NCBI GenBank assembly: GCA_020442185.1
Contig: JAGRKS010000002.1
Coordinates: 1 to 64,000, forward strand
DNA from: Hyphomicrobiaceae bacterium
GTDB lineage: Bacteria; Pseudomonadota; Alphaproteobacteria; Rhizobiales; Hyphomicrobiaceae
Reading direction: 5' to 3'
Length of the DNA: 64,000 nt
The notes beneath the pieces were generated by a model. It did not search any database and was not told the origin of the DNA. It worked only from the letters and a program-made list of their open reading frames with translations. A program made the position numbers and the translations under genes. This document shows, piece after piece, positions 1-64,000 of the stretch. How positions within the stretch are numbered: the stretch's first letter is position 1; each line of letters begins with the position of its first letter.

Positions 1-2397
1 GACCGCCAGATCGTCGAAGTCGCCCGACGGATCGAAGCTGTAGGAGCCGTTCGCCGCAACCGTGAACGTGCCGCCGTTGCTGCCTGCTACCGCATTGCCG
101 ACGTTGCCGGCGACGCCGTTGACCGCACTTACAACCAGCACATCGCCATCGGGATCACTGTCGTTGGCGATGACATCGCCAGCGCCCAATGCGTTCTCGG
201 TGACACCCAACACGTCATCGACGGCATCGGGTGCCGGATTGTTGACGGTCCACGTATAGGTCTCGGACGTCGTCGCGCCCGACGGATCGGTGGCGGTGAC
301 GATGACGGTGTAGGGGCCGGTGACGCTGGCGTTCGGCGCGATGGTGCCAGAGATGACGCCGCTCGCCGGATCGATCGTCAGGCCCGGCGGCAGACCGGTC
401 GCGGAGAACGTCAACACATCCGTCGCGTCGGGATCGCTGAACGATCCGCTGACGTCAACGCTCACCACATCCGCGTCATCGTTCGTCAAGTTGCCGAGCG
501 GCGTCGACACCGGCGCGTCGTTCACCGCCGTCACATGAATGGTCGAAACGGCGGTGTTGCTGGTCGTGCCGAACGTCGCGTTGGTGACGTTGACGGTGAT
601 ATTGCGATCGACGGTCGACGGTGCTTCGGAATTGTTCGAGAAGGTAATGGCCTGCAATGCGGCCTGATAGGCGGCCGGCGTCGCCGACCCGGTGAGTGTC
701 ACCGTGATCTGGCCGCCGGAATTGACGACCGTATAGCTCAGCCCTCCGATCGTGCCGCTCGCCGCGGTTGAGCCATTGACGAGGAGTTGATCGCTTGCCT
801 GCGCGTTCGTCAGCACGACTACTGCACTATCGATATTCGCACCCAAGGCGGCATGCTGGGCGATCGCCACATCGCCATCGACCACGGCCACAGCCGCACT
901 ATTCTCGGTGAATGTTGTCTGGTACGATGTACCTGTCGCAGCGGAATCGTTTGCATCTAGATCGATGCCGAGCATGTATGTCGTCGTCGGCGATACGAAC
1001 GTGAAGTCCCCATCACCGTCATGGAAGTAGAAGCGCGCGCCCCAGCCGATCTGGGCACCATACGTCACCTGCCATGACGAGACGTTCGTCCAGTCGAATG
1101 CGACGAGAGAGTTCGACTCCGCGTTCTGCGAAGCAGTGCCGATAACCGTCAGATTACCGCCGCTTATGCCAGTCTGCAGATTGGTCGGATTATCGACCGT
1201 GTAGCTTGTGAGACTCTCGACATTCGGCGCGACCGACTCGACTTCAAGTGTCGGGAACGTCGAATTCACCGACGCGTCACCGTCAATGTCGGAAATCCGG
1301 AAGTTTGGGTCACCGACTGCGGCAACGGTCTGGTTGGTACCCGATGCGTAAATTTCCCACTGCACCGTGACGGTGCCACCCGTGACAATCAGCCAGAGGT
1401 CGTCGGCATCGCGCCCCGGACCGTAGGCATCGACGCCAAATGCCGTACTGAACTGAACGACAGACCCTGGCGTAGCGGACACGACACGCGCGACGATATC
1501 GATGGACGTGCCGCCAATCGTGCCGGCGTTCGTCCAGACAGAAACCGCACCGAGACCTGTTAGACCGTTCGTCGTCGGCGGCGACGAGACCGAGATCACG
1601 AGTGGCGCCAGCTCGCCGTTCCATTCCGGAGCCGAGAGGTTTACGGCTTCGATCTGCCCGACTGTCGTCTCGAGGTCCCAGTCGCCACCGAGATCCGCAC
1701 TGCCGGTGTCGTCATTCGACGCGGCGATGTCTGCCCCTGTCACTTGAGAAAGCGCGGAAATAAACGACTGACCCGCCTCTCCCTCTGCGACGTTGCAGCC
1801 GTAGATGAGAATATCGGCCGACTCACTCAATGAACCTGCGATCACAGCCAGTGCTTCGGCATGGATGCCACCGATGGTTTCGGCGTTCAAGCGACTGTTG
1901 CCGAGCCGGAGTTCCCCCTCCAACCCATGCGAGACAATGTGGATTGCGTCGATGTTTTCGTATCCGGCGAGTGCGTCAGCAATCTGTTGCAACCCATCCG
2001 CCCCACGATCGAGAACGATGATTTCGGCGCCGTCTGGAATAGCGCTGACGATGAGCTCGGGATCATTGATCGCACCGTCGATGATAACGATAACCGCCGG
2101 TGTTGCATCGGCATCCGGCAGCGCAGCGTTGTCCGCATCGGCAATCGCGGTCGCCACGTCGTGCGCGTCGGCCGGAGAAACGACCTCTGTCGTGGAGTTG
2201 TCCAAAACCTCTGAAGTGGCATCCACGGCATCAGCCACAACCTGATCGGCGACCGCCGCCATCGCGGCATCGAACGCGATACGTGGCTCGAGCGCGAGAT
2301 GGCTGCTCGAGGCCCCAAGTTTCTCCGCGAGGCTCCGCGCTGTAGGCGTCGAGGACTGGCTGGAAATGCGTCCGAATTTCGTCAGGTGATTATTCAT
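1..2397 (-). CDS. DUF4347 / LEPR-XLL giant cadherin-like surface protein (N-terminal part, cut by window edge)
   Basis: The first 799 residues of a very large repetitive extracellular protein are visible; the rest lies left of the window. The ATG at 2397 is the first in frame. There is no N-terminal Sec signal, as expected for a type-I-like substrate. An LEPR motif (LALEPRIAFDAA, residues 35-46) is the LEPR-XLL region found at the start of such adhesins. Residues about 105-255 form a DUF4347 domain, recognisable by IHIVSHGLEGELRLG and DILIYGCNVAEG. After about residue 450 come calx/VCBS-type and dystroglycan/cadherin-like repeats (TVNNPAPDAVDDVLGVTENA, NDSDPDGD, VNDAPV). It is transcribed in the same direction as the export genes at 3164-9457 and is the obvious cargo candidate. 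Family assignment is firm; adhesion or biofilm function is inferred. Confidence 0.85.
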   Translation of the reverse strand, partial: MNNHLTKFGRISSQSSTPTARSLAEKLGASSSHLALEPRIAFDAAMAAVADQVVADAVDATSEVLDNSTTEVVSPADAHDVATAIADADNAALPDADATPAVIVIIDGAINDPELIVSAIPDGAEIIVLDRGADGLQQIADALAGYENIDAIHIVSHGLEGELRLGNSRLNAETIGGIHAEALAVIAGSLSESADILIYGCNVAEGEAGQSFISALSQVTGADIAASNDDTGSADLGGDWDLETTVGQIEAVNLSAPEWNGELAPLVISVSSPPTTNGLTGLGAVSVWTNAGTIGGTSIDIVARVVSATPGSVVQFSTAFGVDAYGPGRDADDLWLIVTGGTVTVQWEIYASGTNQTVAAVGDPNFRISDIDGDASVNSTFPTLEVESVAPNVESLTSYTVDNPTNLQTGISGGNLTVIGTASQNAESNSLVAFDWTNVSSWQVTYGAQIGWGARFYFHDGDGDFTFVSPTTTYMLGIDLDANDSAATGTSYQTTFTENSAAVAVVDGDVAIAQHAALGANIDSAVVVLTNAQASDQLLVNGSTAASGTIGGLSYTVVNSGGQITVTLTGSATPAAYQAALQAITFSNNSEAPSTVDRNITVNVTNATFGTTSNTAVSTIHVTAVNDAPVSTPLGNLTNDDADVVSVDVSGSFSDPDATDVLTFSATGLPPGLTIDPASGVISGTIAPNASVTGPYTVIVTATDPSGATTSETYTWTVNNPAPDAVDDVLGVTENALGAGDVIANDSDPDGDVLVVSAVNGVAGNVGNAVAGSNGGTFTVAANGSYSFDPSGDFDDLAV

Positions 2398-2783
2398 TTG
2401 TTTCGCCCTCGAGAATTGTTGATCCAGCCGAATACGGCAAGAAGCGGTACTACCTCTGATTGCGAAACACTATTCCTCATGCTGGTTTACAATTTCATAA
2501 TGTCGCACCTGCTTTCACCGACTTTCCCGATTTTCTCGTCGCGCCATTTCGATCTCTTTTCCTCTTATTGAAAAGAAAACCTAGCAACAATTACTGGAAT
2601 ATTTGATCGTTTTCGGCATTGCCGCGAGACTGGAGCGCGACGGAACGGCTCTGCGGACCGTCGATACGAACACCAATTTTCACGAATGCTCCCACCGCTC
2701 CGGGGCAGGCGGAACGCCTCGGCGCCTGGCACACCAATTGCATCCCTGGGTTGCACATTGAAGAATGTCCCAGGAGGTGTTTC
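2398..2783. other. Intergenic region between two divergent genes
   Basis: About 390 bp separates the DUF4347 gene (minus) from a small plus-strand gene at 2784. It is relatively AT-rich around 2380-2600 and should hold both promoters. I see no RNA gene, strong hairpin or reliable promoter box. Confidence 0.4.
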
Positions 2784-3029
2784 ATGTTTTCAGTTTTCGC
2801 GGTTGCCGCGACACTCGCTGCGTATTCGGACTATCCCGGAGCACTGTCCCGACAGTCTTCCGTCGAGGCCTATACCGACAAAGGCTTGACCGTCGAACTC
2901 GTTGTGCGCTGCCGTCCGGGAACAGGCGTGTTGACGTACTCGAAAGCCGATCAAACGTTCTGCGATTCGCGACTGAGGTGTCACAGCTCCCTCCGCGCGG
3001 CACGCCGAGCCACCTGTGCTGGCCACTAG
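2784..3029 (+). CDS. Small secreted cysteine-containing protein (81 aa), hypothetical
   Basis: A perfect Shine-Dalgarno sequence (AGGAGGTG, 2772-2779) lies at good spacing before the ATG at 2784, which decides the start. The product begins with a short hydrophobic stretch (MFSVFAVAATLAAYS) that could be a signal peptide. The body contains VELVVRC, GVLTYSKADQTFC and further cysteines (RLRC, RATC), a pattern that suggests a small disulfide-bonded secreted protein. I do not recognise a named family and assign no function. It is convergent with the M50-family gene that ends at 3164. The alternative is that the ORF is fortuitous, but the ribosome-binding site and signal-like start argue for a real gene. 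Confidence 0.5.
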   Translation: MFSVFAVAATLAAYSDYPGALSRQSSVEAYTDKGLTVELVVRCRPGTGVLTYSKADQTFCDSRLRCHSSLRAARRATCAGH

Positions 3030-3163
3030 CCGATGGAGCGCTGCGCGAGCAAGGGGTCGCGAGTTGCGGTGCAGGAAAGGCTGCTTAACGTGCCCCAAGC
3101 AATTGCATCGTGTGCCGCTACGACGTCATGGGGACGCGTGAGGGCATCAGCTCCACGGCGGCC

Positions 3164-5338
3164 TCAAACCCCGCTCTCGCGAACCAGTACCTTGAGGACG
3201 TGACGCCAGACGCGGGCCGCAATACTTTCGCGCCTGCCCGCGGCTACCAGAACGCCCCGCATGCGCTTCGATTGGCGCCCTGTCGCAGCCACCGTCCGAT
3301 CCAGGCTGCCGGTGACGACGAATTGCCCCGTGACGGGCGCCAACACCCGCCGCCCCGCTCCTTCCCCGTGTGGGCGTACTGGCACCGCCCCACCGTAGTG
3401 CGAACCCAGCTCATCGATGGCGAGCGGACCTCCCCCAATCGCGGCGACATGCTCGATGGTCGCGTCGATACTCGGCGCGAAGAGGTCTTCCGGCACGAAG
3501 CGAGCCGCACCGACGGTCACAAGCCGCACAACCTCATCCTCGGAAATATACCCCTTGAATACGTCACCGTTGCCGCTGCGAATGACCGCTATCGGTTCGC
3601 CTCGCGGCAGCCATCGGCCAACGTGCATGTCTTCACCCAACGCGACGACGATGCCGTCCCGCCGTGCTGCCACCAACAACTCCGCCCTCTCTGCCTCGAT
3701 GCCGGACTGTTTCGATTTGAGGCTCGCAAGTGTATCGAGAAGCACCAGTGTATCGTTGCGATCCACCATGTCGCCAGCGCGACGCGCCAACCGCCATGTC
3801 ACCATGCGGATCTTGAGTTCCGTCAAGCGACGCTCTTGATCGAGTTCGGGCGACTCCAGCCGAACGAGAACCTCGCCAGCCTTGACCTGCTGCCCCAGGG
3901 ACACTTCGATTTGCACAACGCGAACGTCGCGTTCGGCGAAGATCTGCTCGAGCTCGCGGTCCTCGGCAATTGCCGGAATTGTCACGCGCGCAGCCCACGG
4001 TACGAACAGCGCACCGATGGCCAGTGCCAACAGCAGTATCGTCACGTAAGCGCGCGGACTTTTCAGAATTGAACCCCGCATTCGGTACCATTCCCTCAAT
4101 TCGCGCCAGATCGGCAGAGCGATGAAATAGATGATCTCGATGGCAAACAGCACGACGCCCAGAACCTTGAATGTCATGTGATAGACCAGCAGCGCGATGC
4201 CGGTGAATAGAACCACCCGATAAAGCCACGTCATCCAGGCATATGCGACGAGCCAACGCTCTGTCGCCTCGCCGAATTGATCCGGCTTTCCGTTGTCCAC
4301 CCCGAACAGGACCCTGCGCAAGTGCCAGCGGCCGAGCGAAAAGGCACGTGGCTGCAGATTCTCGATTCCGCTGAAGTCGGAAAGGAGATAGTAGCCATCG
4401 AACCGCATGAAGGGATTGAGGTTGATCCCAAGACTGAAAAGCCAACCTGTTGTCGCAAGCGCGAATGCGATCGATCGCGCGGGGCCATCCGGCAGAAACG
4501 CCCACGCAAACGTTGCAAGACATGCGATGGCTGTCTCAACGACTATGCCGGCACCATGGACGACGAGCCGTTGCCGACGTGAGGTTAGCCGCCAGGCATC
4601 GGTGACATCCGTGAACAGCATCGGCACCAGCACCATGAAGCAGACGCCCATGGTCGGCACGCGGCATCCATAGCGAACGGCAGTCGCTCCATGCCCGAGT
4701 TCGTGCAAGGATTTCACGAGCACCAGCGCCAGCACGTAGGCAGCAATCCCCCCGAGTGAAAACATGTGCGGAAATGTCGCCAGAAACACGTCCCACTGCC
4801 GGGAGACAAGATAGAGGCCTGTCAGGCCGAACATGAATACAATCGCGGCCGCCACGCTGCTCGACAACATCGCGACGATCGGTGTGAGCCGCTCCAGGAA
4901 CGTCTGCGGCTTGAACAGCGGAATGCGTATGAAGAGATAGTTGTGAACAAGAAAACTCAACCAACCTTGCGTCTGCTGGCGCTCGGCGTCGACGAGAGTG
5001 CGCCATTCGCGTTCGTTGGCAGGCGCCGTCAGCGTGTTGGTCCTGAGAAACGTCACAAGTTGGTCGATTTCGACACGCGAGACACCGAGCCCGTAGCGAG
5101 CCTCGGCGCGCGCTGCAAGGGCATTGCCGGTGCGGCAATGCGGCCAGATCGCAAGCAGCTGAGCGGCGACCTCGTCAATCTTGAAGTAGCGACCGCGAAG
5201 GGGATCGTGGATGATACCGCCACCCGAGGCATCACGCCGGCCCGTACGCACAACCTGCAGCTCCGCGCGCAATTCCGGCAGCAGTGTGTCGTCCCGATCG
5301 TCGCGCGGATTCGGCGTGTCCTTCACATTTCCCACCAT
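3164..5338 (-). CDS. PqqD-like / M50 site-2-protease-like / HlyD fusion membrane protein
   Basis: A 724-residue polytopic membrane protein. Residues about 25-100 resemble a PqqD-type domain (DPLRGRYFKIDEVAAQLL). A peptidase M50 core follows, with the zinc site HELGH at 212-216 in a transmembrane helix and the second-ligand motif NPFMRFDGYYLLSD near 308-321. After the last helices (about 430-455) a periplasmic HlyD/biotinyl-lipoyl adaptor module runs to the end. This architecture occurs in secretion-like clusters with giant repeat proteins. It is the last gene of the minus-strand set TolC-like > HlyD > GAF-HlyD > M50-HlyD, 46 bp after the GAF-HlyD gene. The membrane module may play the inner-membrane role normally held by an ABC exporter; that is inference. 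Both zinc-site motifs are intact, so protease activity is possible. Confidence 0.8.
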   Translation of the reverse strand: MVGNVKDTPNPRDDRDDTLLPELRAELQVVRTGRRDASGGGIIHDPLRGRYFKIDEVAAQLLAIWPHCRTGNALAARAEARYGLGVSRVEIDQLVTFLRTNTLTAPANEREWRTLVDAERQQTQGWLSFLVHNYLFIRIPLFKPQTFLERLTPIVAMLSSSVAAAIVFMFGLTGLYLVSRQWDVFLATFPHMFSLGGIAAYVLALVLVKSLHELGHGATAVRYGCRVPTMGVCFMVLVPMLFTDVTDAWRLTSRRQRLVVHGAGIVVETAIACLATFAWAFLPDGPARSIAFALATTGWLFSLGINLNPFMRFDGYYLLSDFSGIENLQPRAFSLGRWHLRRVLFGVDNGKPDQFGEATERWLVAYAWMTWLYRVVLFTGIALLVYHMTFKVLGVVLFAIEIIYFIALPIWRELREWYRMRGSILKSPRAYVTILLLALAIGALFVPWAARVTIPAIAEDRELEQIFAERDVRVVQIEVSLGQQVKAGEVLVRLESPELDQERRLTELKIRMVTWRLARRAGDMVDRNDTLVLLDTLASLKSKQSGIEAERAELLVAARRDGIVVALGEDMHVGRWLPRGEPIAVIRSGNGDVFKGYISEDEVVRLVTVGAARFVPEDLFAPSIDATIEHVAAIGGGPLAIDELGSHYGGAVPVRPHGEGAGRRVLAPVTGQFVVTGSLDRTVAATGRQSKRMRGVLVAAGRRESIAARVWRHVLKVLVRESGV

Positions 5339-5384
5339 CCAGCGCGCAGGTGTCTGCCGGTTGCGACTTCACCAGCCATGCGAC

Positions 5385-7118
5385 TTAGATTCCGATCCAC
5401 TGCCGCAATGCCGTGAGCGGGCGGCGGAACAGGAAGACGCCGAAAGCGGTGGTGCGCCCGACGACTTGCGCCGTCCCACGCAAGCCGATCCTCGGCGGCG
5501 GCCGATCGCCTGGTTCGATTTGCGCAAACGTGCGGAAGGACATGACGTCCGCATCGCTCGGGCGAGCCCGATAGTCGGAACGGACGACCTTGCCGTGCCA
5601 TGGCGCCAGCGGATCGACATCGAGGAAAAGTTTTACCGGGCTTTCGGCCGACAAAGCGACGACATCGGGCACGGCGAGGTCGAGCCGCGCTTCGACATCT
5701 TCCGGCTCGGCTATCTCCATGATCCTCTCTCCGGTTGCCACCGGCCGGCCCTCTAGCGCCTTGCGATCGACGTAGTGTGCAACGCCGCTGCGCTCGGCAC
5801 GCACTACGGTTTTCGCAAGCAGCTCACTTGCATAGAACTGCTCTGCCTTCTTGAGTTCGAGATCTGCTTCCGCGATTCCCAACTCATGGCGCCCACGCGC
5901 GTCGTTGAAAGCCATGATCGTTGCCTGCTTGACGCGAACCTCGGCCAGAGCAACTTCGCGACTGGCGACCTCGACGCGGCTCTTGAGCAAAGTATCGGAG
6001 AGCCGAGCGAGTGGTTGGCCGACGGTCACCGTGGCACCCGGATCGACCTCGATCGCGTCGATCACACCGTCGATCGGCGCCGCGACGATGAACGGACGCC
6101 GGGCAACGATTTCGACCGGAGCGAGGGCGGTCATCGGTACCGGCACGACCATCAGCAGAGCAACGGCAAGCATCGACAGCAGTGCCCAGCGCCGCCTCGC
6201 TCCAATACGTGGCCGAAAATAATGGGCGGTTGCCAATTCGCGCCAGGCATGCGCGAAGGTCGCCGCGAGCCGCCTGGATATCGCGGCATCATCCTTGCTC
6301 CAGACCGATTCGCGCGCCATCAGCAAGCCGCCGAACGCTCGTCCATTGCGCTCCTGAAGCGGCAACCACATCATCTCCCGGAAAGGATAAGCGCTCGCCA
6401 GATCGGACTGGGGATCGCAATAGGCCGGCAGGGAGAAATCGAGGATGCGCGACACGCCACCCTCGCGGTCGATGGCAGCAACGAGGGCCTCGATCGAGCC
6501 GGCCAATGCGGAGTTGCGATCGACGTTTGCGACACCCGAAGCGCCAACCAGGCGCGCACCGCCACGTTGCGTCACCTCGATCACAAACACCTGTCGCGCG
6601 CGATTGAGCTTGCGCGTCTCGTTGGCAATGAGCTGGCGAAGCTCCGTCAAGTCCAGTGCCTCGCGCGCCATGCTCTCGACACGCAAGAGCAGCTCGACCG
6701 CTGCGGCACCCGCCTCTTTAGGCGCGGAGCGCGCCGGGTCAGCCGGGTTTTCCGGGCGCGGCATCGCGCTTCGCGCATCCCGCTGTTCCACGCGATGTTC
6801 TCGCGGCTGTGACGCCGACCGGGCTTGCTTCGCCGCTGTGCGAATCTGTGATCCCGGTGCGGTTACGACGCTCTCGGCCGACTGCCTCGCAGGTGACGTC
6901 GACGCGGGCGCGCCAAGTTGCTGCGCCTGTCGTGGAGCGACTCCCTTGAGCCCTTCATCCGCAGATGTCGCGTTCTGTTTCCGCGGCCGCGCGGCAGGGC
7001 CGGCGTTGCCGGGCTTCGCGGACATCGCTGGCACCGACAGGTTGTTCTGTTCCTTGCGCGCACCGGTCAAATCACTGACCTCCGACCGGAGGACCGGCAA
7101 TTCGATCACCGTTGACAT
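5385..7118 (-). CDS. GAF-domain, membrane-anchored HlyD-family adaptor
   Basis: About 577 residues. The N-terminal 130 or so residues are low-complexity, rich in Ala, Arg, Pro and Gln. A GAF-like sensor domain follows (about 145-290; MMWLPLQERNGRAFGGLLMA), then one transmembrane helix (LLSMLAVALLMVVPVPMTAL, about 315-335), then a barrel-sandwich/coiled-coil HlyD module in the periplasm (FIVAAPIDGVIDAIEVDPGA; VVRAERSGVAHYV). Its 5' end overlaps the upstream HlyD gene by about 47 bp. I use the ATG at 7118; a GTG at 7130 is in frame four codons upstream. The cytoplasmic GAF domain suggests that export or adaptor assembly responds to a small ligand, but the ligand is not predictable. Operon partner of the M50-HlyD and TolC-like genes. 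Confidence 0.75.
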   Translation of the reverse strand: MSTVIELPVLRSEVSDLTGARKEQNNLSVPAMSAKPGNAGPAARPRKQNATSADEGLKGVAPRQAQQLGAPASTSPARQSAESVVTAPGSQIRTAAKQARSASQPREHRVEQRDARSAMPRPENPADPARSAPKEAGAAAVELLLRVESMAREALDLTELRQLIANETRKLNRARQVFVIEVTQRGGARLVGASGVANVDRNSALAGSIEALVAAIDREGGVSRILDFSLPAYCDPQSDLASAYPFREMMWLPLQERNGRAFGGLLMARESVWSKDDAAISRRLAATFAHAWRELATAHYFRPRIGARRRWALLSMLAVALLMVVPVPMTALAPVEIVARRPFIVAAPIDGVIDAIEVDPGATVTVGQPLARLSDTLLKSRVEVASREVALAEVRVKQATIMAFNDARGRHELGIAEADLELKKAEQFYASELLAKTVVRAERSGVAHYVDRKALEGRPVATGERIMEIAEPEDVEARLDLAVPDVVALSAESPVKLFLDVDPLAPWHGKVVRSDYRARPSDADVMSFRTFAQIEPGDRPPPRIGLRGTAQVVGRTTAFGVFLFRRPLTALRQWIGI

Positions 7119-7887
7119 GCGCCGTGCCACTCATTCCCGGAAGAACGCCCGCGGCTTCGTCGACAAAAACACCGTAGATCTTCATCGTTTGGCTGACTGG
7201 ATCGACGGCACCGCCCGTCCGGACGATGCGCGCGCCGTAACTGCGCCGCGTCTCGTCGACAACAAAACTAATGATCGCATCGTCAGCCAGCATGCCGAGA
7301 AGGCGCGACGGCACGATGATCTCGATCTCTAGATCCCGATAACCTGAGATCGTGAGAAATGGCCGGCTTGGCTGCGGAATTTCATGCGTATTGATCGTCA
7401 GTTCGGTCACGACGCCATCGAAGGGCGCCACGATCACGCAGCTCTCGAGACGGTATTCAAGTGCGGACCATTCGGCGCGGGCGCGCGCGAGACGTGCCTT
7501 GGCGATATCGGCTTCGGTGCGATTGCCGGCTCCATTGCGCGTCAGGTAGTGGCTGGCTTCGACCGTGACCTCCATCTCCTTTACTTGCGCCTGCAGAGCA
7601 GCCAGCTCGAACCGCTGTCGACCGCAATCGAACGTCACGAGAACGGCGCCCTTGCTGAACCGCTCGCCCTCGCGGAATCCGATTCGGGTGATGGGCGTGT
7701 TGAGGTCACTCGACAAGGCGGCCTGATGCACCGACTTGACGAGACCACGCGACGGCGGAGCCCCGATCTCCACCGCCGCGCGACGATCGACGCCCTCCGC
7801 TGCGCGAGCCATCTCCGCGACCGGTGCCAGTATCGCCATCAGCATGGCGATCAGGGCAGTTGCATAGACCGGCATGGAAAGTCGCAT
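7072..7887 (-). CDS. Periplasmic HlyD/RND-type adaptor (membrane fusion protein)
   Basis: 271 residues from the ATG at 7887, which has a GGAG ribosome-binding site; a longer in-frame reading upstream is only antisense to the TolC-like gene. The N-terminus is a signal peptide (MPVYATALIAMLMAILAPVAEMARAAEG). The rest shows the lipoyl/barrel-sandwich halves of an efflux adaptor around a short coiled coil (FREGERFSKGAVLVTFDC; ESCVIVAPFDGVVTEL) and an ILPGMSGTAHV-like C-terminal beta-barrel strand. It would bridge the inner-membrane components to the TolC-like channel encoded just upstream. Its gene end overlaps the GAF-HlyD gene, which points to translational coupling. Being soluble, it differs from the membrane-anchored adaptor that follows it. 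Confidence 0.8.
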   Translation of the reverse strand: MRLSMPVYATALIAMLMAILAPVAEMARAAEGVDRRAAVEIGAPPSRGLVKSVHQAALSSDLNTPITRIGFREGERFSKGAVLVTFDCGRQRFELAALQAQVKEMEVTVEASHYLTRNGAGNRTEADIAKARLARARAEWSALEYRLESCVIVAPFDGVVTELTINTHEIPQPSRPFLTISGYRDLEIEIIVPSRLLGMLADDAIISFVVDETRRSYGARIVRTGGAVDPVSQTMKIYGVFVDEAAGVLPGMSGTAHVNGDRIAGPPVGGQ

Positions 7888-7939
7888 CGGTGATACTCCG
7901 CACGATTGGTTGCGGCGAAGCGGCGACGACCGCCTGTGT

Positions 7940-9457
7940 CTAGTCGGCATTGACGATGCGCATCGACCACGATGCCGCCGGCCGATAGATGCGCAGAGCG
8001 TGGGCAATTTCCGCGACCGAGGCGTCCGGCGCGATGGCGCCCCCGAACGGATCACGTCCAAGTGACGTCTCGACATTGGCAAACGCGCTCTGCACCGCGG
8101 CATAGGCGAGGTCGAGCTTTGCTTCTGCAACGAGTGTATTGAGTTCCTCGCGCACCTTCGTCTGGCGCGAGACGCGACCCGCGGCGGCCTCCGTCCTGAT
8201 CTGGTTGCGAAGCTCGCGTTGCACATCGCGATAGCGCCGCGCGGTCCGATATTCCTTCGCTGCATGTGCATAGCGGACGCGGCTGACGTAGACCTGGGTC
8301 ATGATTGCCATCGTCACCGCCAGCGACCGCGTCTCGAACATGGTGTCCTGCTCCTCGATCACGTCGCGGCGAGCGGGATATGAGAATACCTTCAACAAGT
8401 TCCAGCCGGCCTTTGCGCCCCAGTTGACCCAATTGTTGTTGAGCAGAAAATCATTGCTGTCGTAGTTGCCGCCCGCAACCAGACTTAGACCCGGCAGCAT
8501 CTCGAGCAACGCCGCGTGCGCCTCGTGTTCGTTGATACGCTTCTGATACTGCACCTCGCGCAGCTCGGGCCGATTGACCATCGCAACATGGATGAGATCC
8601 GCCATCCGCCCGGACGGCAGCGACGGCAGAACCGGCGCGGATGCGGCCACACGAATTCTCGTGCCCGGCTGGACATTCATAAGCGCGCCGAGCTCGGCGA
8701 GCGCCGTGTTCAACTCGCGCGTCAACTCGCCGATGGTTCGCTGCAACTCGACGATCTCGCGCTCATAGGTCAGCGCCGTCATGCGCGACGTTTGACCATC
8801 CGCCGAGAGCTGGCGCGCCTCGCGCTCGACATCGCGCGCTTCAGCTTCGACGCGCTGCACCTGGCCCAGAAGACGTTGCGCGCTGACGGCGCGCCAGAAC
8901 GTCGCGCGGACATTCTCGACGATCCGCACCGCGACCTTGCGGCGCAATTCACTTTGCACAAGCACCTTGTCGGCGGCCTGCCGTGCACGGACATAGGAAA
9001 GTCCGAAATCGAGGATGTTCCAGGAGAACGCGATATCGGACGTGCGCAGCTTTTTCTCCTGGCTCGTTGATGTCGCGAGACTCTGATTGCCAGTCAGAAC
9101 ATTGACGCTGTTCGAAGCGTTGAAGCTGTCGCGCGCCGCGTAACCCGAGCTTGCCACGACACCGGGCAGCAAATTGAAATGGGCAAGCCGCAATTCGCGT
9201 TCGCGCACAGCCTGCTCGGCCAGTCCCACCTGATGATCGAGGTTGTATTTGAGCGCCCGCGCTATGGCCTCCTGCAGATCGACCGCTCCCGTGATCGGGT
9301 CCTGGTCCGCGGTCACGTCAGCCAGCTTCTGGTCTGCCAGCTCCGCCAGTTCCACATCGGTCAGCGCCACCGGGGAAACCGCACAGCCGGCCAGAAGCCC
9401 ACATGCCACGCTGGTTGAGAGGGCCAATACACCCGACCTCGAGCGACGACGGTTCAT
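7940..9457 (-). CDS. TolC-family outer-membrane channel lipoprotein
   Basis: 505 residues. The start at 9457 is preferred over 9463 because AGAGG lies nine bases upstream. A lipoprotein signal with lipobox LLAGC is followed by the two repeated alpha-helical halves of an outer-membrane efflux protein (OEP): LQEAIARALKYNLDHQVGLAE near the start, and NRPELREVQYQKRINEHEAH in the second half. Long Arg/Glu-rich helices fit the periplasmic alpha-barrel. It is the first gene of the minus-strand export operon and lies 52 bp upstream of the HlyD adaptor. It should form the outer-membrane exit duct for the DUF4347-type protein or another substrate; the substrate assignment is inferred from proximity. 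Confidence 0.85.
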   Translation of the reverse strand: MNRRRSRSGVLALSTSVACGLLAGCAVSPVALTDVELAELADQKLADVTADQDPITGAVDLQEAIARALKYNLDHQVGLAEQAVRERELRLAHFNLLPGVVASSGYAARDSFNASNSVNVLTGNQSLATSTSQEKKLRTSDIAFSWNILDFGLSYVRARQAADKVLVQSELRRKVAVRIVENVRATFWRAVSAQRLLGQVQRVEAEARDVEREARQLSADGQTSRMTALTYEREIVELQRTIGELTRELNTALAELGALMNVQPGTRIRVAASAPVLPSLPSGRMADLIHVAMVNRPELREVQYQKRINEHEAHAALLEMLPGLSLVAGGNYDSNDFLLNNNWVNWGAKAGWNLLKVFSYPARRDVIEEQDTMFETRSLAVTMAIMTQVYVSRVRYAHAAKEYRTARRYRDVQRELRNQIRTEAAAGRVSRQTKVREELNTLVAEAKLDLAYAAVQSAFANVETSLGRDPFGGAIAPDASVAEIAHALRIYRPAASWSMRIVNAD

Positions 9458-10048
9458 GCTCATATTCCTCTCGCGAATTCATGGATGCAGTATTGCTACT
9501 CCAGGGTGCAGACGAACCCGCGATAAAGCGGACTCCGAATGCGCCGGATGGCGAACTCAACGAAACGCGACAGGAAGGGGATTGCGGGTGACGCAAGACA
9601 ACCGACTGTTATATATGCACTTTTATACGCCGGCGCGTGGTCTTGCGCGATGCGTGATGGTGAATCTGGAGCCAGATCCGGCCCTCCGACCACACCCATC
9701 AATGACGCCACCTCTGATTGCATTAACGGAGTCGTCTTGCACGTGGCAAGAGTGTCGGCATGCTACCGATGCTATTTTTGGTTGTATTCCTTGAATCGTT
9801 GCAGCGGCGCTACGCCGGCTCCGATTGCACGAGGGGTCATATGCATGATCGAGGACCACTCAAGTCATGCGTGCTGACCGGCTCAAGGCGATGTCATCGT
9901 GCGCTCAATCGTGCCGCGGGCAAGCACACCGACACGGTACAGCGCCCCATGGTATGACACGACATGTCACATGCTTGTCGGAAGTGAACGTGCGATCCGA
10001 AGCGCATCACCCGCCCATCTCATCACGCGTCGGCCCAGGTGAGGAAAC
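9458..10048. other. Divergent intergenic region, export operon / sensor kinase
   Basis: About 590 bp between the TolC-like gene (minus) and the sensor kinase (plus). Short ORFs here have no convincing ribosome-binding site. A small palindrome, GACATGTC (9961-9968), lies near the kinase. No recognisable promoter box, RNA gene or terminator was found; both divergent promoters are expected here. Confidence 0.4.
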
Positions 10049-11374
10049 GTGTCTCTCCGCAGAAAACTCGTTCTTTCGATCGTGTGCGTCGCGCTGCTGA
10101 CCTTTCTGCTCGGCGGTGCGCTCGTCTATTTTCGAGCAATCGACAAGATCGATACCGAGATGGAGGCGGCGATTGCCGTTGGCACACGCATCGCCGCCAA
10201 CGCCGTCGACGACGTCGAGGAAATCACCAACGCCGAAAAGCGATTTGAGCTTCTGGTGAAGGACTTCGATGGTGATCGCCATTTGCAGGCGCTTGTCGTC
10301 AAGCCGGACGGAACCATTTCCAAGCGTTCGAGGCTTGCCGAGCCACACGAGCGCATACCCGATTGGTTCTATCGACTGTTTGCCGGCCGTGACCGGAGGT
10401 CGATCGTTCCGCTTCCGACTGTCTTCGACGACTTCGGGCATTTCGAACTCGAGGCGAACGCGCGAAATGAGATCAGCGAAGTCTGGGGGGAAGCAATCAC
10501 CACGCTCATGATCCTGTCAGTGTCGACACTATTCATCTCAGGTGCCGTCTATTGGATCATCGGAGGTGCGTTGCGCCCACTCGAACGCCTCGCATCGGCC
10601 TTCGAACGCGTGGGTCAGTCGAGCGAACCGAACTATGTCGCCGAGAGCGGACCCGAGGAATTCCTGCGGGTTTATCGCGCCTTCAATCGAATGGTCGAGC
10701 GTCGCAATCGAACGGAAGCGATGAATCGCAAGTTGCACGAGCAATTGCTGGGCGTCCAAGAGGAGGAACGCGCTGATATCGCGCGCGACCTGCACGACGA
10801 TATTGGGCCGTTTCTTTTCAACGTCGACGTCGAGGCCGCATCGATTATGAAACTTCGCGACGAAGGACGCTACGACCTCATCGCAGCCCGAGTCACGAGC
10901 ATCCGCGAAGGAGTACGCCACATGCAGGCGCATGTCCGTGGCATCCTCTCGCGGCTACGGCCGGCTGCATTGCTCGATCTCGGGCTGGAGGACGCACTCG
11001 ACAATCTCGTCCAGTCGTGGCGCCTGCGCCATCCGGCGATCGAAATATCAATGTCGTTCGATACACCGCCGCTCAATAGCGAACTCGAGGACACCATCTT
11101 CCGCATCGTCCAGGAAGCCCTGAACAATGCCGTCCGGCACGGCGCTCCCGGCAGGATTGATTTGACCGTCCGACATGTTGGACCGTCCGTCGAAGTGAGG
11201 ATTGCAGACGACGGCCGCGGCATTTCGGACGACAGCGCCCGCGGATTCGGCATCCTTGGCATGCGCGAACGCGTCGCGCTGCACGACGGCAGCCTCGATA
11301 TCAAATCGAACGCACGTGACAGCGGAATAACCGTGACGGCGACGCTTCGCGCGGCCCAGCTCCATGATGCTTAA
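10049..11374 (+). CDS. NarL-family (HisKA_3) sensor histidine kinase, orphan
   Basis: 441 residues starting at GTG 10049 with GAGG just upstream. Two transmembrane helices (about 8-30 and 152-175) enclose a periplasmic sensor region. A HAMP linker follows (GGALRPLERLASAFERVGQ), then the HisKA_3 phospho-acceptor box with the conserved His in ERADIARDLHDDIGP, then a HATPase_c domain (EALNNAVRHG, IADDGRG, GFGILGMRERV). Kinases of this class normally pair with a LuxR/NarL-type response regulator, but none is encoded next to it; downstream there is only a degraded region and a cytochrome gene on the other strand. Its divergent position suggests it could control the export operon, but nothing in the sequence proves it. 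Confidence 0.85.
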   Translation: MSLRRKLVLSIVCVALLTFLLGGALVYFRAIDKIDTEMEAAIAVGTRIAANAVDDVEEITNAEKRFELLVKDFDGDRHLQALVVKPDGTISKRSRLAEPHERIPDWFYRLFAGRDRRSIVPLPTVFDDFGHFELEANARNEISEVWGEAITTLMILSVSTLFISGAVYWIIGGALRPLERLASAFERVGQSSEPNYVAESGPEEFLRVYRAFNRMVERRNRTEAMNRKLHEQLLGVQEEERADIARDLHDDIGPFLFNVDVEAASIMKLRDEGRYDLIAARVTSIREGVRHMQAHVRGILSRLRPAALLDLGLEDALDNLVQSWRLRHPAIEISMSFDTPPLNSELEDTIFRIVQEALNNAVRHGAPGRIDLTVRHVGPSVEVRIADDGRGISDDSARGFGILGMRERVALHDGSLDIKSNARDSGITVTATLRAAQLHDA

Positions 11375-11401
11375 GCGGAAGAGATCGAAGGCCGCAGCAC
11401 T

Positions 11402-11677
11402 ATGAGTGGCGGCGCAATCGTCCTCGTCCTTGCTCGTCAGTTCCGCAGCGCGTGCGCCGAAGATCTCGGTTACATAGTCTTGATCGAGCAGGAAGAGCGG
11501 GATCGTGCCGGCCGCGAGAGTTTCGAAGTTCCCACATGTGACGAAACCCGACTACTCGAATACCGGCCGGCAGAAGTCCGGATTGAATACGCCCTCTGAA
11601 ATGGTGGCAGCGACCTCGTCGAACGGCACCGCCGGCTTCACTATCGCACGTGAACCGGGTGTCCGTGAAACCGGCAG
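11402..11677 (-). pseudogene. Degraded gene fragment with a truncated IS3-type terminal sequence
   Basis: On the minus strand a broken reading frame gives PAVPFDEVAATISEGVFNPD, a stop, then CGNFETLAAGTIPLFLLDQD and YVTEIFG. This reads like the C-terminal part of a glycosyltransferase-type protein, but I cannot name the family with certainty. At 11638-11677 a 40-bp block is 36/40 identical to the end of the IS3 relic at 41075-41114 and carries the shared core TGTCCGTGAAACCGGCAG. The region is thus a scar of insertion and decay. No intact gene is visible between 11375 and 11719. Confidence 0.45.
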
Positions 11678-11719
11678 AAGCTCAATCGAAGGACCACGGC
11701 TGAAGGATTTGCTGCGGAC

Positions 11720-12277
11720 CTACCGGAGAATTTCGAGGTCGTCTCCGCCAATGGCGCGATGGCAAGCGATACAGCCCTCATCCATGCCCTTGGCGACGCG
11801 TCCCGCGAGCTTCATGCCCATCGGGTTGGTATCGATCTCGCCGTTCGGCTTGTACTTGGCCCAGAACCAGTCCTTGTTCTCAGGATCATAACCGGCCGGC
11901 TTCTTGAACATCACGGTGTAGGCACCGATGAACTTGTTCGGCTCGGCATAGACAGACTTCACGTCCTTGGCCATGTGATTGACCTTGACGATGACCCGAC
12001 CCGAGCGCTTGCCGACCTTGATTTCGCGCTCGAGAACCTGCTGGATCGCGCCGTGCGGCTCGTTGCCCTCGAACGGCTGCACATTGATCCGCTTCTCGCC
12101 AACCAGAAGGTAGTTGCGCATCGACGACCACAGCTGCTTGGCAAAGGCAACGTCTGAACTGCCCCCGAATGCCATCGGCATCGATTTCATCTTGTCCTGC
12201 GCAACGACTGTCTGTCCGACCACCAGCACGACGACGCCTGCGAGGGCCGCACTTGCGACCGCTTTCCAATTCAACAT
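11720..12277 (-). CDS. Cytochrome P460-like secreted c-type cytochrome
   Basis: 185 residues from the ATG at 12277, preceded by GGAG; an upstream in-frame extension lacks a ribosome-binding site. A signal peptide (MLNWKAVASAALAGVVVLVV...VVAQD) directs export. The C-terminal CIACH motif is a c-type heme site. The body (KVGKRSGRVIVKVNHMAK, FIGAYTVMFKKPAGYDPE, KDWFWAKYKPNGEI) matches the cytochrome P460 family, whose best-studied members oxidise hydroxylamine or carry electrons in the periplasm; the substrate here is unknown. A SigF-type promoter (GTAACC-N16-CGAA) lies about 100 bp upstream on the same strand, which puts it in the same proposed stress regulon as the bufferin operon. Confidence 0.8.
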   Translation of the reverse strand: MLNWKAVASAALAGVVVLVVGQTVVAQDKMKSMPMAFGGSSDVAFAKQLWSSMRNYLLVGEKRINVQPFEGNEPHGAIQQVLEREIKVGKRSGRVIVKVNHMAKDVKSVYAEPNKFIGAYTVMFKKPAGYDPENKDWFWAKYKPNGEIDTNPMGMKLAGRVAKGMDEGCIACHRAIGGDDLEILR

Positions 12278-12377
12278 TGTTCTCCACTCCCATTGTCTAG
12301 AATTCGCCTCTGCCACAAAGAAACTGAAGGCTCAAAAAAGTTGCGGGTCGCCAGCCCATCGCGGCCATGTCTGGGAG

Positions 12378-12403
12378 TTCGCGTGTCATCGCCGTGTGGT
12401 TAC
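12378..12403 (-). promoter_or_regulatory. Putative ECF SigF promoter for the cytochrome P460-like gene
   Basis: On the minus strand, GTAACC (12403-12398), 16 bases, CGAA (12381-12378), followed by about 94 nt of leader to the ATG at 12277. It is identical in core and spacing to three other sites near the sigF-nrsF pair and matches the SigF promoter described for Caulobacter as I recall it. Confidence 0.7.
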
Positions 12404-12520
12404 TGTGCACCCAGCACCGTGACTTTGCGTGATCGATTGCGTGAGCAGGCCAGCACGTCGCTTGGTTCGAAATCTTCGACGGCGCCTCACGCCCTCGTGA
12501 TCGCTTGACGCTGCTTGGCA

Positions 12521-12546
12521 GTAACCATCCCGTCCGCATGAACGAA
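12521..12546 (+). promoter_or_regulatory. Putative ECF SigF promoter for the DUF547-DUF3179-DUF3047 operon
   Basis: GTAACC (12521-12526), 16 bases, CGAA (12543-12546) on the plus strand. The predicted start is near 12553, leaving a leader of about 200 nt before the chosen start codon at 12760. It excludes translation starts upstream of about 12553 for the first gene. Confidence 0.7.
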
Positions 12547-12759
12547 ACCAACCCTGACACTGGATTGAGCGGGACTCGGGACAGTGCGGGGCGAACTCCC
12601 CTCCCCTTGACCGTCGGCGTCGGATGTTCCGCTGCAGCGGGATGCGTCTTGGCAGCCTACCAGAGGGGCGTCCCGCCGACCGCTTATGAAGGCGAAAGGC
12701 TCGCGTCGCGCAAGCGGGACCGGCCAATCGGAATGCCGCAGAAACAGGAGAGTCGGACC

Positions 12760-13614
12760 TTGCAAAAACTTGAACAGATCTCGTCGCTGATGCTGACACT
12801 CGTCGTGTCAATCCTTGCCCTGTCCGCACCGGCAGCAGCGAAATCGCCTCGAGATATCGTCTCCCGACACGATCGCAACTCGACGGTTACCGTCGATCAT
12901 GCGGGCTGGGATCGACTTCTGTCGCAGTTCGTGAAGCCGGGCGCCGATGGTCTCAACCGCGTCGACTATGCCGCGTTCAAGGCGCGTGGCCACGACCAGC
13001 TCAAGACCTATCTCTTATCGATGGGGCGCATCGACCCGCGTGTGCTCAACAGGAACGAGCAATTTGCCTACCTCGCAAATCTCTACAATGCCAAGACGAT
13101 CGATATCGTGCTCGATCACTACCCCGTACGCTCGATCAAGGACATCTCGCTTGGTGGCGGGCTGTTCGCGGCTTTCACCGGAGGGCCATGGAAGGCGAAA
13201 GTGGTGTCGATCAACGGCGTTTCACTGAGCCTCGACGACATCGAGCACGAGATTCTCAGAAAGGTCTACTGGGACCCTCGCGTGCACTACGCGGTCAATT
13301 GCGCGTCAATCGGCTGCCCCAATCTTGGGTCGCGCGCATTCAGCGGCGCGAAGCTGGACGTACTGCTCGAGTCTGCGGCCCGTGACTTCGTCAACTCGCC
13401 CCGCGGCGTCCGCATCCAAGGCGACCGCGTCATGGTTTCGTCGATCTACGAATGGTTCAAGGCTGACTTCGGCGGAAACGACACGGGTGTGCTGCGCCAC
13501 CTCATGAAGTATGCGGAACCACTGCTTGCGGCCAAGCTGAAGTCCATCGGCGCCATTGCCAACCACGACTACGACTGGCGGCTCAACGACATCAAGACGG
13601 CGGGGGGACTATGA
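12760..13614 (+). CDS. DUF547 domain secreted protein
   Basis: About 284 residues. The start is unusual. A TTG at 12760 has a strong AGGAG ribosome-binding site nine bases upstream and gives a clean signal peptide (ISSLMLTLVVSILALSAPAAA). An ATG at 12733 is in frame but has no ribosome-binding site, and the longer reading to 12505 starts before the predicted promoter. The mature part is a DUF547 domain: NRNEQFAYLANLYNAKTIDI, VHYAVNCASIGCPNLG, and C-terminal SSIYEWFKADF. It is a periplasmic protein of unknown biochemical role, first gene of a three-gene operon, with its stop overlapping the next start (ATGA). Likely driven by the SigF-type promoter at 12521. Confidence 0.8.
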   Translation: MQKLEQISSLMLTLVVSILALSAPAAAKSPRDIVSRHDRNSTVTVDHAGWDRLLSQFVKPGADGLNRVDYAAFKARGHDQLKTYLLSMGRIDPRVLNRNEQFAYLANLYNAKTIDIVLDHYPVRSIKDISLGGGLFAAFTGGPWKAKVVSINGVSLSLDDIEHEILRKVYWDPRVHYAVNCASIGCPNLGSRAFSGAKLDVLLESAARDFVNSPRGVRIQGDRVMVSSIYEWFKADFGGNDTGVLRHLMKYAEPLLAAKLKSIGAIANHDYDWRLNDIKTAGGL

Positions 13615-14693
13615 CCATCGGTTCCGCAAGCACGTGGTCGCTGGCTCACACGATTGCATCTGTCGGCTTGGCGCTCATGGCCATTGGTCACATTGCCGTT
13701 CCTGCCCAGGCCCAAAGCTCCCCGGAGGTCTGGCGCCAGCAAGGCTGGGAGAAGACCGATTTTTCGAAGACCACCATATCGTGGCACGAAATCCAGTCCG
13801 GCGGGCCACCCAAAGACGGCATTCCGTCCATTGACGACCCCAAGTTCATCGACGTCAATCGCAACACGACGGTGAAAGACACGGAGCCCGTCATCGGTCT
13901 GGAGATCAATGGTGATGCGCGCGCCTATCCCCTGCGCATCCTCATGTGGCACGAGATCGTCAACGATACTGTCGGTGGCGTTCCGGTCGCCGTCACGTAT
14001 TGTCCGCTTTGCAACGCGGCCATCGTGTTCGAGCGGCAGACAGCGCACGGGCTGCTCGATTTCGGCACCACGGGCAAACTGCGCAATTCCGACCTGGTCA
14101 TGTACGATCGCCAGACCCAGAGCTGGTGGCAGCAGTACACCGGCAAGGCGATCGTGGGCGCGCTCACGAACACCAAGCTGCATCTCGTCCCCTCACGTCT
14201 GGAGGCGTTCTCACTTTTCCGGGAGCGCAACCCGCACGGTCGGTTGCTGATACCCAACGATTCAGCCTCCCGGGCCTATGGGCGCAATCCTTATGAGGGT
14301 TACGACACCAGCGCCATACCATTCCTGTACCGCGGGGAATTTCGCGCCGGCATCGACCCGATGAAGCGCGTCGTGGTCGTGCGCGAGGGCGATAGGCCAC
14401 TTGCCGTGCTCATGGGGTTGCTCCGCAAAACGGGGGCGATCAGCAAGGGCGATGTCATCATCAGGTGGCGCAGTGGACAGAACTCGGCGCTCGACCATGC
14501 ATCGATTGCCAATGGCCGCGACGTTGGCAACGTCGTCGTTCAGCGCAGGTCAGCCGATGGTTCACTCATCGACCTGCCGTATGACGTCACATTCGCATTC
14601 GTATTCCACGCCTTCCATCCCGAGGGCGAAATCATCCAGTCCTGCGCCTCGAATGACGGCGACACGACATGCAGCCAAGCGCTGTTGGATTGA
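13611..14693 (+). CDS. DUF3179 domain secreted protein
   Basis: 360 residues with an N-terminal signal peptide (about residues 1-34, ending VPAQAQ). The DUF3179 signature VTYCPLCNAAIVFER occupies about residues 129-143, with the conserved CPLC pair; the flanking RILMWHEIVNDTVGGVPV is also typical. The family is a periplasmic or extracellular protein of unknown activity. The CPLC motif suggests metal binding or redox, but that is only a guess. Translation is coupled to the DUF547 gene by a 4-bp overlap. A Cys pair near the end (SCASNDGDTTC) could form a disulfide. Length is ordinary for the family. Confidence 0.8.
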   Translation: MTIGSASTWSLAHTIASVGLALMAIGHIAVPAQAQSSPEVWRQQGWEKTDFSKTTISWHEIQSGGPPKDGIPSIDDPKFIDVNRNTTVKDTEPVIGLEINGDARAYPLRILMWHEIVNDTVGGVPVAVTYCPLCNAAIVFERQTAHGLLDFGTTGKLRNSDLVMYDRQTQSWWQQYTGKAIVGALTNTKLHLVPSRLEAFSLFRERNPHGRLLIPNDSASRAYGRNPYEGYDTSAIPFLYRGEFRAGIDPMKRVVVVREGDRPLAVLMGLLRKTGAISKGDVIIRWRSGQNSALDHASIANGRDVGNVVVQRRSADGSLIDLPYDVTFAFVFHAFHPEGEIIQSCASNDGDTTCSQALLD

Positions 14694-14704
14694 ACAGGCT
14701 GGGC

Positions 14705-15355
14705 ATGTCCAAATCCGCGTTTGTCCGGTGCATGGCGGTTCTCTTGGCAGCGCTGCTGCTAACACAACCGACCATGGCCGAGAGCGTCCTTGCGGACCCC
14801 GCTACCATGCTGTCATCGGGTGTGCGCACAGACTTCGTAGGGTCGAACCGACTGAGTGCCGAGCCTGGTCCTGCCGGCATTTGCCTCAGGAGCCAGCCCA
14901 GCCGCTCCGCGACCGGCATCCACGCGGCCGTCCGCAGCGCCCGTTCCGGCCTGTCTCGCGTCACCTGGACCTGGCGGGTCGACAAGATCCACGTCACGGC
15001 CGACATCCGCGTGCGGGAACGGGAAGACTTCGCCGCCAAGATCGCCTTCGTCTTCGGAGATCCGACCTGGTGGAACCGGGATGTTCCGACGTTGGCGTAT
15101 GTATGGACGTCAACACCCGTCGCGAACGGAACGCTCATCAAATCGACAAGGTTCAATCATTTGCGCTATATCCAGCTGCGCGGCTCTGGCGATAGCGGTG
15201 CATGGCTTACCGAAACGCGGAACGTTGCAGCCGATTTCCTCAATGCGTTCGGGAGTGAGGCGCCGCCGCTGCGCTACATCGCCATCTTCAACGACAACGA
15301 TCAGACCGGGGAGCCAGCATCGGCACTCTTTGGAACTATTTCGTCGCGCGATTGA
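14705..15355 (+). CDS. DUF3047 domain secreted protein
   Basis: 216 residues from the ATG at 14705; an in-frame ATG at 14669 inside the preceding gene would give a poorer signal peptide. The signal peptide is SAFVRCMAVLLAALLLTQPT. The mature chain shows the DUF3047 pattern: TWTWRVDKI, KIAFVFGDP, TLAYVWTSTPVANGTLI, WLTETRNVAADFLNAFG, IAIFNDNDQTGEPASALFGT. This is a beta-rich envelope protein of unknown function. Third gene of the DUF547-DUF3179-DUF3047 operon. Its last 55 bp overlap, tail to tail, the YiiX-like gene on the other strand. Confidence 0.75.
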   Translation: MSKSAFVRCMAVLLAALLLTQPTMAESVLADPATMLSSGVRTDFVGSNRLSAEPGPAGICLRSQPSRSATGIHAAVRSARSGLSRVTWTWRVDKIHVTADIRVREREDFAAKIAFVFGDPTWWNRDVPTLAYVWTSTPVANGTLIKSTRFNHLRYIQLRGSGDSGAWLTETRNVAADFLNAFGSEAPPLRYIAIFNDNDQTGEPASALFGTISSRD

Positions 15356-16155
15356 GTCGCCAGTTCGCAGCTTCCGCCATCGAGGTCGTCAGCCCAGGTC
15401 AATGCGTGCGGATCGAACCCTGCCTCGATCGTCGGCTTGACGACCTGGAAGTAGGGCGACAGATCGAAATCCCGCGGCGTGAAAAGGCTGTGGTGCCTGA
15501 TGTGCAGGATTTCAGACTGGCTATATTCGCTCGACGCAAACTTCTGGTCTGGAACGCGATCGATGCGCGGCAGGATCGGATAGCGCAGACTCTGGAAAGC
15601 CTGCGCGATCAAGGTCGAGCAGATCACCCGCGAGGGTTCTCCCGAGCCTAACGCGATCATTCGCCTGCGCCAGCGCACAGGAACGGGCGGCGTCGGGAAG
15701 AGATAGCGGGCCAGATCGACGATGTGGCGCGTGTCGTAGGTATTGCCAATCCGGGCGATGGAAAACAGCGCGACATCGCGCAACTCATCGCTGGTCAGAC
15801 CGACCGGCCGACAGATCCGCGTATTGAAGGTTGCATATCGCGAGAGCGGTGTCGCAACGACCCCCTCACCGAGGTTGGCCTCGACAAGCATGCATTTCTC
15901 TTTGCCTTCTGCTGGCGGGGCCGCCAGATCACCCACATACAAGGCCGCATGAGACCATGTCGATTGTGTAAGGTACTTGATCGCGGCGCCAACCTTCTGA
16001 TTGCCCTCGACGAGCAGAACGTCTCCCACCTTGAGAACCCGCCGCAAGGTATCTGGATCTGATGGCGTGAAAGGCTCGTAGCCACTGGACTGCGCCTCCA
16101 GACGAGATGCGATGAAGCGTCCTATTCTGTCCAGAACTCTATCGATCGCTGTCAT
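15301..16155 (-). CDS. YiiX/YebB-like permuted NlpC/P60 cysteine hydrolase
   Basis: 284 residues with no signal peptide, so probably cytoplasmic. The family pattern of a circularly permuted papain fold is visible: LKVGDVLLVEG, the His motif TWSHAALYVGD, LVEANLGEGV, and later the Cys motif RVICSTLIAQAFQ. Such enzymes act as peptidases, amidases or lipid hydrolases; the substrate cannot be predicted. It starts 22 bp after the DoxX gene in the same direction, so it may be the last gene of the bufferin operon and could act on the bufferin precursor or on lipids. That is inference. It converges with the DUF3047 gene. Confidence 0.75.
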   Translation of the reverse strand: MTAIDRVLDRIGRFIASRLEAQSSGYEPFTPSDPDTLRRVLKVGDVLLVEGNQKVGAAIKYLTQSTWSHAALYVGDLAAPPAEGKEKCMLVEANLGEGVVATPLSRYATFNTRICRPVGLTSDELRDVALFSIARIGNTYDTRHIVDLARYLFPTPPVPVRWRRRMIALGSGEPSRVICSTLIAQAFQSLRYPILPRIDRVPDQKFASSEYSQSEILHIRHHSLFTPRDFDLSPYFQVVKPTIEAGFDPHALTWADDLDGGSCELATQSRDEIVPKSADAGSPV

Positions 16156-16177
16156 CGCACCGAGCTTCGCATGCCAT

Positions 16178-16648
16178 TCACAGTTTCCACATGGCCGGTG
16201 TGCTCGTGCTCTCCATGCCGACGCTGCGTGACCTTATCACGTGGTCAATCGACAAGGCGCCAGGACCGAACTTTACGATCATCAAGAGTGCGATCGCCCA
16301 TAGCCCGTGGGTCATATAGGCGTCGGGATAGACGAATATCTGAATGACCGCTGTCATGCCGAACAATCCCAGCGCGGCGATTCGTGCGCCGATACCAAGC
16401 CAGAGTAGCCAGGGCAGGGTCAACTCGGCTGCCGTTGCCATATACGCCGCCATGACCGGCGGAATGAGCGGAACCTTGTACTCTTCCGCAAACAGGAAGA
16501 ACGTTGCGTCCTTGAGCGCAAAGCCATCGATCTTGGTCAGGCCGGACTTGTAGAACACGAGACCGATGACGACCCGAGCCAGGAGCGCAATGATCGCATA
16601 TGGAAGCGATTCAAGTATCCTTATGAACTTGCCGACCACCGATGCCAT
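16178..16648 (-). CDS. bufD: DoxX-family membrane protein of the bufferin operon
   Basis: 156 residues from the ATG at 16648, which has GAGGAA upstream; an in-frame codon at 16693 is less likely. Four hydrophobic helices carry the DoxX pattern (ARVVIGLVFYKSGLTKIDGF, AYMATAAELTLPWLLWLGIG, GLFGMTAVIQIFVYPDAY, GLWAIALLMIVKFGPGALSI). DoxX proteins accompany DUF2282/DUF692/DUF2063 gene sets, where they are thought to help redox handling or export of the metallophore at the inner membrane. The start lies 41 bp after the stop of the DUF2063 gene. The symbol follows the published bufferin nomenclature as I remember it. Confidence 0.75.
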   Translation of the reverse strand: MASVVGKFIRILESLPYAIIALLARVVIGLVFYKSGLTKIDGFALKDATFFLFAEEYKVPLIPPVMAAYMATAAELTLPWLLWLGIGARIAALGLFGMTAVIQIFVYPDAYMTHGLWAIALLMIVKFGPGALSIDHVIRSRSVGMESTSTPAMWKL

Positions 16649-16689
16649 CTTCAATTCCTCAGCCTCGAATTTCAGTAAACGCGCGAGCG

Positions 16690-17460
16690 TCACGAAGCTC
16701 CATGCCCGTAGACCGCGCCAAGATCCAACAACGCAGCGAGCGCCTTCTGGAAATCGAACGCGCTCGCCTCTCGTGATGCTTCCATTGCAGCTTCACCCAA
16801 TGGCACTCCAGCCATGAGCGCCTCGAAGAACGTGTAGAAGCCGGGATCCAGCAGAAGCGCTTTCACCTCGAGACCGACCCGAGAGACGAGCACCGCCTCA
16901 CCTGCGGCCTCCGCCGGTATGAATTTGACATCTTCATCGAAAGTATTCGTGCGCCAGATGGAAAAGACCGGAAACCTGGAACGCTGGATCTGGGCGGAGG
17001 GATGAAACAGGAAACAAAGTCGAGGAACTTCGTCAGGCTCTACATGCGACAGGTCTGCCCGCGTAAGCGGGCGAGCGTTTGCCGCGTGATAGGCGCGTTG
17101 CTGCATCCATTCGAGGCGCGCCACATCGGGCAGGTACGGGAGGTCGGTCACGGGTCGGAACTCGGAAAGGAACTCTGGAAGCTCCGCACCATACCGGGTC
17201 AACACGGGCGAAGCCGGCGGCCGCTCAAGAATGAAGGCGCGCGCCGTAGCGCGAAAGAAGTCCCCGCCCAGAAGTCTCGCAACAACCGGGAAGAAGGCTG
17301 CCACAACATCGGTGAGGCTCATCACGACATTGTTGCGATAAACCGCAAATCGCTTGTTCGCGGCGCCGCCATGGTTGCTGCCGACGCCAGCCGGCACGGG
17401 ACGTGACGCATGAAAGATGGCCGATGCGAATTCACGTTGCACCTGGTCAAGCGACGGCAT
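16690..17460 (-). CDS. bufC: DUF2063 partner protein of the DUF692 oxidase
   Basis: 256 residues from the ATG at 17460 with GGGAGG upstream. The N-terminal DUF2063 domain is recognisable (LDQVQREFASAIFH, RFAVYRNNVVMSLTDVVAAF, VARLLGGDFFRATARAFI, LPDVARLEWMQQRAYHA). Although often labelled DNA-binding, this family mostly serves as the substrate-recognition partner of MNIO/DUF692 enzymes in peptide metallophore pathways. The C-terminal part (ALLLDPGFYTFFEALMAGVP, FDFQKALAALLDLGAV) is the usual helical extension. It overlaps the DUF692 gene by 14 bp, so the two are probably made in equal amounts. Confidence 0.85.
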   Translation of the reverse strand: MPSLDQVQREFASAIFHASRPVPAGVGSNHGGAANKRFAVYRNNVVMSLTDVVAAFFPVVARLLGGDFFRATARAFILERPPASPVLTRYGAELPEFLSEFRPVTDLPYLPDVARLEWMQQRAYHAANARPLTRADLSHVEPDEVPRLCFLFHPSAQIQRSRFPVFSIWRTNTFDEDVKFIPAEAAGEAVLVSRVGLEVKALLLDPGFYTFFEALMAGVPLGEAAMEASREASAFDFQKALAALLDLGAVYGHGAS

Positions 17461-18325
17461 GGCGTGCTCCCTCCCTGTGCAAAATTGCTTCTGCGCGGAT
17501 CGCCTCCATATGAAGTGACTCCCACTCCGGGACATCATTGTCCCATTCGATCAGCACCGGGCACCGGCCGGTACGGCGAACGACATGACGGAAGAGCTCC
17601 CACACAGGATCTACGACCTGCGTCCCGTGCGAATCGATAAGGAGCGTGCGGCCCGTGTCATCGGCGTCCACCGAGTGACCGCCAAGATGAATTTCGCCCA
17701 CACGTTCGATCGGGAATTCATCGATGTAGGCGACCGGATCGAAGCCGTGGTTTGTAGCAGAAACGAAGACATTGTTGACGTCGAGCAGAAGGCCGCAGCC
17801 GGTTCGTTCCGATATTTGCTTGATGAAATCCACTTCGCTCATTTCGGATGCGTCGAACACCACATACGTCGAGGGATTTTCGAGGAGTATCTGCCGCTTC
17901 AACGTCGATTGGATCTGATCGACGTGGCTGCATACACGTTGCAGCGTCTGACAATTATAGGGGACTGGCAGAAGATCATTGAAGAACGTGCCCTCATGCG
18001 TTGACCAGGCCAGATGCTCGGATACGAGGCCCGGCTGATAGCAATCGCAGACAGCCTTCAAACGCGCGAGGTGAAGCTGATCGAGTTCTTCATCAGCGCC
18101 GATCGACATGCCAACGCCATGCACGGACAACGGATACATCGAGCGAATGGCCGACAGATAGTGATGAGGCGGCCCACCGGCTTCCATGTAGTTCTCGGCG
18201 TGGACCTCGAACCAGCCGATGGCGGGTCGCGTCTTGAGAATATGCTGATAGTGCTCAGGCTTGAGCCCGACCCCGGCGCCAGCCGGGATCGGGTCTGCCA
18301 TCGCGCTCCGGGGGACAGCGCTCAT
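17447..18325 (-). CDS. bufB: DUF692 / MNIO multinuclear iron oxidase of the bufferin system
   Basis: About 292 residues. The start is taken at 18325, nine bases after the precursor gene; an internal ATG at 18301 with GGAG is an alternative. The TIM-barrel DUF692 signature is complete: GVGLKPEHYQHIL, IGWFEVHAENYM, LSVHGVGMSIG, LVSEHLAWSTH, ILLENPSTYV, CGLLLDVNNVFVSA, GEIHLGGHS, ILIEWDNDVPEW. The His, Asp, Asn and Glu residues in these motifs bind the iron ions. MNIO enzymes modify cysteines of a precursor peptide to sulfur heterocycles, here probably those of the DUF2282 protein. Second gene of the SigF-type operon. Confidence 0.9.
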   Translation of the reverse strand: MSAVPRSAMADPIPAGAGVGLKPEHYQHILKTRPAIGWFEVHAENYMEAGGPPHHYLSAIRSMYPLSVHGVGMSIGADEELDQLHLARLKAVCDCYQPGLVSEHLAWSTHEGTFFNDLLPVPYNCQTLQRVCSHVDQIQSTLKRQILLENPSTYVVFDASEMSEVDFIKQISERTGCGLLLDVNNVFVSATNHGFDPVAYIDEFPIERVGEIHLGGHSVDADDTGRTLLIDSHGTQVVDPVWELFRHVVRRTGRCPVLIEWDNDVPEWESLHMEAIRAEAILHREGARHAVA

Positions 18326-18333
18326 GGCACGGC

Positions 18334-18657
18334 TCAGGCTTCGCTGCAGTCGTACTTGCCGCCACGATCGCCGATGCACTGCAGGCTACCGTTGCCATGT
18401 GGCGTCGAGACCTGCTCGCAGGTGCCCTTCTTGACCAGGCTCCAGGCGTTGCCCTGGTAGTCGACCGTCGAGGTGCCTGCACACGTCGTGCCCTTGCCGG
18501 CCTTGCAGTCATTCTTCCCGGCCAGCGCTACGCCGTAGCACTTCTCCATATTCTTCATGTCCATCTGCGCATTGGCGTCCGTCGCTGCCATGCCGAGGGC
18601 GGCGGCAAAAGCACCTGCGAGGGCCAGCGACGAGATCTGAGTGGTCTTACGATCCAT
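18334..18657 (-). CDS. bufA: Bufferin precursor (DUF2282, RiPP metallophore)
   Basis: 107 residues from the ATG at 18657 (AGGGA upstream). A Sec signal peptide ([20 protein letters not shown]) precedes a core with the DUF2282 pattern [38 protein letters not shown]. The four core cysteines are the expected modification sites; two more (LQC, YDC) sit near the C-terminus. Bufferins are exported, cysteine-modified peptides that chelate copper and raise metal tolerance. The gene is followed at once by the oxidase, partner and DoxX genes. A SigF-type promoter lies 54 bp upstream, as expected for metal-stress control. Called from the family pattern; metal specificity is not readable from sequence. 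Confidence 0.9.
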
Positions 18658-18710
18658 GATTAAATCCCTTTTGTTGACTTCGGAGGCGCCAAGCGCCCCA
18701 CGCAATCAAG

Positions 18711-18736
18711 TTCGAAGGGACGAGTGCAAAGGTTAC
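18711..18736 (-). promoter_or_regulatory. Putative ECF SigF promoter of the bufferin operon
   Basis: Minus strand: GTAACC (18736-18731), 16 bases, CGAA (18714-18711). The predicted transcript start is near 18704, giving a leader of about 46 nt to the bufA ATG at 18657. Exact match to three sister sites in this window. It lies in the 333-bp gap between bufA and the divergent porin gene; the rest of that gap shows nothing recognisable. Confidence 0.8.
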
Positions 18737-18990
18737 GGCCGTCGTGCTGCGACAGCGCGCGACAGCCGCTCTGCCGATCACGAATGCTTGATTATGTGCG
18801 GGAGCAAAAAACTTTGGAGCGGGGTCCGCCAGCAAACCGAGCAGGCGTCGTTTCACGCGTTGCCGTCCCGCCACACGCGCTAAAGGCTGAATAAAGCGAC
18901 TGCGGCTAACGTTCCAATACATCGTGGCCCGCAGCCTGCTGGGCCGTCGGAATCAAAAATTTGTCTGGCGTCCCGAAACAGGGGGAATTT

Positions 18991-20283
18991 ATGAGACGAC
19001 ATTTTCTCACCGTGGCACTGTTGACCTCGGTCGCAGCGTTCACAACACCCGCAGTGGCCGCCGACCTGGGAGGTGACTGCTGCGCCGATCTGGAAGAACG
19101 GATTAGCGAACTCGAGGCGACCACCGTCCGCAAGGGCAACCGCAAGGTGTCTGTCGCCATCTCTGGCTGGGTCGCCGAACAGGTGATGTTCTGGGACGAT
19201 GGTACCGAGAGCAACGTCTATGTCACTGGGCTCGGCACAACCCTCTCGAGCCACTTCAAGTTGACCGGCTCCGCGCAGATCGCACCGGGATGGCAGGCTG
19301 GCTACGTTGTACACATCGAGGCCAACGCCGCTGATCCTCTGGCCGTCGATCAGGACCGCGACGATGCACTCCTGACGGGCACGACGCACAACCTGCAGAC
19401 CTACTGGTACTTGAGTTCCGAAAAGTACGGCAAAGTTTCCGTTGGGCTTGTTTCGCAGGCTTCCGACAACACGGCAATCCTCGTCGACGGATCCGGCTCT
19501 CTGGTGCCGGCCAACTGGGTGATCTTCGACAACGTCAGCTTCAAGCTGCGCGACGGTGCCGGAAACTTCATCAACGTCGGTGGTGCTGATCTGCGTTGGG
19601 CTGACGTGGCCATGTGCCACCACATCGATGCAGGCATCGGCGCCGACTGCAACGGCGTGCCGTTGAACGCGGTGCGTTACGACTCGCCGACCTTCGGTGG
19701 GTTCTCGGTCTCGGCTTCATGGGGCGAGGACGACTTCTGGGATGTCGCGGTCCGCTATGCCGGCGAGTTCAACGGCGTCAAGGTGGCGATTGCCGGTGCC
19801 TACTCGAACTCGACGGAAGGCCTTGGCGATACCGGTCTCGGCGGCGGACACGAGTCCGACTATTACCAGATCGGTGCCTACGTCCAGCACACACCGACTG
19901 GCCTCTTCCTCTACGGCGCATATGGCCGTGAGGAAAATGAGCACAGGACCGCCAACCTCGGCCTCGCCATTCCCGACAGCGACTTCTATTACCTGAAGGC
20001 CGGCCTTCGCCGCAAATTCCACCCGCTCGGCCACACGGTGCTGTTCGGCGAATATGGCCAGCATGACGACATGATGAGCCAGGCATTGATCGAGGACGGC
20101 GTGACCGGCACAGAGATGCAGCGTTGGGGCCTCGGCATCGTGCAGGAGATTGACGCTGCCGCAATGTCCCTGTTCCTCGTCTACCGCAATATCGAGGGTG
20201 ACATCGACAACCTTGGAGGCGCAGTCAATGTTGACCTCGACGAACTTCAGATCGTCAAGTTCGGCGCTCTGATCAACTTCTAA
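18991..20283 (+). CDS. Alphaproteobacterial outer-membrane porin
   Basis: 430 residues. The ATG at 18991 has a strong AGGGGGA upstream and gives the signal peptide RRHFLTVALLTSVAAFTTPA. A short N-terminal coiled-coil-like segment (CCADLEERISELEATTV) precedes a beta-barrel typical of Rhizobiales porins: KVSVAISGWVAEQVMFWDDG, alternating strands throughout (GGFSVSASWGEDDFWDVAVR), and C-terminal KFGALINF ending in Phe, the signal for the outer-membrane assembly machinery. It should form a general diffusion trimer. It stands alone, with a terminator downstream, and is divergent from the bufferin operon. Cys pairs (CC at the mature start; CHH and DC in a loop) are unusual for porins. Confidence 0.85.
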   Translation: MRRHFLTVALLTSVAAFTTPAVAADLGGDCCADLEERISELEATTVRKGNRKVSVAISGWVAEQVMFWDDGTESNVYVTGLGTTLSSHFKLTGSAQIAPGWQAGYVVHIEANAADPLAVDQDRDDALLTGTTHNLQTYWYLSSEKYGKVSVGLVSQASDNTAILVDGSGSLVPANWVIFDNVSFKLRDGAGNFINVGGADLRWADVAMCHHIDAGIGADCNGVPLNAVRYDSPTFGGFSVSASWGEDDFWDVAVRYAGEFNGVKVAIAGAYSNSTEGLGDTGLGGGHESDYYQIGAYVQHTPTGLFLYGAYGREENEHRTANLGLAIPDSDFYYLKAGLRRKFHPLGHTVLFGEYGQHDDMMSQALIEDGVTGTEMQRWGLGIVQEIDAAAMSLFLVYRNIEGDIDNLGGAVNVDLDELQIVKFGALINF

Positions 20284-20338
20284 GTACCGCGTATTCACTA
20301 CACTACCGCTTACTACCCAATCTGCACGACCCCCCTAG

Positions 20339-20379
20339 GAGGCTGCTTCTGACTCCCGTCTGAGCAGCCTCATTTTTTT
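20339..20379 (+). terminator. Rho-independent terminator after the porin gene
   Basis: A perfect 9-bp stem, GAGGCTGCT (20339-20347) with AGCAGCCTC (20363-20371), a 15-nt loop, then a run of seven T at 20373-20379. It ends the porin transcript. Confidence 0.9.
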
Positions 20380-20429
20380 GCCTGGTGGAAGGCGCACGGA
20401 GAGACTTGCTGAACTGGGCCGCGCGGCGC

Positions 20430-21101
20430 TCAGGCCTTGCGTACCTCGAAAGCGTATCCCTGACCCCGCACGGTGCGGATCAGACAATCCGGATGCGCGA
20501 GCTTCTTGCGCAAGCGGTGCACGTAGACCTCGATGATATCGATGGCCGTTTCATCGTCGATCGAGAATATCCTCGATGCGATGAAGTCCTTGCTGACAAT
20601 TTTCCCGCAGTGACTGACAAGCACGCTGAGGACGCTGCGCTCCCTTGCCGTCAGCTCGACGCTTTCTCCGGCGAGCGAGACATCCTGGGTGATCAGATCG
20701 ATCCTGACGGGACCGACAGAGAGCGCGGAATTGAGTGGCTGCGCCTCCCCTCTCAGCGAAAGCCTGATCCTGGTCTCGAGCTCGATCGGTCTTATGGGCT
20801 TCAGGATGAAATCGTCCGCGGAGAGGTTGATGAGTTCCGACAACGCTCCGGATGAAATGTCTCGCGCCATCACAACGAGCCTCGGCGCCGGCCAGCGATG
20901 TCTCATTCGCCCCAGCGCCAAACGGCTCTCGGAATCTGCATCGTCAAGATCCAGCAGAAGAATATCATAGTGGCTCAGGGCAAGTAGTTCCTCGGCCTCG
21001 CCAACCGTTGCAATCTGGTCGACAAGGCATTTCCTGGCCTTGAGCATCTGCGCAAGAACCGCATTTTGCGAGCCGCTACGCCCTATGAGCAGAACCTTCA
21101 T
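20430..21101 (-). CDS. OmpR/PhoB-family response regulator
   Basis: 223 residues. The receiver domain (1-118) has HYDILLLDLDDADSESR with the likely phospho-acceptor Asp, and the conserved Lys in DDFILKPIRP. The C-terminal winged-helix domain is complete (ELTARERSVLSVLVSHCGKI, IDIIEVYVHRLRKKL, IRTVRGQGYAFEV). The usual acidic pair after beta-1 is weak (LLIGRSGSQ instead of a DD motif), so phosphorylation may be altered or absent. No histidine kinase adjoins it. It faces the porin gene tail to tail and could regulate the porin or the envelope response, which is only a suggestion. Confidence 0.85.
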   Translation of the reverse strand: MKVLLIGRSGSQNAVLAQMLKARKCLVDQIATVGEAEELLALSHYDILLLDLDDADSESRLALGRMRHRWPAPRLVVMARDISSGALSELINLSADDFILKPIRPIELETRIRLSLRGEAQPLNSALSVGPVRIDLITQDVSLAGESVELTARERSVLSVLVSHCGKIVSKDFIASRIFSIDDETAIDIIEVYVHRLRKKLAHPDCLIRTVRGQGYAFEVRKA

Positions 21102-21138
21102 GGCGTCCCGTTTCTGCTATTCTTGTTGTTGGTAACGG

Positions 21139-21221
21139 TGGGCGGGGCGGAAGGAATCGAACCCTCTGCGGAAAGTCGAGGCTGGAGGCACTCATTTCCG
21201 GTCCACCACGGACGCACCCCG
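21139..21221 (-). other. tRNA-like element without a recognisable anticodon arm
   Basis: On the minus strand the element has a 7-bp acceptor-like stem (CGGGGTG at 21221-21215 with CGCCCCG at 21149-21143), a 4-bp D-like stem (TCCG/CGGA), a proper T-arm (GAGGG-TTCGATT-CCTTC), and a 3' end reading C-CCA. The middle 29 bases do not form a normal anticodon stem-loop; instead CGGAAA can pair with TTTCCG to make one long hairpin. It is therefore either a decayed tRNA gene or a structured RNA of tRNA-like shape. It is not assigned an amino acid. Confidence 0.35.
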
Positions 21222-21348
21222 AATCAGAAGTGGATGAGGCAATCGGTAGAAGGGGTGAGACGGGCCGGCCAATGCGTGGGCATGGCCGGCCCGCGTGTCC
21301 ATTCAGGATCGCTGGCCACTCTTTCAGCCCCGAAGGACCGGAGAGCCG

Positions 21349-21492
21349 CTACTTTCCGCCGGTGATGCCGTTCGGATGAACGATGCTGCCGGTTTTCACC
21401 AGATCGGAAAGAACACGATCGCCTCCCTTTGCGGACGCGATGCTGGGTGCGGCGAGGACAAGAAGCGCGAAACTCAACATGAAAATCTTCAT
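21349..21492 (-). CDS. 47-residue secreted peptide under a SigF-type promoter
   Basis: A short gene with GAGGAG upstream of the ATG at 21492. It encodes a signal peptide (MKIFMLSFALLVLAAPSIAS-A) and a mature peptide of about 26 residues (KGGDRVLSDLVKTGSIVHPN, then GITGGK). The mature part has no cysteine and one histidine. I recognise no family. A perfect GTAACC-N16-CGAA promoter lies about 60 bp upstream on the same strand, so it is likely induced with the bufferin operon. It is divergent from the sigF-nrsF operon. The role is unknown; a small exported stress peptide is all that can be said. Confidence 0.7.
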   Translation of the reverse strand: MKIFMLSFALLVLAAPSIASAKGGDRVLSDLVKTGSIVHPNGITGGK

Positions 21493-21554
21493 TACAAAGC
21501 TCCTCTACGATAACTAATGGACGCGGGTAATTCCGAGCCATTCTGCTTAAGAGC

Positions 21555-21580
21555 TTCGCCAGGATCGGAACCTCGGTTAC
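21555..21580 (-). promoter_or_regulatory. Putative ECF SigF promoter of the small secreted peptide
   Basis: Minus strand: GTAACC (21580-21575), 16 bases, CGAA (21558-21555), with a start near 21548 and a leader of about 55 nt to the ATG at 21492. It sits in the gap upstream of sigF but points away from it; I found no equivalent box directed at sigF. Confidence 0.75.
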
Positions 21581-21722
21581 CTTTCTCGATCCACATGGGC
21601 GTCACGTTGTCTTGAGAAGGTCGTGAAAGATTGTTGTGGGATAGGATGACCAGACCGATCACTGCTCATTCCCAGAGGCGCCGTTGGCACTTCGCAACCA
21701 CCCAAGCGCCGGACCCTGCCCG

Positions 21723-22295
21723 ATGACGCAACACGAGCCGCAATCCAGCCGAGCAGCTCGCGACGAACTCTGGCGCGACTGGATGCGTGCGGCTCAAGAT
21801 GGCGACAACTCCGCCTACACCCGGCTGCTCGCCGATATTCTGCCGGTGGTGCGCGCAATGGTCCGTCGCAAGTGGCGGAACGCGAACGACGTCGAGGACA
21901 TCGTCCAGGATGTCCTGCTCTCAATCCATGTTGTGCGGCATACCTACGATCCTGGGCGTCCGTTCGGGCCCTGGCTGTCGACGATCACGGCGCGCCGCAT
22001 TGCTGACGCCGCCCGGCGCACCTCGGCGCGTTCGGCCAACGAAACCACGGTCGAGATCATGCCTGAAACCTCTTTGCAGGATGAAACGAAGAGTGATCAG
22101 GACGTTCTTGACGATCACGGTGAGATCCAACGTGCGCTGGCGGGCTTATCGGCAACTCAGCGGCAGGCGATCAAGCTCATGAAAATTCAAGGCCTGTCTC
22201 TGGAGGAGGCGTCTGCTGTGACAGGCAAGAGTGTTTCAGCCCTCAAGGTGACTGTCCATCGGGCTATGAAAGTGATGCGGCGGATATTGGAATGA
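21723..22295 (+). CDS. sigF: ECF RNA polymerase sigma factor, SigF type
   Basis: 190 residues from the ATG at 21723; an in-frame upstream start at 21684 is possible, and neither has a good ribosome-binding site. Region 2 is clear (AYTRLLADILPVVRAMVRRK, NDVEDIVQDVLLSIHVVRHT, FGPWLSTITARRIADAARR), and so is region 4 (ALAGLSATQRQAIKLMKIQG, LSLEEASAVTGKSVSALKVT, VHRAMKVMRRIL). Its 4-bp overlap with a DUF1109 gene marks it as the sigF-nrsF pair, which in Caulobacter responds to chromate, cadmium and copper and controls DUF2282/DUF692 genes. Four GTAACC-N16-CGAA sites in this window are the proposed targets. Confidence 0.9.
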   Translation: MTQHEPQSSRAARDELWRDWMRAAQDGDNSAYTRLLADILPVVRAMVRRKWRNANDVEDIVQDVLLSIHVVRHTYDPGRPFGPWLSTITARRIADAARRTSARSANETTVEIMPETSLQDETKSDQDVLDDHGEIQRALAGLSATQRQAIKLMKIQGLSLEEASAVTGKSVSALKVTVHRAMKVMRRILE

Positions 22296-22969
22296 ACGGA
22301 TCGACAGAGAGAGACACGGATGCGCTCGTGGGCGCCCTCGCCGGGTGCGCTGCCCCCGTCCGGAGGCTGCGTTCTCCTCACCTGCGCATGGCGATCTGGT
22401 TCATGATCTCCGTAATGTTCGCTGCTCTGGTGGTCGCTGCCATGGGCTTGAGGCCCGATATCGGCCTAAGGCTCCAGGAGCCACAGTTCGTGGTCGAAGT
22501 GGTTGCCGCGTTGATGACGAGCATGCTTGCAGCCGGTGCAGCCTTCTGTGCCGGTTGCCCTGGACGCCCGCTCTGGGAACGATTTGCGCCATTGCCCGCT
22601 CTTGGCGTCTGGCTTGCCTCTCTGGGTACCGGATGCTGGGCAGCGTGGATCTCGACGGGGCCAGAAGGTCTGCGGATCACACCGGACCTGATGTGCTTCC
22701 CCTATATCGTCCTTGTCGGAAGTGTACCGGCTGTCTTGATCCTGGCAATGATAAGACGAGGCGCTCCGATCGCCCCGATAACAGCGACCATGCTGGCCGC
22801 CCTCGCCGCGGCGTCACTAGGTGCCGCAGCGCTACGTCTCTTTCATCAGCAGGACGCCAGCCTGATGGTGCTGACATGGCACGTCGGCTCCGTCGCGATT
22901 CTGACAGGGATTGGAGCGTTGATCGGGCGCTCATTCCTGCGCTGGCCGCAAAATGCCAAGACCTACTGA
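22292..22969 (+). CDS. nrsF: DUF1109 anti-sigma factor (NrsF type)
   Basis: 225 residues with about six transmembrane helices (MAIWFMISVMFAALVVAAMG; VVEVVAALMTSMLAAGAAFC; FAPLPALGVWLASLGTGCWA; CFPYIVLVGSVPAVLILAMI; TATMLAALAAASLGAAALRL; SVAILTGIGALIGRSFLR) after a short cytoplasmic N-terminus that would hold the sigma factor. DUF1109 proteins are membrane anti-sigma factors in which conserved cysteines mediate metal sensing; here Cys residues lie at AAFCAGCPG, GTGCW and DLMCFPY. Translationally coupled to sigF (4-bp overlap). The DUF302 gene that follows may belong to the same transcript. Confidence 0.85.
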   Translation: MNGSTERDTDALVGALAGCAAPVRRLRSPHLRMAIWFMISVMFAALVVAAMGLRPDIGLRLQEPQFVVEVVAALMTSMLAAGAAFCAGCPGRPLWERFAPLPALGVWLASLGTGCWAAWISTGPEGLRITPDLMCFPYIVLVGSVPAVLILAMIRRGAPIAPITATMLAALAAASLGAAALRLFHQQDASLMVLTWHVGSVAILTGIGALIGRSFLRWPQNAKTY

Positions 22970-22990
22970 CGTTTCCTTCTGAGGATCGCA

Positions 22991-23437
22991 ATGCGCTTCG
23001 TTTACGCTGCTCTGTTTCTTCTCGTTGCCTCGCTGACAACTCGTGCTGAAAGCCTCATCAAGATCGAGAGCCAACATGGCGTGAAGCAAACCGTCGACAG
23101 GCTTGCTGCAGCCATCGAGAAGCGCGGCATCAAGATCGCGGCACGTATCGACCATGCCGCGGCCACAAAGGCTGCCGACCTCGAGCTTGCTCCGACTGGG
23201 TTGGTGATATTCGGCAATCCCAAGCTCGGCACGCCGTTGATGCAGGAAGGCCCGACGATGGGGATCGACTTGCCGATGAAGATTCTGACCTGGCAGGACA
23301 ACTCCGGAAAAGTATGGATGACGTTTCCCGATCCAGAGGACCTCGAGTTCCGGCACGGCGTGAAGACGCACGACGAGATCTTCGCCAAGATGCGCAAGGC
23401 CCTGGACGGACTGACGCAGGCCGCCGGCGGCCAATAG
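22991..23437 (+). CDS. Secreted DUF302 domain protein
   Basis: 148 residues. The ATG at 22991 has TGAGG upstream and starts a signal peptide (RFVYAALFLLVASLTTRAES). The rest is a DUF302 domain: GVKQTVDRLAAAIEKRGIKI, ARIDHAAATKAADLELAPTG, LVIFGNPKLGTPLMQEGPTM, GIDLPMKILTWQDNSGKVWM. DUF302 proteins are small periplasmic or cytoplasmic proteins of unknown activity, often found near metal or redox stress genes. It follows nrsF by 21 bp and probably belongs to the sigF-nrsF operon. Confidence 0.8.
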   Translation: MRFVYAALFLLVASLTTRAESLIKIESQHGVKQTVDRLAAAIEKRGIKIAARIDHAAATKAADLELAPTGLVIFGNPKLGTPLMQEGPTMGIDLPMKILTWQDNSGKVWMTFPDPEDLEFRHGVKTHDEIFAKMRKALDGLTQAAGGQ

Positions 23438-23521
23438 TTCTCACGCAACACTGCACCCGGAATTGCCCGCAACACGATGGCCGCAACGCCAAACGAACGG
23501 CGATGCGGCCATCGCTCGTCG

Positions 23522-24094
23522 TTACGCAGCAGCCGACCACGCGCGGCTGGCGAAAACCTCGTCCACAGGCGTATGGAAGACGTGATTGGCGTAGTTGCTC
23601 AGCGTCTTGACCGAGATGGCGAGGATGACGCCGAGTATGTTCTTCTCCGAGTAGCCTGCGGCGCGGAACTCAGCCACATCGGCGTCCGTCGGCCTGCCGC
23701 GTGATGTCACCATCGTCGTGGTGAATTTGGCCAAAGCTGCGTACTTTGCGTCCGCGATCTGGTGCCCGTCGCGTATGGCGTCTGTCACGTCCTTCGGTAC
23801 CTTCGACATCGCGTCCGCTATGAAGCTGTGGGCCGCCATGCAGTAGTCGCAACCGTTGGCGCGGCTGATTGCGAGGAAGATCACCTCCTGCTCGACCGGA
23901 GTGAAACCGGTCTCGGCGCGGAATGCGTCATAGGCCGCTGCATAAGCCTCGAAGAGGGCCGGCTCATTGGCCATCGCGCCGTACATGTTTGGCACGAAGC
24001 CGAGCTTCTTCTTGGCCGCTTCGAGCAGTGTCTTGGCCTTGCCAACTGCGGTGTCGATCGTGAGCAGGGGCAAACCGGTGATGCGATATGTCAT
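23522..24094 (-). CDS. Carboxymuconolactone decarboxylase (AhpD-like) family protein
   Basis: 190 residues. The CMD/AhpD core carries the redox motif in NGCDYCMAAHSFIA (CxxC plus His, around residues 81-91), preceded by EQEVIFLAISRA, and the C-terminal repeat EKNILGVILAISVKTLSNY followed by ANHVFHTPVDE. These are features of uncharacterised peroxidase-related alkylhydroperoxidase-like proteins. It lies directly downstream of the TetR-family gene on the same strand, with a palindrome in the gap that resembles one upstream of the regulator, so it is the likely regulated target. Physiological substrate unknown; peroxide or electrophile defence is plausible. Confidence 0.85.
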   Translation of the reverse strand: MTYRITGLPLLTIDTAVGKAKTLLEAAKKKLGFVPNMYGAMANEPALFEAYAAAYDAFRAETGFTPVEQEVIFLAISRANGCDYCMAAHSFIADAMSKVPKDVTDAIRDGHQIADAKYAALAKFTTTMVTSRGRPTDADVAEFRAAGYSEKNILGVILAISVKTLSNYANHVFHTPVDEVFASRAWSAAA

Positions 24095-24208
24095 GTGCTG
24101 TCTCCGTTGTTGATACGCTTGCTAAGTGTTCACCAGACTGACCGTTTCGGGCGTGCATGGGCGGTGGTGATCCTTCTTTCTCCCACCCCAAACGCCTTCT
24201 GCTTTTTT

Positions 24209-24222
24209 GGAACGACCGTTCC
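24209..24222. promoter_or_regulatory. Inverted repeat, likely TetR operator upstream of the CMD gene
   Basis: GGAACG-AC-CGTTCC is a perfect 6-bp inverted repeat in the gap between the TetR gene and the CMD-family gene. It resembles the palindrome at 24858-24869 upstream of the regulator (GGAAyGAyCrTTCm). Confidence 0.6.
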
Positions 24223-24240
24223 ATTCCGGGTAAAAAAAAA

Positions 24241-24819
24241 TCAGTCGAGGCGCCGCATTGCCTCGTCGACGATGGCCTTGAGCAATGTCCCTTCGGGCCG
24301 GCTGCGCGTCAGCACCAGCAGTCCGAGCAGTGACGCGAGCAAACCACGCGCAGTCTCTGCCGGCCTGACATGTTGCGGAATATCGCCGGCCGACTTGCCC
24401 TTCCTGATCATGCGGACGAAAAAGTCCTCCACGTTCGCTTGCGCCGTCGCGACCAGCTTGCGGATTTCGCGGTCGTGGGCAGCGAGTTCGAGCGCCGTGT
24501 TGGTGATGAAGCAGCCCTTGTTGCCGCCCGCCTCCGATACGTCGCGTGTGAACGCGAGAAAGACCTGGCGAATGGCATCGCGGGGCTCGTAACGCTTCTC
24601 AAACCCAGCCAGCATATGTCTGCGCCTCTCGTCATAGCTGGCGAGTGCGGCAAGGAACAGCGCACGCTTGTCGCCAAACGTTGCGTAAAGACTGCCACGA
24701 TTGATGCCCATGCAGTCGACGAGATCCTGCATCGAGGTCGCCTCGAACCCGCGCGACCAGAAGGCTTCCAGCGCTTGTCCCAGCGCCTCCTGCTTGTTGA
24801 ACCGCTTCTCCAAGGGCAT
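24241..24819 (-). CDS. TetR/AcrR-family transcriptional repressor
   Basis: 192 residues. The ATG at 24819 with AGGAGAAG upstream is preferred to the in-frame ATG at 24867, which falls inside the operator palindrome. The N-terminal helix-turn-helix is typical of TetR (FNKQEALGQALEAFWSRGFE, ATSMQDLVDCMGINRGSLYA, TFGDKRALFLAAL). The ligand domain resembles the C-terminal domain of YxaF/NemR-like members (GGNKGCFITNTALELAAHD). It has Cys residues in CMGINRG and GCFITN that could sense electrophiles. It most likely represses itself and the downstream CMD-family gene. Confidence 0.9.
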   Translation of the reverse strand: MPLEKRFNKQEALGQALEAFWSRGFEATSMQDLVDCMGINRGSLYATFGDKRALFLAALASYDERRRHMLAGFEKRYEPRDAIRQVFLAFTRDVSEAGGNKGCFITNTALELAAHDREIRKLVATAQANVEDFFVRMIRKGKSAGDIPQHVRPAETARGLLASLLGLLVLTRSRPEGTLLKAIVDEAMRRLD

Positions 24820-24857
24820 CCGACCACTTCTCCTGCGGAAATCAAATAGCCTTTCTG

Positions 24858-24869
24858 GAATGATCATTC
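24858..24869. promoter_or_regulatory. Inverted repeat, likely TetR autoregulatory operator
   Basis: GAATGATCATTC is a perfect palindrome 39 bp upstream of the TetR start codon. With its flank (TGGAATGATCATTCA) it resembles the site at 24209-24222. Confidence 0.55.
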
Positions 24870-25076
24870 AATACACGAGCGCGTGAGCGAGCCAGGACGG
24901 GCCAGACCATCGGCGTGCAGCGCTCTCCCAGCATTCCTATCGATGGAGCGAACACAAATCCACAACAGGGTTCCGCTGGGGGTTAGGGTCACACGCAACA
25001 TATAACGCCAGCGGAAATCGCAAAGCAGCAGCAAGAGTCCTGACTGTCGATACGAGAGCCCGGAGCGACAATCGCG

Positions 25077-25799
25077 TCAGGCTCCCGATACCTTTCCCGC
25101 CAGCACATAACCTTCACCGCGCACGGTCTTGATGAACTCCGGCTCGGCGGGATCGCGCTCGATCTTGCGGCGCAGGCGTGCGATATGGACGTCGATGGCA
25201 CGGTCTGCGACGTAGGTCGATTCGCCGTGGACGAGATCGAGGATCTGGTCGCGGCTCAGTACGACATTGGGGTGCTCGAGTAGGACCCGCATCATGGCAA
25301 ACTCCATCGCTGTCAGTCTGGCGGGCGCGCCGGTTAGCAGATTGATGAGCGTGCGCGTTTCAAGATCGAGTTTCCAATCTCCGAACAAGAGCGCCTTGGT
25401 TGCCCCGACCGGCATCGCGACGGGTGACTCGTACTCACGCGCCCTTCGCAGCACTGCCTTGATCCGGGCGAGGAGTTCCCGCGGCTCGAAGGGCTTGGTG
25501 ATATAGTCGTCGGCGCCGAGCTCCAGTCCGATGATCCGGTCGAACACTTCTGACCTCGCCGACAAGACGACGATCGGCAACCGTGATGTTGCCCGCAGAT
25601 CTTTGGTAACGTCGAACCCGTCTCTGTCGGGCAGGATCAGGTCGAGGACGCACAAATTGAAGTCCTGTGCCTTCAACTTGGCTACCATCTCGGTCGCTGT
25701 GCCGACGCACACAACCTCAAATCCTTGCTTGGTAAGATAGCGGTCTAGAAACCCTGTCAATTGTGGATCATCATCGACAACGAGAATTCGTTCGGTCAT
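25077..25799 (-). CDS. OmpR-family response regulator
   Basis: 240 residues from the ATG at 25799. The receiver domain has the acidic pair (ILVVDDDPQLTGFLDRYLTK), the phospho-acceptor Asp in FNLCVLDLILPDRDGFDV, and the Lys in GADDYITKPFEPRELLARI. The winged-helix domain is complete (PARLTAMEFAMMRVLLEHPN, VLSRDQILDLVHG, RAIDVHIARLRRKIERDP, FIKTVRGEGYVLAG). It is divergent from the hybrid kinase that starts at 25893, its probable partner, with about 90 bp between the starts. The pair sits just upstream of the iodate-reductase-like operon and may regulate it; that is inference from position. Confidence 0.9.
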   Translation of the reverse strand: MTERILVVDDDPQLTGFLDRYLTKQGFEVVCVGTATEMVAKLKAQDFNLCVLDLILPDRDGFDVTKDLRATSRLPIVVLSARSEVFDRIIGLELGADDYITKPFEPRELLARIKAVLRRAREYESPVAMPVGATKALLFGDWKLDLETRTLINLLTGAPARLTAMEFAMMRVLLEHPNVVLSRDQILDLVHGESTYVADRAIDVHIARLRRKIERDPAEPEFIKTVRGEGYVLAGKVSGA

Positions 25800-25892
25800 T
25801 GGGTTCAAAGGCCTCGGCGATAGTCTTGTTGGCTCGAGAGTTGCGTTGAATTGCCTGCCGCATGGCGGCGGACACTAGCGGAGTGGTGGCCC

Positions 25893-28127
25893 ATGCCCAG
25901 ACAGGCCGAGAGCTCGATATCCAGCCGCCGGGCATACGCTATCGGCGTCGGCGGCGGCTTGCTTCTTCTATCGACGGTCATCGTCGGCCTCTACCTGGGT
26001 CTTGAAACCCAAAAGCGTTTCCGCGACATCTCCGGAAGCTGGTCGGCCTTCTCTGAAAGCGCAGATCGCAAGGGCCTTTTGATCAGCGAGATTCGCGGGC
26101 ACCTCGGTTATGGCGGCATCATTCACGATTTCAAGAACTACGTTTTGCGCAAGGACAAGTCGTACATCGACGCCGTCGAAAGGCGCCTGGCCGGCTTCTA
26201 CGCCAGCCTGGACGCCTACCTCGCAAGCAATCCTTCGACACAAGAACGCGATGCGCTGCTCGCCATCCGCCGCACCATCGAGACCTATCAGGCCCGCATT
26301 CCGATCGCCCGGCAAGCCGCCAGCCAGGATTGGAACGTCACGCAGACCGATCGTCTGGTCAAGGTCGACGACACCGAGGCGATAGATGCTCTGCAAACGC
26401 TAGAGGCGGTTTGGCGCGCCAGTCGGGATAGTGCCACCAGGGAGATTGCAGCGTCTGTTTCCGAAGGCGAAGCCTTGATCAGCCTGGGATTTCGGTTCCT
26501 CGCAGGGCTCGGTCTGGTCGCTTTCCTCCTGTTTGCTTTGCTCTATCTCCTGGTCCGCGAGTTGCGCGATGCGGTCCGTCAGCTTGCTACTGAACTCTAC
26601 GAAAGGCTACGCGCTGAGCGATCCGAAAAGAAGTTGATGCGAGCGGTCGAGCAGAGCCCGGCCACGATCGTGATTACCGACACCAATGGCCGCATCGAGT
26701 ATGTGAACCGCCGCTTCCAAGACCTGACCGGCTATAGACTGTCGGAAGTTGAAGGCCGCACCCCGAGCCTTCTCCAATCCGGCGACACCAGCGCCGACGA
26801 GTATGGAGCAATCCGAAGATCGCTAAGCAAGGGGCAGGAATGGCGAGGAGTTTTCCGAAACCGAAGGAAGGACGGCACGCACTACTGGGCGGAAACGACG
26901 ATACTGCCGCTAACGGACGCCGACGGAGAGATCCAGAATTTCATCGGCATCGGTGAAGATATCACCGAGAAGCGCAAGGCCCGCGAGCAGATTGTGAAGG
27001 CGCAGAAAATGGAGGCCGTTGGGCTGCTTGCGGGCGGTGTCGCACACGACTTCAACAACGTGCTGACGACAATTCTCGGCGCTTCACATCTGGCGAGTCT
27101 CGATGCCGAGAAGGACAGCGATATTGGCCGGGAGATTACTCAAATTGAGATTGCGGCGCGCCGCGCCCAGTCGCTCGTCCAGCAACTCCTGACATTTGCG
27201 CGGCGCCAACCTGCTGCTCCGCAGAAGCTCAATTTGCAGGACGAGGTGCAGGAGGTGGTAAAGCTCATCCAGGCGTCGATCCCGCCCACTACCAAGGTGA
27301 AAACACGCTTCGAGACCGACGACGCCTGGGTGCTGGCCGACCCGACGCACATTCATCAGATCGTGATGAACCTGTGCCGCAACGCAGCCGAGGCCGTGCC
27401 GAAAGAGGCGGGTGAGATCGAGATCACGGTCGTCGGTGACACGGACGCCCCCGAAGCGTTATCCGGCCATGACAGCGATCATGAATCTTGGCTGAAACTC
27501 GTCGTCACGGACAATGGGCCGGGTCTATCCGCTGATACGGCCAAGCGAGTTTTCGACCCGTTCTTTACGACCAAGCCGCTGGGAAAAGGCACAGGCCTCG
27601 GCCTGACGATGGTTGCAACGCTCGTCCAGGACATGGACGGCTTTGTTTCTCTCGCCAGCCAACCGGGAGAGGGTGCCCGCTTCGAGGTGACACTGCCCCG
27701 CGTCGAGGCGGGCACCGTGGGCAAGGTTTCGCAAGAGGACCTGCCACGCGGCTCCGAGCAGATCCTGCTGGTCGATGACGAAGCCGACGTCGCCTCGACC
27801 TATCGCAGGGTTCTCATGCGTCTTGGATATCGGGTGGCGGCCTACACCGACCCCCGCAGCGCTCTGGAAGCCTTCATCCGCGAGCCCGGAAAGTTCGATC
27901 TTGTCATGACAGATCTCGTGATGCCGGACATGAATGGCGAGACACTCGCCCACGAGGTGCTGCGCTTGAAGCCATCGTGTCCGGTGATCCTCTGTACAGG
28001 CTATCGGCCGCAGAGCATGAAGATCGAGAGTAAGCCTCGTTACGTACTACTGGAAAAGCCAATCCACCCGGCAGAGCTTGCCAGTCGCCTTCGCGAGTTG
28101 CTCGACAAGGCGCATATTCCCGCGTGA
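25893..28127 (+). CDS. Hybrid sensor histidine kinase (PAS-HisKA-HATPase-REC)
   Basis: 744 residues from the ATG at 25893 (GGAG upstream). TM1 is at about 12-34 ([20 protein letters not shown]), followed by a helical periplasmic sensor of about 160 residues, and TM2 at about 200-222 ([20 protein letters not shown]). Then come a PAS/PAC module ([38 protein letters not shown]), HisKA with the phospho-acceptor in [19 protein letters not shown], HATPase_c ([30 protein letters not shown]), and a C-terminal receiver ([30 protein letters not shown]). The periplasmic part resembles ligand-binding helical bundles; the ligand is unknown. It precedes the idr-like operon by 200 bp. Confidence 0.9.
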
Positions 28128-28326
28128 TACACGCCGGTCATACTTTTTAATATTTCTTCATCAAGCGACATCGCTTCCGAAATACCAGCGCGCAGTTGGG
28201 CTGCTAACACTACCAGTGCTCAAGACAGAAAGAGGCATCTGGAGGCGAGGTTGATCGGGGCGTGCGCAGCTTGGCCACCCACCTTGAACTCTCCTCGAAA
28301 CAGTGCCGCTCCAAAGGGAGGCCCCG

Positions 28327-29424
28327 ATGAGGGAGACACGATTGCCGCATACGAGGCTGGCGATCGCCGGCCTACTTGTGTCGATGTTGATGGCAGCACC
28401 TGCATCATCGGCCGACACGAAACTTGCGCCGCTACCCGACGCAAAGAAGGTGAATGCCGACAAGGTCGAACTCGGCCGCAAGCTGTTCTTCGACGCGCGC
28501 CTTTCGGGCGACACCGCAACCAGCTGCGCAACCTGCCACGATCCGGCAAAGGGTTGGGGCGACGGAAAGCCGCTCTCAAACGGTTACACCAGCATCCAGT
28601 ATTTCCGCAACGCGCCCAATCTCTTCAACGCCGGGCATCGCAGCTACTTCATGTGGGATGGCCGACTGGACGGCTCGGATGCCGGCACGCTCGTGCGCGA
28701 TATGCTCACTGAAGCGCACACCATGAACATGGACAGCCGCCTCGCACAGGAGCGCCTGAAGCAGGTGCCCGAGTACCAGGCCATGTTCGAGAAGGCCTTC
28801 AAGGGCGATCCCTACGGCGGAAAAATCTATGGGGCGATCGGCGAGTACCTGAAGACGATCCGCACCGTCGATGCTCCGCTCGACAAGTATCTGCGCGGCG
28901 ACAAGGGCGCGCTTGGCGAAGCCGCGTTGCGCGGCATGGCCTTGTTCGAGGGCAAGGCCGGCTGCGTTCAATGTCATTTCGGCGCAACGCTCAGTGACGG
29001 CAAGGTGCATGCCACTGGAGTTCCGGCGAACCCTGAACTCGACAAGAACGCCGAGCGCCAGATCTCGATGCTGCGCCACTTCTCGACCCAGGGCACGCCC
29101 AACTACATGAACCTGCGCGAAGACGTCGGCCATTACGTGGTCACCAAGGACAAGAAGGACTGGGCCAAGTTCCTGACATCCTCACTCTGGGATATCGGCC
29201 AGACGGCACCCTACATGCACAACGGTGTCTTCGCGACGCTCGAGGATGTCGTTGCCTTCTACAATGGAGGCGGCGGCGAAAAGTCAGGCATGAAGCCCTT
29301 GCAGTTGTCTGATGCCGAGCGCGCTGATCTCGTTGCATTCCTGAAGTCGATGACCGGCAAAGCCCCGACAGAGAAGGCGCCGGTGTTGCCGGACTATAAA
29401 CTCCGCACCGTCGGCAAGAACTGA
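28327..29424 (+). CDS. idrP1: Di-heme cytochrome c peroxidase-like protein of the iodate reductase cluster
   Basis: 365 residues from the ATG at 28327 (GGGAGG upstream). A signal peptide (LAIAGLLVSMLMAAPASSA) is followed by a MauG/CcpA-type di-heme fold. The two heme sites are TSCATCHDP near the N-terminus and AGCVQCHFG in the middle; LGRKLFFDARLSGD, FMWDGRLD and TAPYMHNGVFATLEDVVAFY are the other family signatures. It is the first gene of a co-directional set with a second di-heme protein, a Rieske protein and a molybdopterin oxidoreductase. Iodate-reducing bacteria carry two such peroxidases (IdrP1, IdrP2), proposed to remove peroxide or oxidised iodine intermediates. Which of the two this is cannot be decided by eye. 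Confidence 0.7.
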   Translation: MRETRLPHTRLAIAGLLVSMLMAAPASSADTKLAPLPDAKKVNADKVELGRKLFFDARLSGDTATSCATCHDPAKGWGDGKPLSNGYTSIQYFRNAPNLFNAGHRSYFMWDGRLDGSDAGTLVRDMLTEAHTMNMDSRLAQERLKQVPEYQAMFEKAFKGDPYGGKIYGAIGEYLKTIRTVDAPLDKYLRGDKGALGEAALRGMALFEGKAGCVQCHFGATLSDGKVHATGVPANPELDKNAERQISMLRHFSTQGTPNYMNLREDVGHYVVTKDKKDWAKFLTSSLWDIGQTAPYMHNGVFATLEDVVAFYNGGGGEKSGMKPLQLSDAERADLVAFLKSMTGKAPTEKAPVLPDYKLRTVGKN

Positions 29425-29435
29425 GGAGACGCATC

Positions 29436-30557
29436 ATGTATTCGAGACGTTTCACTGGGGCTCTCTCAGCTTCTGTCGCGATCACACTTTGTGCGACAGC
29501 CGCTGCTGCAGAAAAGTATCCGCCTCTGGCGACATTGCCACCGCCTCCCATTCCCGCCGACAACCCGATGTCGCCTGAGATCGTGGAACTCGGCAAGAAG
29601 CTGTTCTGGGATGGGCGCCTTTCAGGCAATGGCGAATTCGGCTGCGTCGTCTGCCATCAGCCCGATATCGGCTGGGGCACCGGCGGCCCGATCTCGTTCG
29701 GCTATCCGGGCACGCAGCACTGGCGCAACTCGCAAACGGTCCTCAACAGCGCCTACTACAACAAGCTGTTCTGGGAGGGCAACGTTACCTCGCTCGAGGC
29801 GCAGGCACCGGCGGCGGCTGGCGGTGCGGTGGCCGGCAACGGCGATGGCTCGATGATGGAGATGAAGCTGCGCTTCGTCCCTGAGTACGTCGCCGAGTTC
29901 AAGAAGATCTTTGGCACGGAGTGGCCGCATATGGCGCAGGCTTGGCAGGCAATCGCCGCCTTCCAGCGAACCATCGTGACCGACGCCAAGAAGGTACCGT
30001 TCGACCGCTATCTCGCTGGCGACAAGAAAGCGCTGAGTGAACCGGCGCAGAGGGGCATGAAACTCTACAATGGCAAGGCCGCCTGCATTGCCTGTCACAA
30101 CGGCGCGCTTGCCTCCGACCAACGCTACTATGCCACCGGCGTGCCGGCGGCCAAGGAGTTCCAGGAAGACCCGCTGCATCAGATCACGCTTCGCTGGGAG
30201 CTCTACCAGAAGGGGATGTCAGAGGACACCTATCGCTCCGGCGCCGACGATCTTGGTCTCTACCACAAGACCAAGCGCCCCGAGGACAAGGGCAAGTTCC
30301 GGACACCTTCATTGCGGGAACTGAAATGGACCGCACCGTTCATGCATAACGGTGCGCTGGCCTCCCTGGCCGATGTCGTCGCCTTCTATGACAAGGGTGG
30401 CGGCGAGGGCAACAAGGTTCTCAAGCCGCTGAAGCTCTCGGAGCAGGAACGAGCCGATCTCGTCGCGTTCCTCGAGTCCCTGTCGATGGACGAGCCACTT
30501 CTCATGAAAGAGCCGAAGCTTCCTGAAACCAGAACCTGGGCGGAGTTCCCGAAATGA
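29436..30557 (+). CDS. idrP2: Second di-heme cytochrome c peroxidase-like protein of the iodate reductase cluster
   Basis: 373 residues. The signal peptide is FTGALSASVAITLCATAAAA. Heme sites are GCVVCHQPDIGWG and AACIACHNG; family signatures are LGKKLFWDGRLSGNGEF, KLFWEGNVTSLEAQ and TAPFMHNGALASLADVVAFY. A Gly/Ala-rich insertion (QAPAAAGGAVAGNGDG) distinguishes it from the preceding gene, from which it has clearly diverged. The start follows the first peroxidase by 11 bp and its stop overlaps the Rieske gene (ATGA), so the four genes form one operon. P1/P2 numbering is provisional. Confidence 0.7.
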   Translation: MYSRRFTGALSASVAITLCATAAAAEKYPPLATLPPPPIPADNPMSPEIVELGKKLFWDGRLSGNGEFGCVVCHQPDIGWGTGGPISFGYPGTQHWRNSQTVLNSAYYNKLFWEGNVTSLEAQAPAAAGGAVAGNGDGSMMEMKLRFVPEYVAEFKKIFGTEWPHMAQAWQAIAAFQRTIVTDAKKVPFDRYLAGDKKALSEPAQRGMKLYNGKAACIACHNGALASDQRYYATGVPAAKEFQEDPLHQITLRWELYQKGMSEDTYRSGADDLGLYHKTKRPEDKGKFRTPSLRELKWTAPFMHNGALASLADVVAFYDKGGGEGNKVLKPLKLSEQERADLVAFLESLSMDEPLLMKEPKLPETRTWAEFPK

Positions 30558-31102
30558 CAGCACATCCGCAACAGACGTCCGAGAAGCCGACGCCGGTCAC
30601 GTGCGTCAGCCGTCGCAACTTCCTCATTCTCGGTGGGTCTGCAATCACCGTACTCGCCACCTATGGCAGCGGAGCCGAAGCGCAGCAGCTCGTCACCAGC
30701 TCCTATGCGCGCAAGACCGTCGGCAAGGTTTCGGCACTGAAGATGGGCCAGGCGATTGCCTTCAAGTATCCCACGAAGGACATCGAAAATGTCCTTGTGA
30801 TGCTATCGGAGGAGGCAGGTGGAGGGGCTGGCGAGAAGCGCAACATCGTCGCATTCAACACGGTGTGCCCCCACATGGGCGGCCAAATGGATGCTAGCAC
30901 CTTCAAGTCCAAGCACAACGTTCTGGGACCCTGCCCGTTGCACCTGTCGACGTTCGATCTGACCAAGCACGGCATGGTGGTCTCGGGACATTCGGCCGCG
31001 AGCCTGCCGCAGATCGTGCTCGAGATCGACGGCGACGACATCGTCGCTACCGGCGTGATGGGCCTCTTCTACGGCTACAACCGCAATCCAACCGGCGCGT
31101 GA
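30554..31102 (+). CDS. idrB: Rieske small subunit of the Aio/Idr-type oxidoreductase
   Basis: 182 residues. The N-terminus has a Tat-type signal (SRRNFLILGGSAITVLATYG), so the folded protein is exported. The Rieske 2Fe-2S ligands are in FNTVCPHMGGQMD and GPCPLHLSTFDLT (C-x-H and C-x2-H). KHNVLGPCPLH and VVSGHSAASLPQIVLEIDG match the small subunit of arsenite oxidase and its iodate-reductase relative IdrB. It would carry electrons between the molybdenum subunit and a periplasmic cytochrome. It is placed between the di-heme proteins and the large subunit, 13 bp before the latter. On its own it cannot separate Aio from Idr; the neighbours favour Idr. Confidence 0.8.
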   Translation: MTAHPQQTSEKPTPVTCVSRRNFLILGGSAITVLATYGSGAEAQQLVTSSYARKTVGKVSALKMGQAIAFKYPTKDIENVLVMLSEEAGGGAGEKRNIVAFNTVCPHMGGQMDASTFKSKHNVLGPCPLHLSTFDLTKHGMVVSGHSAASLPQIVLEIDGDDIVATGVMGLFYGYNRNPTGA

Positions 31103-31115
31103 AGGAAACATCGAG

Positions 31116-33794
31116 ATGGCCAAGAAAGCAAAGACCTCGATCCAGAACAGCGAGCATGTGCCGCTGCCGCCGCCGGAAGCGGAAGTCCTGACCACGGCAT
31201 GCGGCTATTGCATCGTCGCGTGCAGCTACAAAGTCTACCGCTGGCCGGTCGGCCGCGAAGGCGGCGCGGCGAAAGACCAGAACGCGTTCGGCGTCGATTT
31301 CCCGACCGGAGGCGCACCGTGGATCGCGCCTTCGCAGCATAACATCGGCATGCATGATGGCCGCCCGCACCATATGATCGTGATTGCCGACCCTGATGCC
31401 ACCGTCGTCAACCGCAACGGCAACCATTCCGTCCGCGGCGGCACACTCGCTCAGAAGATCTATAATCCCGACACCCCGACGCGCGACCGCCTGAAGTATC
31501 CGATGATCCGGATCGCGGGCGTCTTGACGCCGGTTTCGTGGGAACTCGTCACCGACGTCATGGCGGAGGTCTCCAAGCATGTTCTGAAGAGCCACGGCGA
31601 GCATGCGTGGGGCATGAAGACGTATTCATACGAGTACTTCGAGAACACCTACGCGATCTCCAAGCTCGTCAACCGCGCCATCGGCACCCCTGTCTATGCG
31701 CCGCATGACAAACCGCAGAACGCAGAGGATGCAGCCGGCCTCGACGATGCCGGCATCAACTCGTTTGCCGCCTCCTACGACGACTGGGGCAAGTGCGAGG
31801 TCGCCTTCCTGTCCGGCGTCGATCCTTACGAAACCAAGACCGTGCTGTTCACCGAATGGATGATGTACGGCGACGTGCCCGACAAGAAGATGATCTTCGT
31901 CACGCCGCACAAGACCATGGGTGTGGCGTATGGTGTCGATCGAGGCGGGCTTTGGCTGCCCGTTACACCGGGAACGGATACGGCTCTGCACCTCGCCATG
32001 TCGAAGATCATCATCGACAACAAGTGGCAGGACCAGGAGTTCATCGACAAGTGGGTCAACAACAAGTGGGAGATCGAGTCGGGCTACGGCCGCGGCACGC
32101 GCAACACCCGCTGGCAGTGGCGCACGACCTGGGGTCGCTGGCAGAGCGATTGGAACGACTTCCAGAAATTCATCGCCAACGAGAAGGCCGCCAATCTCGA
32201 TGAAGCGGCGGCTATTACCGGCATCGACAAGGATCTCATCCAGGCCGCAGCCGAGATGATCGCCAAGCCGAAGGCGGATGGTTCGCGGCCCAAGTCGTCG
32301 TTCATGCTGGAGAAAGGCAATTACTGGTCCAACAACTACATGAACACCGCGTCGCTGGCGACGCTCGGTCTGATCTGCGGCGCCGGCAACCGCCCGGGCC
32401 AGGTGATCTCGCGTGGCGGCGGACATCAGCGCGGCGGCATGGGCGCCGGCGGCGGCAAGGGCTTCTTGAGCCCGGAGAAGCATCCCGGCAGGCGCAAGAA
32501 GGCGCTCAACGTCGATCGCTGGGTGATGGACGGCAACGTTCGCTTCTTCTGGACCATTGGCCTGACGTGGTTCGCCGCGATGCTGTCCTCACAGGAGCTT
32601 TCGACTCGCGTCGGCGACCTGACGATCCGCAACAAGCACCAGCCGCGCAGTGTCGATCGCGATCACTTAATCAAGACGTTCATCGATCGCGCAGATTCGG
32701 GCGGAATGGTACTGGTCGACTCCGACATCTACCCCGTCGATCCACTCAACACGCAGTACGCAGACATCGTGCTCCCCGCCGCCGGCTGGGGCGAGGTGGA
32801 CTTTTCCCGATGCAATGCCGAGCGGCGTTTGCGCCTCTACGCCAAGTTCAACGATCCGCCGGGCGAGGCCAAGCCCGACTGGTGGGCGATCGGCAAGTTC
32901 GCGCAGAAGATGGGCTTCAAGGGCTTCGACTGGAAGGAGTCGAACGACATCTTCGAGGAGGCCGCGCGCTTCTCGCGGGGCGGCGTGCTCAACTACTACG
33001 CTCTTGCGGTTCACGCCAAGCGCGAGGGCAAGCGCGCGCACGAGAAGCTGCGCGAGCTGGGAACTACCGGCATTCAGACGCCGATCCGTGTCATCGACGG
33101 CAAACTCGTCGGCACGCCGAAGCTGCACGACCCCAACAACAAGTGGGGCGAACTTGAGGACGTCACGACCGACCAGAAGTGGCTCTATGCCTTTGGTACG
33201 CATACCGGCAAGGCCAACATGCTGAAGGCACCTTGGAACAACGACAGTTGGTCGGACTTCTACGAGGCGATCAAGCCGCGCAAGGATAAGGGCGAGATCT
33301 GGATCACCAACGGACGCGTCAACGAAACGTGGCAGTCCGGCTTCGACGATTTGCGCAAACCCTACCTCGCAAAGCGCTGGCCATGGCCGTTTATCGTCAT
33401 TCATCCCGATGACGCCAAACCCGAGGGCATCGAGTCGGGCGATCTCGTCGAAGGGTTCAACGACACCGTCTACGTACAGACCGGAGCACCTGTCGGCGTC
33501 AAGGACAAGGACCTGAGCTTTACCGAGTTGATGAAGAACGGCCACATCAAGACCGTCACCGGCCAGTTCGTCGCCGTTGCGATCGTGTCCGACGAAATCA
33601 AGCCGGGCGTGGCGAAGGCCGCCTTCAACTATCCCGGCTCGATGGCGAACTCTGTCTGCCACGCGGTGCCAGATCCGGTCAGCGGCAACTATCGCTACAA
33701 GCTCGGCCGTGGCGTGCTGCGGAAGGTCGGTGAATCCGCCTACAAAAAGAACTTCCTCGAGATGTCGCTGAAGCCGAGACCCATCCTGACGTAA
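31116..33794 (+). CDS. idrA: Molybdopterin large subunit, iodate reductase-like (AioA/IdrA family)
   Basis: 892 residues; AAGGA lies nine bases upstream of the ATG. The 3Fe-4S ligands are C29, C32 and C36 in CGYCIVACSYKVYRWP, with a Ser-Val-Arg segment (HSVRGGTLAQKIYNPDT) where a fourth Cys would be in other DMSO-reductase enzymes, as in AioA. Pterin-binding regions include LEKGNYWSNNYMNTASLATL, VISRGGGHQRGGMG, VDSDIYPVDPLNTQYADIVL and ITNGRVNETWQSGFDD. There is no signal peptide, so the subunit is presumably carried through Tat by the Rieske partner. It is longer than canonical AioA (about 826). Accompanied by two di-heme peroxidases it fits IdrA, whose length is near 890. Arsenite oxidase remains the alternative. 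Confidence 0.75.
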   Translation: MAKKAKTSIQNSEHVPLPPPEAEVLTTACGYCIVACSYKVYRWPVGREGGAAKDQNAFGVDFPTGGAPWIAPSQHNIGMHDGRPHHMIVIADPDATVVNRNGNHSVRGGTLAQKIYNPDTPTRDRLKYPMIRIAGVLTPVSWELVTDVMAEVSKHVLKSHGEHAWGMKTYSYEYFENTYAISKLVNRAIGTPVYAPHDKPQNAEDAAGLDDAGINSFAASYDDWGKCEVAFLSGVDPYETKTVLFTEWMMYGDVPDKKMIFVTPHKTMGVAYGVDRGGLWLPVTPGTDTALHLAMSKIIIDNKWQDQEFIDKWVNNKWEIESGYGRGTRNTRWQWRTTWGRWQSDWNDFQKFIANEKAANLDEAAAITGIDKDLIQAAAEMIAKPKADGSRPKSSFMLEKGNYWSNNYMNTASLATLGLICGAGNRPGQVISRGGGHQRGGMGAGGGKGFLSPEKHPGRRKKALNVDRWVMDGNVRFFWTIGLTWFAAMLSSQELSTRVGDLTIRNKHQPRSVDRDHLIKTFIDRADSGGMVLVDSDIYPVDPLNTQYADIVLPAAGWGEVDFSRCNAERRLRLYAKFNDPPGEAKPDWWAIGKFAQKMGFKGFDWKESNDIFEEAARFSRGGVLNYYALAVHAKREGKRAHEKLRELGTTGIQTPIRVIDGKLVGTPKLHDPNNKWGELEDVTTDQKWLYAFGTHTGKANMLKAPWNNDSWSDFYEAIKPRKDKGEIWITNGRVNETWQSGFDDLRKPYLAKRWPWPFIVIHPDDAKPEGIESGDLVEGFNDTVYVQTGAPVGVKDKDLSFTELMKNGHIKTVTGQFVAVAIVSDEIKPGVAKAAFNYPGSMANSVCHAVPDPVSGNYRYKLGRGVLRKVGESAYKKNFLEMSLKPRPILT

Positions 33795-33815
33795 CACGGA
33801 CCCTCCCTGAAGCTC

Positions 33816-33857
33816 ATGAGCCGCTGTTTCCCCGAGGGAGACGGCGGCTCATTTTTC
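33816..33857 (+). terminator. Rho-independent terminator after the idr-like operon
   Basis: A 9-bp stem, ATGAGCCGC (33816-33824) with GCGGCTCAT (33844-33852), followed by TTTTT to 33856. It closes the four-gene transcript. Confidence 0.9.
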
Positions 33858-33943
33858 TGCCGGAAGCGCGTCAGTGCAAGAAGCACACTCAACGGGTCCA
33901 GGCGGCCTGCACGTTCGACGTAACATGGTCCAACGGCAGCACG

Positions 33944-36187
<2,244 letters not shown>

Positions 36188-36218
36188 TCCGCCACGGCTT
36201 CACATTGTCTGCACCGGC

Positions 36219-36512
36219 TCACTCGGTCGCTCGCGGTTGAGAAAATTCTTGCAGCACACGACCGCCATGGAGCGTTAGAATCACAGGCTCCCTGCGGGTG
36301 TTCAGGATGAGAAATTTCCGAGGGAACCAACGAACGGCTGCCAGAGGCAAGCACGGCTCCAGCATTTCGACAAAACACAATTCCGCTACATTCTCCGCCA
36401 CATCCAGCCCAAGCGTTTCGTTCCAGAATGATGGAAAAACTGCAGGCTGGACCCTCGCCACGATAGCCCCTCTGTCATGCTGTCGGCGTTGGTCTGCTTG
36501 ATACAAATCCAT
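36219..36512 (-). CDS. Hypothetical protein, uncertain
   Basis: A 97-residue reading frame with protein-like composition (FPSFWNETLGLDVAENVAEL, AVRWFPRKFLILNTRREPVI) in the 428-bp gap between the DUF255 gene and the nucleoside phosphorylase-like gene. It has no signal peptide or recognised domain, and no convincing ribosome-binding site. It could be real or a chance ORF; nothing else is visible between 36188 and 36615. Confidence 0.25.
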   Translation of the reverse strand: MDLYQADQRRQHDRGAIVARVQPAVFPSFWNETLGLDVAENVAELCFVEMLEPCLPLAAVRWFPRKFLILNTRREPVILTLHGGRVLQEFSQPRATE

Positions 36513-36615
36513 CGGCCGCTAGCCGGCCCGAATGGTCAGTCGCGAAGGCTTTCGCTCGCACGCCATGGCGCACTTGAAGTCCAGAGCCAAGTCATGGCGA
36601 TCTGGAACTGTTCCA

Positions 36616-37422
36616 TCATCGCTCACAGGCCGCCGAGTTCAAGGCGCGTGCCGCCGCCACGATAAGCGCCAGGGCGGTGATGCTGCCGTCCGCCTCACCC
36701 TTCTCGAAGTCGCCCTCGAGCCTCGCCATCTGGTTGGTCACGTGCGCGAAGCAGATGATTGGCTTGCCGCGTGCCTCGGCAAAGGCGTAGAGAGCGGCCG
36801 CCTCCATCTCGACCGCCAAAAGCCCCTTGCCCTGCATCGCGGAGATGGCGGTCAATGTTTCCCGATACGGCGCGTCGGTTGTCCACGTGGCGCCCCGTTC
36901 CACTGGCGCCGGCAACTCGTGGAATGCACCCGCCAAGGCGTCGATCAACTGAGGCGGCGCCGAACTGAATTCGGAGGGTGGCAGATAGTGGTAGCTCGTC
37001 CCTTCATCGCGCAGCGCTTTCTCGATCAGGATGAAATAGGGCGGCGGGCGCAACTCGGCGAGCTGGCCGGACGACGTCACGCTGATGAGAAGCGCGCACC
37101 CCGACGCAAACAGTTGCTCGGCCACCAGCACCGCAAACGACGCCCCCACGGCGCACGGCACGATTCCAAGCTCGACATCGTCGACAGTCAACCGGTACAG
37201 GTCCGTGTGGTAGCAGGCCCAATTGGGGTCGCGGATCGCGCGACCATCTGCCTTGGCCCGCCGTACGATGTCGCCGTCCGGGTCGAGCACGCAAACGTCC
37301 GGGACACGTCCGTTGTCGAGGGACTTCTGACGCCGCGCCTCGCGCAAGAGGTTCTCGGGCACGAACTCCGATGGTTCCTCGTAGTGCTTGTGGGCGAGCA
37401 GTGGTGGAGCGGGATCTTTCAT
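36616..37422 (-). CDS. Nucleoside phosphorylase-family protein
   Basis: 268 residues from the ATG at 37422. The phosphorylase/hydrolase superfamily 1 pattern is visible: DDVELGIVPCAVGASFAVLV, EQLFASGCALLISVTSSGQL, and GKGLLAVEMEAAALYAFAEA, the conserved Met-Glu motif that binds the ribose. PIICFAHVTNQMA follows, as in uridine phosphorylase-like members. It probably cleaves a nucleoside or methylthioadenosine-type substrate; the base specificity cannot be read. The start overlaps the stop of the upstream methyltransferase (37419), so the two are co-expressed. Confidence 0.75.
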   Translation of the reverse strand: MKDPAPPLLAHKHYEEPSEFVPENLLREARRQKSLDNGRVPDVCVLDPDGDIVRRAKADGRAIRDPNWACYHTDLYRLTVDDVELGIVPCAVGASFAVLVAEQLFASGCALLISVTSSGQLAELRPPPYFILIEKALRDEGTSYHYLPPSEFSSAPPQLIDALAGAFHELPAPVERGATWTTDAPYRETLTAISAMQGKGLLAVEMEAAALYAFAEARGKPIICFAHVTNQMARLEGDFEKGEADGSITALALIVAAARALNSAACER

Positions 37423-38147
37423 GGCGATCTCTGCAAAATTTCGTCCGGCTTGTCCGCTGCGAGCGCGATGAAGGCGGCACCGATGGTCGTCATCGCCGCG
37501 ATGCGATGATCGTGCGGGGCCAGCCATCGGGCGCAGACGGTGCAGGGTGGGTAGTAGATTGCGCCGCGAATCTGTTTCACCTCAAGGCGGCCCACCTTCG
37601 CAAGTTGCCGCAACTCGCTTGCAGATCGGAAGATGGCATGGCGCCATGCTTTCGAGCCGAGCCAGCCGGCGACGCGGCGTTTGGCGGCCCAGAGCGAATA
37701 TCGCCCCAGCTCTCCCAACACCAGGCGACCACCAGGGCGCAGAACTCGCGCCATTTCCTGAACAGCACGCTCAGCATCGCTGACGAAGCACAGGACCGTC
37801 ATCGCAATGACCGCATCGAATGTGCCGTCTGCGAAGGACAGCGAGCAGATGTCCCCATCGACAAAAGTAATTGTCGTCTCGGATGCCTTGGCCCGTTCGC
37901 GCGCCGCGACCAGCATGCGCGGATCGGCATCGAGGCCGATGACCTCCGCTCCATTTCGAGCAAATTGCACGGCAGCTTCGCCATCGCCGCAACCGACGTC
38001 GAGAATGCGCGTGCCCGCGAGCGGTCCGATCAGCGTCGCGATCAACTCCGCCTCGATTCGGTCGGTGATCTGCCCGAGTTCGCTGGTGCGCCAGGCGTGA
38101 TAGGCCTCGGGGAGCTCAGAAAAGCCGGAGGGGAAGGCCTCTTTCAT
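37419..38147 (-). CDS. Class I SAM-dependent methyltransferase
   Basis: 242 residues from the ATG at 38147. The SAM-binding motif I is TRILDVGCGDGEAAVQFARN, followed by EVIGLDADPRMLVAARERAK, TITFVDGDICSLSFADGTFD and EMARVLRPGGRLVLGELGRY, which are typical of UbiE/Methyltransf_11 enzymes. A C-terminal extension contains YYPPCTVCARWLAPHD with a CxxC pair that may bind metal. The substrate is unknown. It lies 53 bp downstream of another methyltransferase and overlaps the nucleoside phosphorylase-like gene by 4 bp. Confidence 0.8.
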   Translation of the reverse strand: MKEAFPSGFSELPEAYHAWRTSELGQITDRIEAELIATLIGPLAGTRILDVGCGDGEAAVQFARNGAEVIGLDADPRMLVAARERAKASETTITFVDGDICSLSFADGTFDAVIAMTVLCFVSDAERAVQEMARVLRPGGRLVLGELGRYSLWAAKRRVAGWLGSKAWRHAIFRSASELRQLAKVGRLEVKQIRGAIYYPPCTVCARWLAPHDHRIAAMTTIGAAFIALAADKPDEILQRSP

Positions 38148-38200
38148 CTTTCGAGATTCAGTTGCCCAAAGAGGTCTGGCCGCTCCATGACAGGGCCAGC

Positions 38201-39010
38201 CTATCGGCGAACGCCGACCGTCACCAGGTATTCGCGCGGAACGCAAATACCCAGATCCGTGCGAAAGCCGTCATGAAACGCGGCGAAGTCCCGGTGTAGG
38301 CTGGCGCGGCCGGAATCGTCTAGATTTGCCGCCAGCGTTTTCGTCGGACCATACCCGGTCGAGAATGTCCGCCAGGCCGCTTCTCCATCGGGCTCTCGAT
38401 AATAGGAAACACCCCCCTCGAACTTCAGGTCGAAAGACGAGCCGAGAAGCTCGGAAATCCTCTCGGCCTTTCCCCACTCGAACGGTGAAGGCGGTGCCGG
38501 GTTCGGCGCTGGTGGCATATAGGGCTTCATGACGAGAAACATCTTGAACAGATTGCTGTCCGGTAGCCAGGTCGTCAGCCCGATGCGGCCGCCCTTTCGG
38601 CAAACGCGGGCAAGCTCTGAGGCTGCAGCTTCCGGCCGGCTGGCGAACATGATGCCGCAAGTCGAAATAACCGCATCGAACTCGCCGTCGCCGAAGGGGA
38701 GCGCCTCCGCATCGCCGATCTCGTAGGCGATGTCCAAGCCTTCGCGTCTTGCTTTCTCGGCTGCAGCCTCGACGAGGTGCGGTCCGATGTCGACTCCGGT
38801 GACCGTGGCGCCGCGGCCGGCGACGACGCGCGAAGTCCAACCCGTGCCAGTGGCGAGATCGAGAATCTTCTCGCCGGGTTGCGGATTGAGACGGAGAACG
38901 CAATGTTCAATCGAATCCGCGATGCCGCGACTGATGGCATCGTAGTTCGCGCCACCGGAATCCCATACAGACGCAGACTTTTCATTGTGCGGCGCTATCG
39001 AACCAGCCAT
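38201..39010 (-). CDS. Class I SAM-dependent methyltransferase (UbiE-like)
   Basis: 269 residues. Signatures are YDAISRGIADSIEHCVLRLN, GEKILDLATGTGWTSRVVAG, TVTGVDIGPHLVEAAAEKAR, IAYEIGDAEALPFGDGEFDA, and ELARVCRKGGRIGLTTWLPD. The acceptor substrate is not predictable; similar proteins methylate quinones, lipids or toxic metalloids. It does not carry the Cys set of an ArsM enzyme. First gene of a small minus-strand group (methyltransferase, methyltransferase, phosphorylase). Confidence 0.8.
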   Translation of the reverse strand: MAGSIAPHNEKSASVWDSGGANYDAISRGIADSIEHCVLRLNPQPGEKILDLATGTGWTSRVVAGRGATVTGVDIGPHLVEAAAEKARREGLDIAYEIGDAEALPFGDGEFDAVISTCGIMFASRPEAAASELARVCRKGGRIGLTTWLPDSNLFKMFLVMKPYMPPAPNPAPPSPFEWGKAERISELLGSSFDLKFEGGVSYYREPDGEAAWRTFSTGYGPTKTLAANLDDSGRASLHRDFAAFHDGFRTDLGICVPREYLVTVGVRR

Positions 39011-39146
39011 CGTGACCTCCCAGGTTATTTGTTCTGTTGTTGATTGAGTGTCTTACGTGAGGCGCGTTTGCCCGTGAGCGCGAAGCTCTCCAGCCATAGC
39101 AGGCGTTCAAGTTTTTGCGATGGCGCTGATTGCATGATTGCCCCCA

Positions 39147-39557
39147 TCACGCCTTGCCGCGTCGACGCAGGAGCCAGTCCCAGGCAACGGCTGCGCAGAG
39201 CAGCGCGAATCCAGCGAGTTCAATCGAGCGATCATAGTTGATGTACATGGTGTAGGTTACGATGCCAGCGGCCAATACGCCGAGCAGCAGTGGCCATGGC
39301 CTGCCATGGACGCGCAGACCTAGGGCAATGCCAATGACCGCCAGCGCAGCGAAGGCGACGATGGCTCCAGCCCAGATGGTGTCGTTGACAGAGTCGACGA
39401 TACCCATCGCCCCGAGCAGGGCGATCAATCCGAGGGTTCCATAGCAAGCTGCCATCGAGAGCACCGTCGCTGCCCCCGGCAGCCAACGGCTCCAACTGGC
39501 TTCATCCCCTGACTGCATTTGAATACTTTCTCCACAAGCGCATCTGAACTCGGTCAT
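39147..39557 (-). CDS. Small integral membrane protein, uncharacterised
   Basis: 136 residues from the ATG at 39557 (an in-frame start at 39578 is also possible). The N-terminus has a CxC motif (MTEFRCACGESIQMQSG), followed by four transmembrane helices (LPGAATVLSMAACYGTLGLI; TIWAGAIVAFAALAVIGIAL; PWPLLLGVLAAGIVTYTMYI; SIELAGFALLCAAVAWDWLL). The length and helix number recall MerC-like proteins, but I do not see the full MerC cysteine pattern, so no transport role is claimed. It lies alone between the methyltransferase group and the cysteine desulfurase. Confidence 0.6.
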   Translation of the reverse strand: MTEFRCACGESIQMQSGDEASWSRWLPGAATVLSMAACYGTLGLIALLGAMGIVDSVNDTIWAGAIVAFAALAVIGIALGLRVHGRPWPLLLGVLAAGIVTYTMYINYDRSIELAGFALLCAAVAWDWLLRRRGKA

Positions 39558-39652
39558 CCCCGGCTCGGCGATTGCCACTGGTCAGACTTACCCAGAACTC
39601 GTCGCCAACGGCAACCAAGCAGCCCGACGATAACGGATGTTTGATGCCAACT

Positions 39653-40777
39653 TTACTGCGGGCCTAAGCGCTGCCGAATTGCCGCCGCTACTGATTGGAT
39701 ATCGCTCATCGTCGTCCCACGCCCGAGGCTGAAGCGAATGGCACCCATGCCGACCTCAGGCGCAACTCCCATTGCCCGGAGTACCGGCGACAGCTCGATC
39801 TGGCCGCTATGGCATGCCGAGCCCGTAGAGGCCGCAACACCTGCCAGCGAGGCCAGGATGTCGGCCCCGACTTGTCCAACGAAGGAGACGTTGAGTGTAT
39901 TGGGCAATCGATATGTCGGGTGGCCGTTCAGAATGACGCGATCCCCCAGAGCGGCATCAAGTTGCTGCCAGAAGTCATCGCGTAGTTTGCGGATTGGCGT
40001 CATCGGTTCGAGATCGGCAACAAGCTCGGCCGCAGCTCCTAGTGCGGTTGCCAACAATGCACTTTCCGTTCCCGCACGGCGGCCACCCTCGTGACCGGCG
40101 CCGTGGATCAACGGCTCGATCGGTGTGCCGCGGCGGATATACAGAGCACCGATACCTTTGGGTGCATAGAGCTTGTGCCCGGCGATCGACAGCAGGTCGA
40201 CGCCGAGGTCGTCGACCCGTGTCGGGATCTTGCCGACTGATTGAGCTGCATCGGTGTGCAGGGGGATACCGTGCTCGCGCGTCACGCGGCCAATGTCCTC
40301 GATCGGTTGGACTGTGCCGACTTCGTTGTTTGCGTGCATGATACTGACGAGGATCGTACGCGGCGTGATGGCACGGCGGACGTCATCGGGGTCGAGCAGA
40401 CCAAACCGATCGACCGCCACATATGTGATTTCAAGACCGAGTTTTGCCAGATACTCGCACGGCTCGAGAATTGCCGGATGCTCGATGGCCGACGTTATGA
40501 TGTGATTGCCCTTGTCCTTCAGTGCAAAGGCCACGCCCTTCAGCGCATGGTTGTTGGCCTCGCTCCCGCCGCTGGTGAAGACGACCTCATCGTGAGCGCA
40601 CCCAAGAAGGCCTGCAATCTGTCCTCGCGCGCGCTCGACCGCCTCGCGCGCAGAAAGGCCGGCCCAATGCCCGCTCGACGGATTACCGAAGCCTTCGTCC
40701 AGATAGGGTCTCATTGCTGCAACCACTTCGGCAGCGATTGGCGTACTCGCGTTGTAGTCGAGGTAGATGCGCTGCAT
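39653..40777 (-). CDS. NifS/IscS-family cysteine desulfurase
   Basis: 374 residues from the ATG at 40777 (upstream in-frame sequence comes from a relic). PLP-fold type I signatures are IYLDYNASTPIAAEVVAAMR, VVFTSGGSEANNHALKGVAF, HADNE-type ILVSIMHANNEVGTVQPIED, PLHTDAAQSVGKIPTRVDDL, and the PLP lysine in LSIAGHKLYAPKGIGALYIR. The catalytic Cys is in the ASTGSACHSGQ loop, with the short NifS-type spacing. It mobilises sulfur, or selenium, from cysteine. It stands alone without iscU or sufS partners, so the acceptor (tRNA thiolation, selenium metabolism or Fe-S clusters) is open. Confidence 0.9.
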   Translation of the reverse strand: MQRIYLDYNASTPIAAEVVAAMRPYLDEGFGNPSSGHWAGLSAREAVERARGQIAGLLGCAHDEVVFTSGGSEANNHALKGVAFALKDKGNHIITSAIEHPAILEPCEYLAKLGLEITYVAVDRFGLLDPDDVRRAITPRTILVSIMHANNEVGTVQPIEDIGRVTREHGIPLHTDAAQSVGKIPTRVDDLGVDLLSIAGHKLYAPKGIGALYIRRGTPIEPLIHGAGHEGGRRAGTESALLATALGAAAELVADLEPMTPIRKLRDDFWQQLDAALGDRVILNGHPTYRLPNTLNVSFVGQVGADILASLAGVAASTGSACHSGQIELSPVLRAMGVAPEVGMGAIRFSLGRGTTMSDIQSVAAAIRQRLGPQ

Positions 40778-40783
40778 GGCTAG

Positions 40784-41114
40784 AACTCCAGAACCTTGTC
40801 GGTGGCAATGATCCCGGCCGCAGGCGCGTCCATGGTGCTGCACTGTGCGCCGGCCGTGACTGCGGCATCGGCGATATCACGTGCGTCAAGGCATGTTCTG
40901 CGCAACGGAACCCGGCCCCTGCCGGCAATGACCCGCTTCCCCAGCAGGTTCTCGTGCACGTCGGGATCACGCGAAGCCTACGCTAACGAGACGCCACGCT
41001 CGCGAACCAGCCTGACTGCCTCGACCGTGAACTTAGGACTGAAACTCGGTCGCTCCAAACGCCTTCCTAGGGCCTCACTATCGCACCTAAACGGAGTGTC
41101 CGTGAAACCGGCAG
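40784..41114 (-). pseudogene. IS3-family orfA relic and fused gene remnant
   Basis: On the minus strand, 41059 to about 40920 reads ERPSFSPKFTVEAVRLVRER, GVSLA-stop-ASRDPDVHENLLGK, the N-terminal helix-turn-helix part of an IS3-type OrfA with one nonsense codon. The terminal sequence TGTCCGTGAAACCGGCAG is at 41097-41114. After the break the frame continues into CLDARDIADAAVTAGAQCST and ends at 40784 (TDKVLEF-stop), apparently the 3' end of another lost gene. No OrfB and no second end are visible, so the element is dead. A related end occurs at 11638-11677. Confidence 0.6.
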
Positions 41115-41442
41115 CAGCTCGAGTGATCATCGACGGCCATCAGCCGCCGGGCCTGACGCGCCAGCAGCTCCTCGAGAAGAGCCGCGGGCTGCCGCATGAG
41201 TGGGCGGAGCAGCGGGCATGGCTGGGGTGGGCCGACTGAGCAATCGTCATTCTGGTCGATCTGCCCGACCGCCTGTGGCGAAACGGGAGACCAGAGACAT
41301 TTGGGCTTTTATTCGCTGAGAACCTGAAAACCGGTCTCAGTGAGCGGCCGACCGTCCGTTGCCGGATCACCCGACCGGGAACCATGGCACCTTCCGGCGC
41401 CCAACCCGGCCACCGCCCACCTGCCGGAAGACTGGGAAAGAC
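41115..41442. other. Non-coding stretch before tRNA-Gln
   Basis: No convincing gene. A short plus-strand frame (PPGLTRQQLLEKSRGLPHEW) ends at 41239 and may be another decayed fragment next to the IS3 relic. No hairpin terminator stands out. The stretch 41518-41928, between the two tRNAs, is likewise without a recognisable gene. Confidence 0.4.
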
Positions 41443-41517
41443 TGGCTGGGGCGGGAGGGTTCGAACCTCCGAATGGCGGAATCAAAATCCGCTGCCTTAC
41501 CACTTGGCTACGCCCCA
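41443..41517 (-). tRNA. tRNA-Gln (anticodon TTG)
   Basis: A full cloverleaf on the minus strand: acceptor TGGGGCG/CGCCCCA, anticodon arm CGGAT-TTTGATT-CCG-type loop with TTG, T-arm GGAGG-TTCGAAC-CCTCC, discriminator G and an encoded CCA (41445-41443). It reads glutamine codons CAA and CAG. Confidence 0.95.
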
Positions 41518-41928
41518 ACGTCGAAACCGGAACGACCGCGCCCGGTCCGAAGCGACGCGCAACATAGTCAACCACACACCGTACGGCAATGATCAAAAGC
41601 GGCTGACCTGAGCCTTCCGCCGGAGCTGTCTGTTTGATCCCAAACGCTACCCGGCATCCGCCCGGCCCCGCGAGCCCACAAACCTGCGGCCCGCCCGCTT
41701 CTGGCCCTCCCCCGGCACTTACCATAACCAGATGCCAATATCGCCGGCCGGCCCCGAGACCATGCAAATCGACGAGGCGCCGGCGTTGTTGCCTGTTGCA
41801 GTGGGCCTAGCCGCTCGCTATAAGGTCGGCTCGCTTGCGACGGGTGTCCTCGTGCCGACGCCGTTGCGAGCGTGATGCAATGTCTCTGGAATTTCGGTTT
41901 CGCGACATTGTCAAACGGCATGGTCGGG

Positions 41929-42005
41929 CGGAGCGTAGCGCAGCCTGGTAGCGCACTTGCTTCGGGAGCAAGGGGTCGGGAGTTCGAATCTCCCCGCTCC
42001 GACCA
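41929..42005 (+). tRNA. tRNA-Pro (anticodon CGG)
   Basis: Acceptor CGGAGCG/CGCTCCG, D-arm GCGCAGCCTGGTAGCGC, anticodon loop TTCGGGA with CGG between CTTGC and GCAAG, T-loop TTCGAAT, discriminator A and an encoded CCA at 42003-42005. It reads the proline codon CCG. Confidence 0.95.
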
Positions 42006-42283
42006 ATTGCCTTTTTGCATGCGATTTGCAGTTGACCCAGTGCCCGCAAGATCGCAAGCGACGCGGGTAGGAATCGCGCTGAATTCCCTAGAGCCATTAC
42101 GATTCGACCGGATCCCATGGACCGACGTCCGGGCCTAAAACCCAGACCGGAAAAGGGTCGCATGACCATATGCGTTGGCGAGGCGGGTGGGCGCGGTTGA
42201 AGGCCACCGCCAATGGCTGACCGCTTCCCGGCCTGGCGCCCGCACGGGTGAACCGCGCCGCACGCTCATGCGTTCTTGAACAC

Positions 42284-42763
42284 ATGCGACAAGAGATAGA
42301 GACTACAAACCAATTGACTGGTTCCATTCTCCCGCGAGCGGCTGCGAGCGCAGCGCCAGGCTCCGACGGACACGACAGCCTGACGGTCTATTTCGACGGC
42401 GCGTGCCCGCTCTGCCGCGCGGAAATCAACCACTATCGCAAGCAGACCGGCGCCGACGCCCTCTCCTTCGTCGACGTATCGAAGGCGGACGCGAAATTGC
42501 CAGCCGGGCTCGACCGTATCGACGCTATGGCGCGGTTCCACGTCGCCGACACCCACGCAGGCCTGCGTTCGGGAGCTGCCGCGTTCGTCCTCGTTTGGGA
42601 AAAACTGCCGCGTTGGCAATGGGCCGCGCGCCTTGCGAAGTTACCCGGCGCGATGCTGCTGCTGGAGGGGTTGTATCGCCTATTCCTGCCCGTTCGGCCC
42701 TTCATGTCCCGTCTGGCCATCCGCTTGTCTCGAGACCACCAAAATACAAGGCGGCGTTGGTAA
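42284..42763 (+). CDS. DCC-family thiol-disulfide oxidoreductase (DUF393)
   Basis: About 159 residues. The DCC motif is in SLTVYFDGACPLCRAEINHY (D-x-x-C-x-x-C), followed by the usual LSFVDVSKADAKLPAGL and AMARFHVADTHAGLRSGAAA. C-terminal helices (RLAKLPGAMLLLEGLYRLFL) are amphipathic to hydrophobic and may associate with the membrane. The family is predicted to do thiol-disulfide exchange; targets are unknown. The start at 42284 is a choice between two in-frame ATGs (42248 is the other). It sits alone between tRNA-Pro and ppsR. Confidence 0.8.
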   Translation: MRQEIETTNQLTGSILPRAAASAAPGSDGHDSLTVYFDGACPLCRAEINHYRKQTGADALSFVDVSKADAKLPAGLDRIDAMARFHVADTHAGLRSGAAAFVLVWEKLPRWQWAARLAKLPGAMLLLEGLYRLFLPVRPFMSRLAIRLSRDHQNTRRRW

Positions 42764-42843
42764 GGTCTCTGGCGCCGCAGGTCCGATCTTCGGCGCCTTG
42801 GAGCGTGACTTGTTGCCGATCAAGAGCATCAAGTCGGGTGGGC

Positions 42844-44313
42844 TCAGGGATCGTTTGCGCCTTCGGAATCGGCGATGCCGTAGCGGCGCAGCTTGGAGTA
42901 CAGACCCTGGCGGCTCAGCCCCAGCATCTCTGCCGCTGAAGCACGATTGTCACCCGTCAGCTCGAGCGCGGCTTCTATGCACAGCTTCTCGATGAGATCG
43001 GTCGATTCGCGCACGAGCTCCTTCAGGGACACCTGACCGACGAGTCCGGTCAGCTGCTCGACCGAGCGGGGTACGGAGCGATGGTGATTGATAATCGGCT
43101 CATGTCGCCGCTGCACCGTGCGGATGCTGAGACCAAAGCAAGGCACATCGGTATCAGTCACGGCGGCGCCGGCCACCTCCACCGTCTCATGCAGACCGAA
43201 CTGGCCGCGGAAAACCGTCGAGAACGCCCGGATGACTCCATGCTCGCGCAGACTGCCGAACAGGATGTTGACATCGATCGACTGACGACCGAGCCACCGG
43301 TCGATCGGTTCGCCACGAAGTTGCTCGAGGGACGCGGCCTGTGCCAGCTCGATGAAGGCGGTGTTCGCAGAAATGATCCGCTGGCGCTCGTCGGTCACGA
43401 CAAAGGCGTCTGGCAGGCGCTCGACGACATCGCTGAAATGCGAACGCGTCTCCCGCTTGGCACTGATGTCGCCAGCGGCATCGAGCAACCGGACCAGGAA
43501 GAACGACGCACCATCCTGGCGAAACAGGGAGGCGCCGACAATCACGTCGCGCTTTCCTTCGGCAAGGCGCAACTTGATTTCGTCGGTGCGCCCGACCGCC
43601 GCCACGTGATCGACATGCTTCTGTAGCCGCCGGGCATTCGCACCGTCGAACAGCTGCGCCATGCCGGTGCCGATCAGCTTCTTCGCAGGCTTGCCGATGA
43701 ATTCAGCGCATGCCGGATTGATCTCGACGATTTTCAGAGTGCCGACGTCGGCAACCAGAACGGCTTCGGACGAAACCTCGAACAGCAGCCGGTAGCGGGT
43801 CTCGGACTGGCGGAGCCGCGTATATTCGCGCTCCATCGTCTGCTGCGCGTTGACCAGCTTCTGCTGCAGCGCCGCGACGGAACGCAGATCCCGCCCGACA
43901 GCCACGACGCGGCCGTTGTCGCCGACCTGGACCGCCGAATAACGCACCGGAACGTCGCTGCCCTGTGCGGCCGGGTGATTGACCTGGCGCCAGCGCGGGG
44001 ACGATGCCGCGGCGTCACGCAACAGCGCTTCGACCTTCGACCGGCTTTCGATGGTTACGGTATCGACCCACAGTTTGCCGACCCAAGCCTGATAGCCTTC
44101 GCGCGCCAGTTCATCACTGCCGAATGCGACATCGCGGATGATGCCCTTGTTGTCGACGACCAACGCGACGTCGGACGATGCCGCGATCAGCTTTGCGGCG
44201 GCGTCGGCGTCCAAAGGGCCAAGCGATCTCTTTGGTGCTCGAAACTGGTCCACTGTTTTTCGCGCGATCTGCGTGTCCATACGGAGCGTTGCTCTTCGTT
44301 CGGCCTGCAGCAT
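42844..44313 (-). CDS. ppsR: PpsR/CrtJ transcriptional repressor of photosynthesis genes
   Basis: 489 residues from the ATG at 44313, which overlaps the aerR stop (TGATG); a GTG at 44316 and an ATG at 44280 are in frame. The order is N-domain and PAS (AAKLIAASSDVALVVDNKGI), a coiled Q-linker (RSVAALQQKLVNAQQTMERE), two more PAS domains (SSEAVLVADVGTLKIVEINP; LPDAFVVTDERQRIISANTA), and a FIS-type helix-turn-helix (ELTGDNRASAAEMLGLSRQG). Cysteines at EINPACAEF and in the HTH helix (LIEKLCIEAALEL) correspond in position to the redox pair of Rhodobacter PpsR. It binds TGT-N12-ACA-type sites; such a palindrome lies upstream of bchF. Confidence 0.9.
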   Translation of the reverse strand: MLQAERRATLRMDTQIARKTVDQFRAPKRSLGPLDADAAAKLIAASSDVALVVDNKGIIRDVAFGSDELAREGYQAWVGKLWVDTVTIESRSKVEALLRDAAASSPRWRQVNHPAAQGSDVPVRYSAVQVGDNGRVVAVGRDLRSVAALQQKLVNAQQTMEREYTRLRQSETRYRLLFEVSSEAVLVADVGTLKIVEINPACAEFIGKPAKKLIGTGMAQLFDGANARRLQKHVDHVAAVGRTDEIKLRLAEGKRDVIVGASLFRQDGASFFLVRLLDAAGDISAKRETRSHFSDVVERLPDAFVVTDERQRIISANTAFIELAQAASLEQLRGEPIDRWLGRQSIDVNILFGSLREHGVIRAFSTVFRGQFGLHETVEVAGAAVTDTDVPCFGLSIRTVQRRHEPIINHHRSVPRSVEQLTGLVGQVSLKELVRESTDLIEKLCIEAALELTGDNRASAAEMLGLSRQGLYSKLRRYGIADSEGANDP

Positions 44314-45218
44314 CACCTCAGCGAGCTGAGATTGGGGGCCAGCAGGCAGTTCAACTTGTTCAAGGCGTGACTTCCGTCATCAGCGCAAGCATCCGCGCCG
44401 ATGCGGGAGACCAGATCGGGATCCGCCCGGAACAAAGGACCGCCAACCATCACGATCACCTTGCGATTCCGAGAAGATTTCCTCACTGCTTCGATAGCCG
44501 AAGCGGTGCCCCCAAGCAATACCTCGCAACTCGTTGAGAAACCAATCACATCAAAGCTCTGTGCGGCGACGATGTTGACCACCTCTTCCAGGCCCGCATC
44601 GACATTGCCCGCACAATCCCATCCCGACCTTCGGAAGAACTCCTCGACGATCATGAGGCCGAGGGTGTGCTGCTCCCCGGGACTAGCGGCCAGAAGCACA
44701 CTATGCTTTGCCGCGCCTTTGTCGATCTCCGACTGGAAGGCCGGGCTAACCGCATGCAGCAAATGCTGAATTCGCGAAAGCCCGATTGTGACGTCGAGAA
44801 AATCGCGCAGGTCGTCTTCCCACAACTGGCCGAGCTTGCGGGCCGATGGCGCCAGCAATTCCATGATGACACGCTCGGCCGAAATGCCGCGCGCGCGGAC
44901 GACATCAATATAGGCGGACGCCACGGCGAGCTCATGCTCGAGAACGAGATGCGTGAACTCATCGACATCCTCGTCGCGCAGGCTCGCGAGCGGCTCCATC
45001 TCGGCGCCATGTGCGGACATCGGAGAACGATGTGCCAGCAGCAGCCTTGGGATGATTTCCGTCTCGATCGTCCGCTCGAGTGCGGACTTCATGCCGCCTG
45101 TTCCCGCGCGGCGCTTTCGTCGGCTCTTGAGTTCTTCGAGCCTCGCACTGTCGAAATCTGAACTGGAACAAGCGTCCCAACCACTTATGGCGTCAAGGAG
45201 CTGTCGGTGCCCGGTCAT
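44313..45218 (-). CDS. aerR: AerR/PpaA-type cobalamin-binding antirepressor
   Basis: 301 residues. The ATG at 45218 has GGGAGGAG upstream; the frame is open to 45371 but that part has no ribosome-binding site. The C-terminal half is a B12-binding domain: HSVLLAASPGEQHTLGLMIV, EEFFRRSGWDCAGNVDAGLE, FDVIGFSTSCEVLLGGTASA, VIVMVGGPLFRADPDLVSRI. The middle helical region (DEFTHLVLEHELAVASAYID) resembles the MerR-less B12 cap. In purple bacteria AerR/PpaA binds cobalamin and relieves repression by PpsR/CrtJ. It is translationally coupled to ppsR, and divergent from the bch operon with a PpsR-like site in between. Confidence 0.9.
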   Translation of the reverse strand: MTGHRQLLDAISGWDACSSSDFDSARLEELKSRRKRRAGTGGMKSALERTIETEIIPRLLLAHRSPMSAHGAEMEPLASLRDEDVDEFTHLVLEHELAVASAYIDVVRARGISAERVIMELLAPSARKLGQLWEDDLRDFLDVTIGLSRIQHLLHAVSPAFQSEIDKGAAKHSVLLAASPGEQHTLGLMIVEEFFRRSGWDCAGNVDAGLEEVVNIVAAQSFDVIGFSTSCEVLLGGTASAIEAVRKSSRNRKVIVMVGGPLFRADPDLVSRIGADACADDGSHALNKLNCLLAPNLSSLR

Positions 45219-45389
45219 TGCAGCACTCCTCCCAATCAACGAGACCGGGTCCGCAGGGCAAACTGGGCGGACACTGTTCGCTGATCCAGCGCATTTTCTC
45301 GGAGCTTCTTGACGAGCTCTGCGGCGAGTTAAGCACGAAGGTCGTACGTCCACCACCGCTTTCAGTATCAAAACCCTGCCATCAAAAAT

Positions 45390-53567
<8,178 letters not shown>

Positions 53568-53568
<1 letters not shown>

Positions 53569-54299
53569 TGCAGACGCTGTCCTATAGCCGCAGGCGCGGC
53601 GAGATCGAGACCTATTTCGACCTGACGGCCGCCGACGCGTGGAAACGGTTGACGTCCGACGCACCGGTCAGCGGCATCCGCGCGACGGTGCGTGCCGGGC
53701 GCGATCGCATGCGGGCGACGCTGCTCGACTGGCTGCCACAAAATCTCAGCGGCATGCGCATCCTCGATGCCGGCTGCGGAACCGGTGCACTGTCGATCGA
53801 AGCGGCGCGCCGCGGCGCCGATGTCGTCGGCGTCGACATCGCGCCGACGCTCATTGCCATCGCCGGCGAGCGTCGCGACGCCGAACTCGCGAGCCAGGGC
53901 TCGCAACCGCATTCGCGCAGGCCGGGAACGATCGTGTTTCGCGCCGGCGACATGCTGAGCCCCTCGCACGGCCGCTTCGACGCCATCGTCGCGATGGATT
54001 CGTTGATCCATTACGCGCCGGCCGACAAGATCGATATTCTCGCACGCCTCGCCGATCGCTGCGACGGCGCGCTGCTGTTCACATTCGCTCCTCGCACACC
54101 GGCGCTGGCCGCCATGCATGCCGTCGGCCGGCTATTCCCGCGACAGAATCGTGCCCCCTCGATCGAACCGGTGGCGCCCGATCGCCTCGCCCGCCTGATC
54201 GCGACGGATACCGGGCTTGCGGGATGGCAGGTCGGACGAAGCGAACGCATCGTCAGCGGCTTTTACACATCGCAAGCGATGGAGCTGATCGCCCCATGA
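53568..54299 (+). CDS. bchM: Magnesium-protoporphyrin O-methyltransferase
   Basis: 243 residues. The N-terminus YSRRRGEIETYFDLTAADAW is characteristic of BchM/ChlM. The SAM-binding motif is MRILDAGCGTGALSIEAARR, followed by GADVVGVDIAPTLIAIAGER, FDAIVAMDSLIHYAPADKID and GALLFTFAPRTPALAAMHAV. It methylates the C13 propionate of Mg-protoporphyrin IX, directly after the chelatase step, which matches the bchH-L-M order. It overlaps lhaA by 4 bp. Confidence 0.95.
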
Positions 54300-55729
54300 A
54301 GCGGCTATCGCACATGATCACCGCACGCCTGACGGGCATCAGTCCGCGCTATCTGCCGTTCGCGGATGCTGCGTCCGTCGAGCTGCCGATGGCGCGGCTG
54401 CTTCGTCTCTCCTTGTTCCAGGTCTCCGTTGCGATTGCCATCGTCCTCCTCAACGGCACGCTGAACCGGGTGATGATCGTCGAGCTTGGGGTGCCGAGCG
54501 TGATCGTCGCCATCATGATTTCGCTGCCACTGCTGTTTGCACCGCTGCGCGCACTGATCGGTCATCGCTCCGATACCTACCGCTCGGCAATCGGCTGGCG
54601 GCGCACGCCTTTCATCTGGATGGGCTCGCTGCTGCAGTTCGGCGGGCTGGCCATCATGCCGTTCGCGCTGCTGATCCTGTCCGGCGACACGACAGGTCCC
54701 GCTTGGATCGGCGTCGCCGGAGCCTCCCTTGCATTTCTTCTTGTCGGCGCGGGCATGCACATGACGCAGACCGCCGGCCTCGCGCTCGCAACGGACATCG
54801 CACCTGCCGACACACGGCCGCGCGTCGTGGCCTTCCTCTATGTTGCGCTGCTCATCGGAATGGTCGCTGCGTCCCTCGTCTTCGGGCAGCTGCTCGGCGA
54901 CTTCAGCCAGCTGCGGCTGATCCAGGTGATCCAGGGCGCGGCAGTGTTCACCATGGCGTGCAACATCGTTGCTCTCTGGAAGCAGGAGCATCGCGCGCCG
55001 GAGCGGACGGCGGCAAGTGTCGTCCACCCCGACTTTTCCGAAGCCTGGCGCGCATATCGGCTCGATGCCGGCTCCATGCGCGCCCTCGTGGCGCTCGCTC
55101 TCGGCACCGCCGCCTTTGCGATGCAGGACATCCTGCTCGAGCCCTACGGTGGCGAGATCCTGAATTTGAGTGTGGGTGAAACCACTGCCCTCACCGGAAT
55201 CTTCGCGATCGGCAACATCCTCGGATTCGTCGTTGCTGCCCGCCAGCTCGCGCGCGGCAACGATCCCTATCGCCTCGCCGGCTTCGGCGCTGCCGCAGGT
55301 CTGCTCGCGTTTCCCGCAGTCATCGCAGCCGCTCCATTGGTGTCGGCCGGATTGTTCCGTTGCGGTACGCTGCTCATCGGCTTTGGTGCGGGACTCTTTG
55401 CCGTCGGAACCCTCATCGCCGCGATGAACCAATCGAAGACGGAACGCTCGGGCCTTGCCGTTGGCGCATGGGGTGCCGTGCAGGCGACAGCCGCAGGAGT
55501 TGCCATCACCCTTGGCGCCTCGATCCGCGATGCCGTGGCAGGTCTCGCAGCCGCCGGCAAGCTCGGCCCTGCCTTGGACGGCCCGGCCGTCGGCTACAAC
55601 GCCGTCTACCACTTCGAGATCTTTCTGCTACTCGCAACACTCGTCGCCATCGGGCCACTCGTCAGGTCGGCGCACTCACTCGAACAAAAGTCTTCAACAA
55701 AGTTCGGGCTCGCCGAATTCCCCGGCTAG
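54296..55729 (+). CDS. lhaA: LhaA/PucC-family light-harvesting 1 assembly protein
   Basis: 477 residues with about twelve transmembrane helices of the bacteriochlorophyll-delivery (BCD) family: LSLFQVSVAIAIVLLNGTLN, RVMIVELGVPSVIVAIMISL, LFAPLRALIGHRSDTYRSAI, GWRRTPFIWMGSLLQFGGLA, HMTQTAGLALATDIAPADTR. Located between bchM and puhA it is the conserved LhaA position; LhaA handles chlorophyll delivery and LH1 assembly around the reaction centre. The ATG at 54296 overlaps the bchM stop. Confidence 0.9.
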   Translation: MKRLSHMITARLTGISPRYLPFADAASVELPMARLLRLSLFQVSVAIAIVLLNGTLNRVMIVELGVPSVIVAIMISLPLLFAPLRALIGHRSDTYRSAIGWRRTPFIWMGSLLQFGGLAIMPFALLILSGDTTGPAWIGVAGASLAFLLVGAGMHMTQTAGLALATDIAPADTRPRVVAFLYVALLIGMVAASLVFGQLLGDFSQLRLIQVIQGAAVFTMACNIVALWKQEHRAPERTAASVVHPDFSEAWRAYRLDAGSMRALVALALGTAAFAMQDILLEPYGGEILNLSVGETTALTGIFAIGNILGFVVAARQLARGNDPYRLAGFGAAAGLLAFPAVIAAAPLVSAGLFRCGTLLIGFGAGLFAVGTLIAAMNQSKTERSGLAVGAWGAVQATAAGVAITLGASIRDAVAGLAAAGKLGPALDGPAVGYNAVYHFEIFLLLATLVAIGPLVRSAHSLEQKSSTKFGLAEFPG

Positions 55730-55751
55730 CCGCTGCTCATGGAGGACCAAA

Positions 55752-56537
55752 ATGGGCGAAATCACTGGAACGTTGGACGTTGCGCAAGTCGTACTCTACG
55801 TCTTCTGGATCTTCTTCGCGGGCCTGATCTTCTACCTGCGTCGCGAAGATCGTCGCGAGGGCTATCCTCTCTATTCGGAGCCCGCGAATGCCTTCAAGGA
55901 CGATAGCGGCCTCATCTTCATTCCGCCGCCGAAGGTCTTCCGCCTGCCGCACGGTGGCGAGGTATCGGCGCCGAGCGGCAAGTACGACGACCGCGAGCCG
56001 CACGCGCGCAAGGTGGCGCCTTGGCCTGGCGCGCCACTCGAGCCGATCGGTGATCCGATGCTCGCAGGCGTCGGTCCCGGTTCGTTCGCCGAACGCCAGG
56101 ATGCTCCCGACAAGATGATCGACGGAAGTCCGCGCATCAAGCCGATGCGCGCCGCCCCGGGGTTCAGCCTCGCCGCGCGCGAACCCGATCCACGCGGCAT
56201 GACGGTTGTCGGCGCCGATGGCATCGCTGCGGGCAGCGTCACCGACGCGTGGGTCGACAGGATGGAGGTCGTCATCCGGTATCTCGAGGTCGAACTGGCG
56301 GCAAAATCAGGCGACGCAGGCACCAAGCAGCACGTGCTGCTGCCGATGAACTTCGCGCGTGTCGACAGGCGCCGCGGTATCGTTTCCGTTCATGCGCTGA
56401 TGTCGCGTCACTTCGCCATGGTGCCGAAGCTCGCAACGGCAGAGCAGGTCACATTGCTCGAAGAGGACAAGATCACCGCATTCTACGGCGCAGGCACGTT
56501 GTATGCCGATCCCAAGCGCACGGAGGCCTGGATATGA
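55752..56537 (+). CDS. puhA: Photosynthetic reaction centre H subunit
   Basis: 261 residues from the ATG at 55752 (GGAGGACC upstream). It has a single N-terminal transmembrane helix (VAQVVLYVFWIFFAGLIFYL) followed by the polar RREDRREGYPLYSE. The cytoplasmic beta-barrel domain contains KVFRLPHGGEVSAPSGKYDD, PRGMTVVGADGIAAGSVTDA, WVDRMEVVIRYLEVELAAKS and HVLLPMNFARVDRRRGIVSV. It stabilises the L/M core and gates proton entry to the secondary quinone. puhB begins before its stop (ATGA). Confidence 0.95.
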   Translation: MGEITGTLDVAQVVLYVFWIFFAGLIFYLRREDRREGYPLYSEPANAFKDDSGLIFIPPPKVFRLPHGGEVSAPSGKYDDREPHARKVAPWPGAPLEPIGDPMLAGVGPGSFAERQDAPDKMIDGSPRIKPMRAAPGFSLAAREPDPRGMTVVGADGIAAGSVTDAWVDRMEVVIRYLEVELAAKSGDAGTKQHVLLPMNFARVDRRRGIVSVHALMSRHFAMVPKLATAEQVTLLEEDKITAFYGAGTLYADPKRTEAWI

Positions 56538-57232
56538 GCGACGATTTCGAAATCGAGCCAGTCCCGGGGCTCCCGGCGAAGCTGCCGCCAGGCGAAAGCA
56601 TCCTCTGGCAGGGTGCGCCCGCGACGATGACGTTGGCACGGCGCGCCTTCCATCTCGACATCGTGCTCGCATACTTCGCACTGCTCGCGACCTGGAGCAT
56701 CGCATCCGGTGCCGCCGATGGCGAAGCGGCGATGGCCATCGCCGGTGATGTGGCGCGGATCTCCGGCGTTGCCGCCATTGCCGCCGGCGTCATCGTCTTT
56801 CTGGCGTGGGCCAACTGTCGCGCAACGATCTACACCATCACCACGAAGCGTGTCGTCATGCGGTACGGGATCGCGCTGCCGATGTCGGTCAACATTCCGT
56901 TCCGCTACATCGTCAACGCCGACCTCAAAGTGCACGGCAACGAAACCGGGGACATCGCCATGCAACTGACCGGCGACCGCTTCCTCGGATTTGTACACCT
57001 GTGGCCGCACGTGCGGGCCTGGCGTCTGGCAAAGCCCGAGCCCGTCCTGCGCTCGCTCGACGACGTGAAGGCCGTTGCCGGGATCCTGACGCAAGCACTC
57101 GCCGATGCAGCCGGCCAGGACGTGCCCCGGTCGGAAGCCGCCACCGCGCCTGCCGAGACGGCGACGCAGCAGAGGCGGCCCGCATCACGGCCCGAACGCG
57201 ACGGCATGCCGTCGGGCGCCGTTGCGGCCTAG
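56534..57232 (+). CDS. puhB: Reaction centre assembly protein PuhB
   Basis: 232 residues. The PH-like domain is bracketed by membrane helices: LPPGESILWQGAPATMTLAR, LDIVLAYFALLATWSIASGA, AAIAAGVIVFLAWANCRATI, YTITTKRVVMRYGIALPMSV, NIPFRYIVNADLKVHGNETG. PuhB is a dimeric assembly factor for the reaction centre. The C-terminal 40 residues are Ala/Glu/Arg-rich and poorly conserved. It overlaps puhA by 4 bp and is followed 51 bp later by puhC. Confidence 0.9.
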   Translation: MSDDFEIEPVPGLPAKLPPGESILWQGAPATMTLARRAFHLDIVLAYFALLATWSIASGAADGEAAMAIAGDVARISGVAAIAAGVIVFLAWANCRATIYTITTKRVVMRYGIALPMSVNIPFRYIVNADLKVHGNETGDIAMQLTGDRFLGFVHLWPHVRAWRLAKPEPVLRSLDDVKAVAGILTQALADAAGQDVPRSEAATAPAETATQQRRPASRPERDGMPSGAVAA

Positions 57233-57283
57233 GCGCCAACCGAACGGCCCATGGCGACGGGCCAATGTCAAAAGGAGCGCGAC

Positions 57284-57742
57284 ATGTCGGACGACCACGA
57301 TGAGATCAGGCTTTCGAAGGGCGCGCTGGTCGCTGCGGGAAGCGTGGTGTTGTTCGCCCTCGTTGCCACAGCCACGGCGCGGTTGACGGGCATCGGCTTG
57401 GCGGGTGCGCCAACCGCACCCGTTGCGGCGGCGCGGGCGTTGCGCTTCGAGGAAGTACCGGGCGGTAGCATACGGGTCGTCGACGATGCGGCGGGCCGTC
57501 CGGTCAGCACGCTCGGCCCCGACCATCACGGGTTCGTCCGTGTCGTCATGCGTGGCTTCGCCCGCGAGCGCATGCTCCGTGAGGTTCCGGCCAACGCGCC
57601 GCTCCGTCTCGTCGTTCTGGCCGATGGCCGCCGCCTCGTCGAGGATCCGGCGACGGGCCGCCGCATCGAACTCAGGGCGTTCGGCGCGGGCAACGCCGAG
57701 GCCTTCTCGTCTCTGTTCGAAATCGGGAGTACACACCAATGA
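57284..57742 (+). CDS. puhC: PuhC photosynthetic complex assembly protein
   Basis: 152 residues from the ATG at 57284 with AAAGGAG upstream. One transmembrane helix (GALVAAGSVVLFALVATATA) anchors a periplasmic domain with ALRFEEVPGGSIRVVDDAAG and FVRVVMRGFARERMLREVPA, the usual PuhC strands. PuhC is needed for normal LH1-reaction centre levels. It is 4 bp overlapped by the next small ORF, so part of the same transcript. Confidence 0.9.
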   Translation: MSDDHDEIRLSKGALVAAGSVVLFALVATATARLTGIGLAGAPTAPVAAARALRFEEVPGGSIRVVDDAAGRPVSTLGPDHHGFVRVVMRGFARERMLREVPANAPLRLVVLADGRRLVEDPATGRRIELRAFGAGNAEAFSSLFEIGSTHQ

Positions 57743-58044
57743 TCCGCAATCCCTTGCGCTACGCGCGAAGCGAGACGGTGCCCTGCACCATAGAGATCGA
57801 GAACACGTTCGAAAGCCTGCACGCCCATGTCGAGCTGCACGGCACGGCGCCGGTCGATGCTGGCGACGAGGTGCTCGTTCATGGTGAGCCGATCCGCGTT
57901 CCATACGGCGAGAAAATTACGCTGCACCGCGAGGCGACCGTTTCGCGCGCGACGGCACTCGAACGCTGGTTGACCAAACTGTCGGCCAGCCTCGAACTGA
58001 CCGAACTTTACGAGGTGAGTTTTTCATCGGGGAGCAAGCTATGA
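57739..58044 (+). CDS. Small conserved photosynthesis-cluster protein, function unknown
   Basis: 101 residues between puhC and acsF, overlapping both by 4 bp. There is no signal peptide or membrane helix; predicted beta-rich with [40 protein letters not shown] and [20 protein letters not shown], ending [18 protein letters not shown] small ORF occupies this position in many alphaproteobacterial clusters. I cannot assign a function. Tight coupling suggests a role near the cyclase step or reaction-centre assembly. Confidence 0.8.
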
Positions 58045-59108
58045 CCATCGAAACACTGGGCATCGCTCCCAATGACAGCACGCGGCGCGCCGTCGAGGAC
58101 ACGATGCTGAGCCCGCGGTTCTATACGACCGATTTCGCGGAACTCGACCGGACGGACGTCAGCAGCGTTCGAGCCGAATGGGATCGCATCCTCGACGAAC
58201 TCAGATCAGATCCGAACAAGGGGCATTTCCGGCGTACCGAGGACTGGGACAAGATCAACCTCGACGACCTGCCTGAAGGGCTGCGCAAGGAGTTTCTCGA
58301 CTTCCTGATCAGCTCGCTGACGGCGGAATTCTCGGGCTGCGTGCTTTATGCCGAAATGAAGAAGCGCGGAACCAATCCGGACATCTGCGAGCTGTTCAAG
58401 TATATGAGCCGCGACGAAGCCCGCCACGCCGGCTTCATCAACGATGCGCTCAAGGAATTCGGCCACGGTATCGACCTCGGCTTCCTGACGCGATCGAAGA
58501 AGTACACGTTCTTCAAGCCGAAGTTCATATTCTACGCAACCTACCTGTCCGAGAAGATCGGCTACGCACGTTACATCACCATCTTCCGGCACCTCGAGGC
58601 CAATCCCGAGCGCCGCTTCCACCCTATTTTCAAGTGGTTCGAGAAGTGGTGCAACGACGAGTTCCGTCACGGTGAGGCTTTCGCGCTGCTGATGCGGGCC
58701 AATCCGCAGCTTCTCGCCGGCCGCAACAAGCTCTGGGTCAAGTTCTTCCTGCTCGCGGTCTTCGCGACCATGTACGTTCGCGATCACGCACGGCCGGAGT
58801 TCCACAAGGCGATCGGCATCGATCCGAAGGTCTACGACTTCAAGGTTTTCCGTCTGACCACCGAAATATCGAAGCAGGTCTTCCCGCTGGAACTTGATCT
58901 CGACCATCCGAAATTCCTGGCGGGTCTGGAGAAGCTGAGGGTGATCAGCGAGGCCATGGGCGATGCAGAAAAGCGGCAAGGCTTCGGCGCGCGTCTGCGG
59001 CGTTTCGGCCTTGGTGCCTCGGCCGCGGCCACGTTCCTCGGTCTCTACCTCCTGCCCACCCGCAAGAACGCGTTGCCTCGCGAGATCCGTCTCAACCCGG
59101 TCTGGTGA
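58041..59108 (+). CDS. acsF: Aerobic Mg-protoporphyrin IX monomethyl ester (oxidative) cyclase
   Basis: 355 residues. Diiron enzyme: the two EX2H-type helices are seen in [20 protein letters not shown] and [20 protein letters not shown], with additional Glu ligands in [26 protein letters not shown]-type N-terminus ([20 protein letters not shown]) and [20 protein letters not shown] are AcsF signatures. It forms the fifth ring of the chlorin using oxygen, so this bacterium can make bacteriochlorophyll in air. The anaerobic BchE cyclase is not in this window and may be elsewhere. It overlaps puhE by 4 bp. Confidence 0.95.
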
Positions 59109-60052
59109 CCCCGAAGGATGACCCTGCCGTGACCCAGAGCCTGCTCGCAGCCCTCTATGCCCTTGCCCTGTGGTGGCTATCCACGGGGCTGGTGCTTGTC
59201 GCCGTGCGCAGGCTTTCGATGTCGCGCTCCGCCATCATGATCGGGGCAACAGCGGCGCTCGGGCTCGGCATGTGGGCGCTTCATGCCTCGAGCGACGACA
59301 CCACTGCGCGCGGTGCGTTCGTCGCCTTCAGTGCGGCACTGTTGGTCTGGGCGTGGCACGAGATCAGTTTCCTGACCGGCGTCGTGACGGGGCCGCGAAC
59401 CACTGCCGCCCCGGACGGTGACCTGGCGCCTGCCGGCTCCGGCCGGCAAGAGGCCCTCCGCCAGACCGCCGGCACATCGAAACTCTCGTCGGCAAACGCC
59501 TCGGAGCGTGCCCCCTTGCGCAGCGCCATCGAAACCCTGCTTTACCATGAGCTTGCAATTCTCGCCTCGCTCGCGGCAATCGTTCTACTGACGCGCGACG
59601 GCGACAACTTTTTCGGACTGATGACATTCGTCGTGCTCTGGGTGATGCGCCTCAGCGCCAAGCTCAATCTCTATCTCGGCGTGCCAAACCTCGGCGAAGC
59701 ATTCCTGCCGCGCCATCTCGCCTATCTCGAAAGCTACTTCTGTCGGCGGCCGATGAACTACCTGTTCCCGGTGAGCGTGACGGTCGCGACGGCGGCAACA
59801 TTTCACTTCGGCGCAACAGCGCTTTCGGCCGGCGCGACCGCCTTCGAAAGCGCCGGCCATGCATTGATCGCTGCACTATTGGGGCTCGCGGTTCTCGAAC
59901 ACTGGTTCATGGTCCTGCCGTTCCAGGCAACGAACCTGTGGCGATGGGGGCTACCCGACGACCAGGCCGGTCACTCAACAAATCCGAGGACGGCAACCAA
60001 ATCCACCATTCAACAGGACGACGCCTGTCCGGCGACCGCCCTGACATCATGA
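59105..60052 (+). CDS. puhE: PuhE membrane protein of the photosynthesis cluster
   Basis: 315 residues, about eight transmembrane helices; start GTG/ATG region at 59105 overlapping acsF. The DUF3623 pattern is visible: [40 protein letters not shown]-like segment, [61 protein letters not shown] polar linker of about 50 residues ([20 protein letters not shown]) lies between helices. PuhE affects bacteriochlorophyll production and LH1-RC levels by an unknown route. It is followed 38 bp later by hemA. Confidence 0.9.
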
Positions 60053-60090
60053 CGGCTGGGTATATTGGCCCAGCCCGAGCGGAGGACGAC

Positions 60091-61323
60091 ATGGACTACG
60101 AAACCGTATTTACGCAACACATCCACGGCCTCCGCAGCGAGGGGCGATATCGCATCTTCGCCGACATCAAGCGGCAACGCGGTGCGTTCCCAACAGCGTC
60201 CCGCATCGATGCGGATCGCTCGCGCGAGGTCACGGTCTGGTGCTCCAACGACTACCTCGGCATGGGCCAGCATCCGGTCGTCGTCGAGGCCATGCATCGC
60301 GCGATCGACGAGGTCGGGGTTGGCTCCGGTGGCACGCGCAATATCGCCGGCACCACACACTTCCATGTCGAGCTCGAGCACGAGATCGCCGACCTTCACG
60401 GAAAGGAGGCGGCACTGCTGTTCACATCGGCGTACGTCGCCAACGATGCGACGCTTTCGACGCTGGTCCAGCTCATGCCCGGCACCATCATCTTCTCCGA
60501 CGCGAAAAACCACGCCTCCATGATCGAGGGCATCCGCAGGGGCCGCGGCGCAAAGCAGATCTTCCGCCACAACGATATCGCACATCTGGAAGAACTTCTC
60601 GCTGCCAGTCCAGCTGGCGTTCCGAAGGTAATCGCCTTCGAGAGCATCTATTCCATGGATGGCCATATCTCGCCGATCGCCGCCATTTGTGATCTCGCGG
60701 AACGCTACGGCGCGCTGACCTATCTCGACGAAGTTCACGCAGTCGGTCTTTATGGACCGCGCGGAGGCGGTATCGCGGAACGTGACGGTGTCATGGATCG
60801 CGTCGACATCATCAACGGCACACTGGCGAAGGGCTTCGGGGTCATGGGCGGCTACATCGCCGCCAAGCGCAACATCTGCGATGCCATCCGCTCGTTCGCG
60901 CCCGGGTTCATTTTCTCGACGTCCCTGGCACCGCCTGTCGCCGCAGCGGCACTCGCGAGCATTCGCCACCTCAAGCGCAGCAGTGTCGAGCGCACCCGCC
61001 ATCAGGAGCGCGCGCGTACCTTGAAGGCGAGACTTGCAACTGCGAAGATCCCTGTGCTCGGCAATCCAAGCCACATCGTACCGGTCCTCATTGGGGATCC
61101 CGTACACTGCAAGGCGGTGACGGATGCGCTCATGGAGCGTCATGGCATCTATGTTCAGCCGATCAACTATCCAACCGTGCCGCGGGGATCGGAGAGAATG
61201 CGGCTGACCCCGTCGCCGGTCCACACCAACGCCCACATGGATGCACTTGTCGAAGCATTATCGAGCTTGTGGTCGGCATGTCCGCTGTCGTGCGGCTCGA
61301 CGGTGAGGCTCGCGGCCGAGTAG
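60091..61323 (+). CDS. hemA: 5-aminolevulinate synthase
   Basis: 410 residues from the ATG at 60091 (GGAGGACGAC upstream); an upstream in-frame extension lies over the puhE end. Class II PLP aminotransferase fold: [80 protein letters not shown], with the PLP lysine in [14 protein letters not shown]. It condenses glycine and succinyl-CoA to 5-aminolevulinate, the entry to tetrapyrroles (C4 pathway, typical of Alphaproteobacteria). The last gene of the bch-puh run; placement here ties precursor supply to pigment synthesis. Confidence 0.95.
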
Positions 61324-61764
61324 CTGCGGCCTGGCGTAGGGTGCGGAGCCGGCGGAATGGCGGCCGACGGCCGCCGCCTTGCCGCGGCGATGTCGCTCGA
61401 CGCCAGACGCTTGCCGGGGCAGCCAGCGCGCAACGACAGTTTGCGCGACAGACACCTGCTCGCAGACTGGCGTGGAAATTGCTTCTTTCGTGGCGAGCAT
61501 GCCTATGGCTCCTGCAATTGCGCGGCGAGAAAGTCGAGGAGAAGGTTGGCAGGCGTCCGCGGCCGCATCGTTTGCCGCCCCCCACCCCTGGGGCCCATGG
61601 AGATGAGACCTTTGGCGCCTCCCGTCAGGCCGCCGGCAACCTGCATCGATGCGGCGAAGGTTTCCCTTCCCTCGGTGCGACTCAAGTGCCACTAAGTGCG
61701 TTCGGTGGCCTCCGGCTGCCGAATAGCCCGCCTGACGATTTCGACACACCACCAGGAGCCGGTC
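61324..61764. other. Gap between hemA and the heme oxygenase gene
   Basis: About 440 bp. Several short frames are open on both strands, but none has a ribosome-binding site or recognised motif. No hairpin terminator with a T-run was seen. It should hold the end of the hemA transcript and the promoter of the heme oxygenase-phytochrome pair. Confidence 0.4.
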
Positions 61765-62382
61765 ATGAGAGGTGCGCGGCACACCCGCCTTCGAGCTGCA
61801 ACCGTCGAGAGCCACGATGCCCTCGACCGCGCCGTCGGTGCTGCCGGCTACTTCGGATCGCGCGATGGTTACGGCCGCTATCTTGCGAAGATGCACGCCT
61901 TCCACAACGCATTCGATCCTCGGGCATTGCGGATTGACGAGGCTCTGTGCCGAGCATTCGAGGTCGATCGCCACGCTGGCTGGCTAGAGGAGGATCTCGC
62001 GGCGTTGGGGCTCGCGCTGCCCGTCGTCAGCGCGCCCGATTCCGGCACCTTGGACGCGACCTCTGTCGTCCTCGATCCAAAGCACGGCGATACCATCACT
62101 TGCCGCTCGGGGCTGTTCGGTGCGCTCTACGTCCTGACGGGCTCGAGCCTCGGCGCCCGTCTGCTGGTCAAATGGGCCGACGCCCTGCCCTTGCCGGTCG
62201 ATCGCGGCCGCTGCTATCTGGGCACACTCAGCCGATCCACCGTCTGGCCGCGCTTTCTCCACGCGATCGAGCAGGACGATGCCATCGATGACGTGCTGAT
62301 GGTCCGAGGAGCGGTGGCGGCGTTCGACTGCGTGCGCGCGCATCTGCAAGCAACCAATGTACGCGAAGAGGCCAACGCGTGA
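61765..62382 (+). CDS. Biliverdin-producing heme oxygenase
   Basis: 205 residues from the ATG at 61765 (AGGAG upstream). Heme oxygenase fold: LRAATVESHDALDRAVGAAG contains the proximal histidine, GRYLAKMHAFHNAFDPRALR follows, and the distal helix region GLFGALYVLTGSSLGARLLV carries the glycines over the heme. It converts heme to biliverdin IXa, the chromophore of the bacteriophytochrome whose gene starts within its stop codon (GTGA). Similar BphO or HmuO partners flank bphP in Bradyrhizobium and Rhodopseudomonas, as far as I recall. Confidence 0.85.
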   Translation: MRGARHTRLRAATVESHDALDRAVGAAGYFGSRDGYGRYLAKMHAFHNAFDPRALRIDEALCRAFEVDRHAGWLEEDLAALGLALPVVSAPDSGTLDATSVVLDPKHGDTITCRSGLFGALYVLTGSSLGARLLVKWADALPLPVDRGRCYLGTLSRSTVWPRFLHAIEQDDAIDDVLMVRGAVAAFDCVRAHLQATNVREEANA

Positions 62383-64000
62383 AGGCAATGCAGCCGACCC
62401 GAATCGTCGATACCTCGAACTGTGACCGCGAGCCGATCCATCTGCCCGGCAGCATCCAGAGCCGTGGCGTTCTGCTCGCGTGTACCGGATCAAGCTGGAA
62501 AATCACTCATGCATCAGCGAATGCCGCGGACCTCTTTCGCCGCAAGCCAGAGGCGCTGCTCGGCGCCAGCCTCCTCGAGCTGATCGGGGCGGGAAATATC
62601 GCGGACCTCGAGGCATCGCAACAGCAGGCGCGCAGCTTGGCCGCGCCAACGGGCCGCATCCTCGGGATGCGCCTCAAGGGCAGCCGTCGTCGCTTCAACG
62701 CGGTCCTGCACACCTACATGGGCCAGCGCATCTTCGAGATCGAACCGGCGCTGGACGAGGCCGCAGTTCCGCCGCTCGACCTGGTCGGCGCCATACTCGC
62801 TCGCCTCCAGGAAGCCCGCACCATCGTTGAGCTCTGCAGCGCAACCGCCCATGAGGTACGCGAGCTGATCGGCTACGACCGCGTCCTCGTCTACCGGTTC
62901 CTCCACGACGGCGCCGGCCAGGTGATCGCAGAAGCGCGCAACGATGACCTCGAATCGCTGATCGACCTTCGCTATCCCGCATCTGACATTCCGAGGCAGG
63001 CGCGTGAGCTCTACAAGAAGTCCTGGATCCGGCTGATCAGCGACGTCGATGCCGAGCCGGTCGCAATTCAGAGCGAGCGCGCGGCGCAGAAGCAGCAGTT
63101 GGACCTGAGCTTCGCCGATCTGCGCAGCGTGTCGCCGATCCATATCCAGTACCTGAAGAATATGAACGTCGCAGCATCGATGTCGATTTCGATTATCGTC
63201 GGCGGCGAGCTTTGGGGCCTCATCGCCTGCCATCACCGCACGGCGCGACTCGTGCCTGCCAACCTCAGGGCTGCATCGGAGCTTCTCGGTCAGGTCTTCT
63301 CGCTGCAGATCCAGACCGTCGAGGGCATCGAAGCCTATGTAACGATGCGGGCCGCCCGCGCGCTCCTCGACCGCGTCGTCGCCGAATTCCCGGCCGACGG
63401 CGAACTGATCGACAACCTGACGCAACGCCTCGAGCAGATCGCAGCCTTCATCTCTTGCGACGGCGCGGGTGTCTGGATCGATGGCATGTGGCGTTCCTGG
63501 CGGCTTTCACCGACGGCCGATGAGGCGAAGCGGCTCGCCCAATTCGTCGACGCGCGTCTGGTCCGCAGCATCTATGCATCGCACGAACTGACACGCGAGT
63601 ATCCGGAAGCGAGCAACTGGCATTGTGGTGCCTGCGGCCTGCTCGCCATTCCTCTTTCCAACACCAATTCCGATTGGCTGTTCTTCTTCCGCAAGGAGAT
63701 TACCCAGATCGTCACCTGGGCGGGAGATCCCAGCAACAAGGTCATGGCGTCGGGGAGTGGCAACGGCCTTTCTCCTCGCACGAGCTTCGCGGCATGGAAG
63801 GAAGAGGTTCGCGGCCAGTCGATGCCATGGAGCGCGCGCGAGCGTTTGATCGGCGAGACGCTTCGCGTCTACCTTCTCGACATCATCGTCCGCTTCAGCG
63901 AGGTCATTCTGGAAGAGCGACGCCAGGCGGAGCAACGCCAGCGCCTCATGACCAGCCAGCTCAACCATCGCGTCAAGGGAACGCTGGAGTTGATCCAGTC
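62379..64000 (+). CDS. bphP: Bacteriophytochrome histidine kinase (5' part, cut by window edge)
   Basis: The first 540 residues are visible. The GTG at 62379 with GAGG upstream, overlapping the heme oxygenase stop, is preferred; an ATG at 62388 is in frame. The N-terminal chromophore Cys is in TSNCDREPIHLPGSIQSRGV. PAS-2 and GAF domains follow, with the PASDIPRQARELYKKSWIRL motif around the biliverdin pocket and SPIHIQYLKNMNVAASMSIS. The PHY domain has the tongue segment VTWAGDPSNK and RTSFAAWKEEVRGQSMPWSA. At the very edge the H-box LNHRVKGTLELIQS starts an HWE/HisKA_2-type kinase. It senses red/far-red light, probably to control photosystem genes. Confidence 0.9.
   Translation, partial: MKAMQPTRIVDTSNCDREPIHLPGSIQSRGVLLACTGSSWKITHASANAADLFRRKPEALLGASLLELIGAGNIADLEASQQQARSLAAPTGRILGMRLKGSRRRFNAVLHTYMGQRIFEIEPALDEAAVPPLDLVGAILARLQEARTIVELCSATAHEVRELIGYDRVLVYRFLHDGAGQVIAEARNDDLESLIDLRYPASDIPRQARELYKKSWIRLISDVDAEPVAIQSERAAQKQQLDLSFADLRSVSPIHIQYLKNMNVAASMSISIIVGGELWGLIACHHRTARLVPANLRAASELLGQVFSLQIQTVEGIEAYVTMRAARALLDRVVAEFPADGELIDNLTQRLEQIAAFISCDGAGVWIDGMWRSWRLSPTADEAKRLAQFVDARLVRSIYASHELTREYPEASNWHCGACGLLAIPLSNTNSDWLFFFRKEITQIVTWAGDPSNKVMASGSGNGLSPRTSFAAWKEEVRGQSMPWSARERLIGETLRVYLLDIIVRFSEVILEERRQAEQRQRLMTSQLNHRVKGTLELIQ

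Follow-up and report, generated by a model that had tools for sequence, protein, structure and literature searches.

In Caulobacter, SigF recognises promoters of the form GTAACC-N16-CGAA, its targets are bufferin operons and a YedY gene, and NrsF is its negative regulator (Kohler et al. 2012, PMC3511200). Loss of sigF makes the cells sensitive to copper, and it is through SigF that Cu acts on the bufferin operons (PMC8224329); genes under SigF control react to Cu, Cr and Cd, whereas oxidants have no such effect (PMC3511200, PMC8224329). The window (the whole 64-kb stretch of DNA that was analysed) shares with the Caulobacter crescentus system the same promoter, a sigF-nrsF pair, bufferin genes (DUF2282-DUF692-DUF2063-DoxX) and a small regulon (PMC3511200, PMC8224329). 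The published Caulobacter members beyond bufferin are MsrPQ-like (PMC3511200, PMC8224329), whereas the window has as extra targets a DUF547-DUF3179-DUF3047 set, a P460 protein, a C92 protein and a 47-aa peptide.

Other described systems match the locus in part. The gigPABT-rpoQ-rsqA region of Cupriavidus metallidurans, induced there by Cu and Au, likewise has a bufferin operon facing away from the genes for an ECF sigma factor and its anti-sigma factor, although extra targets are not described and the promoter is not mapped (PMC10304878). Brucella BcrS-AbcS and Azospira SigF-NrsF resemble the window in joining an ECF16 sigma factor to a six-helix DUF1109/NrsF partner (PMC8315932, PMC4623255), and Brucella also shares the promoter type (PMC8315932); their targets, however, are a Met-rich peptide and MsrPQ, and their signal is hypochlorite (PMC8315932, PMC4623255). 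A survey of bufferin clusters reports the DUF2282-MNIO-DUF2063-DoxX core seen here, with sigma and NrsF genes known at Buf1 clusters, but additional conserved genes in extremely low proportions only, and leaves DUF547, DUF3179 and P460 unmentioned (PMC12452194).

Our analysis indicates that the window very probably carries a compact, local SigF (ECF16) regulon driven from four promoters (probability about 0.85). The preliminary description had tied bufferin production, the DUF547-DUF3179-DUF3047 operon, the P460-like protein and the small peptide into one such regulon; this grouping gained support from spacer-specific enrichment and recurring targets, but its bufferin link was already known, as was the promoter motif, so that only the other targets are new, not having been found in the literature searched, which leaves out most subscription journals.

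Promoter sites and genes of the locus

SigF is encoded at 21723-22295 (+) as an ECF sigma factor (Pfam Sigma70_r2 and r4_2), followed with a 4-nt overlap by NrsF at 22292-22969 (+; Pfam NrsF 102.5 bits, cut-off 26.8), the sole NrsF in the genome. The pair has the hallmarks of ECF16/SigF: only sigma-2 and sigma-4 domains, an adjacent six-helix NrsF/DUF1109 protein, and GTAACC-N16-CGAA before the targets. A DUF302 gene (22991-23437) begins 22 nt after nrsF and probably shares its operon; in G005 (L357) a DUF302 gene comes after DUF3179, downstream of an exact SigF site, and in L250 one is a neighbour of NrsF.

A motif scan of the window confirmed four exact sites around this pair, with the identical cores, 16-base spacers, positions and strands given in the preliminary description, all within 9.2 kb, non-coding and upstream of a real gene, at distances of about 53 to 213 nt between the -10 element and the likely start codon. 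The site at 12378-12403 (-) lies 100 nt before the ATG (12277) of a P460-family exported c-type haem protein with a CxxCH motif (11720-12277, -). Its Pfam Cytochrome_P460 score of 26.0 bits is just under the cut-off of 27; all 25 relatives match that family (best E 8e-12) with CxxCH invariant, and the assignment as a cytochrome P460 rests on this combination of Pfam and CxxCH. A fold search with the P460 model returned several P460 entries in the top 50, none with a significant E-value, and sequence search found no solved structures for P460, DUF547 or DUF3179.

The site at 12521-12546 (+) precedes three mutually overlapping genes, for an exported DUF547 protein (12760-13614, +; Pfam E 3.7e-22), an exported DUF3179 protein with a CPLC motif (13611-14693, +; E 3.2e-85) and a DUF3047 protein (14669-15355, +; E 1.7e-27). 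The likely DUF547 start is a TTG at 12760, preceded by CAGGAGAG; an ORF from 12505 was rejected as unlikely because this longer frame overlaps the promoter. The resulting leader of 213 nt is long, and we count it against the regulon.

The site at 18711-18736 (-) lies about 53 nt before the ATG (18657) of the bufferin operon, all on the minus strand: a DUF2282 bufferin precursor with a signal peptide (18334-18657; Pfam E 4e-24), the peptide-modifying MNIO enzyme (DUF692; 17447-18325; E 4.1e-108), its DUF2063 partner (16690-17463; E 3.4e-25) and DoxX (16178-16651; E 4.9e-15), together the full gene set of a Bufferin-1 cluster. The last gene, 23 nt after doxX, encodes a C92 permuted papain-like (YaeF/YiiX-like) protein (15301-16155; E 6.6e-9). 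The site at 21555-21580 (-), divergent from sigF, precedes by 62 nt the ATG (21492, preceded by GAGGAG) of a 47-aa secreted peptide, MKIFMLSFALLVLAAPSIASAKGGDRVLSDLVKTGSIVHPNGITGGK (21349-21492, -), which matched no family model and has homologues in G025, G081, G063 and G022.

Shuffled windows gave 0.16 matches with spacers 15-17 pooled (0 of 100 shuffles with at least five), and about 0.05 per window for spacer 16 alone. A fifth match in the window (52337-52363, spacer 17) falls within an ORF of 608 aa and appears to be a chance occurrence. The genome-wide scan proposed in the preliminary description, covering 218 contigs (3.997 Mb), returned seven exact N16 sites: the four of the window cluster, two within coding sequence (C105, C149) and one (C73) without a clear gene downstream, rather than the equal numbers in coding regions that would speak against promoters. 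One-mismatch sites showed no excess over the reversed control (146 vs 159) and the other exact N16 sites look like background, so that the regulon is taken as local and distal members cannot be called. In contrast to Caulobacter, there is no SigF site before sigF in the window; the best upstream match has three mismatches, and conserved autoregulation was rejected on that basis. Within sigF itself lies GAAACC-N16-CGAA (22065-22090), at a position kept in many SigF genes; constraint on the coding sequence may account for this, or the element may be an internal promoter serving nrsF.

SigF sites across related loci

To place the four sites in context, 100 stretches were retrieved from related genomes and the wider class, nearly all around NrsF or SigF genes, and the 94 carrying SigF or NrsF were analysed (1.55 Mb, window excluded). 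Exact GTAACC-CGAA pairs numbered 53 at spacer 16 and 12 at spacer 15, with 0-3 at each other spacer from 10 to 23 and 1-6 in the reversed control. This spacer-specific pattern, in loci other than our own, is independent evidence for a promoter of this sigma type. As a simple gene caller misassigned many of the GC-rich loci, the genes behind the sites were identified by translating candidate frames and by homology. At least two other genomes repeat each target family of the window behind an exact or one-mismatch site (DUF547 or DUF3179, P460, the 47-aa peptide and, often, bufferin), and it is this recurrence, together with the spacer-specific enrichment, that supports the regulon.

In at least 10 other loci, bufferin follows an exact site whose spacer is 15 or 16. 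Exact sites precede DUF547 in G063 (L122) and DUF3179 in G005 (L357) and the distant G615 (L253). A separate site serves C92 in three genomes, exact in G005 (L116) and G083 (L128) and with one mismatch in G081. In G171 (L113) a one-mismatch site precedes a P460 gene that comes after SigF-NrsF, and in G615 an exact site beside SigF precedes the gene of a Cys-rich protein with a fused P460 domain. For the 47-aa peptide homologue the site is exact in G081 and one mismatch away in G025, a genome that also has the window's DUF547-3179-3047 / C92-DoxX-DUF2063-MNIO-bufferin arrangement near sigF, with sites.

The exact sites of relatives also precede genes for CusF (96 bits), MsrA and thioredoxin-like proteins, for MXKDX Met-rich peptides and exported Cys-rich CNPCA-repeat proteins, and for cytochrome b561, DUF6969 and a radical SAM protein. 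Those of the first two groups relate to copper or redox chemistry, and the set as a whole mostly points to periplasmic metal and thiol functions. The CNPCA(A)K-repeat proteins (L128:14255-14494, L128:14599-15198, L351:5232-6322, L253:10520-11587, L247:11314-11601) have exact SigF sites, save for one whose site has a single mismatch. Their repeat region is matched by no Pfam or NCBIfam model, and in some a cytochrome c or P460 domain is attached. They may represent a novel type of metal-binding protein in the periplasm. A second family of tiny secreted peptides (47 aa, ADEKxCKPGQxxDExxGKCV) was seen behind exact SigF sites at L122:2607-2747 and L127:2608-2748.

The NrsF variant and the inducing signal

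In described NrsF proteins, interaction is assigned to C129/C131 and sensing to C179/C181 (PMC3420878, PMC3511200, PMC8315932). The first of these cysteines, Cys135 in the window NrsF, is invariant in all 125 aligned sequences; the second is missing from the window protein, which has His185 in its place and, again differing from Caulobacter NrsF, carries Cys115. Brucella, unlike the window, keeps both C129 and C179 (PMC8315932). The classical pair is present in 69 of the 125 sequences, and 46, the window's included, combine His for C181 with an extra Cys in the third helix (Cys115 here); C115, C135, H185 and D188 are invariant among 31 of these 46. Against the NCBIfam NrsF equivalog the window protein scores 21.8 bits (cut-off 300). 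Its model (mean pLDDT 88) has six long helices, including 100-122, 133-155 and 162-184, and with the usual cytoplasmic N-terminus the four residues are predicted at or near periplasmic helix ends; a fold search with the model gave no significant match. The split between His-type and classical NrsF forms one fully supported branch of the tree, so that the residue swap happened once, long ago, and each type has been well conserved since. Covariation of the swapped residues (p 1e-29) was accordingly discounted as repeated evidence for a metal site, being a single event on the tree. This subfamily is a sensor variant unreported in the literature searched, within the same limits on journal coverage as above.

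The two NrsF types also differ in their surroundings. Exact sites number 49 in 45 loci of the window's subfamily vs 10 in 40 classical loci, and DUF547, DUF3179, DUF3047, C92 and P460 occur near NrsF only at loci of that subfamily; MNIO linkage shows no difference between subfamilies (p 0.34). A screen of 60 homologues found a near-exact spacer-16 site before DUF547 or C92 in only four genomes (G000, G063, G083, G081), whose NrsF matches of about 98-109 bits are well below the classical type.

In the mechanism we propose, NrsF, a six-helix membrane protein, would hold SigF inactive, and SigF, once active, would start transcription at the four GTAACC-N16-CGAA promoters. The products would act mainly in the periplasm, comprising a putatively copper-trapping bufferin with its maturation enzymes and the C92 protein, the DUF547-DUF3179-DUF3047 set, the P460-family haem protein and the small secreted peptide. 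We infer SigF binding, the inducer and the metal site of NrsF; the DUF proteins, the P460 protein and the peptide probably serve redox or thiol repair and metal handling.

Since the published sensing cysteine is missing, Caulobacter's inducers are not to be assumed here, and copper as the signal is not certain because hypochlorite or peroxide is what triggers related sigma/anti-sigma pairs (PMC8315932, PMC3420878). The regulon might thus be real yet answer chiefly to reactive chlorine or peroxide, with bufferin as a by-product. The hypochlorite response of the Brucella and Azospira ECF16 pairs and the H2O2 response of Bradyrhizobium EcfF (PMC8315932, PMC4623255, PMC3420878) would fit such a signal, as would the Met-rich peptides and MsrA behind sites in relatives. 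We nevertheless regard it as rather unlikely: the window NrsF lacks the cysteine (C179/C181) through which that class signals, bufferin and CusF are copper proteins, and the Caulobacter SigF genes respond to metals and not to oxidants (PMC3511200, PMC8224329). A metal-responsive reading can be stated more fully, if tentatively and at less than even odds: the NrsF subfamily may be a distinct sensor in which Cys115-Cys135-His185 (Asp188), at the periplasmic face of the membrane, directly bind Cu(I) or another thiophilic metal in place of redox C181, and which would control an enlarged SigF regulon whose members (bufferin, P460-type haem proteins, DUF547/DUF3179/C92 enzymes, exported Cys-rich CNPCA-repeat proteins) together make up a single programme of periplasmic metal-thiol defence. 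For much of the NrsF family, sensing via the published cysteine pair is impossible; the residues named offer an alternative site, and metal perception by ECF16 anti-sigma factors becomes testable by a few point substitutions.

Probable attachment of the target genes to SigF

A narrower explanation is that SigF drives the known bufferin operon only, the other three sites belonging to another ECF sigma factor or being relics. Several other ECF sigma factors are encoded in the genome (six matches), and G053 keeps the window's gene arrangement with degraded sites and no SigF-like protein found (best match 33%). The same genome also speaks the other way, as the sigF-nrsF segment is missing from it and, with the pair apparently gone, a base has been lost from most of its sites; moreover, these gene families follow this core and spacer only alongside a SigF/NrsF pair of the window's type, which makes the narrower explanation improbable. 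Chance clustering of a 10-base pattern, for which one could cite the background look of the three exact sites elsewhere in the genome, has next to no probability in view of the non-coding position of all four sites before genes, a Poisson p of about 1e-10 for four sites in 9.2 kb (with those three as background), and the spacer-specific conservation in the 94 other loci, a control that already refutes it.

We therefore retain the four-promoter SigF regulon, in which promoter and conservation place DUF547, DUF3179, DUF3047, C92 and the P460-type protein in a defined stress response and provide a first handle on their roles. The link is lineage-specific, as DUF547 and P460 were found without SigF and without a site in many relatives; the loci of P460 relatives retrieved by protein (L072-L091) had no exact site and no close SigF. 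In the Rhodobacterales loci among them (L080-L086), P460 and C92 genes adjoin, with a YeeE/YedE-like transporter between them where read (L082, L085), and some also carry DUF3179 or CMD genes; a P460-C92 module thus exists independently of SigF. Beside the cluster in the window, carboxymuconolactone-decarboxylase-like (CMD) and TetR genes (23522-24867) lie with no SigF site of their own there; both recur beside the cluster in G053, and CMD does so in G025.
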